Shown here: piece by piece, positions 1 through 64,000 of the stretch
Layout: each line of letters starts with the position of its first letter
Position numbering within the stretch: position 1 is the first letter of the stretch
Assembly (NCBI GenBank): GCA_020849665.1
Contig: JADLFX010000044.1
Coordinates: forward strand, 1-64,000
DNA from: Planctomycetota bacterium
GTDB taxonomy: Bacteria; Planctomycetota; UBA1135; UBA2386
Length of the DNA stretch: 64,000 nucleotides
Direction: 5' to 3'
Notes under the pieces: generated by a model
What the model was told of the DNA's origin: nothing
Seen by the model: the letters and a program-made list of their open reading frames with translations, nothing else
Database searches by the model: none
Translations under genes and position numbers: made by a program

Positions 1-150
1 CGCCATCCCCAGCATCACCACGTGCACCCGCTCCGGGGCCGGTGATGGCGTAGTCCAACAGACCGCAAGCCATCGACGCCGGCCACGCCCGGCGTCGACG
101 CGTTCTGGGAGGGCGTGTCGGGGTCGGGTCGGCCGTGCTCCACCCCGACC
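1..150. other. Leader region upstream of the histidine operon
   Basis: This stretch precedes hisG and should carry the operon promoter. No His-rich leader peptide or clear attenuator hairpin is visible. The minus strand contains an open reading that would read ERVHVVMLGMA and run off the left edge, so the 5' end of a divergent gene may lie here. That stretch is too short to support a gene call. Confidence 0.3.
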
Positions 151-1035
151 ATGACCCCGAACCAGCACCCCGACGCGACCGCGCCCCTGCGCCTCGCCCT
201 GCCCAAGGGCCGCATGCAGCCCGCGGTGTTCCAGCTCCTCGCCGACGCCGGGATCGCGCTCCGCCAGGGCAGCCGCGAGTACCGGCCCACGCTCGACCTG
301 CCGGGCTTCGAGGCGAAGGTCCTCAAGCCGCAGAACATCGTGGAGATGCTGCATCTCGGCTCCCGCGACCTGGGCTTCGCCGGCGCCGACTGGGTGCGCG
401 AACTCGGCGCGGATCTGGTGGAGGTCCTAGACACGGGTCTCGACCCGGTGCAGATCGTCGCCGCCGCCCCGCGCGCGCTCCTCGCCGCGGGCCGCCTGCC
501 AGCGCGACCACTCGTGGTCGCCTCCGAGTACACCGAGCTGGCACGCGCCTGGATCCGCGCAGCGGGCCTCGACGCCACGCTGGCCCGCTCGTACGGCGCG
601 ACCGAGGTGTTCCCTCCCGAAGACGCCGACTGCATCGTCGACAACACCGCGAGCGGCGCCACGCTGCGCGCCAACGACCTGGAGGTCGTTGCGGTGCTGA
701 TGGCCTCGACCACGCGCCTCTACGCCAACCCGCGCGCCTGGGCGCGGCCCGAGCGGCGTGCGGCGATCGACCGGCTCGCACTCCTGCTGGGCTCGGTTCT
801 CGACGCGCGCCGCCGCGTGATGCTCGAGGTGAACGTCGCGCCCGAGCGGCTCGAGGCCGTGTGCGCGATCCTGCCGTGCATGCGCGAACCGACCATCGCG
901 CCTCTGCACGGCGACGCCGGATACGCGGTGAAGGCGGCGGTACCGCGCGCCGACCTGCCGCGCCTGATCCCCGAGATCAAGGCGCGCGGCGGAACGGATC
1001 TCGTGGTCTCCCAGCTCGCGCAGATCGTGTCATGA
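151..1035 (+). CDS. hisG: ATP phosphoribosyltransferase, long form (HisG)
   Basis: Catalyses the first step of histidine synthesis, joining ATP and PRPP to give phosphoribosyl-ATP. The 294-residue product has the N-terminal LALPKGRMQ motif of the family and the phosphate-binding DNTASGATLRAN loop near residue 165. A C-terminal ferredoxin-like regulatory domain starts around VMLEVNVAPERLEAV. The presence of that domain marks the long HisG form, which does not need a HisZ partner. I chose the ATG at 151 (MTPNQ) rather than the GTG at 115 because the family core begins shortly after it. The stop overlaps the next start as ATGA, so it is probably translationally coupled to hisC. Feedback inhibition by histidine is expected from the family and not shown here. 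Confidence 0.95.
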   Translation: MTPNQHPDATAPLRLALPKGRMQPAVFQLLADAGIALRQGSREYRPTLDLPGFEAKVLKPQNIVEMLHLGSRDLGFAGADWVRELGADLVEVLDTGLDPVQIVAAAPRALLAAGRLPARPLVVASEYTELARAWIRAAGLDATLARSYGATEVFPPEDADCIVDNTASGATLRANDLEVVAVLMASTTRLYANPRAWARPERRAAIDRLALLLGSVLDARRRVMLEVNVAPERLEAVCAILPCMREPTIAPLHGDAGYAVKAAVPRADLPRLIPEIKARGGTDLVVSQLAQIVS

Positions 1036-2771
1036 GCCGGGATACCCGCATCGCCCCGGCTGCGGGGCCCACTCCGTCGGCGCTGGTAGCGCAGGTGACC
1101 CCGTACCCCACCGCGGCCCGCGCCGGCGTCGACCTGCGGCTGGACGGCAACGAAGGCCTCCTGCCCGCACCAGCCCTCCTCGACGCCCTCTACGACGCCG
1201 GCCCCGAGGTCCTGCGCAGCTACCCCGACGCCAGCGGACTCGAGCGCCGGATCGCCGAACGCCACGGCCTCGATCCTGCCTGCGTCGTGGTCACGGCCGG
1301 GGCCGACGAGGCGCTCGACCGCCTGTGTCGCGCCTTCCTCGGACCCGGGCGCGAGTGCGTCCTGCCGGTGCCGACCTTCGAGATGCTGCACCGCTATCCG
1401 CTGCTCTCCGGCGGCATCCTGGTCGAGGTGCCCTGGCCGCCCGGCACCCCATGGCCGACGGCCGCGGTGCGCCGGGCGCTCACGCCGAGAACCGGGATCG
1501 TCGCGCTCGTCAGCCCCAACAACCCCACCGGGACGACGCTCGACGCCGCGACCCTGCGCGCGATCAGTGCCGCCGCACCCACGGCGCTGGTGCTCCTCGA
1601 CCACGCCTACGCCGAGTTCGCCGACGAAGACCTGACGCCGCAGGCCCTCGCCCTGCCCAACGCGGTGGTCGTGCGCACGCTGTCCAAGGCCTACGGTCTC
1701 GCCGGCGCGCGCGTCGGCTACGTGCTGGGCGCGCGCACGCTGCTCGAGCCGCTCCGCGCCGCGGCCGGACCCTACCCGGTGGCCGGGCCGAGCCTGCTCC
1801 TGGCCGCGGCGGCGCTGCGTCGCGACGCCGCCGTGCGCGGGTTCGTCGCGCGGGTCCGCGCCGAGCGCGCAGCCCTGGCCGATCTGCTGCGCGCGCTGGG
1901 CGCCCAGCCGCTGCCCAGCCAGGCCAACTTCGTGCTCGCGCGCTTCGCCGACCCCGATTGGGTCCGCGACGCCCTGGCCGGACTGGGGATCGCCGTGCGC
2001 CGCTTCGCAGGCCGCGCGGCCCTGCACGAGCACCTGCGCATCACCTGTCCCGGCGACGGATCCGCATTCACGCGCCTCGCGCACGCGCTGCGCACCGCCC
2101 TCCAGCCGGAGGCCCTGCTCCTCGACCTCGACGGGGTCCTCGCCGACGTCTCGCGCTCGTACCGCGCGGCAATCATCGCCACCGCCGCCAGCTTCGGCGT
2201 CGCGCTCGACGCCGCGGAGGTGGCCGCGGCCAAGCGCCGGGGCGACGCCAACGATGACTGGCGCCTGACCCGCCGCCTCATGGCGGAGCGCGGGGTCGCC
2301 GTGCCGCAGGCCACGGTCACCGGACGCTTCGAGGCGCTCTACCAGGGCAGCGCAGCGCACCCCGGCCTGCGTGCCACCGAGCGCCTGATCCCCGGGCGCA
2401 CCCTCCTGGAGCGGCTCGCGCTGCGCCTGCCCCTCGGCATCGTCACCGGACGACCGCGCGCCGACGCCGAGCGCTTCCTGGACGAGCAGGGCATCCGCGA
2501 CCTCTTCGCCGCCTGCGTGACCATGGAGGACGCGCCCGCCAAGCCGGATCCGGCGCCCGTGCGCCTCGCCCTGCAGCGCCTCGGCGTCGCGCGCGCGTGG
2601 CTGGTCGGCGACACCGTCGACGATCTGCGCGCCGCGCGCGCCGCGGACGTGGTGCCGCTGGCCGTTCCGGCCCCCGGCGAGGACCAGGACGTGGCGCGCG
2701 CAGCCTTCGCCGCCGCCGGCGTCGCGCGCACGTTCGCTTCGCTGGCCGAAGTCCTGGAGGTGCTGCCGTGA
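1032..2771 (+). CDS. hisC: Histidinol-phosphate aminotransferase fused to HAD phosphatase (HisC-HAD)
   Basis: One continuous 579-residue frame holds two enzymes. Residues about 1-355 are a fold-type I PLP aminotransferase of the HisC family, with LDGNEG near the N terminus, SPNNPTG, and the PLP lysine in [16 protein letters not shown]. From about residue 362 a HAD hydrolase follows: motif [12 protein letters not shown], motif II VTGRP, motif III lysine in KPDP and acidic motif IV GDTVDD. HisC transaminates imidazole acetol phosphate to histidinol phosphate. I infer that the HAD half is the histidinol-phosphate phosphatase, because the operon otherwise lacks one. The HAD part resembles the IA-subfamily proteins sometimes fused to histidine enzymes (TIGR01548-like, from memory). 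It overlaps hisG by ATGA and hisB by GTGA. Confidence 0.92.
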
Positions 2772-3355
2772 GCCCGCGGGTCGCCACGGTACAGCGCGTC
2801 ACGCGGGAGACCCGCATCGACCTGCGCCTCGTGCTGGACGGCACCGGGCGGGCCGAGGTGGACTCCGGGATCGGATTCCTCGACCACCTGCTCACGGCCC
2901 TGGCCTGCCACGCCGGCTTCGATCTCGCGCTCGCCTGCGCGGGCGACCTGCACGTGGACGACCACCACACGGTCGAGGACTGCGCGCTCGCGCTGGGTTC
3001 CGCCCTGGATCAGGCGCTCGGCGAACGCGGCGGCATCGCCCGCTTCGGCTCGGCCTACGCACCGCTGGACGAGGCCCTGGCCCGCGCCGTCGTGGACCTC
3101 TCGGGACGGCCGTTCGCCGCGATCGACCTCGGCCTCAGGCGCGAGCGCCTGGGCTCGCTCTCGTGCGAGATGATCCCCCACCTCCTGGCCTCACTGGCCA
3201 CTTCGGCGCGCGCCACCCTGCACGTGGACGTGCTGCGCGGCGCCAACGACCACCACCGCGCAGAGGCGGCGTGCAAGGCGAGCGCGCTGGCGCTGCGCAT
3301 GGCGGTGGCGCTCCGGGGCGCCGGCGAGGTGCCGAGCACCAAGGGGGTGCTGTGA
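2768..3355 (+). CDS. hisB: Imidazoleglycerol-phosphate dehydratase (HisB)
   Basis: Dehydrates imidazoleglycerol phosphate to imidazole acetol phosphate, the substrate of HisC. The 195-residue product is a stand-alone dehydratase of normal length, with no phosphatase domain of its own. It carries both metal-binding repeats of the family: GIGFLDHLL and [14 protein letters not shown] in the first half, and [20 protein letters not shown] near the C terminus. The start is a GTG overlapping the hisC-HAD stop (GTGA). The longer open frame upstream is out-of-frame reading of the HAD domain. The stop again overlaps the next start as GTGA. Confidence 0.95.
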
Positions 3356-3978
3356 GTCGTTCCGTCGCGGTGGACGTGCACGTCGTGCAGACCGGCGTCG
3401 CCAACCTCGCCTCGGTCGAGGCCGCGCTCGCGCGCGCGGGCGCCCGGGCACTCCCGACTCTCGACCCGGCCGAAGTGCGCGACTCCGCGCGGGTGCTGCT
3501 GCCGGGCGTCGGCGCGTTCGGCCAGGCCATGGCCGCGCTGCGCGCGCACGGCCTCGACCAGGCCCTGCGCGGGCGGATCGCCGCGGACCGGCCCACGCTG
3601 GCGATCTGCCTCGGCCTGCAGCTCCTCGCCGAAGCCAGCGAGGAGAGTCCCGGAGTGTCCGGCCTCGGCGTCGTGCCGGGGACCGTGCGGCGCCTGCCCG
3701 ACGGCGTGCGCGTCCCACAGCTGGGCTGGAACACGATCGAGGCCATGCCCGAGTGCACGTGGCTCCGCTCCGGCTGCGTGTGCTTCGCCAACTCGTTCGC
3801 GCTGCGCGAGCCGCCGCACGGCTGGCGGTGTGCCATGGCCACCCACGGCGTCCGCTTCGTGGCGGGCCTCGAGCGCGGGGCCATCGTCGCCTGCCAGTTC
3901 CACCCCGAGCTCTCGGGCCGTGTCGGCCACGAGCTCCTGTGCCGCTTCGTCGCGGCCGGCACCCGGGCGCCATGCTGA
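3352..3978 (+). CDS. hisH: Imidazole glycerol phosphate synthase glutaminase subunit (HisH)
   Basis: Class I glutamine amidotransferase subunit that hydrolyses glutamine and channels ammonia to HisF. The 208-residue product has the oxyanion segment [12 protein letters not shown], the nucleophile cysteine in [10 protein letters not shown] and the C-terminal catalytic histidine/glutamate in CQFHPELSG. The common GICLGMQ context is altered to AICLGLQ but the cysteine is retained. It starts with GTG inside the hisB stop and overlaps hisF by seven bases. It therefore sits directly beside its obligate partner subunit. Confidence 0.95.
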
Positions 3979-4793
3979 CCGCGCGCGTGATCCCCTGTCT
4001 GGACGTGCAGGACGCGCGCGTGGTGAAGGGCGTGCGCTTCGCCGGCCTGCGCGACGCCGGCGACCCCGCCGGTCTGGCGGCCCGCTACCAGGACGAAGGC
4101 GCGGACGAGGTCGTGGTCCTCGACGTCGCCGCCACCCCGCGCGGCCGCGCGCACCAGCTCGGCACGGTCCGCGCCGTGCGAAGCGTGCTCGGCATCCCGC
4201 TCACCGTGGGCGGTGGCGTGCGCAGCCGCGCCGACGCCCGCGCCCTGCTCGAGGCGGGCGCCGACCGCGTGGCCGTGAACACCGCGGCCGTACGGCGCCC
4301 CGAGCTGCTCACCGAACTCGCGGACGAGTTCGGCGTGCAGTGCGTCGTCCTGGCCCTGGACGCGCGCGCCGTCGGGGACCCGCGGGCCGGCGCGGCGGGC
4401 CGCCACGAGGTGCTGATCCGCTCGGGCGGCGAGGCCACGGGACTCGGCGCCGCACCGTGGGCCGCGCGGGCGGCGCGTCTGGGGGCCGGGGAGATCCTGG
4501 TCACCAGTCACGATCGCGACGGCACGCGCTCGGGATACGACCTGGAACTGATCGCGGCCGTGGCGCGCGCCGTGCCCGTGCCGGTCGTCGCCTCGGGCGG
4601 AGCGGCGCACCCCGAACACCTGCTCGCGGCTCTCCGTGCCGGCGCCGATGCCGTGCTGGCAGCCTCGATCTTCCACGACGCCGAGCACTCCATCCACGCC
4701 GTCAAGGAGCATCTCCACGCCCATGGCGTGCCGGTGCGCCGCGCCGACCGCCTCCTGCGCCCGATCCCGCCCATGCACGACGTGTCATGCTGA
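3972..4793 (+). CDS. hisF: Imidazole glycerol phosphate synthase cyclase subunit (HisF)
   Basis: The TIM-barrel cyclase subunit uses ammonia from HisH to convert PRFAR into imidazoleglycerol phosphate and AICAR. The 273-residue product shows RVIPCLDVQDARVVKGVRF at the N terminus, with the first catalytic Asp in CLDV. It has the phosphate-binding VGGGVRS loop, and TSHDRDGTRSGYD containing the second catalytic Asp, then ASGGA. An insert of about fifteen residues around DPRAGAAGRHEV lengthens it slightly over typical HisF. It overlaps hisH and the following hisA fusion by seven bases each, so the three are almost certainly translated from one message. Confidence 0.95.
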   Translation: MLTARVIPCLDVQDARVVKGVRFAGLRDAGDPAGLAARYQDEGADEVVVLDVAATPRGRAHQLGTVRAVRSVLGIPLTVGGGVRSRADARALLEAGADRVAVNTAAVRRPELLTELADEFGVQCVVLALDARAVGDPRAGAAGRHEVLIRSGGEATGLGAAPWAARAARLGAGEILVTSHDRDGTRSGYDLELIAAVARAVPVPVVASGGAAHPEHLLAALRAGADAVLAASIFHDAEHSIHAVKEHLHAHGVPVRRADRLLRPIPPMHDVSC

Positions 4794-6055
4794 TCCCCTC
4801 CATCGACCTGCTCGGTGGCCGCGTGGTCCAACTCGTCGGCGGCCGGGACCTGGCCCTCGAGGCGGGCGACCCGCTGCCCCTGGCGCGGCGCTTCGCCGTG
4901 GCCGGAGCGATCGCGGTGGTCGACCTCGACGCCGCGCTCGGCCAGGGCGACCATCGCTCCCAGATCCTCCCCCTGCTCGAGCTGGCCGAGTGCCGGGTCG
5001 GCGGCGGGATCCGGGACGTCGCGTCCGCGTGCGCGTGGCTGGACGCGGGAGCCGCGCAGGTGGTACTCGGCACCGCTGCCCGCCCGGAGGTGCTGCGCGC
5101 GCTGCCCCGCGAGCGGGTGATTGCGGCCCTCGACTGCCGCGACGGCGAGGTGGTGGTGCAGGGCTGGCGCGAGCGCACGGGCCGGAACGTGCTCGATCGC
5201 ATGGCCGAGCTGCGCGAGCACGTGGGCGGATTCCTGGTCACGTTCGTGGAGACGGAGGGGCGCATGCAGGGTCTCCCGCGCGAACGCATCCCCGCCCTGC
5301 GCGAGTCGGCTGGCCCCTGCACGCTCACCATCGCCGGCGGCGTGACCACGCCCGACGACATCGCCTTCCTCGATGCACATGGCTGCGACGCACAGGTGGG
5401 CATGGCGCTCTACACCGGCAGGCTCGACCTCGCGGACGCGCTCGCGGCGCCGCTCTGCAGCGAGCGACCCGACGGGCTCTGGCCCACGCTGGTCGTGGAC
5501 GAACTCGGCGTGGCCCTCGGCCTCGCCTGGTCGGACGCCGAGAGTCTGCGCGAGGCGGTGCGCACGCGCCGCGGCGTCTACCGCTCGCGGACCCGCGGTC
5601 TGTGGCGCAAGGGCGCGACCAGCGGCGCGCACCAGGAGCTGCTGTGCGTGTCGCTGGATTGCGACCGCGACGCCCTGCGCTTCACCGTCCGCCAGCACGG
5701 GCCCGGCTTCTGCCACCGCGCCACACGCACCTGCTTCGGCGACGACCCCGGTCCCGGGGCGCTCGCCCGCCGCCTGAGGCAGAGGATCGCTGCGGCGCCA
5801 GCCGGCTCGTACACCGCCCGTCTCGCTGCCGATCCCGCCTTGCTCAGCGCCAAGCTGGTCGAGGAGGCGGCGGAGCTCGCGACAGCGACCACGCCCGCGC
5901 ACGTCCGCCACGAGGCCGCGGACCTGCTCTACTTCGCCCTCGTGGCGTGCGCGCGCGGCGGCGTCGACCTGGCCGACGTCATGCGCGAGCTGGAGCTGCG
6001 CCACAGGCGCGTCACCCGCAGGCCCGGCCACGCCAAGCCGGCGCGCGACCCTTGA
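4787..6055 (+). CDS. hisA: Trifunctional HisA-HisI-HisE fusion (ProFAR isomerase, PR-AMP cyclohydrolase, PR-ATP pyrophosphohydrolase)
   Basis: One uninterrupted 422-residue frame carries three consecutive enzymes. Residues 1 to about 225 are a HisA barrel: IPSIDLLGGRVVQL with the first catalytic Asp, VGGGIRD, AALDCRDGEV with the second Asp, and IAGGVTTPDD. Residues about 230-325 are HisI: SRTRGLWRKGATSGAHQELL, the metal-binding LDCDRDALRF, and the cysteines in CHRATRTCF. Residues about 335-415 are HisE, a MazG-like helical domain with SAKLVEEAAELA and EAADLLYFAL. Together they cover steps 2, 3 and 4 of the pathway. The HisA loop usually reading TDIxxDGTxxG reads TFVETEGRMQG here, which is atypical. 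The start ATG overlaps the hisF stop by seven bases. Confidence 0.9.
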   Translation: MLIPSIDLLGGRVVQLVGGRDLALEAGDPLPLARRFAVAGAIAVVDLDAALGQGDHRSQILPLLELAECRVGGGIRDVASACAWLDAGAAQVVLGTAARPEVLRALPRERVIAALDCRDGEVVVQGWRERTGRNVLDRMAELREHVGGFLVTFVETEGRMQGLPRERIPALRESAGPCTLTIAGGVTTPDDIAFLDAHGCDAQVGMALYTGRLDLADALAAPLCSERPDGLWPTLVVDELGVALGLAWSDAESLREAVRTRRGVYRSRTRGLWRKGATSGAHQELLCVSLDCDRDALRFTVRQHGPGFCHRATRTCFGDDPGPGALARRLRQRIAAAPAGSYTARLAADPALLSAKLVEEAAELATATTPAHVRHEAADLLYFALVACARGGVDLADVMRELELRHRRVTRRPGHAKPARDP

Positions 6056-6090
6056 CCCTGCGCGGCGTGCAGCTCCGCACCGAGACGCCC

Positions 6091-7347
6091 ATGCCCCTGC
6101 TGAACCCCCTCCCCCCCGATCGCCCCTGCGCCAGGCGCCGCCCCGCCGTGGACGCGGCGACCCTTGCCGCCGCGGCACCCATCGTCGAGGCCGTACGCAC
6201 CGGCGGCGAGGCGGCGCTGCGCGCCTTCGCCGCGGAGCACGACGCACTGCACCACGACGCCCCGCTGGTGATCGGACGTGACGGGATGCAGCGTGCGTTC
6301 GATTCCCTCGGCGGCACCGAGCAACACCTGCTGCTGCGCGTGGCGGAGCGGATCCGCGGGTTCGCGGAAGCGCAGCGCCGTGCGCTCCAGGACGTGTGCG
6401 TGCCCGTGCCAGGCGGGGTCGCGGGACACCGCATCGAACCGATCTGGTGCGCGGGCTGCTACGCCCCGGGTGGACGCCACCCGCTGCCCTCCTCCGTGTT
6501 GATGACCGCCGTCACGGCGCGCGTCGCGGGCGTCCGCACCGTCTGGTTGGCGAGCCCTCGCCCCGCGCGGATCACCCTGGCGGCGGCGCACGTCGCCGGC
6601 GCCGACCAACTCCTCGCCGCCGGCGGCGCGCACGCCGTCGCCGCGCTCGCGTTCGGCGCGGGCCCCGTGCCGGCCTGCGACGTCGTCGTCGGGCCGGGCA
6701 ATCGCTGGGTGACCGCGGCCAAGCAGCTGGTGTCGGGAAGCGTGGGGATCGACATGCTGGCGGGACCTTCGGAGCTCGTGGTGCTCGCCGACGGCAGCGC
6801 GGACCCGGAACGGATCGCCGCCGACCTGCTGGCTCAGGCCGAGCACGACGACGACGCGGTACCGATCCTGATCAGCATCGGGCCCGCGCTCGTACCCCGC
6901 GTCGAGGCCGAGCTGGCACGTCAGCTCACGTCGCTGCCCACGGCCGCCACCGCGCGGCGCGCGCTCGCCAACGGCGGTGTCCTGGTCTGCACGGACCTCG
7001 CCGAGGCGACACGGGCCTGCGATGCCCTGGCTCCGGAACACGTCCAGGTGATGACCCGCGAGCCGCACGTGGCAGCCGCCGCCCTGCATCGCCACGGCAC
7101 GCTCTTCCTGGGCGGCGCCGCGGAGGTGCTCGGCGACTACGGCGCGGGACCCAACCACGTGCTCCCCACCGGCGGTACGGCCCGGTTCACCGCCGGACTC
7201 TCGGTGTTCACCTTCCTGCGCGCCAGGACGTGGCTCGACCTGCAGGACACCGCGTCGGCCGCGGTCCTGGCCCGCGACGCCGCCGCCCTGGCCCGCCTGG
7301 AGGGACTCGAAGGACACGCGCGCGCCGCAGAGCTTCGCGCGCGCTGA
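6091..7347 (+). CDS. hisD: Histidinol dehydrogenase (HisD)
   Basis: Performs the last two oxidations, histidinol to histidine, using NAD and a zinc ion. The 418-residue product has the family landmarks GCYAPGGRHPLPSSVLM, VVGPGNRWVTAAKQ, DMLAGPSELVVLAD, LLAQAEHDDDA with metal and catalytic residues, APEHVQVMT, and the C-terminal GPNHVLPTGGTARF. The ATG at 6091 gives a normal N terminus. An in-frame TTG at 6052 would overlap the hisA-I-E stop as TTGA, and a GTG at 6067 is also possible. Given the overlapping habit of this operon, either upstream start could be the true one. The gene ends only 25 bp from the convergent kinase gene. Confidence 0.93.
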   Translation: MPLLNPLPPDRPCARRRPAVDAATLAAAAPIVEAVRTGGEAALRAFAAEHDALHHDAPLVIGRDGMQRAFDSLGGTEQHLLLRVAERIRGFAEAQRRALQDVCVPVPGGVAGHRIEPIWCAGCYAPGGRHPLPSSVLMTAVTARVAGVRTVWLASPRPARITLAAAHVAGADQLLAAGGAHAVAALAFGAGPVPACDVVVGPGNRWVTAAKQLVSGSVGIDMLAGPSELVVLADGSADPERIAADLLAQAEHDDDAVPILISIGPALVPRVEAELARQLTSLPTAATARRALANGGVLVCTDLAEATRACDALAPEHVQVMTREPHVAAAALHRHGTLFLGGAAEVLGDYGAGPNHVLPTGGTARFTAGLSVFTFLRARTWLDLQDTASAAVLARDAAALARLEGLEGHARAAELRAR

Positions 7348-7372
7348 GCCGTGGGCCGCACGCGGAGCCGGC

Positions 7373-9790
<2,418 letters not shown>

Positions 9791-10182
9791 CCGATGGGCT
9801 GCGGCGGCAGCTTCGGTGGCCGCGCCGCGCGCCGGCAGGCCCGTGAGCGGCAGCGTCGCGGGCTCCCGCGCAGGGGCAGGCCGGGAGTCGGGGTCCGGGG
9901 CAGGCGGCACGCGGAGACTCTCTCCGCGTGCTCCGGCTCCGTCCAGGACCACGGGCGCCGCCGGGCCATCGCAGCCGTGCCGGCCGGCGTTCCAGTCCGC
10001 AGCGCAGCCGCGCGACGCACCGGGGAATCCGTAGAAGCCGGACCGCGCCGGCGGGGCAGGGAACGTGGCGGACGGGATGCACTTGCATGCCAGCAGGCGC
10101 CGGGCGTCCGCCGCGACGAGCGGCGGAGGCCGCGCCTTCCGGGCAGCGCCGGGAGGCGCGATGATCCGCGTCGATCCCCGCC
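9791..10182. other. Intergenic region between divergent kinase and amidohydrolase genes
   Basis: This segment separates two divergent genes and must hold both promoters unless the kinase starts upstream at the GTG at 9952. The kinase frame stays open through it (AAAHR, ESLRVPPAPDPDSRP), which leaves the kinase start unsettled. No confident -10/-35 pair, hairpin or small gene is visible. Confidence 0.4.
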
Positions 10183-11838
10183 ATGCTCTGCGCCGCCACG
10201 CTCGCGTTCGTCCTCGCCGTACCTGGGGCCCAGGAGTCCGCGCCCCACGCAGCGTCGGCCCTGATCCTGCGCGGCGGCAAGGTGTGGACCGGGGTGGCGG
10301 GAGCACCCGAGGCACAGGCCATACTGATCCTCGGCGAGCGGATCGAGTTCGTGGGCAGCGACGCGGAGGCGGCGGCACGGGCCCCCGCGGGCGCGCGCAC
10401 CTTCGATCTGCTGGGCAGGCGCGTGGTGCCCGGCATCGTCGACGCGCACGTGCACTTCCTGAGCGGCGGCGACACGCTCCTCGCGCCCGACCTGCGCGGC
10501 GCCCGCAGCGAGGAGGAACTCGCGCGCCGCCTGGGCGAGTCGGCCGAGCTCGTTCCTGACGGCACCTGGCTCACGTCGGGGACCTGGGACCACGAGAACT
10601 GGCCGGGTGCACGCCTGCCGACCGCAGCGGTCCTCGATCGCTTCACCCCGAGACACCCGGTGTTCGTCGCGCGGCTCGACGGGCACATGGCGGTGGCCAA
10701 CTCCCTGGCGATGCGGATCGCGGGCGTGGGCAAGGACACGGCCGACCCCCCGGGAGGCGCGATCGAGCGGGACGGCACGGGAGCCCCCGCCGGCGTGTTC
10801 AAGGACGCGGCCATGGCGCTGATCGCCAAGCACGTACCGGCGTGGAGCGCCGAGCAGCGCCTCGAGCGCGCCCGCATGGCGCTGGCCCACGCCGCGTCCC
10901 TGGGCGTGACCAGCGTGCACGACATGCTCGACGGCCACGACGCGCTCGCCACCTACCAGGAGCTGCGCCGCCGGGGCGAGCTGACCGCGCGCATCACGCT
11001 CTACGCGCCGATCACCGCGCATGCACTCTGGGGCGGGCTCAAGGTGCAGCGCGGCTTCGGCGACGCCTGGCTGCGGATCAACGGCGTGAAGGCGTTCGCC
11101 GACGGCTCGCTGGGATCGACCACTGCCTGGTTCTTCGAGCCCTATGCCGACGCGCCGGGGACGAGCGGCCTCGCCCAGACCGAGCTGAAGGCGGGCGGCA
11201 TGCTCGACCGCCAGTTGGCCGCGACGCTGCGGGACGGGCTGCAGCCGGCCATCCACGCCATCGGCGACCGCGCGATCCGCGCCGTGCTCGACCTTGCCGC
11301 CGCCCGGGCGAAGCCCGCCCAGCGACTGCGCCTCGAGCACGCCCAGCACATCCACCCCGACGACCTGCCGCGCTTCGCCGGCCTGGGCGTGATCGCGTCG
11401 ATGCAGCCCTATCACGCCATCGACGACGGGCGCTGGGCCGAGAAGCGCATCGGCGCGGAGCGCTGCCGGACGACCTACGCATTCCGTTCGCTCCTGGATC
11501 GCGGCGCGGTGCTCGCGTTCGGATCGGACTGGCCGGTGGCGCCGCTCTCGCCCTGGGAGGGGCTCTACGCGGCCGTCACGCGCCGGACCCTGGACGGGCG
11601 CAACCCGGAGGGCTGGGTCCCGGAGCAGCGGATCCGCCTGGAGGAAGCACTGCGGGCCTACACCGCGGGCTCGGCGTACGCGGGCTTCGCCGAGACCGAG
11701 GTCGGCACGCTCGAGCCGGGCAAGTACGCCGACCTCGTGGTCCTCGAACCCGATCTGTTCGCCCTGCCGGCGGAGCGGCTGCGCGAGATTGCGGTACGAA
11801 TCACGCTCGTGGGCGGGCGCGTCGCACATCTGCGTTGA
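10183..11838 (+). CDS. Secreted YtcJ-type metal-dependent amidohydrolase
   Basis: A 551-residue member of the amidohydrolase superfamily, amidohydrolase-3/YtcJ type. A short N-terminal hydrophobic stretch (MLCAATLAFVLAVPGAQ) looks like a signal peptide, so it probably acts outside the cytoplasm. The metallohydrolase core begins with VVPGIVDAHVHF, which supplies the HxH metal ligands. Further landmarks are the GTWDHENWPGARLP segment characteristic of YtcJ proteins, KAFADGSLGSTTAWF, HAIGDRAI, LEHAQHI, AFGSDWPVAPLSP and the C-terminal ADLVVLE. The substrate cannot be told from sequence; relatives act on N-acyl or cyclic amide substrates. It stands alone, divergent from the kinase. Confidence 0.85.
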   Translation: MLCAATLAFVLAVPGAQESAPHAASALILRGGKVWTGVAGAPEAQAILILGERIEFVGSDAEAAARAPAGARTFDLLGRRVVPGIVDAHVHFLSGGDTLLAPDLRGARSEEELARRLGESAELVPDGTWLTSGTWDHENWPGARLPTAAVLDRFTPRHPVFVARLDGHMAVANSLAMRIAGVGKDTADPPGGAIERDGTGAPAGVFKDAAMALIAKHVPAWSAEQRLERARMALAHAASLGVTSVHDMLDGHDALATYQELRRRGELTARITLYAPITAHALWGGLKVQRGFGDAWLRINGVKAFADGSLGSTTAWFFEPYADAPGTSGLAQTELKAGGMLDRQLAATLRDGLQPAIHAIGDRAIRAVLDLAAARAKPAQRLRLEHAQHIHPDDLPRFAGLGVIASMQPYHAIDDGRWAEKRIGAERCRTTYAFRSLLDRGAVLAFGSDWPVAPLSPWEGLYAAVTRRTLDGRNPEGWVPEQRIRLEEALRAYTAGSAYAGFAETEVGTLEPGKYADLVVLEPDLFALPAERLREIAVRITLVGGRVAHLR

Positions 11839-12119
11839 CGTCCCTTGGCCGCCGGTGGCGGACCCCGCCGCACGGCGCGAGCCTGCCGGGCAGCGCCGTG
11901 GTGCCTTCCCTGCGCGCCGACCCTGGCACACCATCGCGGCGCGCACGCCGGCGGTCTCCGCTCGCGAGCAGACCGGTGGATCGGCACGCCGCGTCCGCGG
12001 CCGACCTCGCCAGGATCCTTCCCGGACCCTGCATGCACGGATGGCCGGCCCGGCGCCGCTGCACCATAGTGGCCGCCGACGTCGCGTTCCCCACAAGTCT
12101 GCCCCGAGGAATGCACCCC

Positions 12120-13076
12120 ATGCGCACTGCCTTGCCCCGCCTGCTCACCGCGCTCGTGTTCGCCTCCGCTCTCGCCGCACAGCGGCCCGTCCAGGACGAG
12201 CTCGGCTCGCCCTCTTCGACGCCGCCGGCGGGAGGCGGGCCCAACCTGGTCACCGCTCAGTACACGCTCTTCGGCGACAACTGCGGCCCGTCGTGCGCAT
12301 CGCTGAACGCCGACCGCGGCAGTTTCCGCACGGGCACGCTCCCGAACGAGTACGCGTTCGGGCACAAGTTCGCGGCCCCCACCGTGATCGTGGGCTTCCA
12401 GCTCTACACGCGCACCAACACGCTGCCGAGCGCATCGATGACCTGCGCGCTGTACCGCGCGTCGCCCGCCAACCCCATCGCGCCGGACCTACTGCCCGTC
12501 GCGACCGGCGCGATGACCGTGGGCAACACGGTGGACTTCTACAGCGTGCTGCTCAACCAGCCGGTGACCGTCAACGCCAACGAGAACGTCTGGATCACGC
12601 AGTACGACTCGACCAACATCCTCGCCGCGGCGGTCACCGCGGGCACCACGCCGGCGCTCTCCACCTGCTGGCGCCGCCCCGCGGGTGGCGGCACCGCATG
12701 GGCGACCACCGGCACGATCAACTATCCCGCGTGGCGCATCCTCTGTGCGCCCGATCTGGCCTCCTTCCACTCCGCCCGGCCGCAGCTCGGCACGACCATC
12801 CGCCTGGACCTGCAGGGTGCGCCGGCCAACGCGTTGGCGGTCCTCTTCTTCGGGGGCAGCAACCCCAACGTGCCGACGCCGTTCTGCACGAGCCTCTACT
12901 CCGCCCCCACGGTGTCGCTCCCGACCACGACCGGTGCGAACGGCAAGGCCTCGTTCTCCCTGGCGATCCCCAACAGCGCGTCCCTGGACGGGGTGACCTT
13001 CTTCAACCAATGGTGGGCGCTGAGCGGCGCCACCGTGGTCGGCTCCAACGGCGGCCACGCCGTGCTCGGCAACTGA
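12120..13076 (+). CDS. Secreted protein with the shared uncharacterised C-terminal domain
   Basis: A 318-residue exported protein of unknown function. A clear signal peptide (MRTALPRLLTALVFASALAA) precedes QRPVQDELGSPSS. The middle region is rich in Thr, Asn and Tyr and looks like a beta-sandwich: TVIVGFQLYTRTNT, ITQYDSTNIL, NYPAWRILCAPD. The last 85 residues (ALAVLFFGGSNP to GGHAVLGN) match the C-terminal domain of other secreted proteins here, with IPNSASLDGVTFFNQWW in place of the usual IPNDPxLVGxxFxxQ. I chose this ATG because GAGGA sits nine bases upstream; an ATG at 12111 would add only MHP. Likely a surface or extracellular structural or binding protein. Confidence 0.7.
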   Translation: MRTALPRLLTALVFASALAAQRPVQDELGSPSSTPPAGGGPNLVTAQYTLFGDNCGPSCASLNADRGSFRTGTLPNEYAFGHKFAAPTVIVGFQLYTRTNTLPSASMTCALYRASPANPIAPDLLPVATGAMTVGNTVDFYSVLLNQPVTVNANENVWITQYDSTNILAAAVTAGTTPALSTCWRRPAGGGTAWATTGTINYPAWRILCAPDLASFHSARPQLGTTIRLDLQGAPANALAVLFFGGSNPNVPTPFCTSLYSAPTVSLPTTTGANGKASFSLAIPNSASLDGVTFFNQWWALSGATVVGSNGGHAVLGN

Positions 13077-13176
13077 GCGGACCGGTTGCGGCACTACGCG
13101 CGGCCCGCGCGCGACGCACCTGCGCGATCCGTCCGCCGCGGCGAGCGGCGGGCGGATCACCCATCCAGGGCCCGCC

Positions 13177-13843
13177 TCAGGGCAGGGCGCCAAAGCGACG
13201 CGCGACGGCGCCACCCGGGGTGTTGGTCGAGGAATCGCTGCAGGTACCGGCCGGCGAATGTGGCTGCTGCTGTTGAGCTGTCGGAGCGGATGCGGCTGCG
13301 CCTCGCCGATCACCACCTCGTTGCCCGTTGTCACCGGGTTCGCGGTTGGCGAGACGATGTCGATCAGCAGGTTGCCCTGGGCTGCGATGCACAGGAACGG
13401 CGACGCCAGGGTGAGGTTCGCCCACGGCGCCACGCCACCCGGCGTGGACGTGCAGGCCGCGAGGCCGACCGGGCCGTTGAACACGCGCGTCGTCGCTCCG
13501 GTGATGCTGGTCGCGAAGGTCGTCGACATCGAACCTGGCGAGAGCGTCGAATGGCTGAGGTCGATGGTCGATCGGGCAGGCGCACGGCCGTCGAACCGCC
13601 CGGATCGTCGTCGTCGGGCCGATACGCGATCGCCTGGATCACGCCCACCGTGCCAGTCACCGAGCCCTGGGCGATGCGCTGCTGGGAACGGAATCCGGCG
13701 AAGCCGAACGGGTACCTGGCGAGGTCGTTGCCCTCGACACCCTCGGGGATCGAGGGCACGGGCTCGTGGTCCTGGGCCGGCAACGCCAGGGAAGCGGAGA
13801 CGATCGCCGACAGCCCGGCCGCACTGAGGTGCTTGGAGCGCAT
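13177..13843 (-). pseudogene. Frameshifted secreted beta-rich protein gene
   Basis: The gene starts at an ATG at 13843 with a good signal peptide (MRSKHLSAAGLSAIVSASL) and runs in frame to about 13600 (IQAIAYRPDDDDPGG). The coding signal then jumps to another frame: TIDLSHSTLSPGSMSTTFA, RVFNGPVGLA and GNLLIDIVSPTANPVTTGN, to about 13265. It then jumps to a third frame that ends GAVARRFGALP at 13177. Read across both shifts, this is one protein of about 220 residues. It belongs to a secreted family recognisable by the triad of RPD, S-x-T-F-A and GNLLxD. Each jump corresponds to one missing base, or two extra. The first lies near a run of G and a GAC repeat, the second near an AGC repeat. It could be a real pseudogene or sequencing error. 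Confidence 0.6.
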
Positions 13844-14078
13844 GAAGGGTCGTGGGGGAATGCGTGGAGCGCGGCACGGGGTGCGCCGCCCGCCGCAGGG
13901 GAGAGGCTTGCGGCGCCCATCCGCCCGAGGAGAAGACCAGGCACTCACCGCGGCCAAGCAAACGGCAGGATGGGCAGAGCTTCGCGCGCACCCAGGGATG
14001 GCAGGGCGGCAGGCGGCCCCCCCCTTCCTCCGGCTTGACCTGCCTCCTCCAGGAATCGACGATGCGGCCGAGGCAGCC

Positions 14079-14741
14079 ATGTTCCTCGACCCTACGCGGT
14101 TCCCGGTCAGCCGCCAGTTGGAGAGTTCCTTCGCCACGTTTCGTGGCGAACTCGACCGCCTGCCGGAGGGGCTGTTCCAGGCGTGGCCGCTGGCGGAGAG
14201 CTATCAAGGCACGTGGCAGATGTTCCCGCTGGTGCTCCTCGAAGCTCCCCCCGGGTTCGTCGTGGACCTCGCTCGCAACCGCGCGCTCTGCCCCGGCACC
14301 TGGCGACGCCTGCAGGAGATCGGACGCATCCGCACCGCCTGTTTCTCGTGGCTCGGCCCGGGCGCCCACATCTACGCGCACACCGACGCCTATTACCACC
14401 GGCTCGTCCGCCTCCACCTCGGGCTTCGCGTCCCGGCGCAATCCCTCATGCGCGTCGCGGACGAACTGCGTTCCCTCGAGGAGGGCGTCTGCATCGTGGT
14501 CGACGGTCAGACGCCGCACGAAGCGGCCAATCTCTCGGCACAACCCCGCGTCACCCTGCTCGTGGACGTCGAGATGAGCGCGGCCGAAGAGCACTATGTC
14601 CTGGCGGTGTCCCCGCATCGGCGGCGCGCCTTGGACCGCCATCTGCGAGACGCGGCCACGACCGGGCCGGGCCAGGCGATGTCGCCGATGATGGCGCCGC
14701 AGACGAGCCATACGCCACCACCTCCGGCGGAACCTGCATGA
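14079..14741 (+). CDS. Aspartyl/asparaginyl beta-hydroxylase-like dioxygenase
   Basis: A 220-residue protein of the AspH-type Fe(II)/2-oxoglutarate dioxygenase family, without membrane segments. The core shows GPGAHIYAHTDAYYHRLVRL, where the first metal His and the following substrate-binding positions lie. It continues with LHLGLRVP, a GVCIVVDGQTPHEAANLS segment with the second His, and VTLLVDV. Relatives hydroxylate Asp or Asn in proteins or modify lipid A or small peptides; the substrate here is unknown. The ATG at 14079 has GAGG five bases upstream. The last 30 residues (QAMSPMMAPQTSHTPPPP) look like non-family sequence and overlap the 3' part of the opposing broken locus, so the tail may be a chance extension. 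Confidence 0.75.
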   Translation: MFLDPTRFPVSRQLESSFATFRGELDRLPEGLFQAWPLAESYQGTWQMFPLVLLEAPPGFVVDLARNRALCPGTWRRLQEIGRIRTACFSWLGPGAHIYAHTDAYYHRLVRLHLGLRVPAQSLMRVADELRSLEEGVCIVVDGQTPHEAANLSAQPRVTLLVDVEMSAAEEHYVLAVSPHRRRALDRHLRDAATTGPGQAMSPMMAPQTSHTPPPPAEPA

Positions 14742-15727
14742 TCCGCTCGAGCCCGCGCACGTTCCCAATGACGGCAACATGGGGAACGTGCGAGCCGTTG
14801 CAGATCAGGGTGCGGTCGTAGTCCGGAGCGAGCATGCGCGCGAGGGTCCCGGCCTCTACCTGCGAGATGCGCCTCTCGACCACATGCACGCAGTGGCCGT
14901 TGCCCATGCCGGTCACGGTGACCCCGAAGTCCCAGGCGCCCCGGAACACTGCGCTGTCCGGATGCAGGTAGTCGTGGCCCACGAACGAGGTCGGGCCAGA
15001 CCGGTGCCATTGCTCACGGAGCTGCACCGCGGTGTCGAGCACGTGGCGCCGCGCCTGCGCCGGGAGGCCGATGACCCACAGGAGCTCCGCCGAGCCGGCC
15101 GCGTCCCGCAAGTCGTCCAGCATGCGGGGCAGGTGCTGTACCTCGAAGCCGTTCTGGATCAGGTCCAGGAGCCGCTGGCCGGACGACCCGGAACCCGCAT
15201 GCAGGCAACGGCCACCGGCGGCGCCGCCGAGGTGCCGGCAGTACTCCGGGTCGAGGCCGCACCACTCGACTCCATGATCGAGGTCCAGCACACCTCCGAG
15301 CCTTCGTCGCGGATCGCGCTGCTCGAGTGGCGGGCAGCCTTCGGCGGCGCGCTCGAGTCCTGGAACAGCACGGATCTGCTGCGGTAGTCCCTGGCGACGG
15401 CGACCACGTCCGCTCGGATCCCCGCCGGCTGGGCCATCCGGGACTGCTCGCGCCATTCGATGCTGCAGTCGTGCACTTGCCGCAGCGGCAACCGCGCGAC
15501 GACATCAGGGGGTGGCTCGCCCGAGCAATGCAGCAGCGCGCCAGGTCGACCGCGGTGAAGTCCGACACCGGCAGCTCGTCCAGGCCCTCCGGGTGCCTCG
15601 GACCCGACGGGCGGCGCAACACGCCGCGCCCGCCGCGCCACGCCAGGCCGCGGGCCGACTCGATGGCGCGCAAGGCCCGCTGTGCGCGCTCAGGTCGGGA
15701 GTTCCCCTGTGCCGAAGCCGGATCCAT
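14563..15727 (-). pseudogene. Broken minus-strand gene, unidentified product
   Basis: Coding-like signal runs leftwards but changes frame. The clearest part, about 15300 to 14650, reads GVLDLDHGVEWCGLDPEYC, LLDLIQNGFEVQHLPRMLDD, AWDFGVTVTGMGNGHCVHVV and DYDRTLICNGSHVPHVAVIG. Its composition is varied, unlike a shadow frame. Upstream, about 15310-15520, the likely continuation is in another frame: RQVHDCSIEWREQSRMAQP and DYRSRSVLFQDSS. Before that comes a third frame beginning MDPASAQGNSRPERAQ at 15727, whose start codon would overlap the divergent FkbM gene start. I do not recognise the family. The right boundary and the number of frameshifts are uncertain, and the left end runs into the AspH-like gene. 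The solid evidence is only for the middle 650 bp. Confidence 0.4.
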
Positions 15728-16457
15728 GTCGTCGACCTCCACCCCTCCGCACCGCCATGCGCGGCCCCTGGAACTCGTGGCCACACCGCGGGGCCCCTAC
15801 TGGCTGCCGCAGGGCATCGACTCGGACGTGGTCGTGAACGCGATGCGCCGGGGGGAGCTCTTCGAACCCGAGATCGTCGCCGCGGGCCTCGCTCGGATCC
15901 GCCCCGGCACGCTGGTCCTCGACGTCGGCGCCTGTTTCGGCCAGATGGCGATCGAGTTCGCGCGCGCCACCGGGCCGCGCGGCATGGTGCTGGCCTTCGA
16001 GGCCGACGAATGGCTGCACGACGTGCTGCGCATGAACCTCTCGGCGAACGGCTGCACCAACGCGCGCGCGGTGCATGCCGCGGTGTGGGAGCGCAGCGGC
16101 ACCCAGGTCGTCTACCCCGAGCCGGACTTCACGCGCTTCGGCAGCTACGGCAGCTACGGGATCGATCCGCGCGCGCGCGAGGGCCGGCGCGTGCGCACGC
16201 TCGCCATCGACGATCTCGCGATCACGGCGCCGGTCTCGTTCCTGAAGATCGACGTCCAGGGCAGCGACTTGTTCGCCCTGCGCGGGGCGCGCCAGACGAT
16301 CCTGCGCCATCGCATGCCGGTGCTCTTCGAGTTCGAGGAGCAGTTCCAGGCCGAGTTCGGCACGTGCTGGGCCGACTACGCGCGCCTCCTCGACGAACTC
16401 GGCTACCGCGTGGTCGAGACCATCGGCGGCATCAATCACCTCGCCCTGCCGGCCTGA
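15726..16457 (+). CDS. FkbM-family SAM-dependent methyltransferase
   Basis: A 243-residue class I methyltransferase of the FkbM type. The SAM-binding motif I reads TLVLDVGACFGQMAIEFA and is followed by the acidic residue in VLAFEADEW. The FkbM signature appears as VSFLKIDVQGSDLFALRGA, then PVLFEFEEQF. FkbM enzymes typically O-methylate sugars or polyketides; here the acceptor is unknown. The ATG at 15726 yields MSSTSTPPHRHARP and then the conserved core. The long open frame upstream is non-coding composition. It is a single-gene unit followed after 35 bp by a convergent gene. Confidence 0.8.
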   Translation: MSSTSTPPHRHARPLELVATPRGPYWLPQGIDSDVVVNAMRRGELFEPEIVAAGLARIRPGTLVLDVGACFGQMAIEFARATGPRGMVLAFEADEWLHDVLRMNLSANGCTNARAVHAAVWERSGTQVVYPEPDFTRFGSYGSYGIDPRAREGRRVRTLAIDDLAITAPVSFLKIDVQGSDLFALRGARQTILRHRMPVLFEFEEQFQAEFGTCWADYARLLDELGYRVVETIGGINHLALPA

Positions 16458-16492
16458 GCGCGCTCGCCCACGCCGGGCCCCCCCTGCCGGAC

Positions 16493-18526
16493 TCAGCGCC
16501 CCCTGGCCGGCTCCCCGGCGGGCGCGGCCTTGCGCAATCGCACGCAGAACTCGAACCCGCCGCCGCCCTGGTGCACGTGCAGCACCAGCACGTTGCGCCC
16601 GGCCGTCGGCGTCACCGCGATCTGGTCCTCGCCGGAGCTGAGCCCGCGGAACGCCCACTTGTCCTGGACCCGCGTGCCGTTGAGCCACACGGCGCAGCCG
16701 TCGTCGCTGCCGACCTCCAGGACCGCCTCGCCACCGGACCATTCGAAGGTGGTCACCGCGAACGCAGAGACCTGGTCCTGCGCCATGGCCGCGCGCAGGT
16801 CCACCACGCCCTCGGCCCCGGACGCCATGACGCTGCGCCATTCGAGGTCTTTCGCGCCGATGCGGACGGGCTTGCCGGTGTCCACGGCGTCGGTGGCGAA
16901 CGGCGCCCTGCCCAGGGTCTCGGCCCGCGGGTCCGGCACCGGCCCCAGCACGTGCCACGCCACCAGATAGCCACTCTCGCGCGCGAGGTCGGCAGGGGCC
17001 ACGCCCAGCTGCTCCAGTTCCTTCGCCGCGGCCTGGCGGGTGCCACGCTCGCGCGCCTGCAGGAAGGCCTCGCGCAGCACGGCGCGAGCGCGCTCCGGTT
17101 CGCGCGCGACGAGGCCGCGGGCGATCTCCACCCGTGCGGCCGCCACCGGCTCGCGCAGATCCCGACCCTCGGCGAGCGGGGCGAGGAGCGCCAGTGCCCC
17201 CGCGTCGCGCGCCTGCCCGAGGAGCGCCACGGCCTGGGCCTGGACGCGCGGATCCGGGGCCGCGCGCACGACCTCGCGCAGCCCGGCAAGGCCCTCCGCG
17301 CCGCGGCCGCGGGCCAGCTGTCTGCGCGCGACCTGCACGAGGGCCGCGGCGGCGGAGTCCCGCACGCCGCGGTCGGCATCGCCGAGGAGGGGCTGCAGGC
17401 GACCGGCATCGGCGTCCGCACTGGCGCCCAGGACCTCGCAGGCCGCGCCGCGCAGGCTGGGCGCGCCGTCGGTCAGGCCCGCGTGGACGAGTTGGAGCAG
17501 CGCCGCCGCGTCGCAATCTCCTCGCGCCGCGAGGATCCGGAGCAGCTCCGCGCGGGCCTGCGGGGAGAGGTCGGGGTGCAGCGCGTGCAGGCGCCGGGTC
17601 AGGCCCTGGTCGGCGGCGGCGATCAGGCGGCCGCGTGCCGCTGCCCGCACCGCCGGCTGCGGATCGGCGAGGAGGTCCACGCAGACCGCGACCAGCTCCT
17701 GGTCCTGCAGGCGGGCCAGACCCTCGAGCGCGGCAAGGCGCGCCGGGGAGCCGGCGGAGGCGAGCAGGCGCCGGTAGCCGGCACGCTGGGCCTCGGCGTC
17801 GCCGCCGTGGCTCTCCAGCCAGCGGGCGTAGGCCGCCGCGGCACCGGCGCGCTGCAGGCGGACGGCCTCCAGCAGCGCGGTGCCCGCGCGCGGATCCCCG
17901 CTCGCCGCCAGGGCCGCGCGGGCCGCCTGCGCGAGCGCATCGTCGCCGCTCGCCACGGCCGCGAGGCCCGCGACGGCGGCGCGGCTGCCGCGCCCGCCGA
18001 GGGCTGCGGCGAAGTCGGCCGCGCGCAGGACGGGGCCGGGCTGGGTGAGCCGCTCGAGCAGGACGACCTCGGCCTTGGCCACGCCCGACCGCTGGAGCGC
18101 AAAGAGCGCCCCCTCGGCCAGATCCCGGTCGTCGAGGGCGGCCACCAGGAGCTGCACTCCTTCCTCGCGCCGGTTCACGAGGCCGTAGGCCTGCAGGAGG
18201 CTCTGCCGCACGGGTCGTGCCAGCCCGGTGTCGGAGACGAGCCGGGCGAGCGCCTCGGCCACGCGGTCGCGCGCCCCTTCGGGCGCGGCGGGCGCCGTGG
18301 CGCGCGCCGCCAGCCGCTCCAGCGCACGCAGCGCCGCGCGCGCCTCGGCCGGGTCCGCGGCGTGCAGCGCCTCGGCCAGTCCGGGCAACGCCGCCTCCCC
18401 GAGCTCGTGCGCCCGGCCGAGCAGCGCACGGCGGACGGCCGGATCGGTGCTGCGCAGGTCGTCCACGGCGGGCTGTTGCGCGACCAGCCGCATCGTGACC
18501 CATGCCATCAGGAGAAGGAGGCGCAT
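16493..18526 (-). CDS. Secreted HEAT-repeat protein
   Basis: A 677-residue exported protein. MRLLLLMAWVTMRLVAQQ is a signal peptide. From about residue 25 to 500 the sequence is a series of HEAT-like helical repeats, visible as Ala/Leu-rich units such as DPAVRRALLGRAHELGEAAL, PAEARAALRALERLAARA and ADADAGRLQPLLGDADRGVR. The last 150 residues form a different, beta-rich domain (YLVAWHVLGPVPDP, EVGSDDGCAVWLNGTRV, NVLVLHVHQGGGGFEFCVRL). That part resembles the PA14/carbohydrate-binding-like modules common in planctomycetes. The start codon overlaps the stop of the oxidoreductase gene (TGATG), so the two are translationally coupled and probably act in the same extracytoplasmic process. Confidence 0.75.
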   Translation of the reverse strand: MRLLLLMAWVTMRLVAQQPAVDDLRSTDPAVRRALLGRAHELGEAALPGLAEALHAADPAEARAALRALERLAARATAPAAPEGARDRVAEALARLVSDTGLARPVRQSLLQAYGLVNRREEGVQLLVAALDDRDLAEGALFALQRSGVAKAEVVLLERLTQPGPVLRAADFAAALGGRGSRAAVAGLAAVASGDDALAQAARAALAASGDPRAGTALLEAVRLQRAGAAAAYARWLESHGGDAEAQRAGYRRLLASAGSPARLAALEGLARLQDQELVAVCVDLLADPQPAVRAAARGRLIAAADQGLTRRLHALHPDLSPQARAELLRILAARGDCDAAALLQLVHAGLTDGAPSLRGAACEVLGASADADAGRLQPLLGDADRGVRDSAAAALVQVARRQLARGRGAEGLAGLREVVRAAPDPRVQAQAVALLGQARDAGALALLAPLAEGRDLREPVAAARVEIARGLVAREPERARAVLREAFLQARERGTRQAAAKELEQLGVAPADLARESGYLVAWHVLGPVPDPRAETLGRAPFATDAVDTGKPVRIGAKDLEWRSVMASGAEGVVDLRAAMAQDQVSAFAVTTFEWSGGEAVLEVGSDDGCAVWLNGTRVQDKWAFRGLSSGEDQIAVTPTAGRNVLVLHVHQGGGGFEFCVRLRKAAPAGEPARGR

Positions 18527-19785
18527 CAGAGGCTCCACGGGGCACGCATGGGTTTGGTGAGCAGGCGGTCGGCGTCCGGATCGCCCTGGAAGCGCTCGCG
18601 CTGCGCGTCCCAGTAGAGCTTGCGGCCCAGGAGCAGGGCGATGTTGCCCAGGTGGCAGGCCGTGGCGGAGCGGTGGCCGATCTCGGCGTGGCAGATCGGC
18701 TGCGCGCGCGTGCGGATGCAGCGCAGCCAGTCCGCATGGTGATCCGTGCTCACCGGCAGCTTCACGGGCATCGTCCCGGACCTGGTGTCGAGGATCTCCT
18801 TGGGGTTGGCCCGGATCGCGCCGCGCGACACGAACACCTCGCCCTCCGAGCCGCGGAAGGTGACCCCGTTCTCGCCCCGGCTCGTGACGTGCACGCGCAC
18901 GCCGCCCGGGTACTCGTAGTGGACGTCGAACTCGGTGGCGGTCTCGAAGAAGTTGTCCGCCGGCCAGGTTCCCGTGCCGTGCACGGAGAGCGGTCCCGAG
19001 AGCTCGGCGCCCAGGCCCCACTGCACGATGTCGATGTGGTGCGCGCCCCAGTCGGTGAGCTTCCCGCCGGAGTAGTCGTAGAACCAACGGAACTGGTAGT
19101 GGCAGCGGCGCGGGTTGTACGGCACCCGCGGCGCCGGCCCGAGCCAGAGGTCCCAGTCCAGGTGCGGCGGCACCTCGGCGTCCGGCTCCGGGGCGGAGAA
19201 CGGCGCGCTGCCGAGGACCGCGGTCACGGTCTGCACGCGGCCGATCCGGCCATTGCGCACCAGCTCGCAGGCCCAGCGGAAGCGCTGGTCGGAGCGCTGC
19301 TGCGTGCCGGTCTGGAACACGCGCCCGAAGCGCTGCGCGGCCGCGGTGATGGCGCGACCCTCGGCCACGGTGAGGGTGAGGGGCTTCTCGCAGTACACGT
19401 CCTTGCCCGCGGCACAGGCGTCGATGGCCTGCAGTGCGTGCCAGTGGTCGGGCGTGACGATGACCACCGCGTCGACGTCCTTGCGGTCGAGCAGCTCCCG
19501 ATACTCCTTGTGGCCGCTGGCCCGCCCCTCGCACTTGTCGACCGCGGCCTGGACGCGTTGCGCGTCCACGTCGCACACGGCGACCACCTCCACTTCGGGG
19601 AGGCGCAGCAGGCGGCCCAGGTGGTGGCCGCCGCCGCCCAGGTCGCCGACGCCGATCACGCCGATGCCGATGCGCTCGTTCGCGGCCAGGCGCCGGCCGG
19701 ACCAGGGCGAGGTGCGCACCCAGGGAGCCGTGACCGCTGCCGCCGCCGAGTGGAGGAAGGCCCGCCGGGAGAGCGACGTGGACAT
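18526..19785 (-). CDS. Tat-exported Gfo/Idh/MocA-family oxidoreductase
   Basis: A 419-residue NAD(P)-dependent sugar oxidoreductase-like protein. The N terminus SLSRRAFLHSAAAAVTAPW is a twin-arginine signal, as in the many secreted MocA proteins of planctomycetes. The Rossmann fold follows: IGVIGVGDLGGGGHHLG, VEVVAVCDVDAQRV, VDAVVIVTPDHWHALQ and the family signature GKDVYCEKPLTLTVAEG. The C-terminal domain begins around QTVTAVLGSAPF and contains WGAHHIDIVQWGL. Substrates in this group are usually sugars or derived polyols; none can be assigned here. It is first in a two-gene operon with the HEAT protein. Confidence 0.88.
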   Translation of the reverse strand: MSTSLSRRAFLHSAAAAVTAPWVRTSPWSGRRLAANERIGIGVIGVGDLGGGGHHLGRLLRLPEVEVVAVCDVDAQRVQAAVDKCEGRASGHKEYRELLDRKDVDAVVIVTPDHWHALQAIDACAAGKDVYCEKPLTLTVAEGRAITAAAQRFGRVFQTGTQQRSDQRFRWACELVRNGRIGRVQTVTAVLGSAPFSAPEPDAEVPPHLDWDLWLGPAPRVPYNPRRCHYQFRWFYDYSGGKLTDWGAHHIDIVQWGLGAELSGPLSVHGTGTWPADNFFETATEFDVHYEYPGGVRVHVTSRGENGVTFRGSEGEVFVSRGAIRANPKEILDTRSGTMPVKLPVSTDHHADWLRCIRTRAQPICHAEIGHRSATACHLGNIALLLGRKLYWDAQRERFQGDPDADRLLTKPMRAPWSL

Positions 19786-19902
19786 GGGTCCCGATTGTCG
19801 AGCGCGCCACGGTGTGGTTCCACGTGAAGGTTCGCCCGGCCCGCGCAGGCGGGGTGGATTCCCCTACGTTGCGCGGTGCGGGCCCGAGAGAATCCCGCCC
19901 CT

Positions 19903-20523
19903 GTGAACCCGCTGCCCTCCTCCCCGGCCGAGGACCAGAGCCTGATCGCCGCCCTGAAGGCCGGCGAAGAGCACGCCTACGAGCAGCTCGTGCGGCGCTT
20001 CGGCGGCTGGCTCCTGGGCGTGGCGCGGCGGCTGGTCCACGGCGAGCAGGAGGCCCAGGATGCGTTGCAAGACGCGTTCCTGTCGGCATTCAAGGCGATC
20101 GACCGGTTCCAGGGCGATGCCAGCCTCGCCACCTGGCTGCACCGGATCACGGTCAACGCCGCGCTCATGAGGCTGCGGCACAGGCGACGCCGGCCGGAAA
20201 CCCTTTTCGAGGACCTGTCATCGGGCGACGGTGCCCGCCAGGATCCGAACTACCCTCCGGTGAACTGGAGCGAGTCGGCCGAGGTGGCAGCCGAGCGGGC
20301 GGAGACCCGCGAGTTCGTCCGCGCCATGATCGACGAGTTGCCCGACACGTACCGGACCGTGCTGGTGCTGCGCGACATCGAGGAGTACGACACCGCCGAG
20401 ACGGCCAAGGAGCTCGGCATCACCCCGAACGCCGTGAAGATCCGCCTGCATCGTGCCCGACAGGCGCTCCGCGACCGGATCGACCGGCGCCTGCGTGCCT
20501 TCGACCCGGAGGCCCGGCCATGA
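19903..20523 (+). CDS. ECF RNA polymerase sigma factor
   Basis: A 206-residue sigma-70 factor of the extracytoplasmic-function group. Region 2 reads YEQLVRRFGGWLLGVARRLV, then DALQDAFLSAFKAIDRFQGD and ATWLHRITVNAALMRLRHRR. A linker with DPNYPPVNW leads to region 4: LPDTYRTVLVLRDIEEYDTA and LGITPNAVKIRLHRARQALR, the helix-turn-helix that reads the -35 element. I favour the GTG at 19903 (VNPLPSSP); a GTG at 19876 would add nine residues. The adjacent ATGA-overlapping zinc anti-sigma gene implies control by that partner. Confidence 0.9.
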   Translation: MNPLPSSPAEDQSLIAALKAGEEHAYEQLVRRFGGWLLGVARRLVHGEQEAQDALQDAFLSAFKAIDRFQGDASLATWLHRITVNAALMRLRHRRRRPETLFEDLSSGDGARQDPNYPPVNWSESAEVAAERAETREFVRAMIDELPDTYRTVLVLRDIEEYDTAETAKELGITPNAVKIRLHRARQALRDRIDRRLRAFDPEARP

Positions 20524-20765
20524 CCACGTGCGGCGAACTGGCCAGATTCCTCATGGCGTATCTCGACCGGGAGCTGCCCGAGGAGCAACGCGCCTCGTTC
20601 GAGCAGCACCTCAAGGCCTGCCCCCCCTGCGTCATCTACCTGAAGACCTACGAAGCGACGATCCGGCTGTGCAAGAAGTCCTGCGCCGAGGATGCGAGAC
20701 TCCCCGGCGCGGTGCCGGAGGCGCTGGTCCAGGCGATCCTCAAGGCCCGCCGGGCCACGAAATGA
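20520..20765 (+). CDS. Soluble zinc-finger anti-sigma factor
   Basis: An 81-residue protein whose start overlaps the sigma factor stop as ATGA. It carries the ZAS signature in QHLKACPPC, where His-x3-Cys-x2-Cys should bind zinc, preceded by the helix FLMAYLDRELPEEQRASFEQ. The second half (IRLCKKSCAEDARLPGA) adds two more cysteines. There is no transmembrane segment, so it should be a cytoplasmic anti-sigma factor, possibly sensing redox or metal state through its cysteines, as RsrA-like proteins do. The role rests on motif plus gene order. Confidence 0.88.
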   Translation: MTTCGELARFLMAYLDRELPEEQRASFEQHLKACPPCVIYLKTYEATIRLCKKSCAEDARLPGAVPEALVQAILKARRATK

Positions 20766-20793
20766 GGACCCCGCCTGCGGGAGGACGCTCCGG

Positions 20794-22215
20794 TCAGAAG
20801 ATGACCCAGCCGGATTCGTTGCCGAGCAGGTAGGGGGTCGCCGGGCGGACGGCCTGGGCGAGGAACGTCGCACCCACCAGCGTGGGATCGTTCGGGAGCG
20901 GGATCGAGTACGTGGCGGGCACGTTCACGAGGAACGCGATCGGCAGGAGCTTCGCGGGATCGAGGCGCACCGTGCCGGTGAACCCAGGCAGGGCGAAAGG
21001 CGTGCCGCGGCCGGTCGCCCACACGAGGTAGACCGGCACGCCGGTGCCGCTGGTGGAGATCCTGAGGGTCTGGCCGGGCTGGCTCACGCCCGCGGCCACC
21101 AGGCTCAGCGAGGCGTTCGATTGCGGGTCGTAGGGCGAGGTGCGCTGCAGGATCTCGGCGGCGTTGCCCACGCCGTCGCCGTCCGCATCGCCGTTGGGGT
21201 CGACCACGAACGCGTACTGGAAGCCGCCCGGGTCCTTCGTGTTGTAGGCACCGATGCCGACCGGGGCGACGGCCTCGCGCGCGCCGGTCACGGGGTCGAA
21301 GCGGCGCAGCTCCGCGGGCGCCGGCCCGCTGAACGAGACGCGGTTCACCACCCACACCCGGCCGTACGAGTCGGTCGAGAGCCCGATCGGCGAGGGAGCG
21401 TCGGGAATCGCCGGGGCCACCACGCCGGTCACGTCGTCGATGCGGTAGATCTCGGCGCGGGTCGAGCACGACGCCCAGATGTCGTTGTTGGCGTCGAGCG
21501 TCAGGTCGCTGATGCCCGCCGTGGCGACGCTGTTGGGACGGATGGTGTTCAGGACGTTGCCGTTCGGGTCGAGCTGGAAGATCTCGTTGCTCGAATCGCC
21601 CGCCACCCACACGTTGCTCGGCGCCGCGGGGTTGGGCGAGTCGCAGAGCACGGCGACGGGCTGCAGCGTGGTGCTGGGCAGCGTGTAGTTGGTCGCCGCG
21701 AACGTGGTGGCGTCGATCTTGCTCACCCGGGTCCCGGACGGGCTGCGGTGCGCCACCCAGGCGTTGCCGGCCTTGTCGATGGCGATGCCGAGGGGGTTGG
21801 GGCCGACCGCGATGGTCCCGAGCAGCGTGCCGTTGGGCGCGTAGCGCGCCACGTTGCCCGTGTTGCTCAGGGTGACCCACGCCACGCCCAGCCGGTCGAA
21901 CGCGATCTGGTAGGCCGTGCCTGCCGTGGTGAGGTTCTGCGGGTTGGCGCCCGTGGGGTCGAGGATCGTCAGCGTGGTGGTGATGAAGTTCACCACCCAG
22001 AGCTTGCCGTCCGGCGCCTTGGTGACGGAACGGAGGTCGAAGCCGTTGCCGCTGAGGTTCACGGTCTGCAGCACCTCGCCGTTGGCGCTGACCTTGGTGA
22101 GGGTCCGGCCCTGCCGGGCCGCGATCCACATCGCGTCGGGGCCCGAGGCCTGGGCGGGGAGGAGGGAGCCGAGGGCGCTCAGGAGGGGGAACGCAACGAA
22201 CGGTGAGCGGAGCAT
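20794..22215 (-). CDS. Secreted NHL/Vgb-type beta-propeller protein with shared C-terminal domain
   Basis: A 473-residue exported protein. MLRSPFVAFPLLSALGSLLPA is the signal peptide. Residues about 25-320 form a propeller of six or so blades with repeats such as WIAARQGRTLTKVSANGEVL, KAPDGKLWVVNF, NTGNVARYAPNGTLLGTIAV and DSYGRVWVVNRV, typical of NHL or virginiamycin-lyase-like folds. A calcium-type DPNGDADGDGVGNAAEI loop follows. The last 100 residues hold the domain shared with other secreted proteins of the window, with SIPLPNDPTLVGATFLAQ. An extracellular binding or structural role is likely; enzymatic activity is not evident. It is read in the same direction as, and downstream of, the glucosidase gene. 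Confidence 0.75.
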   Translation of the reverse strand: MLRSPFVAFPLLSALGSLLPAQASGPDAMWIAARQGRTLTKVSANGEVLQTVNLSGNGFDLRSVTKAPDGKLWVVNFITTTLTILDPTGANPQNLTTAGTAYQIAFDRLGVAWVTLSNTGNVARYAPNGTLLGTIAVGPNPLGIAIDKAGNAWVAHRSPSGTRVSKIDATTFAATNYTLPSTTLQPVAVLCDSPNPAAPSNVWVAGDSSNEIFQLDPNGNVLNTIRPNSVATAGISDLTLDANNDIWASCSTRAEIYRIDDVTGVVAPAIPDAPSPIGLSTDSYGRVWVVNRVSFSGPAPAELRRFDPVTGAREAVAPVGIGAYNTKDPGGFQYAFVVDPNGDADGDGVGNAAEILQRTSPYDPQSNASLSLVAAGVSQPGQTLRISTSGTGVPVYLVWATGRGTPFALPGFTGTVRLDPAKLLPIAFLVNVPATYSIPLPNDPTLVGATFLAQAVRPATPYLLGNESGWVIF

Positions 22216-22350
22216 GCTGGTCGTCTCGGAGGGTTGGTCGGGGCTCTCTACGTAGGTGGCCGGCGGCGGGCGGAACCAATCGGACGAAACTCGCCGGGAT
22301 CGCTCGTTCCGCCTGCGGAGGGTGGCGGAGTCGTCCCCGGCGCGCGGGGC

Positions 22351-25071
<2,721 letters not shown>

Positions 25072-25545
25072 CGTGCGCGCGAGCATACGGCCTCGCGCCG
25101 TACGCCCCAGCACGTCCAGGACCGAGCGACGGACCCTGCCGTGCGGGGCTCGTCCCCTCCCCCACACCCCAGGAGGCCCATGGCGAGGACGAGAAGTGCG
25201 AGCGGTGAGACTCGCGACGTCGCGCGTGCTAGGGAGCATGGACTTCCTGCCGAAGGTCTGGGCATGGGGGACATCGGCTCGCCTGGGACGCGGTGCGTGA
25301 TGCGGCCGGATCCGGCCCGCATGTCACGGCGTTGGCAGGGGACCCATCGCGGCCCGGGGGCTTGCCCCGGCCCGAGCCCGTGCCCCAGGCGCAGGCGCGC
25401 CGCTCCCCTGCCGCGCTGGGGTCGCCCGGGCGCCTCGCGCGGGGATCGTGACGCCAATCCACAAGACGCCAGGGCCGCCCGGCGCTCCCCGCCACCGGCC
25501 GCAGATGCGTGGCGGCGATCCGGTGCCGCACGCCGCGCCACCGCG
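25072..25545. other. Intergenic region, glucosidase to secreted protein
   Basis: This segment lies between divergent genes. The plus-strand frame of the secreted protein stays open from ATGs at 25300 and 25321, but the Arg/Pro-rich reading (RRWQGTHRGPGACP) does not look coding. No confident promoter, hairpin or small gene can be named. Confidence 0.35.
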
Positions 25546-26589
25546 GTGCTCCTGGCGGCGCTGGCCGCCCCGCTCTGCGCGCAGCGCCACCTCCATCTGC
25601 CCGCGGGCAGCGAGACGCGCGAGGGCAACTTCTCCAACACCATCCCGTTCTGGTCCGGCTCGGCCACCTACCAGCAGTTCCACGACGACGTCGAGCTGGC
25701 CCGCCTCGGAGCGGGGCCCTGGACCGTGGTCGGCCTCGCGCTCCGCAAGGACCGCGATCCGGCCAACACCACGGCGCGCAGCCTCGAGGTGACCCTGAGC
25801 CTCAACCTGACCTCGGTCTCGTCCCGCACGATGACCGGAGACTTCGCCGCCAACCTGGGGCCGGGCGCCACCACGGTGCTGCCGTGGACCTCCGTGAACC
25901 TGCCGGCGCTGACCAACGTGAGCACGCCCAACCCCCCCGCCCTGGCGATCGCCTTCGCCCAGCCGTTCGTGCTGGCGCCCGCGCCGGGCCGGCATCTGGT
26001 GTGGGAGTGGCGCCATCGCCGCAACAGCGACACGTCGTTCCTGATCCTCGACGCGGTCGATGCGGAGACCGCGGTACCGCATCCCAACGAGGGTCGCGGC
26101 TGCCGTTCGCCTTCGCAGCCGTCGCCGGCCACGGTGGTGGAGCGCTCGCTGCGTCTCACCGCCGGCACGACCCTGCGGATGAAGCTCGACTTCGCCGCGC
26201 CCGGGGCACCGGCGGCGCTCCTGCTCGGCTTCCAGCGCGGCACCCTCCAGGTGCCGGGATTCTGCGCGCCCGCGCTCCTCGTGCCGCTGATGACCCTCCC
26301 GGGCGCCACGGATCCCGGCGGGCGCCTCGACCTGATCGTGACCAACGGCGACCTGCGCGGGCTCGCGGCCGACGTCCTGCTCGGGCAGTTCCTCTTCCTG
26401 GATCCGGGGATCCCGCCCGGAGCGGGACTCTCGGACCTGGCGGTCCTCGAGCTGCCTCTGCCCGGCGCGTCGTCCACCGGCCGCGCGTACACCTCCCCGC
26501 AGAGCGCCGGTCAGGGCTTCGAGAACTCGACCATGGCGCAAACCGTGGATCGGTGGCGCTCGCTCGCCGTGGCGCTGCGGCTCCCCTGA
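25546..26589 (+). CDS. Secreted beta-rich protein with shared C-terminal domain
   Basis: An exported protein of about 347 residues and unknown function. The signal-like stretch is AVLLAALAAPLCAQ, preceded in frame by the basic WRRSGAARRAT, so the true start is uncertain. The GTG at 25546 lies inside the hydrophobic run; the nearest upstream ATGs, at 25300 and 25321, would give an implausibly long leader. The middle reads like a surface beta-sandwich (RHLHLPAGSETREGNFSN, WTVVGLALRKDRDP, GRHLVWEWRHRRNSDTSF). The last 85 residues (AALLLGFQRGTLQVPGF onward, ending LAVLELPLP) are a divergent copy of the C-terminal domain seen in four other secreted proteins here. Confidence 0.65.
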   Translation: MLLAALAAPLCAQRHLHLPAGSETREGNFSNTIPFWSGSATYQQFHDDVELARLGAGPWTVVGLALRKDRDPANTTARSLEVTLSLNLTSVSSRTMTGDFAANLGPGATTVLPWTSVNLPALTNVSTPNPPALAIAFAQPFVLAPAPGRHLVWEWRHRRNSDTSFLILDAVDAETAVPHPNEGRGCRSPSQPSPATVVERSLRLTAGTTLRMKLDFAAPGAPAALLLGFQRGTLQVPGFCAPALLVPLMTLPGATDPGGRLDLIVTNGDLRGLAADVLLGQFLFLDPGIPPGAGLSDLAVLELPLPGASSTGRAYTSPQSAGQGFENSTMAQTVDRWRSLAVALRLP

Positions 26590-26617
26590 ACCAGGCCGCT
26601 CTGGCTATGGTTCGGGC

Positions 26618-27736
26618 ATGCGGCGCATCCTCGCAGCCCTGACCCTGGCCGGATCCCTGGCCGGATGCCTCGCGGCGCAGGCCGCGGTGACCGAGTCGGC
26701 GCCGGCCCCGGCCACGGCCCCCTCCAGCAGGCCGGCCGATCCCGCGACGGTGCTCGAGCGCCTCGCCGCTCCCCTGGCGACCGCCGGCAGGAGCCCCTGC
26801 CTCGTGGCCGGCGTGGTGCGGGACGGCCATCGCACGATCCGCGGCTTCGGCCGCGTACGCGCCGGCGCGGACGCCGCGCCCGACGGCAGGACGGTCTTCG
26901 AGATCGGCTCGATCACCAAGACCTTCACCGCCCTCCTCCTCGCCGACATGGTGGAGCGCGGGGAGGTGCGGCTCGAACAGACGCTGCAGAGCCTCCTGCC
27001 GGCGGAGCTGCGCGTACCGGAGCGCAACGGCAAGGCGATCACGTTGGCGCAGCTCGCCACCCACACCAGCGCGCTGCCGCGCCTGCCCTGGAACCTCGCG
27101 CCCCGGACCATGCGCAACCCCTACGCCGAGTACGACGCGCCGAAGCTGCAGGAGCTCTTCGCGATCCTCGAACTCGGGCGCGACCCGGGCGCACGCTACG
27201 AGTACTCGAACCTCGGCTACGGCCTGCTCGGCCACGCGCTCGTCCTGCACGCCGAGGCCGCGGACTACGAGGCGCTCCTGCGCAAGCGCGTCCTGGATCC
27301 CCTCGGCCTCGCGGACACCCGGATCACCCTCGCCCCGGAGCAGGCCGCGCGCCTCGCGCCCGGACACGACGAGAAGGGCAACATCGTGGCGAACTGGACC
27401 TTCGGCCTGATCGCCGGGGCCGGCGCGCTGCGCGGCACCGTGGCCGACCTCTTGGACTACGGCGAGCAGGCCGGCGGCCTGCGCGAGTCGCCGCTCGCCG
27501 CGGCGTTCCGCCGCTGCACGAAGGTGACCTTCCAGCAGCGCGAGCTGCGGGTCGGGCTGGGCTGGCATCTCGCGCGGATCGGCGGCGTCGAGGTGGTCTG
27601 GCACAACGGCGGCACCGGCGGCTACCGCAGCCATCTGGCGGTCGCGCCCGAGCGCGGCCTCGTGGTTGCGGTCCTGAGCGCATCGGTGCACCAGGTCGAC
27701 GAGCTGGCGCAACAGATCCTGCGGGAGATGCTCTGA
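26618..27736 (+). CDS. Serine beta-lactamase-like hydrolase, lipoprotein
   Basis: A 372-residue serine hydrolase of the class C beta-lactamase/penicillin-binding fold. A lipobox (LAGSLAGC) in the signal peptide predicts lipid anchoring at the envelope. The catalytic triad motifs are visible: SITK in FEIGSITKTFTALLLADM (SxxK), YSN in ARYEYSNLGYGLLGHAL (YxN), and the HxG box in VVWHNGGTGGYRSHLAV. Relatives include D-Ala-D-Ala carboxypeptidases, esterases and true AmpC enzymes. Nothing here supports antibiotic resistance in particular. It is a single gene, about 105 bp upstream of the CstA-type transporter. Confidence 0.85.
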   Translation: MRRILAALTLAGSLAGCLAAQAAVTESAPAPATAPSSRPADPATVLERLAAPLATAGRSPCLVAGVVRDGHRTIRGFGRVRAGADAAPDGRTVFEIGSITKTFTALLLADMVERGEVRLEQTLQSLLPAELRVPERNGKAITLAQLATHTSALPRLPWNLAPRTMRNPYAEYDAPKLQELFAILELGRDPGARYEYSNLGYGLLGHALVLHAEAADYEALLRKRVLDPLGLADTRITLAPEQAARLAPGHDEKGNIVANWTFGLIAGAGALRGTVADLLDYGEQAGGLRESPLAAAFRRCTKVTFQQRELRVGLGWHLARIGGVEVVWHNGGTGGYRSHLAVAPERGLVVAVLSASVHQVDELAQQILREML

Positions 27737-27842
27737 GCCCGGGGCGGGGGCGGGCCCCGCGACGCTATCCTCCCGCTGCCATGCCCGGCCCGACCAGGAC
27801 CGCCCGACCCGCGCGCAGGGATGCGCAGGCACGCAGGGCCGC

Positions 27843-29543
27843 ATGACCCTCGCCCCGCTGGTGCTCCTCTGCCTGGGACTCTTCGTCCTGGCGTACCTCC
27901 TCTACGGGCGGCTCCTCGCGCGGCTCTTCCGCCTGGACGCGAAGGCGCGCACCCCGGCGCACGAGCGCTGCGACGGCGTGGACTACGTGCCGACGTCGCG
28001 TTTCTACCTGCTCTCGCAGCACTTCTCGGCCATCTCCGCCGCGGGGCCGATCGCGGGGCCGATCCTCGCGTGCACGATGTTCGGTTGGGAACCGGCGCTG
28101 CTGTGGATCGTGCTCGGCTCGATCTTCATCGGCGCGATGCACGACTTCGCCGCGCTGATCGGCTCCGTGCGGCACGGCGGCTGCTCCGTGGCGGAGATCC
28201 TCAAGCGCCACCTCAACCCGCGGACCTACGCGCTGTTCAGCCTCTACATCTGGTTCGCGCTGATCTACGTGATCCTCGCGTTCACCGACGTGACCGCGCG
28301 CGCGTTCGTCGAGAACCTGGAGGTCGAGGTGGGCACGACGGGAGGCACGATGCTGCGGGTGCCCGGCGCGGGCGTGGCCAGCGCCTCGATGCTCTACCTG
28401 GGCCTCGGCCTGCTGCTGGGCGTGGTGACCCGCTACCTGCGCTGGCGCGTGGCGGTGCAGACCCTGGTGTTCGTGCCCCTGGTCGGCGTGGCGATCTGGC
28501 TGGGGCCCCACCTGCCGCTCGACCTGAGCAGCGGCGGCGAGATCCCCTCGCTGACGTGGGCGTGGCTGATCCTCGGCTACTGCGGCGTCGCCTCGCTCCT
28601 GCCGGTGTGGCTGCTCCTGCAGCCGCGCGGCTACCTGGGCGGGTTCTTCCTGTACCTCACGCTGGGCGGCGGCCTCGTCGGCCTCCTGGTCGCCAACCCG
28701 GAGATCCGCTTCGACGCGTTCGCCGGGTTCACCGCCCGGAACGGCCAGACCCTCTATCCGTTCCTGTTCATCACCATCGCCTGCGGAGCGTGCAGCGGCT
28801 TCCACGGACTCGTGTGCTCGGGCACCACCAGCAAGCAGATCGACCGCGAACCCGACGCCCACGCCGTCGGCTACGGTGCGATGCTGCTGGAGGGCGTCGT
28901 GGCGATCCTCGCGCTCGCTTGCGTCATGTGGCTGGCGAAGGACGCGGCCCTGATCGGCAAGGGGCCCGACAAGGTGTTCGGCTACGGCGTGGGATCGTTC
29001 CTGAACGCCCTGGGCGTCCCGCTGCACTTCGCCGTGACGTTCGGGATGCTCGCGTTCGCCACGTTCGTCTACGACACCCTCGACGTGTGCACGCGACTCG
29101 CGCGATACCTCTTCCAGGAGTTCACCGGCTGGCGCGGGCCGGGCGCGGCCGTGGCAGGCACGCTCGTGTCCCTGGCGATCCCACTCTGGGCCGTGGCCCA
29201 GACCGCGCGCGACCCGACCGGCGCCGTGGTGCCGGCGTACCGGGTCGTGTGGCCGCTCTTCGGCTCGACCAACCAGCTCCTGGCCGCACTCACCCTGGTC
29301 GCGCTCACCCTGTGGCTCACGCGCACCGGCCGGCCGCTGGTCGTGCGCCTCCTCGTCGGCCTGCCGGCGCTCTTCATGCTGGCCACGACCATGACCGCGC
29401 TCTGGCTGCAGGTGCGCAGCGCGTGGACGTCACCGGGCAGCCAGCCGATCGTGTACGTGGGCGCGCTGCTGATGGTGCTGGCCGCCTGGGTGAGCGTGGA
29501 GGCGATGGTGGCGCTGCGCGCGGGGCGGACGCGGGCGGCATGA
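27843..29543 (+). CDS. cstA: CstA-family transporter
   Basis: A 566-residue integral membrane protein of the CstA/BtsT family. The conserved N-terminal signature is present: ARTPAHERCDGVDYVPTSRF, LLSQHFSAISAAGPIAGPIL and GSIFIGAMHDFAALIGSVRH. More than a dozen hydrophobic segments follow, with CSGFHGLVCSGTTSKQI and TRLARYLFQEFTGW as family landmarks. Characterised members import pyruvate or peptides during carbon limitation; the substrate of this one is inferred only from family. It is shorter than the roughly 700-residue E. coli CstA, matching the compact branch. No regulatory pair (BtsSR type) is adjacent. Confidence 0.9.
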   Translation: MTLAPLVLLCLGLFVLAYLLYGRLLARLFRLDAKARTPAHERCDGVDYVPTSRFYLLSQHFSAISAAGPIAGPILACTMFGWEPALLWIVLGSIFIGAMHDFAALIGSVRHGGCSVAEILKRHLNPRTYALFSLYIWFALIYVILAFTDVTARAFVENLEVEVGTTGGTMLRVPGAGVASASMLYLGLGLLLGVVTRYLRWRVAVQTLVFVPLVGVAIWLGPHLPLDLSSGGEIPSLTWAWLILGYCGVASLLPVWLLLQPRGYLGGFFLYLTLGGGLVGLLVANPEIRFDAFAGFTARNGQTLYPFLFITIACGACSGFHGLVCSGTTSKQIDREPDAHAVGYGAMLLEGVVAILALACVMWLAKDAALIGKGPDKVFGYGVGSFLNALGVPLHFAVTFGMLAFATFVYDTLDVCTRLARYLFQEFTGWRGPGAAVAGTLVSLAIPLWAVAQTARDPTGAVVPAYRVVWPLFGSTNQLLAALTLVALTLWLTRTGRPLVVRLLVGLPALFMLATTMTALWLQVRSAWTSPGSQPIVYVGALLMVLAAWVSVEAMVALRAGRTRAA

Positions 29544-29890
29544 CGGGAGGGAGACCGAGGGGAGGGCTCCCGTGGCCGGTGGCCGCGTGTCCCCGCTGCC
29601 AGGGTGCGCCTCGACACCGAGCCGGTTGCCGATTCCTGTCGCACGGACCTCGGAGCGCAGGTCCACGACGCAGGGCCATGGCCCGCACAGCCTGGTATCG
29701 CGGACGGCATCTCGGCTGTGCGATGGGGATCTCGCCGGACGAAGACGAACTGGTTCCCCACTCGGACCGCGCCGAACACCTGAGTCAGGAGGCGCTCGAC
29801 GTGCGCAGGAGTCGCGATCCGCCTTCGCTACGTGACGCCGGAGCGAGAATCACGGAATCGACTTCGGCGGTGGGCGCCGTGCTCCGCGCG
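29544..29890. other. Intergenic region 3' of cstA
   Basis: About 350 bp separates convergent cstA and the methyltransferase gene. G+C is visibly lower than in the flanks. Short open frames exist on both strands (for example MFGAVRVGNQFVFVRRD, minus), but none has a convincing start, length or family. It may hold decayed sequence. Confidence 0.3.
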
Positions 29891-30913
29891 TCAGTCCAGG
29901 CGGAGCAGGTACACGGCCCACGTCATCTCGAGCTGCTCATCCGTCATCGCTGACCAGGGGTCACACAGTCGCTGCCGCAGAGAGACCGGCACGGTCACCT
30001 TGTTGTCCAGCCATCTGTCGAGCACGCGGAAGCCGTGCTGCGCAAATCGGGTCTCGAACTCACAGAGGCGTAGCCGGTTGCTGTACCAGACGATCGGCTT
30101 GCTGCTCTGCACCGTCAGGAACTCGAGCGGGTGGAGGCTCGCGTCATGGTGGATGCGGTGGTCGGCCACGTCGATGCCGTGGAGGGCGAACCCGCCGCGG
30201 CGGGTGACGCGCGCCAGCTCCTGCAGTGCCGCATCGACATCGGGGACGTGCTCCATCACGCTGTTGCTGATGACGACGTCGACGCTGCCGTCGGGGAGTC
30301 CTGTGTCGGTCACTGAGCGCGGCAGGAAATCGAGTCGGGAGCGATCGGCACCGGAATCGTCGCCCCGCCGCAGCCGGGCCAGATCGAATCCCGCCAGGTT
30401 CGCGAGGACCGTCGCGGAATCGATCGGCAGGGCTCCGAAGATGCTGGCCGGATCGATCAAGGCATCGGCGGCGAGGCGCGCGAGGGTGCGGACGGCGTTG
30501 GTGACATCGCGCAGGGGGTCGGGTTCGAGACACCACGCGCGACGGACGCCCGCCATGATGTGCGTGAACATCCGCGCGAACGGATTGAGCGCTCCGGACC
30601 CGATCTCGAGGTGTGTGGCTCCCGCCAACGGCAAGCCATGGGTGCGCCAAGCGTGGAGCACGAGGTCGAACTGGGCCGCCAGGAGCTTGGTCGAGAACCG
30701 GTTGTGCACGGTCTCGAGCAGGGGCTCGATCGCGTCGCGGAGCGCGAGCAGCATCGTCAGGTGGGTCTGAGCACTCTCGTGGTACGAGGTCGGGGACGGC
30801 GTCTTCAGCCGCGCAAGCAGTTCACAGCCCAGATCCCGGGTCGAAACCGCATCCAGTTTCGCCCCGCTCGTGAGGTCGAACGTCGGCTGCACTCCCTCGG
30901 GCAATTCGGTCAT
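29891..30913 (-). CDS. Class I SAM-dependent methyltransferase
   Basis: A 340-residue methyltransferase. Motif I is THLEIGSGALNPFARMF, and the post-motif region LPDGSVDVVISNSVMEHVPD is typical of methyltransferase-11/type-11 enzymes. RRGGFALHGIDVADH follows as the next strand-loop. The N-terminal 90 residues (LKTPSPTSYHESAQTH, ETVHNRFSTKLLAAQFDLVL) form a helical extension seen in methyltransferases acting on sugars or surface polymers; the substrate is unknown. The gene and its surroundings are less GC-rich than the neighbours and use more varied codons, which hints at recent acquisition. It is a single transcription unit. Confidence 0.75.
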   Translation of the reverse strand: MTELPEGVQPTFDLTSGAKLDAVSTRDLGCELLARLKTPSPTSYHESAQTHLTMLLALRDAIEPLLETVHNRFSTKLLAAQFDLVLHAWRTHGLPLAGATHLEIGSGALNPFARMFTHIMAGVRRAWCLEPDPLRDVTNAVRTLARLAADALIDPASIFGALPIDSATVLANLAGFDLARLRRGDDSGADRSRLDFLPRSVTDTGLPDGSVDVVISNSVMEHVPDVDAALQELARVTRRGGFALHGIDVADHRIHHDASLHPLEFLTVQSSKPIVWYSNRLRLCEFETRFAQHGFRVLDRWLDNKVTVPVSLRQRLCDPWSAMTDEQLEMTWAVYLLRLD

Positions 30914-31213
30914 GACGCGCTACTCGATCAGTCGGCCTCGGCATCACCGGAGTCAGCGCCAGCCTCGTACGGACGAAGCGCACCGAGTCCTTCGGGTCAA
31001 CCAGAAAGGAACTTGCGATGCTCGCACCGGCTTGATGGACCGTCAATCGTCGGTCCTGAAACCCTGCCGATGACCGCACACACCGCGAACCGGACCTGTC
31101 GTGCCGTGCGTCATCCGCACCCGCGGAGGCGTTCCGACCTGCGTCCGCGTTGCCGGTACCCGTTCCCCGGCACGCGCCGGAAGCCCCGCCGCACGACGCC
31201 GCACGCACAAGAC
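30914..31213. other. Intergenic region with a short hairpin
   Basis: This 300-bp gap lies downstream of the TerC gene and upstream of the methyltransferase gene, and should hold the methyltransferase promoter. The only structure I see is a perfect 6-bp stem (GGACCG/CGGTCC, 8-nt loop) at 31037-31056, without a T-run. It could be a weak terminator for the TerC transcript. Confidence 0.3.
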
Positions 31214-32272
31214 TCAGCCGCGTCCTGCCATCTCCGCACGGAGTGCACCCGCACTCTTCCCCGCCCGACCGGGCTCCGGTGCGCCGGGATGCGGCAACAC
31301 CTCCGCCGTCCGCTTGGGCCACACGAGCGACGCCACCACCGAGCCCGCGAGGATCGCCGCCACCACCCCCAGGCTGAGCGCCGTGGGGATCTTGTAGACC
31401 CCCATCAGGCACATCTTGGTGCCCACGAACACCAGCACCATGGCCAGGCCGAACTTGAGCAGGTGGAAGCGGTGCATCACGCCTGCCAGCAGGAAGTACA
31501 TCGAGCGCAGTCCGAGGATCGCGAAGATGTTGCTGGTGAACACGATGAACGGATCACTGGTCACCGCGAAGATCGCCGGGATGGAGTCCACCGCGAACAC
31601 CACGTCGGTGAACTCGACCAGCACCAGCACCAGCAGGAGCGGCGTGGCCAGCCACAGGCCGCGGCGCCGCACCCAGAAGCGGTCGCGGTGGTAGCGGCGG
31701 GTGGTCGGCACCCACTTGCGGAACAGGCGCACGACCGGGTTGCGGCCCGGGTCCATCTGCTCGTCGTTGCGCAGCGCCAGCTTGATCCCCGTGAGCACGA
31801 GGAAGCCGCCGAACACGTAGATCATCCAGTGGAAGCGCGTGAGCAGCTCCGCGCCCAGCCAGATGAACACCCCGCGCATCACCAGCGCACCGAGGATCCC
31901 CCAGAAGAGCACGCGGTGCTGGTACTGCGCCGGCACGGCGAAGTACGAGAACACCACCAGGAACACGAAGATGTTGTCGACGGCCAGCGACTTCTCGATC
32001 AGGTAGCCGGTGAGGAACTCGAGGCCCCTCTGGCCGCCGTAGGTCGCCCACAGCCACGCGTTGAAGAGCAGCGCCAGCGCCACCCACACCACGCTCCAGC
32101 CGAGGGCCTCCTTGAAGCCCACCACGTGGGCCTTGCGGTGGAACACGCCCAGGTCCAGCGCGAGCATCGCCAGGACCAGTCCGGTGAAGCCGGCATAGAG
32201 CCAGAACGAGCCGATCGAGGCGGAGGCAGCGAGCGCCTCCTGCGGCAGGGACACGAGCCAGGGTGCGGACAT
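31214..32272 (-). CDS. TerC/Alx-family membrane protein
   Basis: A 352-residue polytopic membrane protein of the TerC/Alx family. It has about eight transmembrane segments and the conserved acidic motifs: LVLAMLALDLGVFHRKAH, EFLTGYLIEKSLAVDNIFVF and VEFTDVVFAVDSIPAIFAVT, then LGLRSMYFLL. Characterised members (Alx, MntP-like roles) help export manganese or metallate secreted proteins; tellurite resistance is the historical name. The spacing and length match the Alx type rather than short TerC. The 127 bp upstream shows no recognisable yybP-ykoY manganese riboswitch. It lies downstream of htpX on the same strand and may belong to the same stress group. Confidence 0.9.
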   Translation of the reverse strand: MSAPWLVSLPQEALAASASIGSFWLYAGFTGLVLAMLALDLGVFHRKAHVVGFKEALGWSVVWVALALLFNAWLWATYGGQRGLEFLTGYLIEKSLAVDNIFVFLVVFSYFAVPAQYQHRVLFWGILGALVMRGVFIWLGAELLTRFHWMIYVFGGFLVLTGIKLALRNDEQMDPGRNPVVRLFRKWVPTTRRYHRDRFWVRRRGLWLATPLLLVLVLVEFTDVVFAVDSIPAIFAVTSDPFIVFTSNIFAILGLRSMYFLLAGVMHRFHLLKFGLAMVLVFVGTKMCLMGVYKIPTALSLGVVAAILAGSVVASLVWPKRTAEVLPHPGAPEPGRAGKSAGALRAEMAGRG

Positions 32273-32399
32273 GGTGGCGGCGGGAGAGAGTGGGACAGTG
32301 TAGGTGGCGGTCGGCCCGCGGGCGCGACCCCGGCCTCAGACCCGGGGTGCGCGGCAGCTGCGGGCGGGTGCGGCGCGCTCGCGCGCGCCGCGGCACGGT

Positions 32400-33281
32400 T
32401 CACGAGGCGAAGCGGCGCACGCCCAGGTCGGCGGCGATCTCCTCCAGGCGGGCCACCCGGTCCTCGATCGGCGGATGGGTGGAGAAGAGCTTGAGCAGGC
32501 TCCGGCCCGCGAGCGGGTTGACGATGTAGAGGCTGGCGCTGGCCGGCTGCGGCTGGTGCTGGTCGGCCATCGCCTCGCCGAGGCGCTGCAGCTTGACCAA
32601 CGCGCTGCCCAGGGCCAGCGGGTCGCCGGTGAGCCGCGCCGCGGTCTCGTCGGCGAGGTACTCGCGCGAGCGCGAGATGCCCATCTGCACCATGGTGGCT
32701 GCGATCGGGGCGAGGAGTGCCATGAGGAGCCCGCCGCCCGCCCCACCGCCCTCGCCCTCCTCGCTCTGCTGGTGGCCACCGAACAACGCGCCCCACTGCA
32801 CCACGTTGGCGACGTAGGTGATCACCGTCGCCAGCATGGCCGCGACCGTGGCGACCAGGGTGTCGCGATTCTTGATGTGCGCCAGCTCGTGCGCGATCAC
32901 GCCGCGCAGCTCACGCGGATCCAGGAGCTGCAGGATGCCCTCGGTGACCGCCACGACGCCGCGCTCGGGGCTGCGCCCGGTCGCGAACGCGTTGGGCGTG
33001 GGGTCGGCGATGACGGCGAGGCGCGGCACGGGCATGTTGGCCTTGGCCGCCAGCTCGCTGACCATCCGGTGCAGCGCGGGCGCCTGCTCCGGCGTGACCA
33101 GGCGCGCGCCGTTCATGCGCAGGATCAGGCGGTCGGAGAACAGGTAGGCGCCGAGGTTCATCACCAGGGCCAGGCCCAGGAACACGTAGAGGCCGGTCCT
33201 GCCGATCGCGCCGCCGATGGCGACCAGCAGCACCGAGAGGATGCCGAGCAGCAGGATGGTCTTGAGTTGGTTCTTGATCAT
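32400..33281 (-). CDS. htpX: Membrane zinc metalloprotease HtpX
   Basis: A 293-residue M48B peptidase. The N terminus has two hydrophobic segments (TILLLGILSVLLVAIGGAIG and LYVFLGLALVMNLGAYLFSD). The zinc site is HELAH in LRGVIAHELAHIKNRDTL, with the downstream glutamate in SREYLADETAARLTGDP, both canonical. Further membrane segments occur around LVATVAAMLATVITYVANVV. HtpX degrades misfolded inner-membrane proteins. The start ATG at 33281 gives MIKNQLKTILLLG, the usual HtpX N terminus. It lies 76 bp downstream of the zinc-ribbon gene on the same strand. Confidence 0.93.
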   Translation of the reverse strand: MIKNQLKTILLLGILSVLLVAIGGAIGRTGLYVFLGLALVMNLGAYLFSDRLILRMNGARLVTPEQAPALHRMVSELAAKANMPVPRLAVIADPTPNAFATGRSPERGVVAVTEGILQLLDPRELRGVIAHELAHIKNRDTLVATVAAMLATVITYVANVVQWGALFGGHQQSEEGEGGGAGGGLLMALLAPIAATMVQMGISRSREYLADETAARLTGDPLALGSALVKLQRLGEAMADQHQPQPASASLYIVNPLAGRSLLKLFSTHPPIEDRVARLEEIAADLGVRRFAS

Positions 33282-33357
33282 GGCAGTCGGGGAATCAGCA
33301 GGACGGTGCGGAATACGTTCGATGGGCCGCCGCGCTCCGGGCGACGCGGCGGTGGAG

Positions 33358-33717
33358 TCAGTCGAAGATGTCGAACATCTCGAACCAGCGCCGCTTGCGC
33401 GGCGGATAGCGGTCGTCCGGCGCGTACCGGCGCCGGTCGTCGTCATCGTCGTCGTACTCGCGCCGCCGCGGCTCGTCGTAGGGGAGCGGCGACGGTGCAC
33501 GACGCTCGTCGTCGTGGACCGGCGCGCTCTGGCGGGCGAGCTGGCGGCGGGTGCGGTCGGCGATCTCCTGGTCGATCTCCTGCGTGGCCTTGGCCACCAG
33601 GCGCTCGAGTTCGCCGCGGTCGAGCCACACGCCGCGGCACTTCGGGCAGATGTCGACCTGGATGCCGTCGCGGTCCCGTTCCTCCAGGACCACGGCTTCG
33701 CAGCGCGGGCACCTCAT
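33358..33717 (-). CDS. TFIIB-type zinc-ribbon protein
   Basis: A 119-residue protein. The N terminus is a Zf-TFIIB-type ribbon: MRCPRCEAVVLEE, then VDICPKCRGVWLDRGELERL, giving CxxC...CxxC. The rest is low complexity and charged: Arg- and Asp-rich with DDDDDDRRR and a basic end PPRKRRWFEMFDIFD. Proteins with this ribbon are common in planctomycetes and proteobacteria and remain uncharacterised; a ribosome- or nucleic-acid-linked role is only a guess. Its ATG overlaps the stop of the HPF-like gene (ATGA), so the two are coupled. Confidence 0.8.
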   Translation of the reverse strand: MRCPRCEAVVLEERDRDGIQVDICPKCRGVWLDRGELERLVAKATQEIDQEIADRTRRQLARQSAPVHDDERRAPSPLPYDEPRRREYDDDDDDRRRYAPDDRYPPRKRRWFEMFDIFD

Positions 33718-34055
33718 GACGCAGCGCCTCCCGCCGGGATGCGGTCGCCGAAGGTCTTCCAGCGCTCGGCCAGCCGTGCCAGTCCGCGGGCGGCGCGATC
33801 CAGGACCCGGTCGATCACGAGGCGGGCGTCCCGGTCGGCGTCGTCGAAGTGCAGGTGCGGCCCGCGGTCGAGCTCGACCGCGAGGTGGCAGCGCTTGTCG
33901 ATCCCGCCCTTGGGCCCGTTGTCGTCCCACACCCGCAGGCGCAGGTGCCGGATCCGTGGGCGGAAGCGGTCGAGGGCGAAGGCCGCGCGCCGCTCGAAGT
34001 GGCTGGCGAGCTCGGCCTTCTGCGAGAGGTCCAGGCATTGGAAGTGGATCAGCAT
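33714..34055 (-). CDS. hpf: HPF/RaiA-family ribosome-associated factor (short form)
   Basis: A 113-residue protein resembling the short hibernation-promoting factor/S30EA family. The pattern MLIHFQCLDLSQKAELASHF, FRPRIRHLRLRVWDDNGP, KRCHLAVELDRG and DADRDARLVIDRVLDRAARG fits the beta-alpha-beta-beta-beta-alpha fold of HPF, where the last helix carries the D-x-A-x-D-R pattern. It would bind the 30S decoding area and silence ribosomes under stress. It is the first gene of the minus-strand group with the zinc-ribbon protein and htpX, and is divergent from an NhaR-like regulator. Confidence 0.8.
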   Translation of the reverse strand: MLIHFQCLDLSQKAELASHFERRAAFALDRFRPRIRHLRLRVWDDNGPKGGIDKRCHLAVELDRGPHLHFDDADRDARLVIDRVLDRAARGLARLAERWKTFGDRIPAGGAAS

Positions 34056-34187
34056 CGTGGTGTCTCGCGGCGGGGATGCCCGCAGCGCGAGTGCGGGGGT
34101 ATCGGTCCCGTGCACACTTCGATCCAGACGAACTTTTGGCATCAACGCATTGCTTTTTCCTAAGTGTCGGGCGATCCATGCCTCGGC
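34056..34187. promoter_or_regulatory. Divergent promoter region between hpf and the NhaR-like gene
   Basis: The 130-bp gap contains an unusually AT-rich stretch for this genome, at about 34129-34162 (AACTTTTGGCATC, GCATTGCTTTTTCCTAAG). The half-sites ACTT and AAGT bracket it in inverted orientation. This is where divergent promoters and a LysR-type site would be expected. The assignment rests on position and base composition only. Confidence 0.35.
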
Positions 34188-35102
34188 ATGGAATGGCTGA
34201 ACTACCACCATCTCCGCTACTTCTGGGTGGCGGCACGTGAGGGCGGGATCGCCAGGGCCAGCAAGCTCCTGCACCTCTCGCAGCCGGCGATCAGCACGCA
34301 GATCAAGAGCCTCGAGCACGCGCTGGGCGAACGCCTCTTCGTGCGCGCGGGCCGGCGCCTGCAGCTGACCGAGATGGGACGGCTGGTCCAACGCTACGCC
34401 GACGAGATCTTCACGCTGGGCCGCGAGCTCCTCGACACGCTGAAGGACCGTCCCACCGGCCGCCCGCTCCGCTTCCAGGTGGGGATCGCGGACGCCGTGC
34501 CCAAGCAGGTCGCCTTCCACGCCCTGGAGCCGGCTCTGCGCATGCCCGAGCCGGTCCAGCTCGTGTGCCGCGAGGACAAGCCCGAGCGGCTCCTCGCCGA
34601 GCTCTCGGTGTTCGGCCTCGACCTCCTGATCAGCGACGTGCCCCTCGGGCCGATCGGCAAGGTGCGCGCCTTCCACCACCGGCTGGGCACCACGTCCCTG
34701 GCGGTCTACGGCTCCCCCGAGGTGGCGCGACGGGCGCGCACCGGGTTCCCGCGCAGCCTCGACGGCATGCCCTTCCTCCTCCCGGCCGAGGGCACGGCGC
34801 TGCGGCGCAGCGTCGAGGCGTGGTTCGAGCATGGCGGGCTGCGCCCGCGCGTCGTCGGCGAGTTCGACGACAGCGCGATGCTCGAGGCGTTCGCCCGGGC
34901 CGGCCTGGGTCTGCTGGTGGCGCCCGCGAACCTCGAGGCCGACCTGCTGGCCTTCTACCGCCTGGAACGAGTCGCCGAGGTGCCCGAGCTCGAGGAATCG
35001 CTCTACGCGATCACCGTCGAGCGCCGGGTGAAGCACCCGGCCGTGCTGGCGATCCTCGCCGCGGCAAAGAAGGCTGCGCCCGCGCCGCGGAGTCCGCGAT
35101 AA
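34188..35102 (+). CDS. nhaR: NhaR-like LysR-family transcriptional regulator
   Basis: A 304-residue LysR-type regulator. The DNA-binding N terminus MEWLNYHHLRYFWVAAREGG, then ASKLLHLSQPAISTQIKSLE, is the characteristic NhaR start, where the usual LysR sequence is changed to LNYHHLRYFW. The C-terminal LysR substrate-binding domain follows (LRFQVGIADAVPKQVAFHAL, LLISDVPLGPIGKVRAF). NhaR in enterobacteria responds to sodium and alkaline pH and activates nhaA. No antiporter gene is adjacent here, so the target may be the divergent hpf/htpX group. The ATG at 34188 is preferred over a GTG at 34164. Confidence 0.85.
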   Translation: MEWLNYHHLRYFWVAAREGGIARASKLLHLSQPAISTQIKSLEHALGERLFVRAGRRLQLTEMGRLVQRYADEIFTLGRELLDTLKDRPTGRPLRFQVGIADAVPKQVAFHALEPALRMPEPVQLVCREDKPERLLAELSVFGLDLLISDVPLGPIGKVRAFHHRLGTTSLAVYGSPEVARRARTGFPRSLDGMPFLLPAEGTALRRSVEAWFEHGGLRPRVVGEFDDSAMLEAFARAGLGLLVAPANLEADLLAFYRLERVAEVPELEESLYAITVERRVKHPAVLAILAAAKKAAPAPRSPR

Positions 35103-35167
35103 TCGCGTCCCGATCGCGACGTTGGAGCGGGCCTTCGCCCGAGACCGTCGCCACGTCTCACCGCCCC

Positions 35168-37129
35168 ATGATCACCCGCTCGCTCGGCTCCGTGTTCCGC
35201 GGCAAGGCCACCAAGGCCCAGATCTTCCTCGCCTGCTTCCTCGGCGGCGCGCTCGGCTTCCTGCCGGGGTTCTTCCTGCCGGGCGACGTCGGCGGCGGCT
35301 TCCTGCTCTCGCCGGGGCTGATCCTGGCGTTCTTCGTGGTGGTGATGATCCTGAACGCCAACCTCGCGGCGTTCGGCCTCGCGACCCTCGTGGCCAAGCT
35401 GGTGTCGCTGCCGCTCCTCGGCGTGTCGTACACCGTGGGCACGTGGCTGCTGGACGGACCGGCGCAGGGGCTCTTCCGCAGCCTGGTCAACATGCCGGTG
35501 TTCGCGTGGTTCGGCCTGGAGAACTATGCCACCACCGGCGGCCTCTGCCTGGGCACGGTGTTCGGGCTGGTCCTGGGCGTGGTCGCGGTCAAGTCCGTGA
35601 GCACGTTCCGCGCCCGGATGGCGACGGTCCAGGACGGCTCGGAGGCCTACAAGAAGTACACGGCCAAACGCTCGGTGCGGCTGCTCACGTGGGTGTTCTT
35701 CGGCGGCAAGGCCAAGCAGAGCTATGCGGAGCTGGCCCGGCAGAAGGCGGTCGGCAACCCGGTCCGGATCCTGGGCGTGGTCGCGGCCGTGCTCCTGGTG
35801 GCCGCCGTGTGGGCGACCGTGACCTTCTTCTCCGCACCCATCCTCACCCCCACGCTCCGCGACGGGCTCGAGCAGGCCAACGGCGCGACGGTGAACCTCG
35901 ATCGCGCCGCCGTGGATCTGGGGGCGGGCAAGATCTCGCTCGCCAACCTCGCGATGGCAGACGCCAACGAGCTGACCCGCGACCTGTTCCAGGCTGCGAA
36001 CCTCGAGGCGGCGATCGACACGCGCGAGCTGCTGCGCAAGCGCATGGTCGTGGACAAGGTCGTGTCGAGCGGCGCGCGCTCCGGCGGGACACGCCCGTCC
36101 CCGGCGAAGCGCGTGGCCAAGGAGCCGCCGCCACCGCCCCCGCCGCCGGAGCCCGGCACCAAGACCCTCGACGACTACCTGAAGCAGGCCGAGGTCTGGC
36201 GCGAACGCCTCGCCCAGGCGCAGGAATGGCTCGACGTGCTCTCGGGAGACGGCGAGGCGGTGAGCGAGCCCACGCCGGAGGCGGCGCAGGAGCGGCGCGA
36301 CGCCGAGCTGCGCCAGTTCGGGCCGGCACACGTGACGGCGCACCACCTGATCGAGGGAGCGCCCGCGCTGCTGGTGCGGCTGGTGTCCCTGGAGAAGCTG
36401 AGCGCCACCGCGCTGCCGGGCGACCTGCTCGACCTGCGCGCCGAGAACGTCTCCACCAACCCGCGCCTGGTCCAGGAACCCGTGAAGTTCGGCCTGCAGA
36501 GCCAGAGCGACAAGGTGATGGCCAGGGTGCAGCTCGGGCGCGCGGCCCAGGGCGGGTCGCGGCTCGCATTCCACTACCGGGGCCTGGCCACCGACACGAT
36601 CGCGAGCCAGCTCAAGGTGGCCGGTGCGCCGCCCTTGCGGGGCGGAACGATCGACGTCGAGGCCGACGGCGCGCTGCGCCGCGATGCGAAGGCCGGGTGG
36701 ATCCTGGACCTGCCCCTGAAGGTGACCCTCAACGACACCACGCTCGCGATCGCCGGCACCAGGGAGACCCCGGTGCAGAAGCTGGTCCTGCCCATCGCCG
36801 TGCGTGGCCCCCTCACGGCCCCGCGCGTCGTGTTCGAGGACAAGGCCCTGGTCGACGCGCTGATCGCCGCCGGACGCAAGGAGCTGGCCGATCAGGTCAA
36901 CCAGCGCGCCCAGGAACTCCTGAAGGGCAAGGTCCCCGCGGGCCTCGGCGAAGCCGCCGGCAAGCTGATCGAAGGCACGTCACGCCCGAGCGAGGTCCTC
37001 GACGAGGCGAAGCGGAAGGCCGAGGAGGAGAAGAAGAAGGCCGAGGAGGCCGCACGCAAGAAGCTCGAGGAGGAGGCCAAGAAGCGCCTCCAGGGCCTCT
37101 TCCCGCCCAAGAAGGACGGCGGCGAGTAG
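35168..37129 (+). CDS. Membrane protein with N-terminal multi-TM domain and AsmA-like periplasmic domain
   Basis: A 653-residue protein. The first 150 residues contain four or so hydrophobic segments (IFLACFLGGALGFLPGFFLP, GLILAFFVVVMILNANLAAF, LVAKLVSLPLLGVSYTVGT) like the DUF2062/TIGR03546-type membrane protein. After a transmembrane anchor at about residue 197-220 (VRILGVVAAVLLVAAVWATV) a large extracytoplasmic region begins. It starts with GATVNLDRAAVDLGAGKISL, an AsmA-like or TIGR03545-like pattern. It then has a PPPPPPPPEP linker, a helical segment, further beta-rich sequence, and an Ala/Lys/Glu-rich coiled tail (EEEKKKAEEAARKKLEEEAK). In other bacteria, TIGR03545 and TIGR03546 occur as adjacent genes, as I recall; here they look fused. 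Confidence 0.7.
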   Translation: MITRSLGSVFRGKATKAQIFLACFLGGALGFLPGFFLPGDVGGGFLLSPGLILAFFVVVMILNANLAAFGLATLVAKLVSLPLLGVSYTVGTWLLDGPAQGLFRSLVNMPVFAWFGLENYATTGGLCLGTVFGLVLGVVAVKSVSTFRARMATVQDGSEAYKKYTAKRSVRLLTWVFFGGKAKQSYAELARQKAVGNPVRILGVVAAVLLVAAVWATVTFFSAPILTPTLRDGLEQANGATVNLDRAAVDLGAGKISLANLAMADANELTRDLFQAANLEAAIDTRELLRKRMVVDKVVSSGARSGGTRPSPAKRVAKEPPPPPPPPEPGTKTLDDYLKQAEVWRERLAQAQEWLDVLSGDGEAVSEPTPEAAQERRDAELRQFGPAHVTAHHLIEGAPALLVRLVSLEKLSATALPGDLLDLRAENVSTNPRLVQEPVKFGLQSQSDKVMARVQLGRAAQGGSRLAFHYRGLATDTIASQLKVAGAPPLRGGTIDVEADGALRRDAKAGWILDLPLKVTLNDTTLAIAGTRETPVQKLVLPIAVRGPLTAPRVVFEDKALVDALIAAGRKELADQVNQRAQELLKGKVPAGLGEAAGKLIEGTSRPSEVLDEAKRKAEEEKKKAEEAARKKLEEEAKKRLQGLFPPKKDGGE

Positions 37130-37210
37130 CCGCGCGCGCCGGCAACCCTGGCGCGCGGTGCGTGCCGGGTTCCCACCTCCGGCCTCACGCGCCGCGCTGC
37201 GCCGCGGCGC

Positions 37211-38272
37211 TCACTTGTCCGCGTTCTTGGCGGGCTCGGCGTCCTTCTTCGCCTCGGGCCTGACGGGGTCCTTCGTCTGAGGCCTGGCCGCGGCGGCGGC
37301 ACTGGCGCGCTCGACCTTGTTGAGCTGCTTCACGACGACCTTGAACGGCTCGTCGCCGCCCATGGGGTTGTCCATCGTGATGTCCATCGTGGTGTTGGTG
37401 ACCGAGCTGACCACCATGCCGTCCTTGCGCGAGATCGTGGCCTTGCCCTCGACCTTGCCGTTGGAGACCTTGGCGTTGGCCATCATGTTGCGCATCGCGC
37501 CGCTGGCCTCGTCCTCGCCCTCCTTGGGCGCTTCGGCCGGCAGGCTCTCGATCTTCCCGGCCAGGGAGATCACATAGCGCTCCGCATTGGCCTCCTCCAG
37601 CTTGAGCGCGCTCTCGACCTTCATCTTCATGGCGCCACGGTTGGCCGCGGCATCGTCCTTGCGCGACCACGTCCCGCCGACCGCCACCGGCTCGCTGGGG
37701 AACGAGCCGAAGAGGCTGAACTGCCGCTTCAACGCGCTCTCGCTGATCGCTCCCTGCGCCATCATCTTGGCGGGGCCCTCGAGGGACTTGCCGATCTCGT
37801 CGCTCAGCTCCTTGAGGCCCTTGACCTCCTTGATCTCGCCGTTCGAGGCGACGATGGCCTGCACCGACTTGTTGGCGAGGGCGATCATCGCGCCGACCAG
37901 GCCGCCGGTGGGGTCCTCCTCGGCAGTCTCGGGCTTGGCCGAGTCGTAGGCCATCTCGCCCATCATCGAGGTCATCTTGCCGCGCACGTTCTTCCAGGTG
38001 ACCCGTACGGTCAGCTCGCCGGCCTCGCTCACCTCCAGGACCTCGGCCTCGAGCTCGGACACCTGCTCGTTGCCCTGCTCCTGGCCACCCATGGACTCCA
38101 GCACGGTGGTCTGCGAGCTGGTCACGACGAAGCGCTCCTTGGCGCCCTTCTTGGCGCCGACCTTGAGCGTGTGCTTCGCGCCGGACTGCGCGGCGGCCGC
38201 CGGCTCCTGAGCGGTGAGCGGCAGGGCGGAGGCGGCGAGGACCAAGAGGGCTGCGGAACGGGAACGGATCAT
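37211..38272 (-). CDS. Secreted DUF6263-like protein
   Basis: A 353-residue exported protein of unknown function. MIRSRSAALLVLAASALPLTA is the signal peptide. The body resembles DUF6263-type proteins of planctomycetes and Bacteroidota: an initial repeat of charged beta-strands (HTLKVGAKKGAKERFVVTSS), strand-rich modules such as GELTVRVTWKNVRGKMTSMM, a conserved QFSLFGSFPSEPVAVGGTW, and KVSNGKVEGKATISRKDGMV. It ends in a Lys/Glu/Ala-rich tail. No catalytic residues can be named. The frame open upstream of 38272 is excluded because it precedes the signal peptide. A 20-bp perfect palindrome lies 34 bp upstream of the start. Confidence 0.7.
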   Translation of the reverse strand: MIRSRSAALLVLAASALPLTAQEPAAAAQSGAKHTLKVGAKKGAKERFVVTSSQTTVLESMGGQEQGNEQVSELEAEVLEVSEAGELTVRVTWKNVRGKMTSMMGEMAYDSAKPETAEEDPTGGLVGAMIALANKSVQAIVASNGEIKEVKGLKELSDEIGKSLEGPAKMMAQGAISESALKRQFSLFGSFPSEPVAVGGTWSRKDDAAANRGAMKMKVESALKLEEANAERYVISLAGKIESLPAEAPKEGEDEASGAMRNMMANAKVSNGKVEGKATISRKDGMVVSSVTNTTMDITMDNPMGGDEPFKVVVKQLNKVERASAAAAARPQTKDPVRPEAKKDAEPAKNADK

Positions 38273-38306
38273 GAGACTCCTGGGACGGGAAACGGGGCGG
38301 CAGAGT

Positions 38307-38326
38307 GTGCCGGCGCGCGCCGGCAC
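38307..38326. repeat. Perfect 20-bp palindrome
   Basis: GTGCCGGCGCGCGCCGGCAC reads the same on both strands. It sits 34 bp upstream of the DUF6263-like start codon and downstream of the exporter operon. It might be an operator or a hairpin; high G+C makes chance palindromes more likely. Confidence 0.45.
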
Positions 38327-38386
38327 GGGCACGCACGAAATCGCCTGGGAACGTGGCCGGAGGGCGCCCGGGACCTTTCGCGGCGG

Positions 38387-38415
38387 CGCGGGGGCGGGAC
38401 GAACCCCCGCCCGCG
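38387..38415 (-). terminator. Candidate terminator of the exporter operon
   Basis: A strong GC hairpin (CGCGGGGGCGGG paired with CCCGCCCGCG through a 7-base loop, with a two-base bulge) lies just past the outer-membrane factor stop codon. No T-run follows on the minus strand, so termination, if any, would rely on the stem alone or on Rho. Confidence 0.3.
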
Positions 38416-38447
38416 CGGCGGGTTGCGCGCGCCGCCGGGGCCCGGGC

Positions 38448-39893
38448 TCAGAGATCCGACTCCACCGCCGCTTCCGCCTGCCAACCGCCCCCCAGCGCCT
38501 TGCACAGGCGCACCACCTCGAGCAGCGCGGCGCGCTGCGCGTCCAGCAGGGCGAGGCGGCTGACCAGCAGCGCGCGCTCGGCCTCCAACACGTTCAGGTA
38601 CGGAGTGAGGCCCTGCTCGTACTGCACGCTGGCGATGTCGAGGGCGCGCCGCTCCGCGGCCACCACCTCGGCCAGGCGATCGCGCGCCTCGCCCTTGCGG
38701 CGGATCCCGGCGAGCGCGTCGGCGACCTCGCGGAACGCGCCCAGCGCCACATGCAGGTAGCGCGCCGCGGCCTCGTCCTTGCGTGCGGTCACCTCCATCT
38801 CCTGCGCGCGCAGCAGGCCGCCGCGGAAGATCGGCAGGGAGATCGCCGGCGCGATGGACCAGACCTCGGTGGGGCTCGTCACCAGCCGGTCCAGCTCCCG
38901 GCTCTCGTAGCCATAGCGGCCGAGGATGGTGATCGAGGGGTAGAACTCGGCGATCGCGGCGCGAAGGCGCGCGTTCTGCGCCGCCAGGCGTCGCTCCGCG
39001 GCGCGCAGATCGGGGCGACGCTGCAGCAGCGCGGCGGGGATCCCGATCGGGATCTCGGGCGGGACGGCCACCAGCGCGGGCTCGCGCCCGGCGTACACCT
39101 CCCCCGGTGGACGGCCGAGGAGCAGCGCGAGGCGGTGCCCCGCCAGCTCGTGGTCGAGCTGCGCCTCGGGCAGCTGCGAGCGCGCGATGTCGAGCTGGCC
39201 CTGCGCCTGGTGCAGCTCCAACTCGCCCGCCAGCCCCGCGTCCACGCGCGCGCGGATCAGCTCCAGCGTGCGCGTGCGCGAGGTCACGGTCTCGAGCAGG
39301 ATCCGCTGCCGCGCGGCGGCGGTGCCGAGGTCGAACCACGCCTGGGCCACGTCCGCGGCCAGCGCCACGCGCGTGCCGTGCAGGTCCTCCTGCTGCGCCT
39401 CGGCTTCCTGGGCGTAGGCCTCCTCCTGCTGGGTGAGCCGCCCGAAGAGGTCGATCTCCCACGAGGTGTCGAGAGTGGTCGACCAGAGCGAGTACGGATC
39501 GGTGAACTCCGTGTTGCCCGGGCCGCCGAAGTACGCGTTCGAGCGTTTCTCGCGCGTGTAGCCGCCCCTGGCGTCCAGGGTCGGCAGGAGCGCGGCGTCG
39601 GCGCCGCGCGCCAACGCGCGCGCCGCGCGTACCCGTGCCGCGGCGGCGCGCAGGTCCTGATTGCCGCGCATCGCCGCGCCGACCAGCTTCACCAGCTCCG
39701 GGTCGTCGAAGGTCCGCCACCATTCCGCCCAGGGTTCGGCATCGGTGAAGCGGGTGCCTGGGCCGGCAGGGGTCTCGCCCGTGATCGAGGCGAGCGCGGG
39801 CGGCATGGGCACCTCCGGGCGTTGATGCTCGGGTCCGACCGCGCAGGCGGCCAACAGCGTGCAGACCCAGAACGACGAGTGGAATGGCCTCAT
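38448..39893 (-). CDS. TolC-like outer-membrane efflux lipoprotein (NodT family)
   Basis: A 481-residue outer-membrane factor. The lipobox LLAAC in the signal peptide and AVGPEHQRPEVPMPPA directly after it are typical of NodT-family lipoproteins. The two OEP repeats are visible: LVKLVGAAMRGNQDLRAAAA, SWEIDLFGRLTQQEEAYAQE and VALAADVAQAWFDLG in the first, and QRRPDLRAAERRLAAQNARL, PISLPIFRGGLLRAQ in the second. It forms the outer channel for the exporter encoded just upstream. The start ATG overlaps the stop of the HlyD-like gene, indicating one operon. Confidence 0.92.
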   Translation of the reverse strand: MRPFHSSFWVCTLLAACAVGPEHQRPEVPMPPALASITGETPAGPGTRFTDAEPWAEWWRTFDDPELVKLVGAAMRGNQDLRAAAARVRAARALARGADAALLPTLDARGGYTREKRSNAYFGGPGNTEFTDPYSLWSTTLDTSWEIDLFGRLTQQEEAYAQEAEAQQEDLHGTRVALAADVAQAWFDLGTAAARQRILLETVTSRTRTLELIRARVDAGLAGELELHQAQGQLDIARSQLPEAQLDHELAGHRLALLLGRPPGEVYAGREPALVAVPPEIPIGIPAALLQRRPDLRAAERRLAAQNARLRAAIAEFYPSITILGRYGYESRELDRLVTSPTEVWSIAPAISLPIFRGGLLRAQEMEVTARKDEAAARYLHVALGAFREVADALAGIRRKGEARDRLAEVVAAERRALDIASVQYEQGLTPYLNVLEAERALLVSRLALLDAQRAALLEVVRLCKALGGGWQAEAAVESDL

Positions 39894-40996
39894 CAGCGTC
39901 CTTCTCCGGTCGAGGGCCGGCTGCCCGCCTCGACGATCGCGGTGCGGTCGGGTCCCTCCATGTACACGTCCATCTGCTGGCCGACATAGACCGGCAGCGG
40001 CTGCTCGGCGATCCGGAACAGCACCTGCAGCACGCGCGTGTCCACCCGCTCGCGGTTGTCGCCCGTGAGCGAGCGCTTCGGCTTCATGTACGGCTCGATG
40101 CGCACGAACTCGAGCGGGAAGCGGTGATGCGGGAAGCCGCGCAGCGTGCCCAGGGCCTTGGGGCGGCCCTGGACGAGCGGCGCCGACTCCTCGTCCACGT
40201 CCACGCGCACCAGGGGTGCGCCGCGGTCACCGAACACCACCAGCCCGCCGCCGCCCGCCTGCGCGTACTCGCCCACGCGCACGTTCACCTCCAGGACCAC
40301 GCCGGGGCCGGGGGCGCGCACCCGGGCGCGCTCGAGATCGGTGCGCACGACCTGCGCCGCCGCCTCCGCCTGCAGCACCTCGGCTTCGGCCTGGGCGAGA
40401 TCGGGGGCCCACGCCCCGGCACGCGTGAGGTGCAGCTCGGCGCGGGCGCGCTCCAGCGCCTGTCCGGCGGCCTTGGCCTGCCAGCGGCGGCGCTCGAGGT
40501 CGTCGCCCGCCACCGAGCCGGGGTTCTTCTCGAGCGCGGTCTCCATGCGCCGCACCTGGCTCTGCCAGTCGGCCAGGGTCATCTCCAGCTCGCTCACCCG
40601 TGCGACCAGCGGCGGCACCTCCTCGGGGCGCGGCAGGGCGCGCAGGCGCTCGCGGCGCGCGAGCGCCGCGGCCAGCGCCGCCTCACGCGTGCGCAGCTCG
40701 GCCTGCAACGGCCGCTCGTCGAGCTGGAAGAGCGGCGCGTCTGCCTCGACCGGGTCGCCGGCCTTCACGAACACGCTGGTCACCACGCCGGCGAACGGCG
40801 CGCCGAGCTCGACGTTGCGCTCGCTGGGCGGCACCACGATCCCGCTCCCCGACACCGCCGTGGCGTAGGGATTGCTGGGCGGCGACACCGCAGGCCGGGC
40901 CGGCGTGGGATCCTGCGCGGTGAGCACGGTGTAGAAGGCGAACGCGGCGCCGGCCAACGCCAGCGCCGGGAACACGATGCGGGGAGACCTAGCCAT
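39893..40996 (-). CDS. HlyD/DevB-like periplasmic adaptor protein
   Basis: A 367-residue membrane fusion protein. One N-terminal transmembrane helix (VFPALALAGAAFAFYTVLTA) anchors it. The lipoyl half-motif VVTSVFVKAGDPVEADAPLF is followed by a long alpha-hairpin (AALAAALARRERLRAL to AELHLTRAGAW) and the second lipoyl half GPGVVLEVNVRVGEYAQ. A beta-barrel domain with LVRVDVDEESAPLVQ completes it. It connects the inner-membrane ABC unit to the TolC-like protein. An 8-base overlap (ATGGCTAG) joins it to the ATPase gene. The order ATPase, permease, adaptor and outer channel matches DevBCA-TolC exporters. Confidence 0.88.
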   Translation of the reverse strand: MARSPRIVFPALALAGAAFAFYTVLTAQDPTPARPAVSPPSNPYATAVSGSGIVVPPSERNVELGAPFAGVVTSVFVKAGDPVEADAPLFQLDERPLQAELRTREAALAAALARRERLRALPRPEEVPPLVARVSELEMTLADWQSQVRRMETALEKNPGSVAGDDLERRRWQAKAAGQALERARAELHLTRAGAWAPDLAQAEAEVLQAEAAAQVVRTDLERARVRAPGPGVVLEVNVRVGEYAQAGGGGLVVFGDRGAPLVRVDVDEESAPLVQGRPKALGTLRGFPHHRFPLEFVRIEPYMKPKRSLTGDNRERVDTRVLQVLFRIAEQPLPVYVGQQMDVYMEGPDRTAIVEAGSRPSTGEGR

Positions 40997-41747
40997 GCAG
41001 CAACTCCTTGGGGTCGTCGTGCACCTTCACGATCCGGCCGTCGAGCATCTCGGCGATGCGGTCGCCGAACCGGAACACGCGCGCGTCATGGGTGACCACG
41101 ACGATGCACCGCTCGCGGTCGACCGCGATGTCCTTCAAGAGCTGGAGGATGCGCGCGCCCGTGTCGCCGTCGAGGCTCGCGGTCGGCTCGTCGCAGACGA
41201 TCAGGCGCGGCTCGGCCACCAGGGCACGCGCGATCGCGACGCGCTGCTGCTGGCCGCCGGACAGGTGGTGCGGGTGGTCGTGCTCGCGGCCCTCGAGACC
41301 GACCAGCCGCAGCTCGGCCACGGCCTTGTCGACCGCCGCCGCGCGGGGCGTACCGCGCAGCAGGAGAGGGATCGCCACGTTCTCGGCGTTGCTGAGCGAG
41401 GGCAGCAGGTTGAAGTGCTGGAACACGAAGCCGATGTTGCGCAGGCGGAACTCGGTGCGCTGGCGCGGCCGCATGCGTGTGACCGAGGCCCCGAAGACCT
41501 CCGCCTCGCCGCCGTCGGCGTCGAGCACGCCGGCCAGGACCGAGAGCAGCGTGGTCTTCCCGCACCCCGATGGCCCGACCAGGAGCAGCATCTCGCCGGC
41601 GCGCGCCTCGAGGTCCACGCCGCGCAGCGCGACGACCTCGTTGCCGTTGGAGCGGTAGCTCTTGCGCAGGCCGACGCAGCGCACCGCCGGCACGGTCGTC
41701 AGGGCCGCGCCGCGGCCCCCGCCACCGCTCTCCTGTGGGGCACTCAC
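40989..41747 (-). CDS. ABC exporter ATP-binding protein (LolD/MacB/DevA-like)
   Basis: A 252-residue ATPase. Walker A reads LVGPSGCGKTTLLSVL, the Q-loop FVFQHFNLLPSLS, the signature HLSGGQQQRVAIARALV, Walker B LIVCDEPTASLDGD, and the switch histidine follows in VVVTHDARVF. It belongs to the mechanotransmission-type ATPases that pair with FtsX-like permeases. Translation begins at a GTG overlapping the permease stop (GTGA), giving MSAPQESGGGGRG. The long minus-strand frame upstream is permease read out of frame. Confidence 0.93.
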   Translation of the reverse strand: MSAPQESGGGGRGAALTTVPAVRCVGLRKSYRSNGNEVVALRGVDLEARAGEMLLLVGPSGCGKTTLLSVLAGVLDADGGEAEVFGASVTRMRPRQRTEFRLRNIGFVFQHFNLLPSLSNAENVAIPLLLRGTPRAAAVDKAVAELRLVGLEGREHDHPHHLSGGQQQRVAIARALVAEPRLIVCDEPTASLDGDTGARILQLLKDIAVDRERCIVVVTHDARVFRFGDRIAEMLDGRIVKVHDDPKELLHG

Positions 41748-42868
41748 TTGAACACGATCCCGGGCTCGAGGGTGAGCACCTTGCGCAGGGAGATCACGCT
41801 GGCGATCGACACCAGCACGAGCATCAGGCCGAATGCGCCGTAGAGCAGCTCCGGCGGCGTGTGCCACGCGAGCGGGCCGCCGCGCGGCGCGCTGCGGCCG
41901 AAGAGCGTGGCCACGCCCACCCCGATCCCGTAGCCCATGAGCCCCGAGACCACCGCCTGGAAGAGCACCATCGTCACCAGCTTGCCGTCGCCCGCGCCCA
42001 TGGCCTTGAGCGCGGCGAAGTGGCGCAGGTTCTCGTGCGTGAACGTGTAGAAGGTCTGCGCGGCGATCGCGAGCCCGACGAAGAAGCCGAGCAGCACCGT
42101 GGTGCCGAAGTTGATCGCGATGCCGGTGTTCCGCGTGTACCAGCGCACCGTGCGCCAGCCGAACTCGTCCGTGGGGAGCGCGCCGAGCCCGGTGTTGGCA
42201 CGGATCCGCCGCGCCAGCTCCGCGTCGCTCACGCCCGGCTGCGGTGCCGTGAGGATGAAGCTGAGCATGTGGCGCTCGGCCGGCACGAAGCCCTGCGCCC
42301 GCGAGTACGTGGTGTAGACCACCGGCAGGGACTGGAAGTTGCGCTCCGTGCGGCAGATGCCCACGACCTCGGCGCGGCGGTCGTTCAGCTCCAGCACGTC
42401 GCCGATCTTCAGGCCACCCAGGCGCAACGCGCCGGGGGCGTCGACGATCACGGCGTCCTGGCGATAGAGGTCGGTGATCCGCCCCTCCAGCATCTCCGAG
42501 GGTCCGCCCATCAGGCTGGCCGAGTCGAGACCCAGGACCATCGCGTTCTGGAACTCGCCGTGGCGCGTGCGCGCGCGCCCCTGCCCCTTGAAGAGCGGCA
42601 CCGCCCACGCGATCCCCGGGACGCTGCGCACGCGCAGCAGGTCGGGATCCTTGAGCGGCTTGACGTCGTCCGGGGTCTGGACGTCGGCATCCATCACCCA
42701 CACCCGCACGGCTCCCATGTCGGTGAGCATCGAGTAGGTGCGGCGCATGATGCCGATGAAGATCGAGCCCTGCTGGGTGATGAGCATGATCGCGAACGCC
42801 AGGCCCAGCACGAGCGAGACGTACTTGACGCGGTCGCCCACGAGCATCCGCCACGCGACGTAGATCAT
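41744..42868 (-). CDS. FtsX-like ABC transporter permease (DevC type)
   Basis: A 374-residue permease with four transmembrane segments: one near the N terminus (YVSLVLGLAFAIMLITQQ) and three at the C terminus (TTVLLGFFVGLAIAAQTFYT, LVTMVLFQAVVSGLMGYGIG, YGAFGLMLVLVSIASVISL). The large loop between is extracytoplasmic and MacB-core-like. HFAALKAMGAGDGKLV is the FtsX-family motif. The length and the TTVLLGFF region fit the DevC subgroup rather than MacB, which is fused to its ATPase. It starts ATGA-overlapped with the TetR stop and feeds the ATPase gene. The substrate is unknown; DevC exporters move glycolipids or peptides. Confidence 0.9.
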   Translation of the reverse strand: MIYVAWRMLVGDRVKYVSLVLGLAFAIMLITQQGSIFIGIMRRTYSMLTDMGAVRVWVMDADVQTPDDVKPLKDPDLLRVRSVPGIAWAVPLFKGQGRARTRHGEFQNAMVLGLDSASLMGGPSEMLEGRITDLYRQDAVIVDAPGALRLGGLKIGDVLELNDRRAEVVGICRTERNFQSLPVVYTTYSRAQGFVPAERHMLSFILTAPQPGVSDAELARRIRANTGLGALPTDEFGWRTVRWYTRNTGIAINFGTTVLLGFFVGLAIAAQTFYTFTHENLRHFAALKAMGAGDGKLVTMVLFQAVVSGLMGYGIGVGVATLFGRSAPRGGPLAWHTPPELLYGAFGLMLVLVSIASVISLRKVLTLEPGIVFK

Positions 42869-43521
42869 GGCGCCCTCCGGGCGGCCTCCAGGACGCGGCG
42901 GGTGGAGGTGACGACGTGGTCGACCGCCGCGGCCCGCAGCTCGGGGGTCAGCTCGGTGGCGCCGAGGAAGTGCAGGGCCACGCCCGGGAACGCGCGGTAG
43001 AACACTAGCTGCGCGACCACGCTGAGCGCGTGGCGCACGACGACCTGTGCGTCCTTGCCCGGCAGGTGGACGGCGAGCACGCCGCGCAGCACGCCAAAGC
43101 GCGGTCCAAGGAACTCCTCGAGCACGGTCGGCAGCGCGAAATCGGCCTCGAGCAGGCAGCGGAGGAGCAGGCGCGTGTGCCACTCGGGGGCAGGACCGAG
43201 GATGCCCTGGCCGATGCCCCGCACCACGGCCTCCAGCTGGGCGCGGGCGCCGGCGGGGTCGACCTCGGGATCGAGTGGTGCGAGGGACGGCAGGGGATGC
43301 GCGTCGAAGTGCTGGCGCAGCGCCCGCCGCAGGGTGGCGAGGTAGAGCTCCTCCTTGGATCCGAAGTGGTAGTGGATCGCCGCGACGTTGGCGCCGGCCA
43401 GGGCGCAGATGTCACGCACGGTCGCCTCACGCAGCCCGCGATCCGCGAACACCGTCGCGGCGGCGTCCATCAGGCGGGAACTGGTGTCGCCGTGGGGATC
43501 CTGCGGGAGTGGATGGGTCAT
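42865..43521 (-). CDS. TetR/AcrR-family regulator
   Basis: A 218-residue repressor. The helix-turn-helix reads RLMDAAATVFADRGLREATV, then RDICALAGANVAAIHYHFGS and KEELYLATLRRALRQHF, the canonical TetR N-terminal domain. The C-terminal domain is the CerR/AcrR-type dimerisation and ligand domain (DUF1956-like): LLLRCLLEADFALPTVLEEF. It is first in the five-gene exporter operon and overlaps the permease gene by ATGA. It probably represses its own operon from the tandem-repeat site about 50-80 bp upstream and is relieved by an exported compound. Confidence 0.92.
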   Translation of the reverse strand: MTHPLPQDPHGDTSSRLMDAAATVFADRGLREATVRDICALAGANVAAIHYHFGSKEELYLATLRRALRQHFDAHPLPSLAPLDPEVDPAGARAQLEAVVRGIGQGILGPAPEWHTRLLLRCLLEADFALPTVLEEFLGPRFGVLRGVLAVHLPGKDAQVVVRHALSVVAQLVFYRAFPGVALHFLGATELTPELRAAAVDHVVTSTRRVLEAARRAP

Positions 43522-43570
43522 GGCGGGGGGTGCCGTGTGCGAAGGCGAGGAAGGTAGGGCCCCGAATCAG

Positions 43571-43599
43571 CGATTCAATCGGTTGTTTCAATCATTTGT
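43571..43599. promoter_or_regulatory. Candidate operator/promoter of the exporter operon
   Basis: Two adjacent 13-bp direct repeats, TTCAATCGGTTGT (43574-43586) and TTCAATCATTTGT (43587-43599), differ at two positions. The first is part of the perfect palindrome CGATTCAATCG (43571-43581). The site lies 50-78 bp upstream of the TetR start codon and is strikingly AT-rich against the genome. That suits a TetR-family operator overlapping the promoter. Confidence 0.5.
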
Positions 43600-43840
43600 T
43601 TCCTCTCCCCCCCCATCCACCGGTCCTGGCATGCGGGGATCCCGGCCGCCGCGACCCGCAGCCGTTCCGCCGTGGGAGGATCGCGCACCCCGACCCCCCG
43701 CGCCGCATGCCCCTCGGGTTCCAGGTGGCCGGCTTCCGTCGCGCGGGACACCCACGCCAACCTCAGTGGCAGAGGAGTCTTCGGCCCTGGCCACCGTCCT
43801 GGACGCCCGCCCCCTCGACCCACGCCCGCAGCCACACCCG
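43600..43840. other. Intergenic region between exporter operon and exported-protein gene
   Basis: A divergent gap with the candidate operator at its left end. The rest is C-rich, with a run of C at about 43606-43613, and no small ORF or clear second promoter is visible. Confidence 0.35.
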
Positions 43841-44656
43841 ATGCGCACCCCGCTCCTCCGCGGCTCCCTCCTCCTCGCCGGCCTCCTGGCTCTCCCCCTC
43901 CCGGCCCAGGTCGCCGCGATGCAGGGCGGGATGGGCCGCTTCCTCGACTACTCCGAGCACCTCGGCCCGAGCAGCGTGGCCGTCGTGATCGGCACACTCG
44001 CCAAGATCAGCGATGGCAAGCGCGAGAGGATGAAGGAGGGCGAGGGGGGCCTCGGCGAAGGCGGGAAGGTGCTCCAGATCGCCGGTACCACGTTCTACCG
44101 GGTGCAGACCACGGCCAGGGTGGAGGTACGTGAGGTGCTCACCCCGACCAAGCCGGCCGCAACGCTCATGCTGGCGTTCCCCGTGCAATCGTCCGGCATG
44201 CCCGACGGCACCAGGCAGCGCCACTTCCTCACCACGCCGCGCGCGCTCTGCGAGGAGGGCATGACCGGCCTCTTCGTGGTGGGCAAGGACCCCAAGAAGG
44301 ACGCATGGTCGGTGCTCGCGGCCCAGCGCCTCGACCCCAAGGGCGAGACCGGCGGCGACCCGTACAAGAGCTTCGTGGCGAAGGCGCGCGACGGGCACGC
44401 GATCAACCAGCGCGTCGCCGACCTGCGCGTGGCCGTCGACGACCTGCGCCGCACCAAGAGCGCCGCGTCGGCGAAGGAATTGAAGGAGCTCCTCGCGCGC
44501 AAGCTGGAACTGGTCACACCGGAGGCGGAGAGCTTCCGGAGCATGCAGCTCGCTCCGTTGGAGAAGCGCGCGCGCGAGGCGCTGGAGGCCGCGGGGCACG
44601 ATGGCAAGGCGAAGAGCGGGGACAAGGACGGGGCCGCGGACCCAGGCAAGGGCTGA
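43841..44656 (+). CDS. Exported protein of unknown function
   Basis: A 271-residue exported protein. MRTPLLRGSLLLAGLLALPL is a signal peptide with cleavage likely after PAQ. The mature part begins AAMQGGMGRFLDYSEHLGPS. It has a beta-rich middle (GTTFYRVQTTARVEVREVLT, TLMLAFPVQSS, MTGLFVVGKDPKKDAWSVLA) and a helical, Lys-rich C-terminal half (RVADLRVAVDDLRRTKSAAS, ELLARKLELVTPEAES). I do not recognise a family. The mid-section has some resemblance to OB-like modules that bind metals or ligands, but this is weak. It ends 14 bp from the convergent methyltransferase gene. Confidence 0.65.
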   Translation: MRTPLLRGSLLLAGLLALPLPAQVAAMQGGMGRFLDYSEHLGPSSVAVVIGTLAKISDGKRERMKEGEGGLGEGGKVLQIAGTTFYRVQTTARVEVREVLTPTKPAATLMLAFPVQSSGMPDGTRQRHFLTTPRALCEEGMTGLFVVGKDPKKDAWSVLAAQRLDPKGETGGDPYKSFVAKARDGHAINQRVADLRVAVDDLRRTKSAASAKELKELLARKLELVTPEAESFRSMQLAPLEKRAREALEAAGHDGKAKSGDKDGAADPGKG

Positions 44657-44670
44657 GCCCGCGGGGCCGC

Positions 44671-45822
44671 TCAGGGCAGGGGCGCTTCCGGCGCGGCCGC
44701 CGCGCGCACGTCATAGCGGACCAGCCGGCACTCGATCGGTCCGTTGTGCACCGGCCAGCGCTGCGTGCTGCGCAGCCCCAGGTGGCGCGTGAGCCCCGGA
44801 TCACCGCTCAGCACGTAGGCCTGGGCCCCCGGACAGCGCGCGCGCAGGAATGCGCCCAGGTCGCGCCAGCTCTGCACCAGATCCTCGCCCTCGCCGATCC
44901 GCTCGCCGTACGGCGGGTTCACGAACACGTAGGCCGGCGGGAACGAGGGGGTGTACCGCGCCACCTCGGCGTGGACGAAGCGCACCAGGTGTCCCACGCC
45001 GGCCGCATCGGCACCGCGCCTGGCGATCGCCAGCGCCCCGGGGTGCCGGTCCGCACCCTCCAGGGACACGTCGACCTTGGTGCGCACGCGCGCCTGCGCC
45101 TCGGCGCGCAGGGCCCGCATCAGGCCGGGCTCGAGATCGCCGAAGCGCTCGCAGGCGAAGCGGCGGCGCAGACCCGGCGCCATGTCCGCGGCCAGCAGCG
45201 CCGCCTCGACCACCAGCGTGCCGGAGCCGCACATCGGATCGACCAGGCCGCCGCTGCGGTCCCAGCCGGCGAGGAGGAGCAGCCCCGCCGCGATCGACTC
45301 GTTGAGCGGGCTCTTGACCTGGATGGGCCGCCAGCCGCGCTTGTGCAGGCTGGTGCCGGACCAGTCGCGGTAGAGCAGGAGGCGGTCGCGGCGCAGGACC
45401 GCGCGCAGCGGCAGGTCGGGGTCGTCGGGATCGATGTTGGGCCGGGCCCCGAACCGGTCGCGGAACCGGTCGACCACGGCGTCCTTGATGCGGAGCGCCA
45501 GATACTGCGAATGCGTGATCGCGCTGTCCCGCACCACCGCGTCCACGGCCAGGGTCTGGTCGAGCCGCAGCAGGCCCTCCCAGGGCAGATCGCGGACGGC
45601 GGCGTAGACCGCGTCCGTGGAGGGCGCCGCGCAGGCGAGCACCTCCTGCTGCACGCGGATCGCGCTGCGCAGCCAGAGGTTGGCGCGGAGGCCCAGGCGC
45701 GCGTCGCCGGCGAATCCGACTCCGCCGGCATGCGGCTCGACCTCGGTGGCACCGAGCGCCTGCAGCTCGGCAGCGAGGGCGGGTTCGAGCCCCAAGGTGC
45801 AAGGCGCGTAGAAGCGGAACAT
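44671..45822 (-). CDS. THUMP-domain rRNA/tRNA guanine-N2 methyltransferase (RlmL-like)
   Basis: A 383-residue RNA methyltransferase. The N-terminal THUMP domain spans about residues 1-150 (MFRFYAPCTLGLEPALAAEL, LPWEGLLRLDQTLAVDAVV, ITHSQYLALRIKDAVVDRFR). KSPLNESIAAGLLLLAGW and VDPMCGSGTLVVEAALLA lead into the SAM-binding domain, and the catalytic motif NPPYGERIGEGEDL makes it an N2-guanine methyltransferase. E. coli RlmKL is about 700 residues with a second domain; this one stops after the RlmL-like half. The target is likely 23S rRNA or tRNA guanine; the exact position cannot be inferred. Confidence 0.88.
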   Translation of the reverse strand: MFRFYAPCTLGLEPALAAELQALGATEVEPHAGGVGFAGDARLGLRANLWLRSAIRVQQEVLACAAPSTDAVYAAVRDLPWEGLLRLDQTLAVDAVVRDSAITHSQYLALRIKDAVVDRFRDRFGARPNIDPDDPDLPLRAVLRRDRLLLYRDWSGTSLHKRGWRPIQVKSPLNESIAAGLLLLAGWDRSGGLVDPMCGSGTLVVEAALLAADMAPGLRRRFACERFGDLEPGLMRALRAEAQARVRTKVDVSLEGADRHPGALAIARRGADAAGVGHLVRFVHAEVARYTPSFPPAYVFVNPPYGERIGEGEDLVQSWRDLGAFLRARCPGAQAYVLSGDPGLTRHLGLRSTQRWPVHNGPIECRLVRYDVRAAAAPEAPLP

Positions 45823-45888
45823 GCTGCACACAGGTTCACGTCCACGGGGTGGCGAGGCAACCAGAGAACGAGCCTGCGGGGCCGGCCC

Positions 45889-45916
45889 TTGTCGGGTCGC
45901 CGCGCGGTTCTAGAGT
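45889..45916 (+). promoter_or_regulatory. Candidate sigma-70-type promoter
   Basis: TTGTCG (45889-45894) and TAGAGT (45911-45916) with a 16-bp spacer resemble -35 and -10 boxes. The site lies about 115 bp upstream of the LVIVD-repeat protein gene, in an otherwise GC-rich gap. This is a visual match only. Confidence 0.35.
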
Positions 45917-46031
45917 TCTCCGGTCGTCCCGCTAGCCGCGGATCCTGTGCCGCTCGCCCCGCGCGATGCGCTCGCTGCCGTGGACGCGTTCCCGCGCTGC
46001 CTCTCTCTCTCCAGACCCTCCCCACCCTGCG

Positions 46032-47501
46032 ATGACGCAATACAGGCTCTCCGTCTCGATCTCCGCCCTCGTCGTGCTCGCGGCCCTCGCCCACGCCCAG
46101 AACCTCAACACCCGGCTCGTGGGCTCGGCCAACAAGTTCCCGGGCGCGGTCACACCCACCAACAACTACGCCGGCGTCTGGGGCATCGTGGGCCGCAACG
46201 GCAAGGAGTACGCGATCGTGCCGGCGCGCACGGGCACGGTGATCTACGACTGCAGCAACCCGGCCACGCCGGTGGAGCGCGGGTTCATCGCCGGACCGGG
46301 CAGCACTTCGCAGCCGTACTTCTGGCGTGAGGCCAACAGCTACGGCGACTACGTCTACATCAGCTCCGAGCACGGCCCGCTGCAGGTCATCAACATGACC
46401 AATCCGGACGCGCCGGCGCTGGCCGGGACGTTCGGGACCACGGCGCACACGGTGAGCGTCGACCCGGGCACCGGCGTCCTGTGGGCGAGCGGCGGCGGGC
46501 CGCGCGGCTGCGTGCTCTTCAACGTGGCCGCGAACCCGATCGCACCCGCCGAGCTGCGCCGCTACACCACGGACTACGTGCACGACTGCCTGCCGATCCG
46601 GGGCTACGCCTATCTGGCGCAGATCTTCAGCGGCAACATGCGGATCCTCAGCACGGCCAACATCGGCAGCGGCCTGCCGATCGTGAGCACCACGACCACG
46701 CCGGGTCGCTTCACGCACAACGTCTGGGTCACCGACGACGACAAGCTGGCGGTCACGGCCGACGAGAACCAGGGCGGCTGCCTCACGGTGTACGACATCA
46801 GCAACAAGGCCGCGCCGGTGCAGCGCTCCACCTGGTGCAGCCCGAACGGCGCCACCGTGCACAACGTGTTCATCAAGGGCAAGGTCGCCCACTTCTCGTC
46901 CTACTCGGACGGCTATTGGGCGATCGACATCAGCAAGCCCACTTCGCCGAAGCCCGTGGCGCGCTTCGACACCAACGCCCTGACCGGCAGCGACTACCAC
47001 GGCTGCTGGGGCTGCTACCCGTTCCAGCCCTCGGGCCTGATCTACCTGACCGACATGCAGACCGGGTTCTTCATCGTCGAGGTGACCGCGGGCGTGCCGA
47101 ACCACTACGGCAAGGGCACCGCCGGCACCGGCGGACTCGTGCCGACCATCGACTATGCCGGCGGCTTCGCGCAGGTCGGCAACGGCACGTTCGCGATCGA
47201 GGGCACGCAGATGCGCGGCGGATCGAGCGCCGCCCTGATCCTGGGCGTCGCAGCCACGAACCAGAGCGTGCTCGGCATCGACCTGCTCGTCGACCTCGGC
47301 CAGCCGAACGTGGTGTTCACGTCCGCGACCGGCGGCAACGGCGGCGTGGCCGGCTCGGGCAGCGCGAACATCCCGGTCCCGCTGCCGAACACTCCGGGCA
47401 TCGCGGGGGCGACGCTCTACGCGCAATACGTGGTGGCCGATCCGACCAACCCGGCCGGGCTCTCCGCGTCGCGCGGCATGAAGGTCACGATCGCCCAGTG
47501 A
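46032..47501 (+). CDS. Secreted LVIVD-repeat (choice-of-anchor B-like) protein with shared C-terminal domain
   Basis: A 489-residue secreted protein. Signal peptide MTQYRLSVSISALVVLAALA. Repeats of the LVIVD type follow: TGTVIYDCSNPATPVERGFI, GPLQVINMTNPDAPALAGTF, GCLTVYDISNKAAPVQRSTW and GYWAIDISKPTSPKPVARFD. They should form a propeller, with conserved HDCLPIRGYAYLAQ and HNVFIKGKVAHFSSYSDGYW segments of the choice-of-anchor B family. The final 80 residues are the shared domain (IPVPLPNTPGIAGATLYAQY). The family is known for surface or secreted proteins of marine bacteria; the ligand is unknown. GTG of the next gene overlaps its stop (GTGA). Confidence 0.8.
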   Translation: MTQYRLSVSISALVVLAALAHAQNLNTRLVGSANKFPGAVTPTNNYAGVWGIVGRNGKEYAIVPARTGTVIYDCSNPATPVERGFIAGPGSTSQPYFWREANSYGDYVYISSEHGPLQVINMTNPDAPALAGTFGTTAHTVSVDPGTGVLWASGGGPRGCVLFNVAANPIAPAELRRYTTDYVHDCLPIRGYAYLAQIFSGNMRILSTANIGSGLPIVSTTTTPGRFTHNVWVTDDDKLAVTADENQGGCLTVYDISNKAAPVQRSTWCSPNGATVHNVFIKGKVAHFSSYSDGYWAIDISKPTSPKPVARFDTNALTGSDYHGCWGCYPFQPSGLIYLTDMQTGFFIVEVTAGVPNHYGKGTAGTGGLVPTIDYAGGFAQVGNGTFAIEGTQMRGGSSAALILGVAATNQSVLGIDLLVDLGQPNVVFTSATGGNGGVAGSGSANIPVPLPNTPGIAGATLYAQYVVADPTNPAGLSASRGMKVTIAQ

Positions 47502-48793
47502 GCCGGGGCGCGGCGCCAGCCGCCGACCCGGCCGCGCCGCGCGCGCCCGCCGAACGGGTGCTCGCCCTGGACGCGTTCCGCGGCCTCGTGGTCGCCGGGA
47601 TGCTCCTCGTGAACAACCCCGGCCACCCCGAGCGGGCTCCGGCGCAACTGCGCCACGCCGCCTGGGGCCAGGGCATCACGTTCGCGGACCTGGTGATGCC
47701 GTGGTTCCTGCTGGCGATCGGGGTGTCGATCCCGTTCGCCGTGCGGGCTTGGTTCGCGCAACCGCGCGCGGCCACTCCCCTGCGCGCGAGCCGCGGCCTG
47801 TGGCGGGTTGCGGCGGCGGCGACGGCAGCGGTCCTGCTCGCCAACGAGTGCGTACGCTTCCTGCCGGCTGCCCTGGCCTGGGCGATGGTGTTCGGGCTCG
47901 CGTGGCTGGTGCAGGAGGTGGTCTTCGACCTGCGCGATGGCCCGTTCTGGTGCCGGGTCCTGCGGCGCGGATGGACGCTGATGATCCTGGGCTGGATCCT
48001 GGTCAGCAGCGCGCAGCGGCGCGTGGTGATCGGCCTCGACGTCCTCCAGCACCTCGGGATCGTCAGCGTCACCGGGACCCTGCTCTACGTGCACGCCCGC
48101 CGCCAGCGCTGGTGGATCGTCGGAGGGATCCTGGCCGCGCACACCGCCCTCCTGCGCCTGGTTCCGGTCCCCGGCGTCGGTGCCTGGGTTCTGAACCAGG
48201 ACGTCAACATCGTCCGTTGGTTGAACCGCGAAGTGTTCGGCCCCTATCACCTCGCGGGGCTGGTCTCGCCGTTCGCAACCACCGCGCTGGTCGGGATCGG
48301 CACCTGGGTGGGCGACGTGCTCGCGGACCGGCACCCGCCGCCGGGGCAGACCTGCCTGCGCCTGACCCTGGCCGGCACGCTCCTGATGGCGGTGGGATGG
48401 GTCTGGCACCTCGACCTGCCCTTCAGCAAGGAAGTGTGGACGGCACCCTACCTGCTCGTCGCGGGCGGGATGGGCACCGTGCTCCTGGCGGGGATGAACT
48501 ACCTGGCGACGGGAGCGGGCCGGACGCGATGGGCGTCGCCGTGGGTCGTATTCGGCCGCAACGCCATCACGGCATACTTCGGCGCCATCCTCGTGAAGCA
48601 CTGCACGCTCGACCTGTGGCAGGTGGGCCCGCCGCACGGCGGCGGCCAGAGCGTGCGTTCGTGGTGCGTGGACCGGCTGAGCGAGGCCCTGGGCGAGCGC
48701 GCCGGCTCCCTGGCGTTCACCCTGCTCTACGTGACCCTGGTGTGGCTGGGCTGCCTGGCGCTGCACCGCCGCGGAATCCACTGGCGCGTCTGA
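47498..48793 (+). CDS. HGSNAT/NagX-like membrane protein (DUF5009-type)
   Basis: A 431-residue polytopic membrane protein with roughly ten hydrophobic segments. The N-terminal VLALDAFRGLVVAGMLLVNN and FADLVMPWFLLAIGVSIPFA are the defining signatures of the heparan-alpha-glucosaminide N-acetyltransferase-like family. FGRNAITAYFGAILVKH completes the family pattern. Human HGSNAT transfers acetyl from acetyl-CoA across a membrane; bacterial relatives act on amino sugars or are transporters. Translation starts at a GTG overlapping the stop of the LVIVD-repeat gene, so the two are coupled and probably expressed together. Confidence 0.8.
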   Translation: MSRGAAPAADPAAPRAPAERVLALDAFRGLVVAGMLLVNNPGHPERAPAQLRHAAWGQGITFADLVMPWFLLAIGVSIPFAVRAWFAQPRAATPLRASRGLWRVAAAATAAVLLANECVRFLPAALAWAMVFGLAWLVQEVVFDLRDGPFWCRVLRRGWTLMILGWILVSSAQRRVVIGLDVLQHLGIVSVTGTLLYVHARRQRWWIVGGILAAHTALLRLVPVPGVGAWVLNQDVNIVRWLNREVFGPYHLAGLVSPFATTALVGIGTWVGDVLADRHPPPGQTCLRLTLAGTLLMAVGWVWHLDLPFSKEVWTAPYLLVAGGMGTVLLAGMNYLATGAGRTRWASPWVVFGRNAITAYFGAILVKHCTLDLWQVGPPHGGGQSVRSWCVDRLSEALGERAGSLAFTLLYVTLVWLGCLALHRRGIHWRV

Positions 48794-48811
48794 GCCGCGG
48801 CGGGCGCCGCC

Positions 48812-49426
48812 TCACTGCGTGATCGTGAAGCAGTTGGGATTCAGGATCCCCAGCTCGAAGGTCGGAGTGACCGAGCCGTACACCACCTGGAAGAGCGCGC
48901 GATGCCCTACCAGAGCCGGGTCGCGCGGGATCGGCAGGTTGCGCACCGCGAGACCGATGCTGAGGTCGAAGGTCCAGTACACCGAGGTGAGCGGATCCAT
49001 CAGGTAGGTGCCGAACTGGCCGAGGGGGACGAAGGCGTTCTCGGCGCCGAACACGTACGCGACCACCGCGCCCGCCGGCGCCGTGGTGGTGATGATCACG
49101 CTGGTGCCGATCCGGTAGCCGCCCAACGCCAGCAGCGTCGTGCGGGCGGCCGCGTTCTCGATCGTGGCCACGTCGACCGTGATACAGCCCACCCGGACCT
49201 CCGGGGTGCCGGTGAGGGTGACGGTCCTGTTGACCCACTGGCTCAGGTCCACCGTGCTGCTCTTGAGCTGCACGTCCGAGCAGGTGATCCGGTACCCAGC
49301 GGCTGGATCGCAGCCGCTGGTGACGCGCTCCACCCGGCCGTTCAGGGTGACGCCGGGGAGCTGCGCCTCGACCGCGCCGAGGGTCAGGCAGGCAGAGGCA
49401 AGAAGGGACGCAAGGAACTTGTTCAT
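48812..49426 (-). CDS. Small secreted protein with shared C-terminal domain
   Basis: A 204-residue secreted protein. MNKFLASLLASACLTLGAVE is the signal peptide. The first half is a small beta domain with an OB-like pattern (LPGVTLNGRVERVTSGCDPA, YRITCSDVQLKSSTVDLSQW, NRTVTLTGTPEVRVGCITVD) and four cysteines that could form two disulphides. The second half is the shared domain, ending LPIPRDPALVGHRALFQVVY and a conserved Cys near the C terminus (LNPNCFTITQ). Function is unknown. It is convergent with the HGSNAT-like gene and divergent from the TPR protein. Confidence 0.7.
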   Translation of the reverse strand: MNKFLASLLASACLTLGAVEAQLPGVTLNGRVERVTSGCDPAAGYRITCSDVQLKSSTVDLSQWVNRTVTLTGTPEVRVGCITVDVATIENAAARTTLLALGGYRIGTSVIITTTAPAGAVVAYVFGAENAFVPLGQFGTYLMDPLTSVYWTFDLSIGLAVRNLPIPRDPALVGHRALFQVVYGSVTPTFELGILNPNCFTITQ

Positions 49427-49609
49427 GCGAAGTGGAGGTCGGATGAGGGCGGGGCAGGACGCGTCCGCGCGCGAGGCGCGGAACGGGCGTGGTTGGTGAT
49501 CCTAGCTCCCTCCGGGGACAGGCTCCTGTCCTCGCGCGTGGACAGATCCGTCCCGGCGCGACACGGCACGGCGCAAGATCGCGGTGCCAACGTGCCATGC
49601 GACAAGGCC

Positions 49610-49636
49610 TTGGCTTCGGCGTGCGGCAGGTATCCT
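49610..49636 (+). promoter_or_regulatory. Candidate promoter of the Trp/Tyr/Cys-rich gene
   Basis: TTGGCT (49610-49615) and TATCCT (49631-49636) are 15 bp apart, 37 bp upstream of the start codon. The TATCCTTTTTG stretch is a rare AT-rich spot. The spacing is one to two bases short of ideal, so this is tentative. Confidence 0.3.
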
Positions 49637-49672
49637 TTTTGCGGAAGGCAGCCTGTTCCCCTGGTGGCGCCC

Positions 49673-51808
49673 ATGAACAAGACCCTGCTCGTGTTGCTCT
49701 CGTCCGCCCTGCTGGCGTCGTGGATGCCGGCCCAGCGCCCGAGCCCGAGCCACTCCGGCGGTGCCCCTCGGCCGTCGATGCCTTCGCCCTCGGCTGGACG
49801 GCCTTCGATGCCTTCTCCCTCCCCTTCGGCGGGGAGGCCCTCGATGCCCTCTCCTTCGGCGGGGCGGCCGTCGATGCCATCTCCATCTCCTTCGGCGGGA
49901 CGGCCCTCGATGCCTTCCCCTGCTCCGGCGCCACGGATGAACGCGCCCACGCGGACCTACCAGCCCTCGGCCCCTGCGCCGTCACGCGTCGGCTCGACGC
50001 CCCGGCCCTCGATGTCTTCGCCGCGGCCGGGCACGAGTTCGCCGGCGCCGAGCCGCTCGAACCCCGGGGGCTACGACAGCAGCACACCGCGCGCGACCCC
50101 GCAGCCCTACAGCGGCTGGAGCTCCGGTTCCGCGTCGCCGGGTGGGCCGGGAGCCGAGCGCATCTCGACCCCTGGCTACCAGCCGTCGCGTCCGATCCAG
50201 GTGGACCTCGGCGGCAATCGCCCGGCACCCCCCGACGCCGTGGGCGGACGCAGCGGCGCCGCGCCGCAGCCCTGGTACCAGCCCAAGCCCAGGACCCTGA
50301 AGCCGGTCGATGGCACGAACCGTCCACGCACCGACCTGAAGGACGTGTACCGCCCCGACCTCGGGACTGGCACGGGCGCCCGCTACAAGCCCGATGCGCC
50401 CGTGGTCCGGGATCGGATCGGCGAGCGCTACAGCGAGCGCTACGGGAAGGACGTCCTGCGCGGCCAGCCCGTCGGGACGCCGGGCAACGTCCCCGTGCGC
50501 GACGTCACGCCGGGGGTGGGCGCGGACCGGGGCGGCGCTCGGGGAGCGTACGACACGGGCAGGCCGCGTCCCGGCACCGGTGCCGGTGCCGCGCCCGGCC
50601 GCAGCGGACCGGGTGACGTCGTGGGCGCCGGGCGTCCCGACGCGCCCCGTCGCGGCAACGCGCCCGTGAGCGATCTCGCCGGCGAGCGCTACCCCACGCC
50701 GGGTCGCGAGTCCGGACTGCAGCCCAGGCAGCCCGCTGCCAGCACGCCACGCTCGGCGTTCACACCTGTGCGCGTGGCTCCCACGCCGGGTGCCCGCACC
50801 GGCACGGTGCCGCAGCCCCGCCTCAACAACGTGTACCGCTACCCGATCGGCGGCAGTGGCGGGGGGTACCACGGCGGCGGTTACTACGGCGGCGGCTACT
50901 ACGGCGGCTACGGTTGGAAGGGCTGCTACTGGCCCTCGTACTCGTTCTGCTTCGGCTGGGGCGCCGGATGGGGCTGCTACTCCTGGCCGTACTACTGGTC
51001 CTGCTACTGGCCTTGGACCTACTCGAACTGGTGCTACGGCTGGTCGTGGAACTGGTGCACCCCGTACTACTACCGCCCTTCCTGGTGGTGGCCGGGCTGG
51101 GCCTACGACCCGATCGACTGGTGGGGTGGCTACGGCTCGGTGCAATACGTGACCCTGCCCGCGAGCACGGTCGTGATCCAGGAGACCGTGCAGGATGAGG
51201 CCCCCGCGACCGAGGTCATCCGCACTCCCGAGCCGGCGCCGCGCGGGGAGGCCGGGGAGGCGCCGCCCGCCAAGCCCACCAAGGAGCAGCTGGCGCGCCG
51301 CGCGGTGAGCATGGGTGACTTCTACTTCCAGGAGGAACGCTTCGCCGAGGCGGCGGAGTCGTACCTGGAGGCGCTGAAGCACGCGCCCGAGGACGCGAGC
51401 CTGCACCTGGTCGCCGCCGACGCGCTCTTCGCCACGGGCGACTACCACTACGCGGCGTTCATGATCCGCCGGGCCATCGACCTCGACCCGGGTGTCGCGC
51501 GCGCCAAGGCGGACAAGCGCAAGTTCTACCGGCGCCCCTCGGTGTTCGACGACCAGATGGAGACCCTGCGCCGCTACGTGAAGGAGAAGCCCTACGACGC
51601 CGCGGCGATGCTCGTGCTGGCGTGCAACCTGCGCTTCTCCGAGCAGACCGCCGAGGCGCGGCTGGCGTTCCAGCGCGTGATGGAGATCGACCCCGGCAGC
51701 CTGATCGCGAAGGTGTTCCTGTCGGCCATGGACGCATCCGACGCGGCGACCAGGCCCGGGCCCGAGCCGAAGGCCGGCACGGAGACGAAGCCGGGCGAGG
51801 CACGCTGA
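49673..51808 (+). CDS. Exported protein with Ser-Pro repeats, Trp/Tyr/Cys-rich segment and TPR domain
   Basis: A 711-residue exported protein in distinct parts. Signal peptide MNKTLLVLLSSALLASWMPA. Residues about 33-85 are five near-identical units of RPSMPSPS(PS)AG, alternating 10 and 12 residues. A disordered Pro/Gly/Arg region rich in T and S follows to about residue 390. Residues about 392-489 first show Gly/Tyr runs (GGYHGGGYYGGGYYGGYG) and then an extraordinary Trp/Tyr/Cys tract (YWSCYWPWTYSNWCYGWSW). From about residue 540, TPR-like repeats (AVSMGDFYFQEERFAEAAES, DASLHLVAADALFATGDYHY, AAMLVLACNLRF) form the globular end. I do not recognise the N-terminal parts. The architecture suggests a secreted or surface protein using aromatic stacking or Cys cross-links, with a TPR assembly module. 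Confidence 0.75.
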   Translation: MNKTLLVLLSSALLASWMPAQRPSPSHSGGAPRPSMPSPSAGRPSMPSPSPSAGRPSMPSPSAGRPSMPSPSPSAGRPSMPSPAPAPRMNAPTRTYQPSAPAPSRVGSTPRPSMSSPRPGTSSPAPSRSNPGGYDSSTPRATPQPYSGWSSGSASPGGPGAERISTPGYQPSRPIQVDLGGNRPAPPDAVGGRSGAAPQPWYQPKPRTLKPVDGTNRPRTDLKDVYRPDLGTGTGARYKPDAPVVRDRIGERYSERYGKDVLRGQPVGTPGNVPVRDVTPGVGADRGGARGAYDTGRPRPGTGAGAAPGRSGPGDVVGAGRPDAPRRGNAPVSDLAGERYPTPGRESGLQPRQPAASTPRSAFTPVRVAPTPGARTGTVPQPRLNNVYRYPIGGSGGGYHGGGYYGGGYYGGYGWKGCYWPSYSFCFGWGAGWGCYSWPYYWSCYWPWTYSNWCYGWSWNWCTPYYYRPSWWWPGWAYDPIDWWGGYGSVQYVTLPASTVVIQETVQDEAPATEVIRTPEPAPRGEAGEAPPAKPTKEQLARRAVSMGDFYFQEERFAEAAESYLEALKHAPEDASLHLVAADALFATGDYHYAAFMIRRAIDLDPGVARAKADKRKFYRRPSVFDDQMETLRRYVKEKPYDAAAMLVLACNLRFSEQTAEARLAFQRVMEIDPGSLIAKVFLSAMDASDAATRPGPEPKAGTETKPGEAR
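49769..49930 (+). repeat. In-frame tandem repeat, five units of 30/36 bp
   Basis: The five units lie at 49769-49798, 49799-49834, 49835-49864, 49865-49900 and 49901-49930, and each encodes RPSMPSPS plus 2-4 residues. The alternation 30, 36, 30, 36, 30 implies duplication of a 66-bp pair. It lies inside the TPR protein gene. Confidence 0.85.
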
Positions 51809-51885
51809 GCCCGCGGGTGCCGTGGCATCCGGGGCGCGGCGGCTCGCGCCTCGTCCCGGGCGCGCCCCGGTGCTAGAACGGCGCC

Positions 51886-53061
51886 ATGCCGCGCCGCATC
51901 GACACCTACCTGGCCGACCTCCTGCCCGAGGACAAGTTCGCCTTCTACGAGGTGGTCCGGGACTTCTCCGATCAGGAGATCGCCCCCAACCTGCTCAGGT
52001 GGGAGCGCGAGCACCAGCTCGTGCCCGACGACGCCATCGCGCGCATGGCGGACCTGGGGCTCTTCGGGCTGCCGATCGAGGAGCGCTACGGGGGCCAGGG
52101 CGGCGACCAGCTCGATCTGGTCCTCATGGGTCTCGCGCTCGCCTACCACAGCCAGAGCGTGGCGATCACCCCGGGAGCGGCGCTCTCGCTGGGCGCCAAG
52201 CCGCTGCAGCTCTGCGGCACCGAGGCGCAGAAGAAGGCCCATCTGCCCGACCTCGCCCACGGCAAGCGGATGTTCGTCTTCGGCCTCTCGGAGCCGGGCC
52301 GCGGCTCGGACGCGGCCAACCCGCAAGTGACCGCGCGCCGCTCGGGTTCGGGTTGGGTGATCCAGGGCGAGAAGTGCTGGTCGACCAACGCGCACTGGGC
52401 CAGCCACGTCGTCGTGCACGCACTGACCAACCCGGCCGCCCCGAACGGCAAGCGCTCGACCTGCTTCATCGTGCCGATGGACGCGCGCGGCGTGCACTAT
52501 CAGGAGATGGCCGGCAAGAAGGTGTGGGAGCAGTCGAGCACGGGCTCGATCACCTTCGACAACGTGGAGGTACCCGGCGACGCGGTGCTGGGCGAGGTCG
52601 ACCAGGGCTTCAAGGTGATGGTCACCACGCTCAACGGCGGCCGCCTGTTCATCGCCTCCCTGGCCCTGGGCTCGCTGGCGTTCGCGCTCGACAAGACCCG
52701 GACGTACGCCGAGGAGCGGATCCAGTTCGACGAGCAGCCGATCGGACGCTTCCAGCGCGTGCAGGACGTGATCCTCGACATGGACATCGCCCTGGAGCGC
52801 AACCTCACCTGGCTGCTGCACCTGTGCCGGCGCTACGACGAGGGGCAGGTGAGCCGCGAGCAGTGCGCCAAGGTCAAGGTCGACTCCAGCCGCGTGGCCA
52901 GCGACCTGGTGGCGCTGGCCATGGAAGTGTGCGGCGGCGTGGCATGCCTGGACGAGTTCGGCCTCATCCGCCATCACAACGACCTCTTCGTGACCCGGGT
53001 GGGCGAGGGCAGCAACTTCGCGCTCAAGGACCTGATCGTGCGCCCGCTCCGCCAGCGCTGA
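51886..53061 (+). CDS. Acyl-CoA dehydrogenase
   Basis: A 391-residue FAD-dependent acyl-CoA dehydrogenase of usual length. The N-terminal helical domain has RMADLGLFGLPIEERYGGQG. The FAD-binding FGLSEPGRGSDAANPQV replaces the common ALTEPxxGSD, and WSTNAHWASH follows. The C-terminal domain has FDEQPIGRFQRVQDVILDMD and VCGGVACLDEFGLIRHHNDL. The usual catalytic glutamate context YEGTxxIQ reads VGEGSNFALKDL here, so the Glu is present but its neighbours differ. It oxidises acyl-CoA to enoyl-CoA; the chain-length preference is not evident. The single gene has no adjacent electron-transfer flavoprotein. Confidence 0.9.
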   Translation: MPRRIDTYLADLLPEDKFAFYEVVRDFSDQEIAPNLLRWEREHQLVPDDAIARMADLGLFGLPIEERYGGQGGDQLDLVLMGLALAYHSQSVAITPGAALSLGAKPLQLCGTEAQKKAHLPDLAHGKRMFVFGLSEPGRGSDAANPQVTARRSGSGWVIQGEKCWSTNAHWASHVVVHALTNPAAPNGKRSTCFIVPMDARGVHYQEMAGKKVWEQSSTGSITFDNVEVPGDAVLGEVDQGFKVMVTTLNGGRLFIASLALGSLAFALDKTRTYAEERIQFDEQPIGRFQRVQDVILDMDIALERNLTWLLHLCRRYDEGQVSREQCAKVKVDSSRVASDLVALAMEVCGGVACLDEFGLIRHHNDLFVTRVGEGSNFALKDLIVRPLRQR

Positions 53062-53067
53062 CGGCGC

Positions 53068-54258
53068 TCAGGGCGTGACCTCGCGCGGGCCTGCGCCCGC
53101 GTGCAGCACGTAGAACGCAGGCGCCACGCCGAAGCCCTGCCGGTAGCGGGCCGCCACCTGCTCCTCCACCCGGGCCGCGCTGCCGGGACGGATCAGCGCG
53201 ATCGCGCACCCGCCGAAGCCGCCGCCCACCAGCCGGGCCCCGAACACCTCCGGGCAGGCGCGCGCCGCCGCGGTGATGAGGTCGAGCTCGGGGCAGCTCA
53301 CCTCGTAGTCGTCGCGGGAGGAGGCGTGGCTGGCGTCGAGCTGCGCGCCGAACCCGCGCACGTCGCCGCGGCGCAGGCACTCCACCGCCGCCGCCACCCG
53401 CACCTGCTCGGTGACCACGTGGCGGAAGCGCCGGAAGTGCGCGGCCTGCAGCACGAGCCGCGCGTCGGCGAGATCCCCCACCTCGTAGGCGGCGAGACAG
53501 GGCTCGGGACGGAGGCGGGTGCGGAGCACCGCCAGCGCGTCGGCACACTCGCGCACCCGCTGGTTGAAGCCGGTCGAGGCCAGGGTGCGCGGCTTGCGCG
53601 TGTCCATCACCAGGATCTCGAAGAGGCTGCGATCGAGCGGCACGTGCTCCACCTCCTCGCTGCGGCAATGCAGCAGGAGGGCCTTGCCGTCCTGGCCCAG
53701 CGCCGAGGCGTACTGGTCCATGATCCCGCACTGGACGCCCACGTAGCGGTTCTCGGCGCGGTGCGCGAGGCGCGCGAGGTCGAGCGGGGTCAGGCCGGTG
53801 TCGCAGAGGCGGTCGAACGCGAGCGCGGTGGCCAGCTCGATGGCGGCCGAGGAGGACAGTCCCGAGGCCATCGGCAGGTCGCCGCCGAAGAGCATCGCCA
53901 CGCCCCGGCTGCGCCCGGTGCGGGCCCGGAACTGGGCCAGCACGCCCAGCGGGTACGCGGCCCAGCCGTCGCCGGGACGGCGGTGGTCGCCCAGCTCGCC
54001 GCACTCGAGGTCGAGGGCGCCCTCCTGATCCAGGCTGCGCAGGCGGATCCGCGCGTCCGGCAGCAGCGCCGCGGCCACGTACACGCCGCGATCGACCGCC
54101 AGCGGCAGCACGTCGCCGCCGCTGTAGTCGAGGTGGGCGCCGACCAGGTTGACGCGGCCCGGCGCGAAGAACACGCGCACCGGCGTACCACCGAACTCGC
54201 GCTGGAACGCCGCGCGCACGCGCGCGACGAGCTCGGTGTTGCTGGGCGGGGCCGACAT
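53068..54258 (-). CDS. galK: Galactokinase-like GHMP kinase
   Basis: A 396-residue GHMP-superfamily sugar kinase with galactokinase layout. Motif 1 reads GRVNLVGAHLDYSGGDVLPL, where typical GalK has GRVNLIGEHTDYNGG. Motif 2 is LPMASGLSSSAAIELATAL, and the catalytic Asp lies in GIMDQYASALG. Motif 3 is GARLVGGGFGGCAIAL. The E-to-A and T-to-L changes fall in the sugar-binding loop, so the substrate may not be plain galactose. The start MSAPPSNTEL gives a standard N terminus. It is convergent with the acyl-CoA dehydrogenase and has no other Leloir-pathway gene nearby. Confidence 0.85.
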   Translation of the reverse strand: MSAPPSNTELVARVRAAFQREFGGTPVRVFFAPGRVNLVGAHLDYSGGDVLPLAVDRGVYVAAALLPDARIRLRSLDQEGALDLECGELGDHRRPGDGWAAYPLGVLAQFRARTGRSRGVAMLFGGDLPMASGLSSSAAIELATALAFDRLCDTGLTPLDLARLAHRAENRYVGVQCGIMDQYASALGQDGKALLLHCRSEEVEHVPLDRSLFEILVMDTRKPRTLASTGFNQRVRECADALAVLRTRLRPEPCLAAYEVGDLADARLVLQAAHFRRFRHVVTEQVRVAAAVECLRRGDVRGFGAQLDASHASSRDDYEVSCPELDLITAAARACPEVFGARLVGGGFGGCAIALIRPGSAARVEEQVAARYRQGFGVAPAFYVLHAGAGPREVTP

Positions 54259-54315
54259 CGGTGACCGGGTGGGGAGCCGATGCTATATCGGTGCGCGAAC
54301 GAGCCGAAGCACGCG

Positions 54316-55383
54316 ATGATCCAACCCCGCGCCGTCACGATCGCGACACTCGCCCTTGTCACCGCGCTCTCCGGCCAGACCACCCTCCCGGCGAGCCGTC
54401 CCGAGTCGGCGCCCGCGGCCAGGGGCAAGCTGCTGTGGCCGCGGGACGCCCAGCGGGTGATCGCCCGGGTCGACGGCACCGACCTCACCCTCGACGAGAT
54501 GCTGCGCCACGTCGAGGAGCGCCACGCACCCGGCCTGCGCGACTACCTGGCCACTCCTTCGGGCCAGCGTGACCTCGCTGCGCCGATGGCGGCCACCTGG
54601 GTGCGCATGTACGCCGACCTGTGCGCCCTGCGCAACGAGGCGCGCTACCGGAACCTGCCGGCCAAGGACCTCGACGCGGCGCTCTCGGCATCGCTGAAGG
54701 TCGGGTTCGAGGCCTGGCTGACCGAGTACGTCGCCGGCCGGCAGCGGTTCGGCGAGACCCCCGAGCTCACCCAGGAGCGGATCAACCTGCTGCTCTCCCG
54801 CTACCAGCGCGAGCACGGTCTGGCGCGCGAGGTGGAGGGACTGCTCGCGGCCCTGGTGCCGGCGCCCGACAAGGAGCCCGAGATCCATGCCTTCTACACC
54901 AGGCACGCGCGGATCTTCGGGGGCACGGTCACCTTCGCGCACATCCTGATCCACCACCGCGATCCCGTCACGGGCGAGCTGCTCGAGGGCGAGGCCAGGG
55001 AGCGGGCCACGAACAAAGTGGCCGAGGTGCGCGCGCGGCTGCGGCCCGATGGCAGCAACTTCGCCGAGGTCGCCGCGTTGCTCTCCGACGACCGGCGCAC
55101 CGCGTCCCGCGGCGGCGAGTTCGGCCGCGTGGGCCGCCTCGACGACCGCCTGCCCGCGATCCTGTGCCGGACCGCCTGGGAGCTGGCGGACGGCGCGTGG
55201 GCCGGGCCGGTGGAGAGCCCGTTCGGCATCCACTTCGTACGCAGGATCTCCTTCGTCCAGGAGCAGTTCGTGCTCTACACGGACGCCGCCAAGCCGGAGA
55301 TCGCCGCGGCGATGCGCCGCTACCTGCAGGAGGAGCTGCTCTTCGAGGTGCGGGCGCGACGCCGCGTCACGCTGGCCTACTAG
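54316..55383 (+). CDS. Secreted parvulin-type peptidyl-prolyl isomerase
   Basis: A 355-residue exported protein of the PpiC/SurA type. MIQPRAVTIATLALVTALSG is the signal peptide. A helical chaperone-like domain follows (DLTLDEMLRHVEERHAP, EAWLTEYVAGRQRFGETP). The rotamase domain (about residues 195-325) runs from FGGTVTFAHILIHHRDPVTG through NFAEVAALLSDDRRTASRGG to WAGPVESPFGIHFVRRISFV. It should help fold periplasmic or outer-membrane proteins, which are numerous here. The start ATG at 54316 (after the nearby GTG/ATG at 54280) places the signal peptide correctly. Confidence 0.85.
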   Translation: MIQPRAVTIATLALVTALSGQTTLPASRPESAPAARGKLLWPRDAQRVIARVDGTDLTLDEMLRHVEERHAPGLRDYLATPSGQRDLAAPMAATWVRMYADLCALRNEARYRNLPAKDLDAALSASLKVGFEAWLTEYVAGRQRFGETPELTQERINLLLSRYQREHGLAREVEGLLAALVPAPDKEPEIHAFYTRHARIFGGTVTFAHILIHHRDPVTGELLEGEARERATNKVAEVRARLRPDGSNFAEVAALLSDDRRTASRGGEFGRVGRLDDRLPAILCRTAWELADGAWAGPVESPFGIHFVRRISFVQEQFVLYTDAAKPEIAAAMRRYLQEELLFEVRARRRVTLAY

Positions 55384-55409
55384 AGCCGCCTCGCCGGCGC
55401 CGCAGGCCC

Positions 55410-55679
55410 TCAACCGCCCTGGAGCCACCACGCCAGGGCGGCGGCCTGCAGGACGGTGATGACCACCATCGGGATCAGGAAGGTGATCTTCCGGTTCTTG
55501 TGGCGCAGGAAGAGGATCGCCAGCCAGGCTCCGGCGGTGCCGCCGAGGAGCGCCGTGGTGAGCAGGACCGACTCCGGAATGCGCGGCCGACCACGGCGCG
55601 CACGCCGCTTGTCGACGGCGAACACCACCAACGCGACGAGGTTGATCCCCGCGAGAGCGATCCAGAGCGGCTGCGACAT
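55410..55679 (-). CDS. Small DUF1294 membrane protein
   Basis: An 89-residue protein with three hydrophobic segments: PLWIALAGINLVALVVFAVD, a central LLGGTAGAWLAILFL, and MVVITVLQAAALAWW. The conserved DUF1294 pattern is visible: DKRRARRGRPRIPES then LLTTALLGGTAGAWLAILFL and the RHKNRKITF basic loop. No function is established for the family. The gene is convergent with the parvulin gene (26 bp apart). The start ATG at 55679 gives MSQPLWIAL. Confidence 0.85.
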   Translation of the reverse strand: MSQPLWIALAGINLVALVVFAVDKRRARRGRPRIPESVLLTTALLGGTAGAWLAILFLRHKNRKITFLIPMVVITVLQAAALAWWLQGG

Positions 55680-55763
55680 GCGGCGGCGATTCCACCCGTC
55701 GCACGCGCGCACGGAAACCCCGAACCGTTGCCAAGCCCCGCCTCCGCGCGGCAAGCTCGGGGC

Positions 55764-56300
55764 ATGACCCATCCGGAGCTGACCCGTGCGGATCTGCGCT
55801 GCCTCGCCGAGGCCCTCGCCGAGGCCCGGCGCGGGCTGGCCGAGGGCGGGATCCCGATCGGCTCGGTCCTCGCGGTCGGTGGCCGGATCCTCGGCCGCGG
55901 CCACAACCGCCGCGTGCAGGAGGGCAACCCCATCCTGCACGGCGAGATGGCCGCGCTGCAGGACGCGGGGCGGCAGCCGGCGCGCGCATATCGCAGGGCC
56001 ACTCTCTACACCACGCTCTCGCCCTGCGACATGTGCACCGGCGCGATCCTGCTCTACCGCATCCCCAGGGTGGTGATCGCAGAACGCCGGACGTTCCGCG
56101 GTCCCGAGGCGCTGCTGCGCCGGCGCGGCGTACAAGTCGTGGTGGCCGACCTTCCCGAGGCGGTCGCACTCCTGCGCGAGTTCGTCGCCGCACACCCGGG
56201 GCTCTGGTGCGAGGACATCGGCGAGACGGCCGCAGCGCGCCGGAAGGGCCGACGGGCGCGCGCGACGGTCGCGACCCGGCGGCGGCCGGTCAGATCCTGA
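55764..56300 (+). CDS. Cytosine deaminase of the yeast Fcy1 type (cytidine deaminase fold)
   Basis: A 178-residue nucleobase deaminase. The zinc site is HGE in NPILHGEMAALQDAGR and PCDMC in LYTTLSPCDMCTGAILLYRI, giving His, Cys and Cys ligands and the catalytic Glu. The sequence after it, RIPRVVIAERRTFRGPEALL and VVVADLPEAVALLREFV, ends with LWCEDIGE. These segments closely follow yeast cytosine deaminase (CTGAIIMYGIPRCVxGE...WFEDIGE), unlike the AHS-type bacterial codA enzyme. It should convert cytosine to uracil for salvage. The C-terminal 15 residues are basic and dispensable-looking. Confidence 0.85.
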   Translation: MTHPELTRADLRCLAEALAEARRGLAEGGIPIGSVLAVGGRILGRGHNRRVQEGNPILHGEMAALQDAGRQPARAYRRATLYTTLSPCDMCTGAILLYRIPRVVIAERRTFRGPEALLRRRGVQVVVADLPEAVALLREFVAAHPGLWCEDIGETAAARRKGRRARATVATRRRPVRS

Positions 56301-56628
56301 CGTTGTTGCGCTTCGCGAACTCGCCCATCAGCCGCGCGGTCATGACGCCCTTCGCGTCCTTGGCGTCCACCTCGAACACCACGGTCTCGCCGCCCGGACC
56401 CGCGCCGATCAGCGCGCGCGTCAGCTGCATCTCGCCGCCCCTCTGCCAGGACGCGAACGTGGCCTCCTTGCCGAAGACGTAGATCCGGCCGTCACGACTG
56501 GCCTGGGCATAGAAGGTCCCGTCGGCGAGGCCCGGACCGGCGGTGCCGGCGCTCTCCGCGCCGCCCGTGCCCTGGCACGCGGGGAGGACGAGGAACGCGG
56601 CGAGGGCGGCGGCGGCGCGCAGGGTCAT
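56290..56628 (-). CDS. Small lipoprotein of unknown function
   Basis: A 112-residue protein with a lipobox (FLVLPAC) in its signal peptide, so it should be a lipid-anchored envelope protein. The mature part is short and beta-rich: GTFYAQASRDGRIYVFGKEA, FASWQRGGEMQLTRALIGAG, GETVVFEVDAKDAKGVMTAR and LMGEFAKRNNVRI. No family is recognised; similar small proteins of this pattern occur in planctomycetes. Its 3' end overlaps that of the convergent deaminase gene by 11 bp. Confidence 0.7.
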   Translation of the reverse strand: MTLRAAAALAAFLVLPACQGTGGAESAGTAGPGLADGTFYAQASRDGRIYVFGKEATFASWQRGGEMQLTRALIGAGPGGETVVFEVDAKDAKGVMTARLMGEFAKRNNVRI

Positions 56629-56758
56629 GGTGGTGCTCGATCGGGAAGGGCAGGACACGGTGGCGCGGAGCATAGGTGCGCCGGCCCGGCGGCCAACCCC
56701 GTCGAGCTCCGCCCGGGGCTCCGCATCCGAGACCCGCCGCGGCCGCACGCAGCGCCGC

Positions 56759-57352
56759 TCACCGCGCCCCGGGTCCGTACGGCATCCTGCCCACGAGGTC
56801 GCGCTGCAGCGCCCGGACCACGTCGCGCTCGGTGGCGTAGAGCGAGCGGGACTCCCAGCGATAGAAACCCTGGCCCGACTCGTCGCTGAGCACACGCGAG
56901 TCCTGCACCGCGTCGTAGCGGGACCGCGAGTCGCGCGACCAGAGCAGCGCGCCCGTGGCGGTGTCCACGAGCCGGTAGTGGACCTGGGAACGGAACTCGT
57001 TCAGGCCGGCGCTCCCCCAACTGGCGTCCCACCGCGCCACCTGGACCAGGAGCAGTCCGTCGATGCCTGCGGCGCGCGCCGCGGCGAGGGCCTCGGCCGG
57101 CACGCGGTCCAGACCGGCGGCTCCGCGGAGACTCGCCGGCGCATCGCCGGGCAGCGGCGCCACCCGGTAGCCTCGCTCGCGCAGGAGGCCGTCCAGTTCC
57201 ACGGCGATCGCGTCGGACACCGGCGCCGGTGCGGCGCTCTCCGCCGCGAGGACGACGGCGAGGTTGCGGGGCGGGTTGGCCAGCACCGGCACGGGCTCGG
57301 GCCCGGCGCAGCCGAGAAGGGCGAGCAGCGGCCCGGCAACCAGTCGCACCAT
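56759..57352 (-). CDS. Lipoprotein resembling DUF799/GNA1162 family
   Basis: A 197-residue lipoprotein with lipobox LLALLGC. The mature part starts AGPEPVPVLANPPRNLAVVL. The sequence IDGLLLVQVARWDASWGSAG, then FRSQVHYRLVDTATGALLWS, matches the DUF799/GNA1162 pattern, in which a variable strand is followed by RLVDxxTGxxLW. Such proteins accompany outer-membrane complexes (for example GNA1162 with NMB1124-like partners), but none is adjacent here. A C-terminal helix with YATERDVVRALQRDLVGRM closes it. The start ATG at 57352 precedes the lipobox correctly. Confidence 0.65.
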   Translation of the reverse strand: MVRLVAGPLLALLGCAGPEPVPVLANPPRNLAVVLAAESAAPAPVSDAIAVELDGLLRERGYRVAPLPGDAPASLRGAAGLDRVPAEALAAARAAGIDGLLLVQVARWDASWGSAGLNEFRSQVHYRLVDTATGALLWSRDSRSRYDAVQDSRVLSDESGQGFYRWESRSLYATERDVVRALQRDLVGRMPYGPGAR

Positions 57353-57578
57353 GCTGCCATCCTACGAGCCCATCGCCGCGCGCCGCAGCGGCGCGCCGGC
57401 TGGCCCGGCGAGTCCGCCCCATGGGGCGGCCACCAGCCGCTGCGGCCGCGCGGGCCCCGGCCACAGGCCTTCACGGAAGCTTCATCGCCGGGACGGCCGG
57501 AACGACGACTCCGGCGCTCCGCGCAGCCCCGCACACGCCTAGACTCGCCATCTCGGTCGCCCGACCAGGATCCTCCGC

Positions 57579-58160
57579 ATGAAGCGCCTCTGCGTGTTTG
57601 CCGGCTCGTCCCTGGGTTCGCGTCGCAGCCATCGGGAAGCCGCCCGCCGCATGGGTGCGGAGCTGGCGCGGCGCGGGATCGGACTGGTGTACGGCGCCAG
57701 CGAGCATGGCCTCATGGCGGCGGTGGCCGAGGCGGCTCTCGAGGCCGGTGGCGAGGTGATCGGGATCCTCGCGGTCCAGGACGTGAAGCGCCTGGGCACG
57801 CTCGGGGGGCTCAGCGGGCTGCACGTCACCAAGGACGCCGCCGAGAAGCGCGAGGTCATGGCCCGCATGGCCGACGGATTCGTCGCCCTGCCCGGCGGCC
57901 TCGGCACGGTCGAGGAGTTCTGCGGCGTCGTCACCCTGGCGCACCTGGGCATGCACAAGAAGCCGTGCGGCGTCCTCAACGTCGAGGGCTACTTCGATCC
58001 GCTGCTGGCGCTCTTCGACAAGATGGTGAGCCAGCGCTTCGTGCCCGTGGAGCACGGCGACCTGGTGGTGGAGGCCGAGGATCCCGCCACCCTGCTGGAC
58101 CGGATCGCCGGGCGGCAGCCGGGCTGGTCGGAACCAGCGCTCGCCGCCAGCGGCTCCTGA
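57579..58160 (+). CDS. LOG-family protein (TIGR00730 Rossmann-fold, cytokinin-riboside phosphoribohydrolase-like)
   Basis: A 193-residue Rossmann-fold protein. CVFAGSSLGSRRSHREAARR opens the fold, LVYGASEHGLMAAVAEAAL follows, and the LOG motif reads ADGFVALPGGLGTVEEFCGV (PGGxGTxxE). Family members cleave the N-glycosidic bond of nucleoside 5'-monophosphates, including cytokinin ribotides, and are better viewed in bacteria as nucleotide 5'-monophosphate phosphoribohydrolases than as lysine decarboxylases. The start ATG at 57579 gives MKRLCVFAGSS. It is a single gene. Confidence 0.88.
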   Translation: MKRLCVFAGSSLGSRRSHREAARRMGAELARRGIGLVYGASEHGLMAAVAEAALEAGGEVIGILAVQDVKRLGTLGGLSGLHVTKDAAEKREVMARMADGFVALPGGLGTVEEFCGVVTLAHLGMHKKPCGVLNVEGYFDPLLALFDKMVSQRFVPVEHGDLVVEAEDPATLLDRIAGRQPGWSEPALAASGS

Positions 58161-58209
58161 TCCCGGGCGACCGCGCCGGCGGCGGGAGTCGATCGGAAGC
58201 GCCGGCGCG

Positions 58210-61200
58210 TCACCTGGCGCGGCCGGCCTTGCGCAGCTCGGCCATCATGTCGATCTCCCACTCCACCTTCTCGCCGTCGTTCACGGTGCGGGTGAAGCGC
58301 ACCTCCTCCTTGCCGGGCTCCTTGACGATCAGCGTGTAGGTGTCGGGCGGGATGCCGCCGATCTCGCGCCAACCCGTGTCCTCCTTCTTCTCGTCCGCGG
58401 CCACGAAGCGGCGGAACACGGAGAGCACCGACACGCGGGAGGCCAGCGGCTTGCCCCGGCCGTCGAGCAGCGAGACCTGCGCCAAGGGAACGAACGAGCC
58501 GTCGACGTTGGTGACCCGCAGGCGCAACGTGGCGCCGCGCACCACCTGGATCGTCACGTCGGTGGCCGCCGATTCCGCCACGACGACCTCGTCGGCAACG
58601 CCGGGCGAGAGCCCCTCCACGTCGGCCCGCACCCGGTAGCGTCCCGGGGTGACGCCTTCGATCTTGAACCGGCCGTCCGGTCCGGTGCGCGCCGGCCGTT
58701 CCTGAAGGCCGAAGAGATCCCCCAGCGGCGAGGCCTGGTCGCGCCTCGGCCCGCCATCGCGCAGCGAGAGCACCTCCGCGTTGCCGACCGGCGCGCCGTT
58801 CCCGTCCACGACCGTGCCGGTGATCGTGCCGGCCGCGGGCAGCAGAAGGTCGAGGCCTTCCACCGCCGTACGCCCGTCGACCACCACGCCCTCCACGGCC
58901 ACTTCGCCGTAGCGCACGCCGGTCGCGCGCATGCCGCGCCCCGACGCGGTGACCCGGTAGGTCCCCTTCGCCACGCTGCGCATGGTGAAGCGCCCCTCCT
59001 GGTCGGTCCGCGCCTGGTTGGCGCCGTTCTGCAGGATCAGCCCGAGGAGGCCGTCCGGTGCCGCCGCTTCGCCGCCGACCACGCCGGCCTGCACCAGGAC
59101 GCCTGGGATCGGGGCGCCGTCGCGGCTGCGCACCACCCCTGCGATCGTGCTCTGCGGCAGGTCCAGGTCGAGGCGATGCTCCTTCACGCCCTCCGGCACG
59201 GTGATCGAGAGGCTGGCCTGCTCGGGCCGGCCGCGGAACCGCGACACCTGGAAGAAGTAGGTGCCGGGCTTGAGGCCGATCAGCTCGTAGGCGCCCTTCT
59301 CGTCGGTCGGCCGCGCGCGGATGCCGAGTCCGAGCACGCCCTCCCGGTCGGAGTTCAGCGCGGTGACCATCGCCCGGGCCACCGGCTGCCCGGCGTCGGT
59401 GACCACGCCGAAGACGCGCACGCCGTCGTCGCTCTCGTCTGCGATGTCGAAGCGGGTGACCTTGCCCTCGCGCACGGTCACGGTCTTGAGGCGCATGTTG
59501 CCCAAGAGGTCGTAGCCGAGGTTCATGGCCCGCTCGTCCATGCGCGACTTGAACACGATGTAGAGCCCGCCCGGCAGTCCGGTGAGGCGGTAGAAGCCCT
59601 GCGCATCGGTGCTGACGCTCTTGAGCGAGCCGGCCTGCAGGCTGCCCACCACGATCAGCGCGTCGGCGAGCGGCCGGCGGCCGGCGCCGGTCACCACGCC
59701 CTCGACGGTGCCGCCACCGCCGAGCTGGATCACGACGCCCTCGGTCGGGCGGTCGACCAGCACCTCCACGTCCTTGGCCGAGGCCTTGGCCAGGTCCGGG
59801 TGGCGCGCGGTGAAGCGGTACGTCCCGCCTGCCAGCCCCTTCACTTCGAAGCGGCCCTGGCTGTCGGTGAGCACGGAGCGGCGCGCGCCCATCGCGGCGA
59901 GGCCGAGGAAATCGAGGTCCTCGGGGTCGGCGCTGATCCGGAACGGCAGCGCGTCACGGTCGCGCGCCTCCCGCTCGGTGTTGGCGCGATAGGCGGTGAC
60001 CTGGGCGTCGGACACGGGCTGGTTCGACGCCGCATCCACGACGGTGCCCCTGGCCACCGCCCCCGGCCTGAGCGTGAACTCGAGCACCTCGCTGGTCGCA
60101 CCCGCGGCGAGATCGACGTCGCGGGTCTCCGGATCCAGGTAGCCCTCGGCCCGCACGCGCACGCGCACCCTGCCGGGAGGGATGCCCTTCACCGTGAACG
60201 ATCCGTCCGGGCTCTCGATCTCCTCCCAGTCGCCCTCGAGGCCGCGATCCATCATCGCCTGCCCCTCGCGCAGCTGGATCTGGGCCGCGCCGCCACGGCG
60301 CCCACCCTGGGCCCAGGGCGGGCCGCGCCGGTCGCCGCGCCGGTCGTTGCCCTGGGCCTCGGCGAGCGCGCCACGGTCCGGCCGGCTCTCCGCGCCCTGC
60401 GGGCGCGCCTCGCGCGAGCGTGCCTCGACGCGGAAGCGCGTGGCCGGTGCGCCGTCGGGCAAGGCGACCTTGCCGCGCACGGTGACGCCGCGCACCAACT
60501 GGAGCTTCACGTCCTTGTCGTCGAGCTTGACGTTGAAGCGCAGCAGGGTGACGTAGCCGGGTCGGCTGGCCTGGAGGAAGAGGTCGCGGCCGCTGAGGCC
60601 ACGGAACGCGAAACGCCCGTCGGGACCGGAGCGGGTCTTCACCGAGCGGATGCGCAGCGCGAACTTCAGCACGTCCGGGTCGTTGGGCTGCTCGAAGGGA
60701 CGCACCTCCACGTCCACGTCGGGCAACGGACGGTCCTGGTCATCGACGACGAGCCCGCCGAACGCGCGCCCCTCCCCGAGCTCGAAGGTCAGATCGTCGT
60801 AGGTACCGCCGTCCACCACCGCGAGCTCCTGGATCGCCGAGGGCGCGAGCCCGTCGGCGGCCGCGGCCAGCGCGATCCGGCCGGGGGCGACGCGCTCGAG
60901 ACGGAACGTGCCATCGGCATCCGTGGTGATCGGCTCGGTGCGGCCATCGGCGCTGAAGAGCACCCGGCTGACGTCGAGGTAGACCATCGCCACGTTGGCC
61001 TTGGCGACCGGACGCCCCTCGCCGTCGACCACCTTACCGAGCACCAGCCCGCCGGCGAGGCCGCGCACGACCACGTCCGTGGTCTGCCCCTCGCGCACCT
61101 CCACGCCGTGCACCTCCTCCAGCGCCATGATCTTGGCCGTGGCGGAGAGCGTGTAGCCTGAGCCGGTGGGCACGCCGCGCAGGTCGAAGCGCCCATCGGC

Positions 61201-61917
61201 GTCGGTCCTGGTCTCCAGCCAGCGATAGCGGCGCTGCGTGACCTGCCCCAGGAACGCGTTCAGGCCCGGTCGCACGCTCACCTCGGCGCCCGAGGCCGGC
61301 AGGCCGTCAGGGCCGAACACCTGCCCGCGGATCCGCCCGCCGGGCAGCCCCAGGAGCTCCACGCCCTCGCGCACTTCGGTCCGCGCCAGGCGCACCATCC
61401 CCGGCGTGCGCACGTAGACCCGATCGGAACGGCCGTCCAGGAAGAGCTGACCCTCGGGCAGCCCGCGGATCTCGAACCGGCCCTCGCCGTCGCTCACCGC
61501 CGAGCCGAGCACCACGACCGGCTCGTGCGGATCGGTCCACAGGCCGGTGCGGAAGAGCCCGCGGAAGCGGCTCTCCAGGCGTTCGAAGCCGGGCAGGCGC
61601 TTCATCGCCACGACCTCCACGCCGGGCAGCGGGCGGGCGGTCTTCGCGTCGAGGACCCGACCGCGCACCGTGGCCCCGCCGCCGGCCGGATCCCGGCTCG
61701 CCGTGCGCGTGGCCGGACCCGTCTCGTCCCCGGCGCCCGGCGCGGTCTGGGCCGAAGGTGCCGCGCTCACGGCGCCCGGAGCTCCGGCGACAACGGCCGG
61801 ATCGCCCGGCGTGCCGGAGGGTGCCTCGTCCTGGCCGCGATGGAGGAGCCAGGCGCCGAGGCCCAGCAGGAGGACGAGGAACGCGACGAGGAAGGAGGCA
61901 GCCGTGCGCTGGGACAT
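58210..61917 (-). CDS. Giant membrane-anchored protein with about eleven carboxypeptidase-regulatory-like domains
   Basis: A 1235-residue protein. One N-terminal transmembrane segment (FLVAFLVLLLGLGAWLLHRG) anchors it and a Pro/Ala-rich stretch follows. The rest is a string of CarboxypepD_reg-like (transthyretin-like) domains, each with a G-x-V-x-D...P-x-x-x-A-x-V pattern: GRVLDAKTARPLPGVEVVAM, GQVFGPDGLPASGAEVSVRP, KVVDGEGRPVAKANVAMVYL, GTVVDAASNQPVSDAQVTAY, GVVTGAGRRPLADALIVVGS, GVVTDAGQPVARAMVTALNS, GVVRSRDGAPIPGVLVQAGV and GTVVDGNGAPVGNAEVLSLR among them. No catalytic residues are visible; the likely role is as a stiff extracellular stalk or adhesive scaffold. It is probably exported with the membrane anchor retained. 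The start at 61917 gives MSQRTAASF. Confidence 0.8.
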   Translation of the reverse strand: MSQRTAASFLVAFLVLLLGLGAWLLHRGQDEAPSGTPGDPAVVAGAPGAVSAAPSAQTAPGAGDETGPATRTASRDPAGGGATVRGRVLDAKTARPLPGVEVVAMKRLPGFERLESRFRGLFRTGLWTDPHEPVVVLGSAVSDGEGRFEIRGLPEGQLFLDGRSDRVYVRTPGMVRLARTEVREGVELLGLPGGRIRGQVFGPDGLPASGAEVSVRPGLNAFLGQVTQRRYRWLETRTDADGRFDLRGVPTGSGYTLSATAKIMALEEVHGVEVREGQTTDVVVRGLAGGLVLGKVVDGEGRPVAKANVAMVYLDVSRVLFSADGRTEPITTDADGTFRLERVAPGRIALAAAADGLAPSAIQELAVVDGGTYDDLTFELGEGRAFGGLVVDDQDRPLPDVDVEVRPFEQPNDPDVLKFALRIRSVKTRSGPDGRFAFRGLSGRDLFLQASRPGYVTLLRFNVKLDDKDVKLQLVRGVTVRGKVALPDGAPATRFRVEARSREARPQGAESRPDRGALAEAQGNDRRGDRRGPPWAQGGRRGGAAQIQLREGQAMMDRGLEGDWEEIESPDGSFTVKGIPPGRVRVRVRAEGYLDPETRDVDLAAGATSEVLEFTLRPGAVARGTVVDAASNQPVSDAQVTAYRANTEREARDRDALPFRISADPEDLDFLGLAAMGARRSVLTDSQGRFEVKGLAGGTYRFTARHPDLAKASAKDVEVLVDRPTEGVVIQLGGGGTVEGVVTGAGRRPLADALIVVGSLQAGSLKSVSTDAQGFYRLTGLPGGLYIVFKSRMDERAMNLGYDLLGNMRLKTVTVREGKVTRFDIADESDDGVRVFGVVTDAGQPVARAMVTALNSDREGVLGLGIRARPTDEKGAYELIGLKPGTYFFQVSRFRGRPEQASLSITVPEGVKEHRLDLDLPQSTIAGVVRSRDGAPIPGVLVQAGVVGGEAAAPDGLLGLILQNGANQARTDQEGRFTMRSVAKGTYRVTASGRGMRATGVRYGEVAVEGVVVDGRTAVEGLDLLLPAAGTITGTVVDGNGAPVGNAEVLSLRDGGPRRDQASPLGDLFGLQERPARTGPDGRFKIEGVTPGRYRVRADVEGLSPGVADEVVVAESAATDVTIQVVRGATLRLRVTNVDGSFVPLAQVSLLDGRGKPLASRVSVLSVFRRFVAADEKKEDTGWREIGGIPPDTYTLIVKEPGKEEVRFTRTVNDGEKVEWEIDMMAELRKAGRAR

Positions 61918-62288
61918 GGAAGCGGGGATCCCTGGGGCAGGACCTCTGGTTCGGGGTGGCCGGCAGGCTCCGCACGGCTGTCGTGCGTCGGACCCGGCCC
62001 CTCGGATGGCAGCGCATTGTCCCCACCCGGGCGCCCGGGGATCGCCCCCTGGTTCGTGGCCACCAGGATTTCGCCCCCGCTCCCCCGAGCGTGGTGACGG
62101 GCGGCGGAGTGCCCGCGGCTGGGGGCTCCCGCGATCCGGACGGCCAGGATCCCCCCTCGCGTGAACTGCCGCGGGCGCAGGCACGGGCCCCTGGCACGGG
62201 TGCAAGGGTCCCGGGCCGCGCCCCGCTGGCTTGGGCTGGAACCCCCCCCCGCGGGCGGCGGAGCGAGCCCGACCCGGCGTCGTGGACC
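61918..62288. other. Intergenic region between large stalk protein and kinase genes
   Basis: A 370-bp gap upstream of the stalk protein gene and downstream of the kinase gene, both on the minus strand. GC-rich, with C runs at about 62243-62250. No promoter or small gene can be named. Confidence 0.35.
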
Positions 62289-64000
62289 CTAGCCCTGCCG
62301 CGGCAGGTCGACGGCGAACACCGTGCGCCCGGGACGGGATTCGAGCAGGCCGATGCTTCCGCCATGCCCCTGGAGGATGACGCGGCAGTTGAAGAGGCCC
62401 AGCCCCATGCCCGCGCTCTTGGTGGTGAAGCGCGCCGCGAAGAGCTGATCCCTGGCCTCGGCGGGGATGCCCGGGCCATCGTCCTCCACCTCGAAGCGCA
62501 CCCACTCGCCGTGCGCTCGCGAGCGCAGCGTGACCGTGCCCTGGCTGCCGCACGCCTCGATCGAGTTGTTCACGAGGTTCACGAACACCCGCTGCATCTC
62601 GTCGCGGTCGGCGAGGACCCAGAGGCCGGCCGCGCCCGGCTCCACCTGCACGCGCACGCGTCCCAGCTCGGATTGGCCGGCGTAGAACTCCGCCGCGTGA
62701 CGCAGGAGCTCGTCGGCGGCGATCCGCGCGAGGCGCGCCGCGGGCGGCTGCGAGAGCTCGCGGAACGTCGAGGCGATCCTGGCCAGCGCCTCGGTCTGCT
62801 CGGTGACGATGCGGACCAGCCGCTCGGTGAGCTCCGCGACTCGCGGGTCCTTGGCCTGCAGCGCCCGCGCCAGCAGCTGCGCGCTCATCCGCATGGGGGT
62901 CAGCGGGTTCTTGATCTCGTGCGCCACGCGGCGCGCCATGTCCACCTGGGTGGCGTGGCGCTCGGCGTCGACCAGCTGATCGCGCTTGCGCGACAGGTCC
63001 TCGGCCATGTCGTTGAACGCCCGCGCGAGCTGGGCCAGCTCGTCGTCGCGGGGCGGCACTGCCACGCGCACCGAGAGGTCGCCGGCGGCCAGCCGCGCCG
63101 TCGCGGCGGCCAGGCCCTCCACCGGATCGAGCATGCGCCGGGACGAGAGCGCGAGGCTCACGATCAGGAGCACCGCCACCCCGGCGGCCGCGTAGAGGAG
63201 GTTGCGCACGAACTCGTCGCTGGTGGCGAAGAGCTCGCGCACCGGCGCGTGCACCCCCACGTGCCAGACCAGCGGCTCGACGCGCTCGACCCTGGCGAAG
63301 CCGCCCAGCCGCTCGACGCCGCCCGCGTCGGTGAAATGCGCGCTGGCCGCCGTGCCGACCCTGGCCGCCAGCTCGCTGCCCGCCAGGGTGCTGGCGTAGA
63401 GTTCGCGCTCGCTGTGCGCGAGCACCCGGCCCGTGCCGTCCACCAGGAACGCCTGGCCGGAGGGGTACGCCGCGCGGTCGCGCAGGAACCCGGCCGCCGC
63501 ATCGATCGCCTCGTGCACGCTCGGCCAGCGCAGCAGCACGAGCACGACGCCCTGTCCGCCCTCCTCGCCCTGGACGTCGTAGGCGAGGCCGAGCGCGTAG
63601 TCGGCCGGATCACGCGATTCACGCTCCGGCTCGGCGTGCACGAAGGGCGAGCGATGCCGGTCGATCCACGCGAGGCCGCGCCCCTCGCGGATCGCGCGGA
63701 ACCAGTCCATGCCCGCCACATCCGCCTCCTGCAGCCGGCGCCGGCGCGCCTGCTCCTCGCCCAGGTCGAGCCCCGGCCGGAACACGGCGTGCAGTACCCG
63801 GCCGTCGCGGTCGAGGGCCAGGACGAGCTCGATCTGCGCGGAGAATCCTGGCAGCTGGGCGACGCGCCGGGCGAACTCCTCGGCGGCGTCGCGCGGCGGC
63901 GGCCGGTTGCCGGCCTCGCGCAGCAGCGTCTTGGCGGCGAGATCCACCAGCTGCTGTGCGGTCTGCTTGAGCTGCTCGAGGCGGGCGCGGATCCGCTCGG
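62289..64000 (-). CDS. NtrY-like sensor histidine kinase, 5' end beyond the window
   Basis: The N terminus lies outside the window; 570 residues are visible. Upstream codons read ERIRARLEQLKQTAQQL, in frame to the edge. Next comes an extracytoplasmic sensor region that looks dCache-like (FLVDGTGRVLAHSERELYAS), then one transmembrane helix (LLYAAAGVAVLLIVSLALSS). A HAMP domain follows (LAAGDLSVRVAVPPRDDELA), then the phospho-acceptor H-box (ARRVAHEIKNPLTPMRMSAQ), which is typical of NtrY. The ATPase has N-box VNLVNNSIEACGSQG, G1 EDDGPGIPAE and G2 GMGLGLFNC. It should autophosphorylate on His and pass phosphate to a response regulator, probably of the NtrC type; that gene is not in the window. 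Confidence 0.9.
   Translation of the reverse strand, partial: ERIRARLEQLKQTAQQLVDLAAKTLLREAGNRPPPRDAAEEFARRVAQLPGFSAQIELVLALDRDGRVLHAVFRPGLDLGEEQARRRRLQEADVAGMDWFRAIREGRGLAWIDRHRSPFVHAEPERESRDPADYALGLAYDVQGEEGGQGVVLVLLRWPSVHEAIDAAAGFLRDRAAYPSGQAFLVDGTGRVLAHSERELYASTLAGSELAARVGTAASAHFTDAGGVERLGGFARVERVEPLVWHVGVHAPVRELFATSDEFVRNLLYAAAGVAVLLIVSLALSSRRMLDPVEGLAAATARLAAGDLSVRVAVPPRDDELAQLARAFNDMAEDLSRKRDQLVDAERHATQVDMARRVAHEIKNPLTPMRMSAQLLARALQAKDPRVAELTERLVRIVTEQTEALARIASTFRELSQPPAARLARIAADELLRHAAEFYAGQSELGRVRVQVEPGAAGLWVLADRDEMQRVFVNLVNNSIEACGSQGTVTLRSRAHGEWVRFEVEDDGPGIPAEARDQLFAARFTTKSAGMGLGLFNCRVILQGHGGSIGLLESRPGRTVFAVDLPRQG

Follow-up and report, generated by a model that had tools for sequence, protein, structure and literature searches.

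Pseudogenes that combine insertions or deletions of bases with an internal deletion are known in the paralogous families of free-living bacteria, where one copy carries the lesions and intact paralogues remain. Here we describe such a copy in a Planctomycetota bacterium (genome G000, 5.24 Mb in 122 contigs), on the minus strand at positions 13177-13843 of the window, i.e. the whole 64 kb stretch of contig JADLFX010000044.1 that was analysed. It is very probably a genuine pseudogene of a large secreted two-domain protein family. Set against the pseudogenes of paralogous families in free-living bacteria it shows nothing unusual, and only its host family is uncharacterised.

Reading frames and frame shifts of the broken gene

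The coding signal runs on the minus strand from an ATG at 13843 (start codon 13843-13841) to a TGA at 13177 (native stop 13179-13177), a gene of 667 bases, and translation of the window showed that it crosses three frames. Frame 0 (MRSKHLSAAGLSAIVSASLALPAQ...STAVRLPD) is open from the ATG to about 13572, frame 2 (TIDLSHSTLSPGSMSTTFA...GEAQPHPLRQL) spans about 13570 to about 13270, and frame 1 (...STNTPGGAVARRFGALP) terminates at the TGA. Third-position G+C lies between 0.85 and 0.95 in segments one and two and tracks the change of frame, and a codon-usage Viterbi scan independently picked out 13849-13571 and 13529-13293, each in a different frame of the minus strand. For the third segment, which is too short to be judged by codon usage, the support comes from homology. 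The preliminary description had given the coordinates and the three-frame signal exactly. Its reading of one lost base per shift was also borne out, each transition being net -1 (frame 0 to 2 near 13570, frame 2 to 1 near 13264) by translation as well as by alignment to homologues.

Segment 1 (13573-13843) holds the start codon, a signal-peptide-like N-terminus, judged by eye from the sequence, and the first part of the N-terminal domain, as determined by translation and alignment to two intact homologues, L021 and L022. The first frame shift (13559-13576, net -1) was placed at about 13569 by alignment to three homologues, and lies beside two copies of a 7-base unit (13559-13572). Translation and alignment assigned the remainder of the N-terminal domain, up to NLLIDIV, to segment 2 (13353-13570), which shows 47% identity to L021 across residues 88-165 of the query. 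Beyond an internal deletion junction (13329-13352) the C-terminal tail begins (TTGNEVVIGEAQPHPLRQL; 13270-13328), still in the frame of segment 2. The second frame shift (13255-13275, net -1) fell at about 13264 against both L021 and L022, its exact base being uncertain. The end of the tail (...TPGGAVARRFGALP) and the native stop occupy 13177-13260 and align with ILGGPVVRFSGTFF and the stop codon of L021.

A codon-usage frame scan of 464 kb of the 5.24 Mb genome, the rest of the window included, revealed no other frame break of comparable strength, in agreement with the earlier remark that damage is concentrated here. Eight other frame changes were flagged in the 464 kb, not each of which was inspected by hand; in most of them a stop lay no more than about 60-115 bases away or one flanking segment measured at most 120 bases, like ordinary gene boundaries, and one was a local excursion returning to its own frame. 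One or both single-base shifts could be consensus mistakes, the gene being a real, internally deleted short form in one frame, and the fragmented assembly (122 contigs), the single-base size of both shifts and the unspoiled codon bias in each segment would all suit such an explanation. However, given that the 464 kb scanned of this assembly show no comparable break, it would be a coincidence for two errors to fall within about 310 bases, and in a gene with a large deletion as well. Moreover, no homopolymer longer than four bases is present in the gene and none at the shifts, and we regard consensus mistakes as improbable.

Programmed ribosomal frameshifting or phase-variable slippage, both raised in the preliminary description, would give the full protein in some cells. 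In their favour, two copies of a 7-base unit lie at the first shift, and a change in its copy number would alter the frame, but such a repeat is present at one shift only, and it is one of eight 7-base duplications of this kind in 64 kb. Neither a slippery heptamer nor a long run was seen at either shift. No run of four or more bases occurs at either of them; the longest runs in the gene are of four G, and the only run of such length near a shift (GGGG at 13217-13220) lies about 40-50 bases past the second. Apart from the 7-base unit, the sole repeat at the shifts is a (CAG)3 near the second, which, having a unit of three, cannot shift the frame. The intact homologues and paralogues examined are single-frame, as are nearly all of the roughly 56 paralogues in the genome, and the approximately 149 codons spanning two domains that are missing from the gene (see below) lie beyond recovery by any frame change or by any repeat found. 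Both mechanisms are thus highly improbable.

Internal deletion and intact homologues

The gene bears a third lesion, which had been missed in the preliminary description. Frameshift-aware alignment to L021 and L022 with a gap extension of -0.2 revealed that about 149 codons are absent from the middle of the gene, while the last 45 or so codons and the native stop are retained. Almost directly after ...GNLLIDIVS (about 13350) comes TTGNEVVIGEAQPHPLRQL (from about 13331), a match to TTNGLELTIGEAGNHPLRM close to the L021 C-terminus, and the final residues TPGGAVARRFG pair with ILGGPVVRFSG before the stop. With the default gap-extension cost the alignment ends before the tail, and the tail was therefore tested separately. 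Against the L021 C-terminus it scored 67, whereas codon shuffles averaged 24.6 (s.d. 3.8) and reached 37 at most, and the best of 294 other pieces of the window reached 55; against the L022 C-terminus it scored 61, with maxima of 47 for codon shuffles (mean about 24.7, s.d. about 4) and 48 for other window pieces. Homology of the tail was thus above all 300 codon shuffles. The middle segment is present in all homologues examined, in rows of the family alignment as well as in further alignments, and among the N-terminal domain matches no open frame is shorter than 334 residues apart from that of the window gene (278).

A deletion of about 149 codons is not explicable by base-calling error. The reading frame is disrupted relative to intact homologues by more than one independent lesion, and one of these could not be such an error. 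The two shifts together with the deletion support the pseudogene option among those put forward earlier. With both shifts corrected about 149 codons would still be missing, and raw reads restoring a single frame, which had been expected to refute the break, would not make the gene whole.

The read-through protein matched many open genes, both in its own genome and elsewhere in the family and order. The closest homologues, L021 and L022, which come from Planctomycetota MAGs and are 42-43% identical over about 165 residues, each encode 363 residues in a single frame and begin with a signal-peptide-like sequence. In JACRLW010000102.1 (NC_groundwater_1891, L021/L070) and JADLHO010000150.1 (SJ480, L022/L071), the start, N-terminal domain, tail motif and stop position are as in the window copy; they differ in having one open frame and a full C-terminal domain, against two shifts and some 149 missing codons in the window copy. 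Neither of the two shows synteny with the window, their genomic neighbourhoods being different. The suggested comparison with close relatives for an intact copy yielded, as the nearest, single-frame homologues that are about 42% identical and not syntenic, and no intact orthologue in the corresponding position was seen. Membership of a secreted family, as proposed from the sequence, was supported.

An AlphaFold model of mature L022 (mean pLDDT 91.6, pTM 0.83) is confident and mostly beta, its N-terminal part ending near residue 183 and its C-terminal part spanning about 200-344, limits that were read from the strand list. The deletion takes the last strands of the N-terminal domain and most of the C-terminal domain: the missing residues (about 143-291 in L022 mature numbering) remove strands 153-183 and 200-283. 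Judging from the model, neither of the two beta domains could be complete in the broken gene. Pfam and NCBIfam gave no named family for the protein, a PDB sequence search gave nothing meaningful, and a fold search with the L022 model returned only weak, low-TM beta-sandwich matches and no reliable solved relative. A named-genome scan with the read-through protein gave no confirmed match, and one with the intact L022 protein found the two source MAGs only; a six-row family alignment offered no stretch of sufficient conservation for such a scan. A plasmid DNA search gave no match, and a literature search on the family found nothing.

Paralogous family in the same genome

A profile built from 23 sequences (A2) gave at least 142 matches in the genome, of which at least about 56, counted from the table, span both domains; these counts are lower bounds, as 150 of 319 candidates were scored. 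Both pieces of the broken gene match the family profile (E 2.3e-18 and 9.7e-16), and the N-terminal domain pattern of the family (PFG...R.Q, MSTTFA.N, GNLL.D) is present in it. A complete C-terminal beta domain is absent, only its last 45 or so codons being left. We accordingly classed the gene as a broken descendant of the secreted two-domain beta family, and not as a working member. An intact full-length second member of the family is present within the window itself (25528-26481, plus strand).

Two paralogues are also interrupted, each by an in-frame TAG. In L072 (451-1527, minus strand; G000:C34, about 26950-28026) the TAG (L072 871-873) lies between the N- and C-terminal domains, and the halves on either side of it are otherwise in one frame. 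In L085 (about 277-1326, plus strand; G000:C59:109276-110325) it lies inside the N-terminal domain, between ATSITI and VRISTAAT, with the frame intact on both sides. That the codon is TAG in both may be chance, since native TAG stops also occur in the genome. Flags of one TGA in other paralogue matches were discarded as breaks, those checked being native stops just past the domain. The remaining paralogues examined are open.

A large paralogous family that includes other broken copies would also fit a silent cassette, in which the broken copy is a donor for gene conversion into expressed paralogues. However, even the best-matching paralogues share only about 28-40% identity with the window copy at the protein level, and so give no hint of sequence exchange; this speaks against any recent gene conversion involving the window copy. 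A donor role is very unlikely.

In the pseudogene reading, the parent gene would have encoded about 350 residues, made up of a signal peptide and two beta domains, one N-terminal and one C-terminal. The window copy would have been deprived of about 149 codons, covering the end of the N-terminal domain and most of the C-terminal domain, and would have gained two net -1 shifts. A product translated from the ATG would consist of the signal peptide, part of the N-terminal domain and then out-of-frame residues. The likely process is gene birth and death within the paralogous family, and the loss would be tolerable because about 56 other full-length paralogues remain. From the codon bias, which is still intact, the pseudogene appears to be fairly recent; intact bias makes old decay less likely, but is compatible with a very young lesion or with an error. 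Loss of function in the broken gene, like the order of its lesions, we infer.

The C-terminal domain and its distribution

With the lost segment the broken gene is missing most of an unnamed C-terminal domain, about 135 residues long, which in most proteins is preceded by a GxGCxGxxG linker. In the genome this domain ends about 80 unrelated secreted proteins and about 56 two-domain paralogues (about 140 in total; lower bounds, with 150 of 319 A2 candidates scored). Profile A4 placed it at the extreme C-terminus of all unrelated secreted proteins read out in the genome, and proteins ending in it include a sulfatase, a beta-lactamase-fold protein, two kelch proteins, an F5/8-type-C protein and one with a weak trypsin-like match. 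Instances in G000 were recorded on C11, C32, C45, C50, C56 and C60 (L047, L048, L055, L089, L090, L092, L094). No Pfam or NCBIfam match covers the domain in the proteins read out. Of 199 Planctomycetota genomes sampled, 39 contain it, often with more than 10 copies each.

Within the window, a convergent intact secreted-protein gene (12132-13076, plus strand, its start being approximate) adjoins the broken gene and ends in the C-terminal domain of the family (C44:12768-13079, plus strand, E 3.9e-5). The domain also ends a choice-of-anchor B protein (45936-47498), at 47100-47498 on the plus strand. Elsewhere in the window, an open frame at 7373-10378 (minus strand) resembles, by eye only, a Ser/Thr protein kinase followed by a formylglycine-generating-enzyme-like domain.

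Members of the choice-of-anchor families end in different sorting or anchor domains, and the position of the unnamed domain after a choice-of-anchor B domain suggests a sorting or anchoring module. We tentatively propose from such sequence contexts that in some Planctomycetota it may serve as a module for sorting or surface anchoring, the pseudogene being a paralogue with its anchor lost, a proposal that we hold as possible rather than probable.

Taken alone, the broken gene matters little, being a single dead copy and an ordinary finding. It points, however, to a large uncharacterised family that is losing members, and it has led to an unnamed C-terminal domain that could be tested as a protein-sorting or anchoring module.
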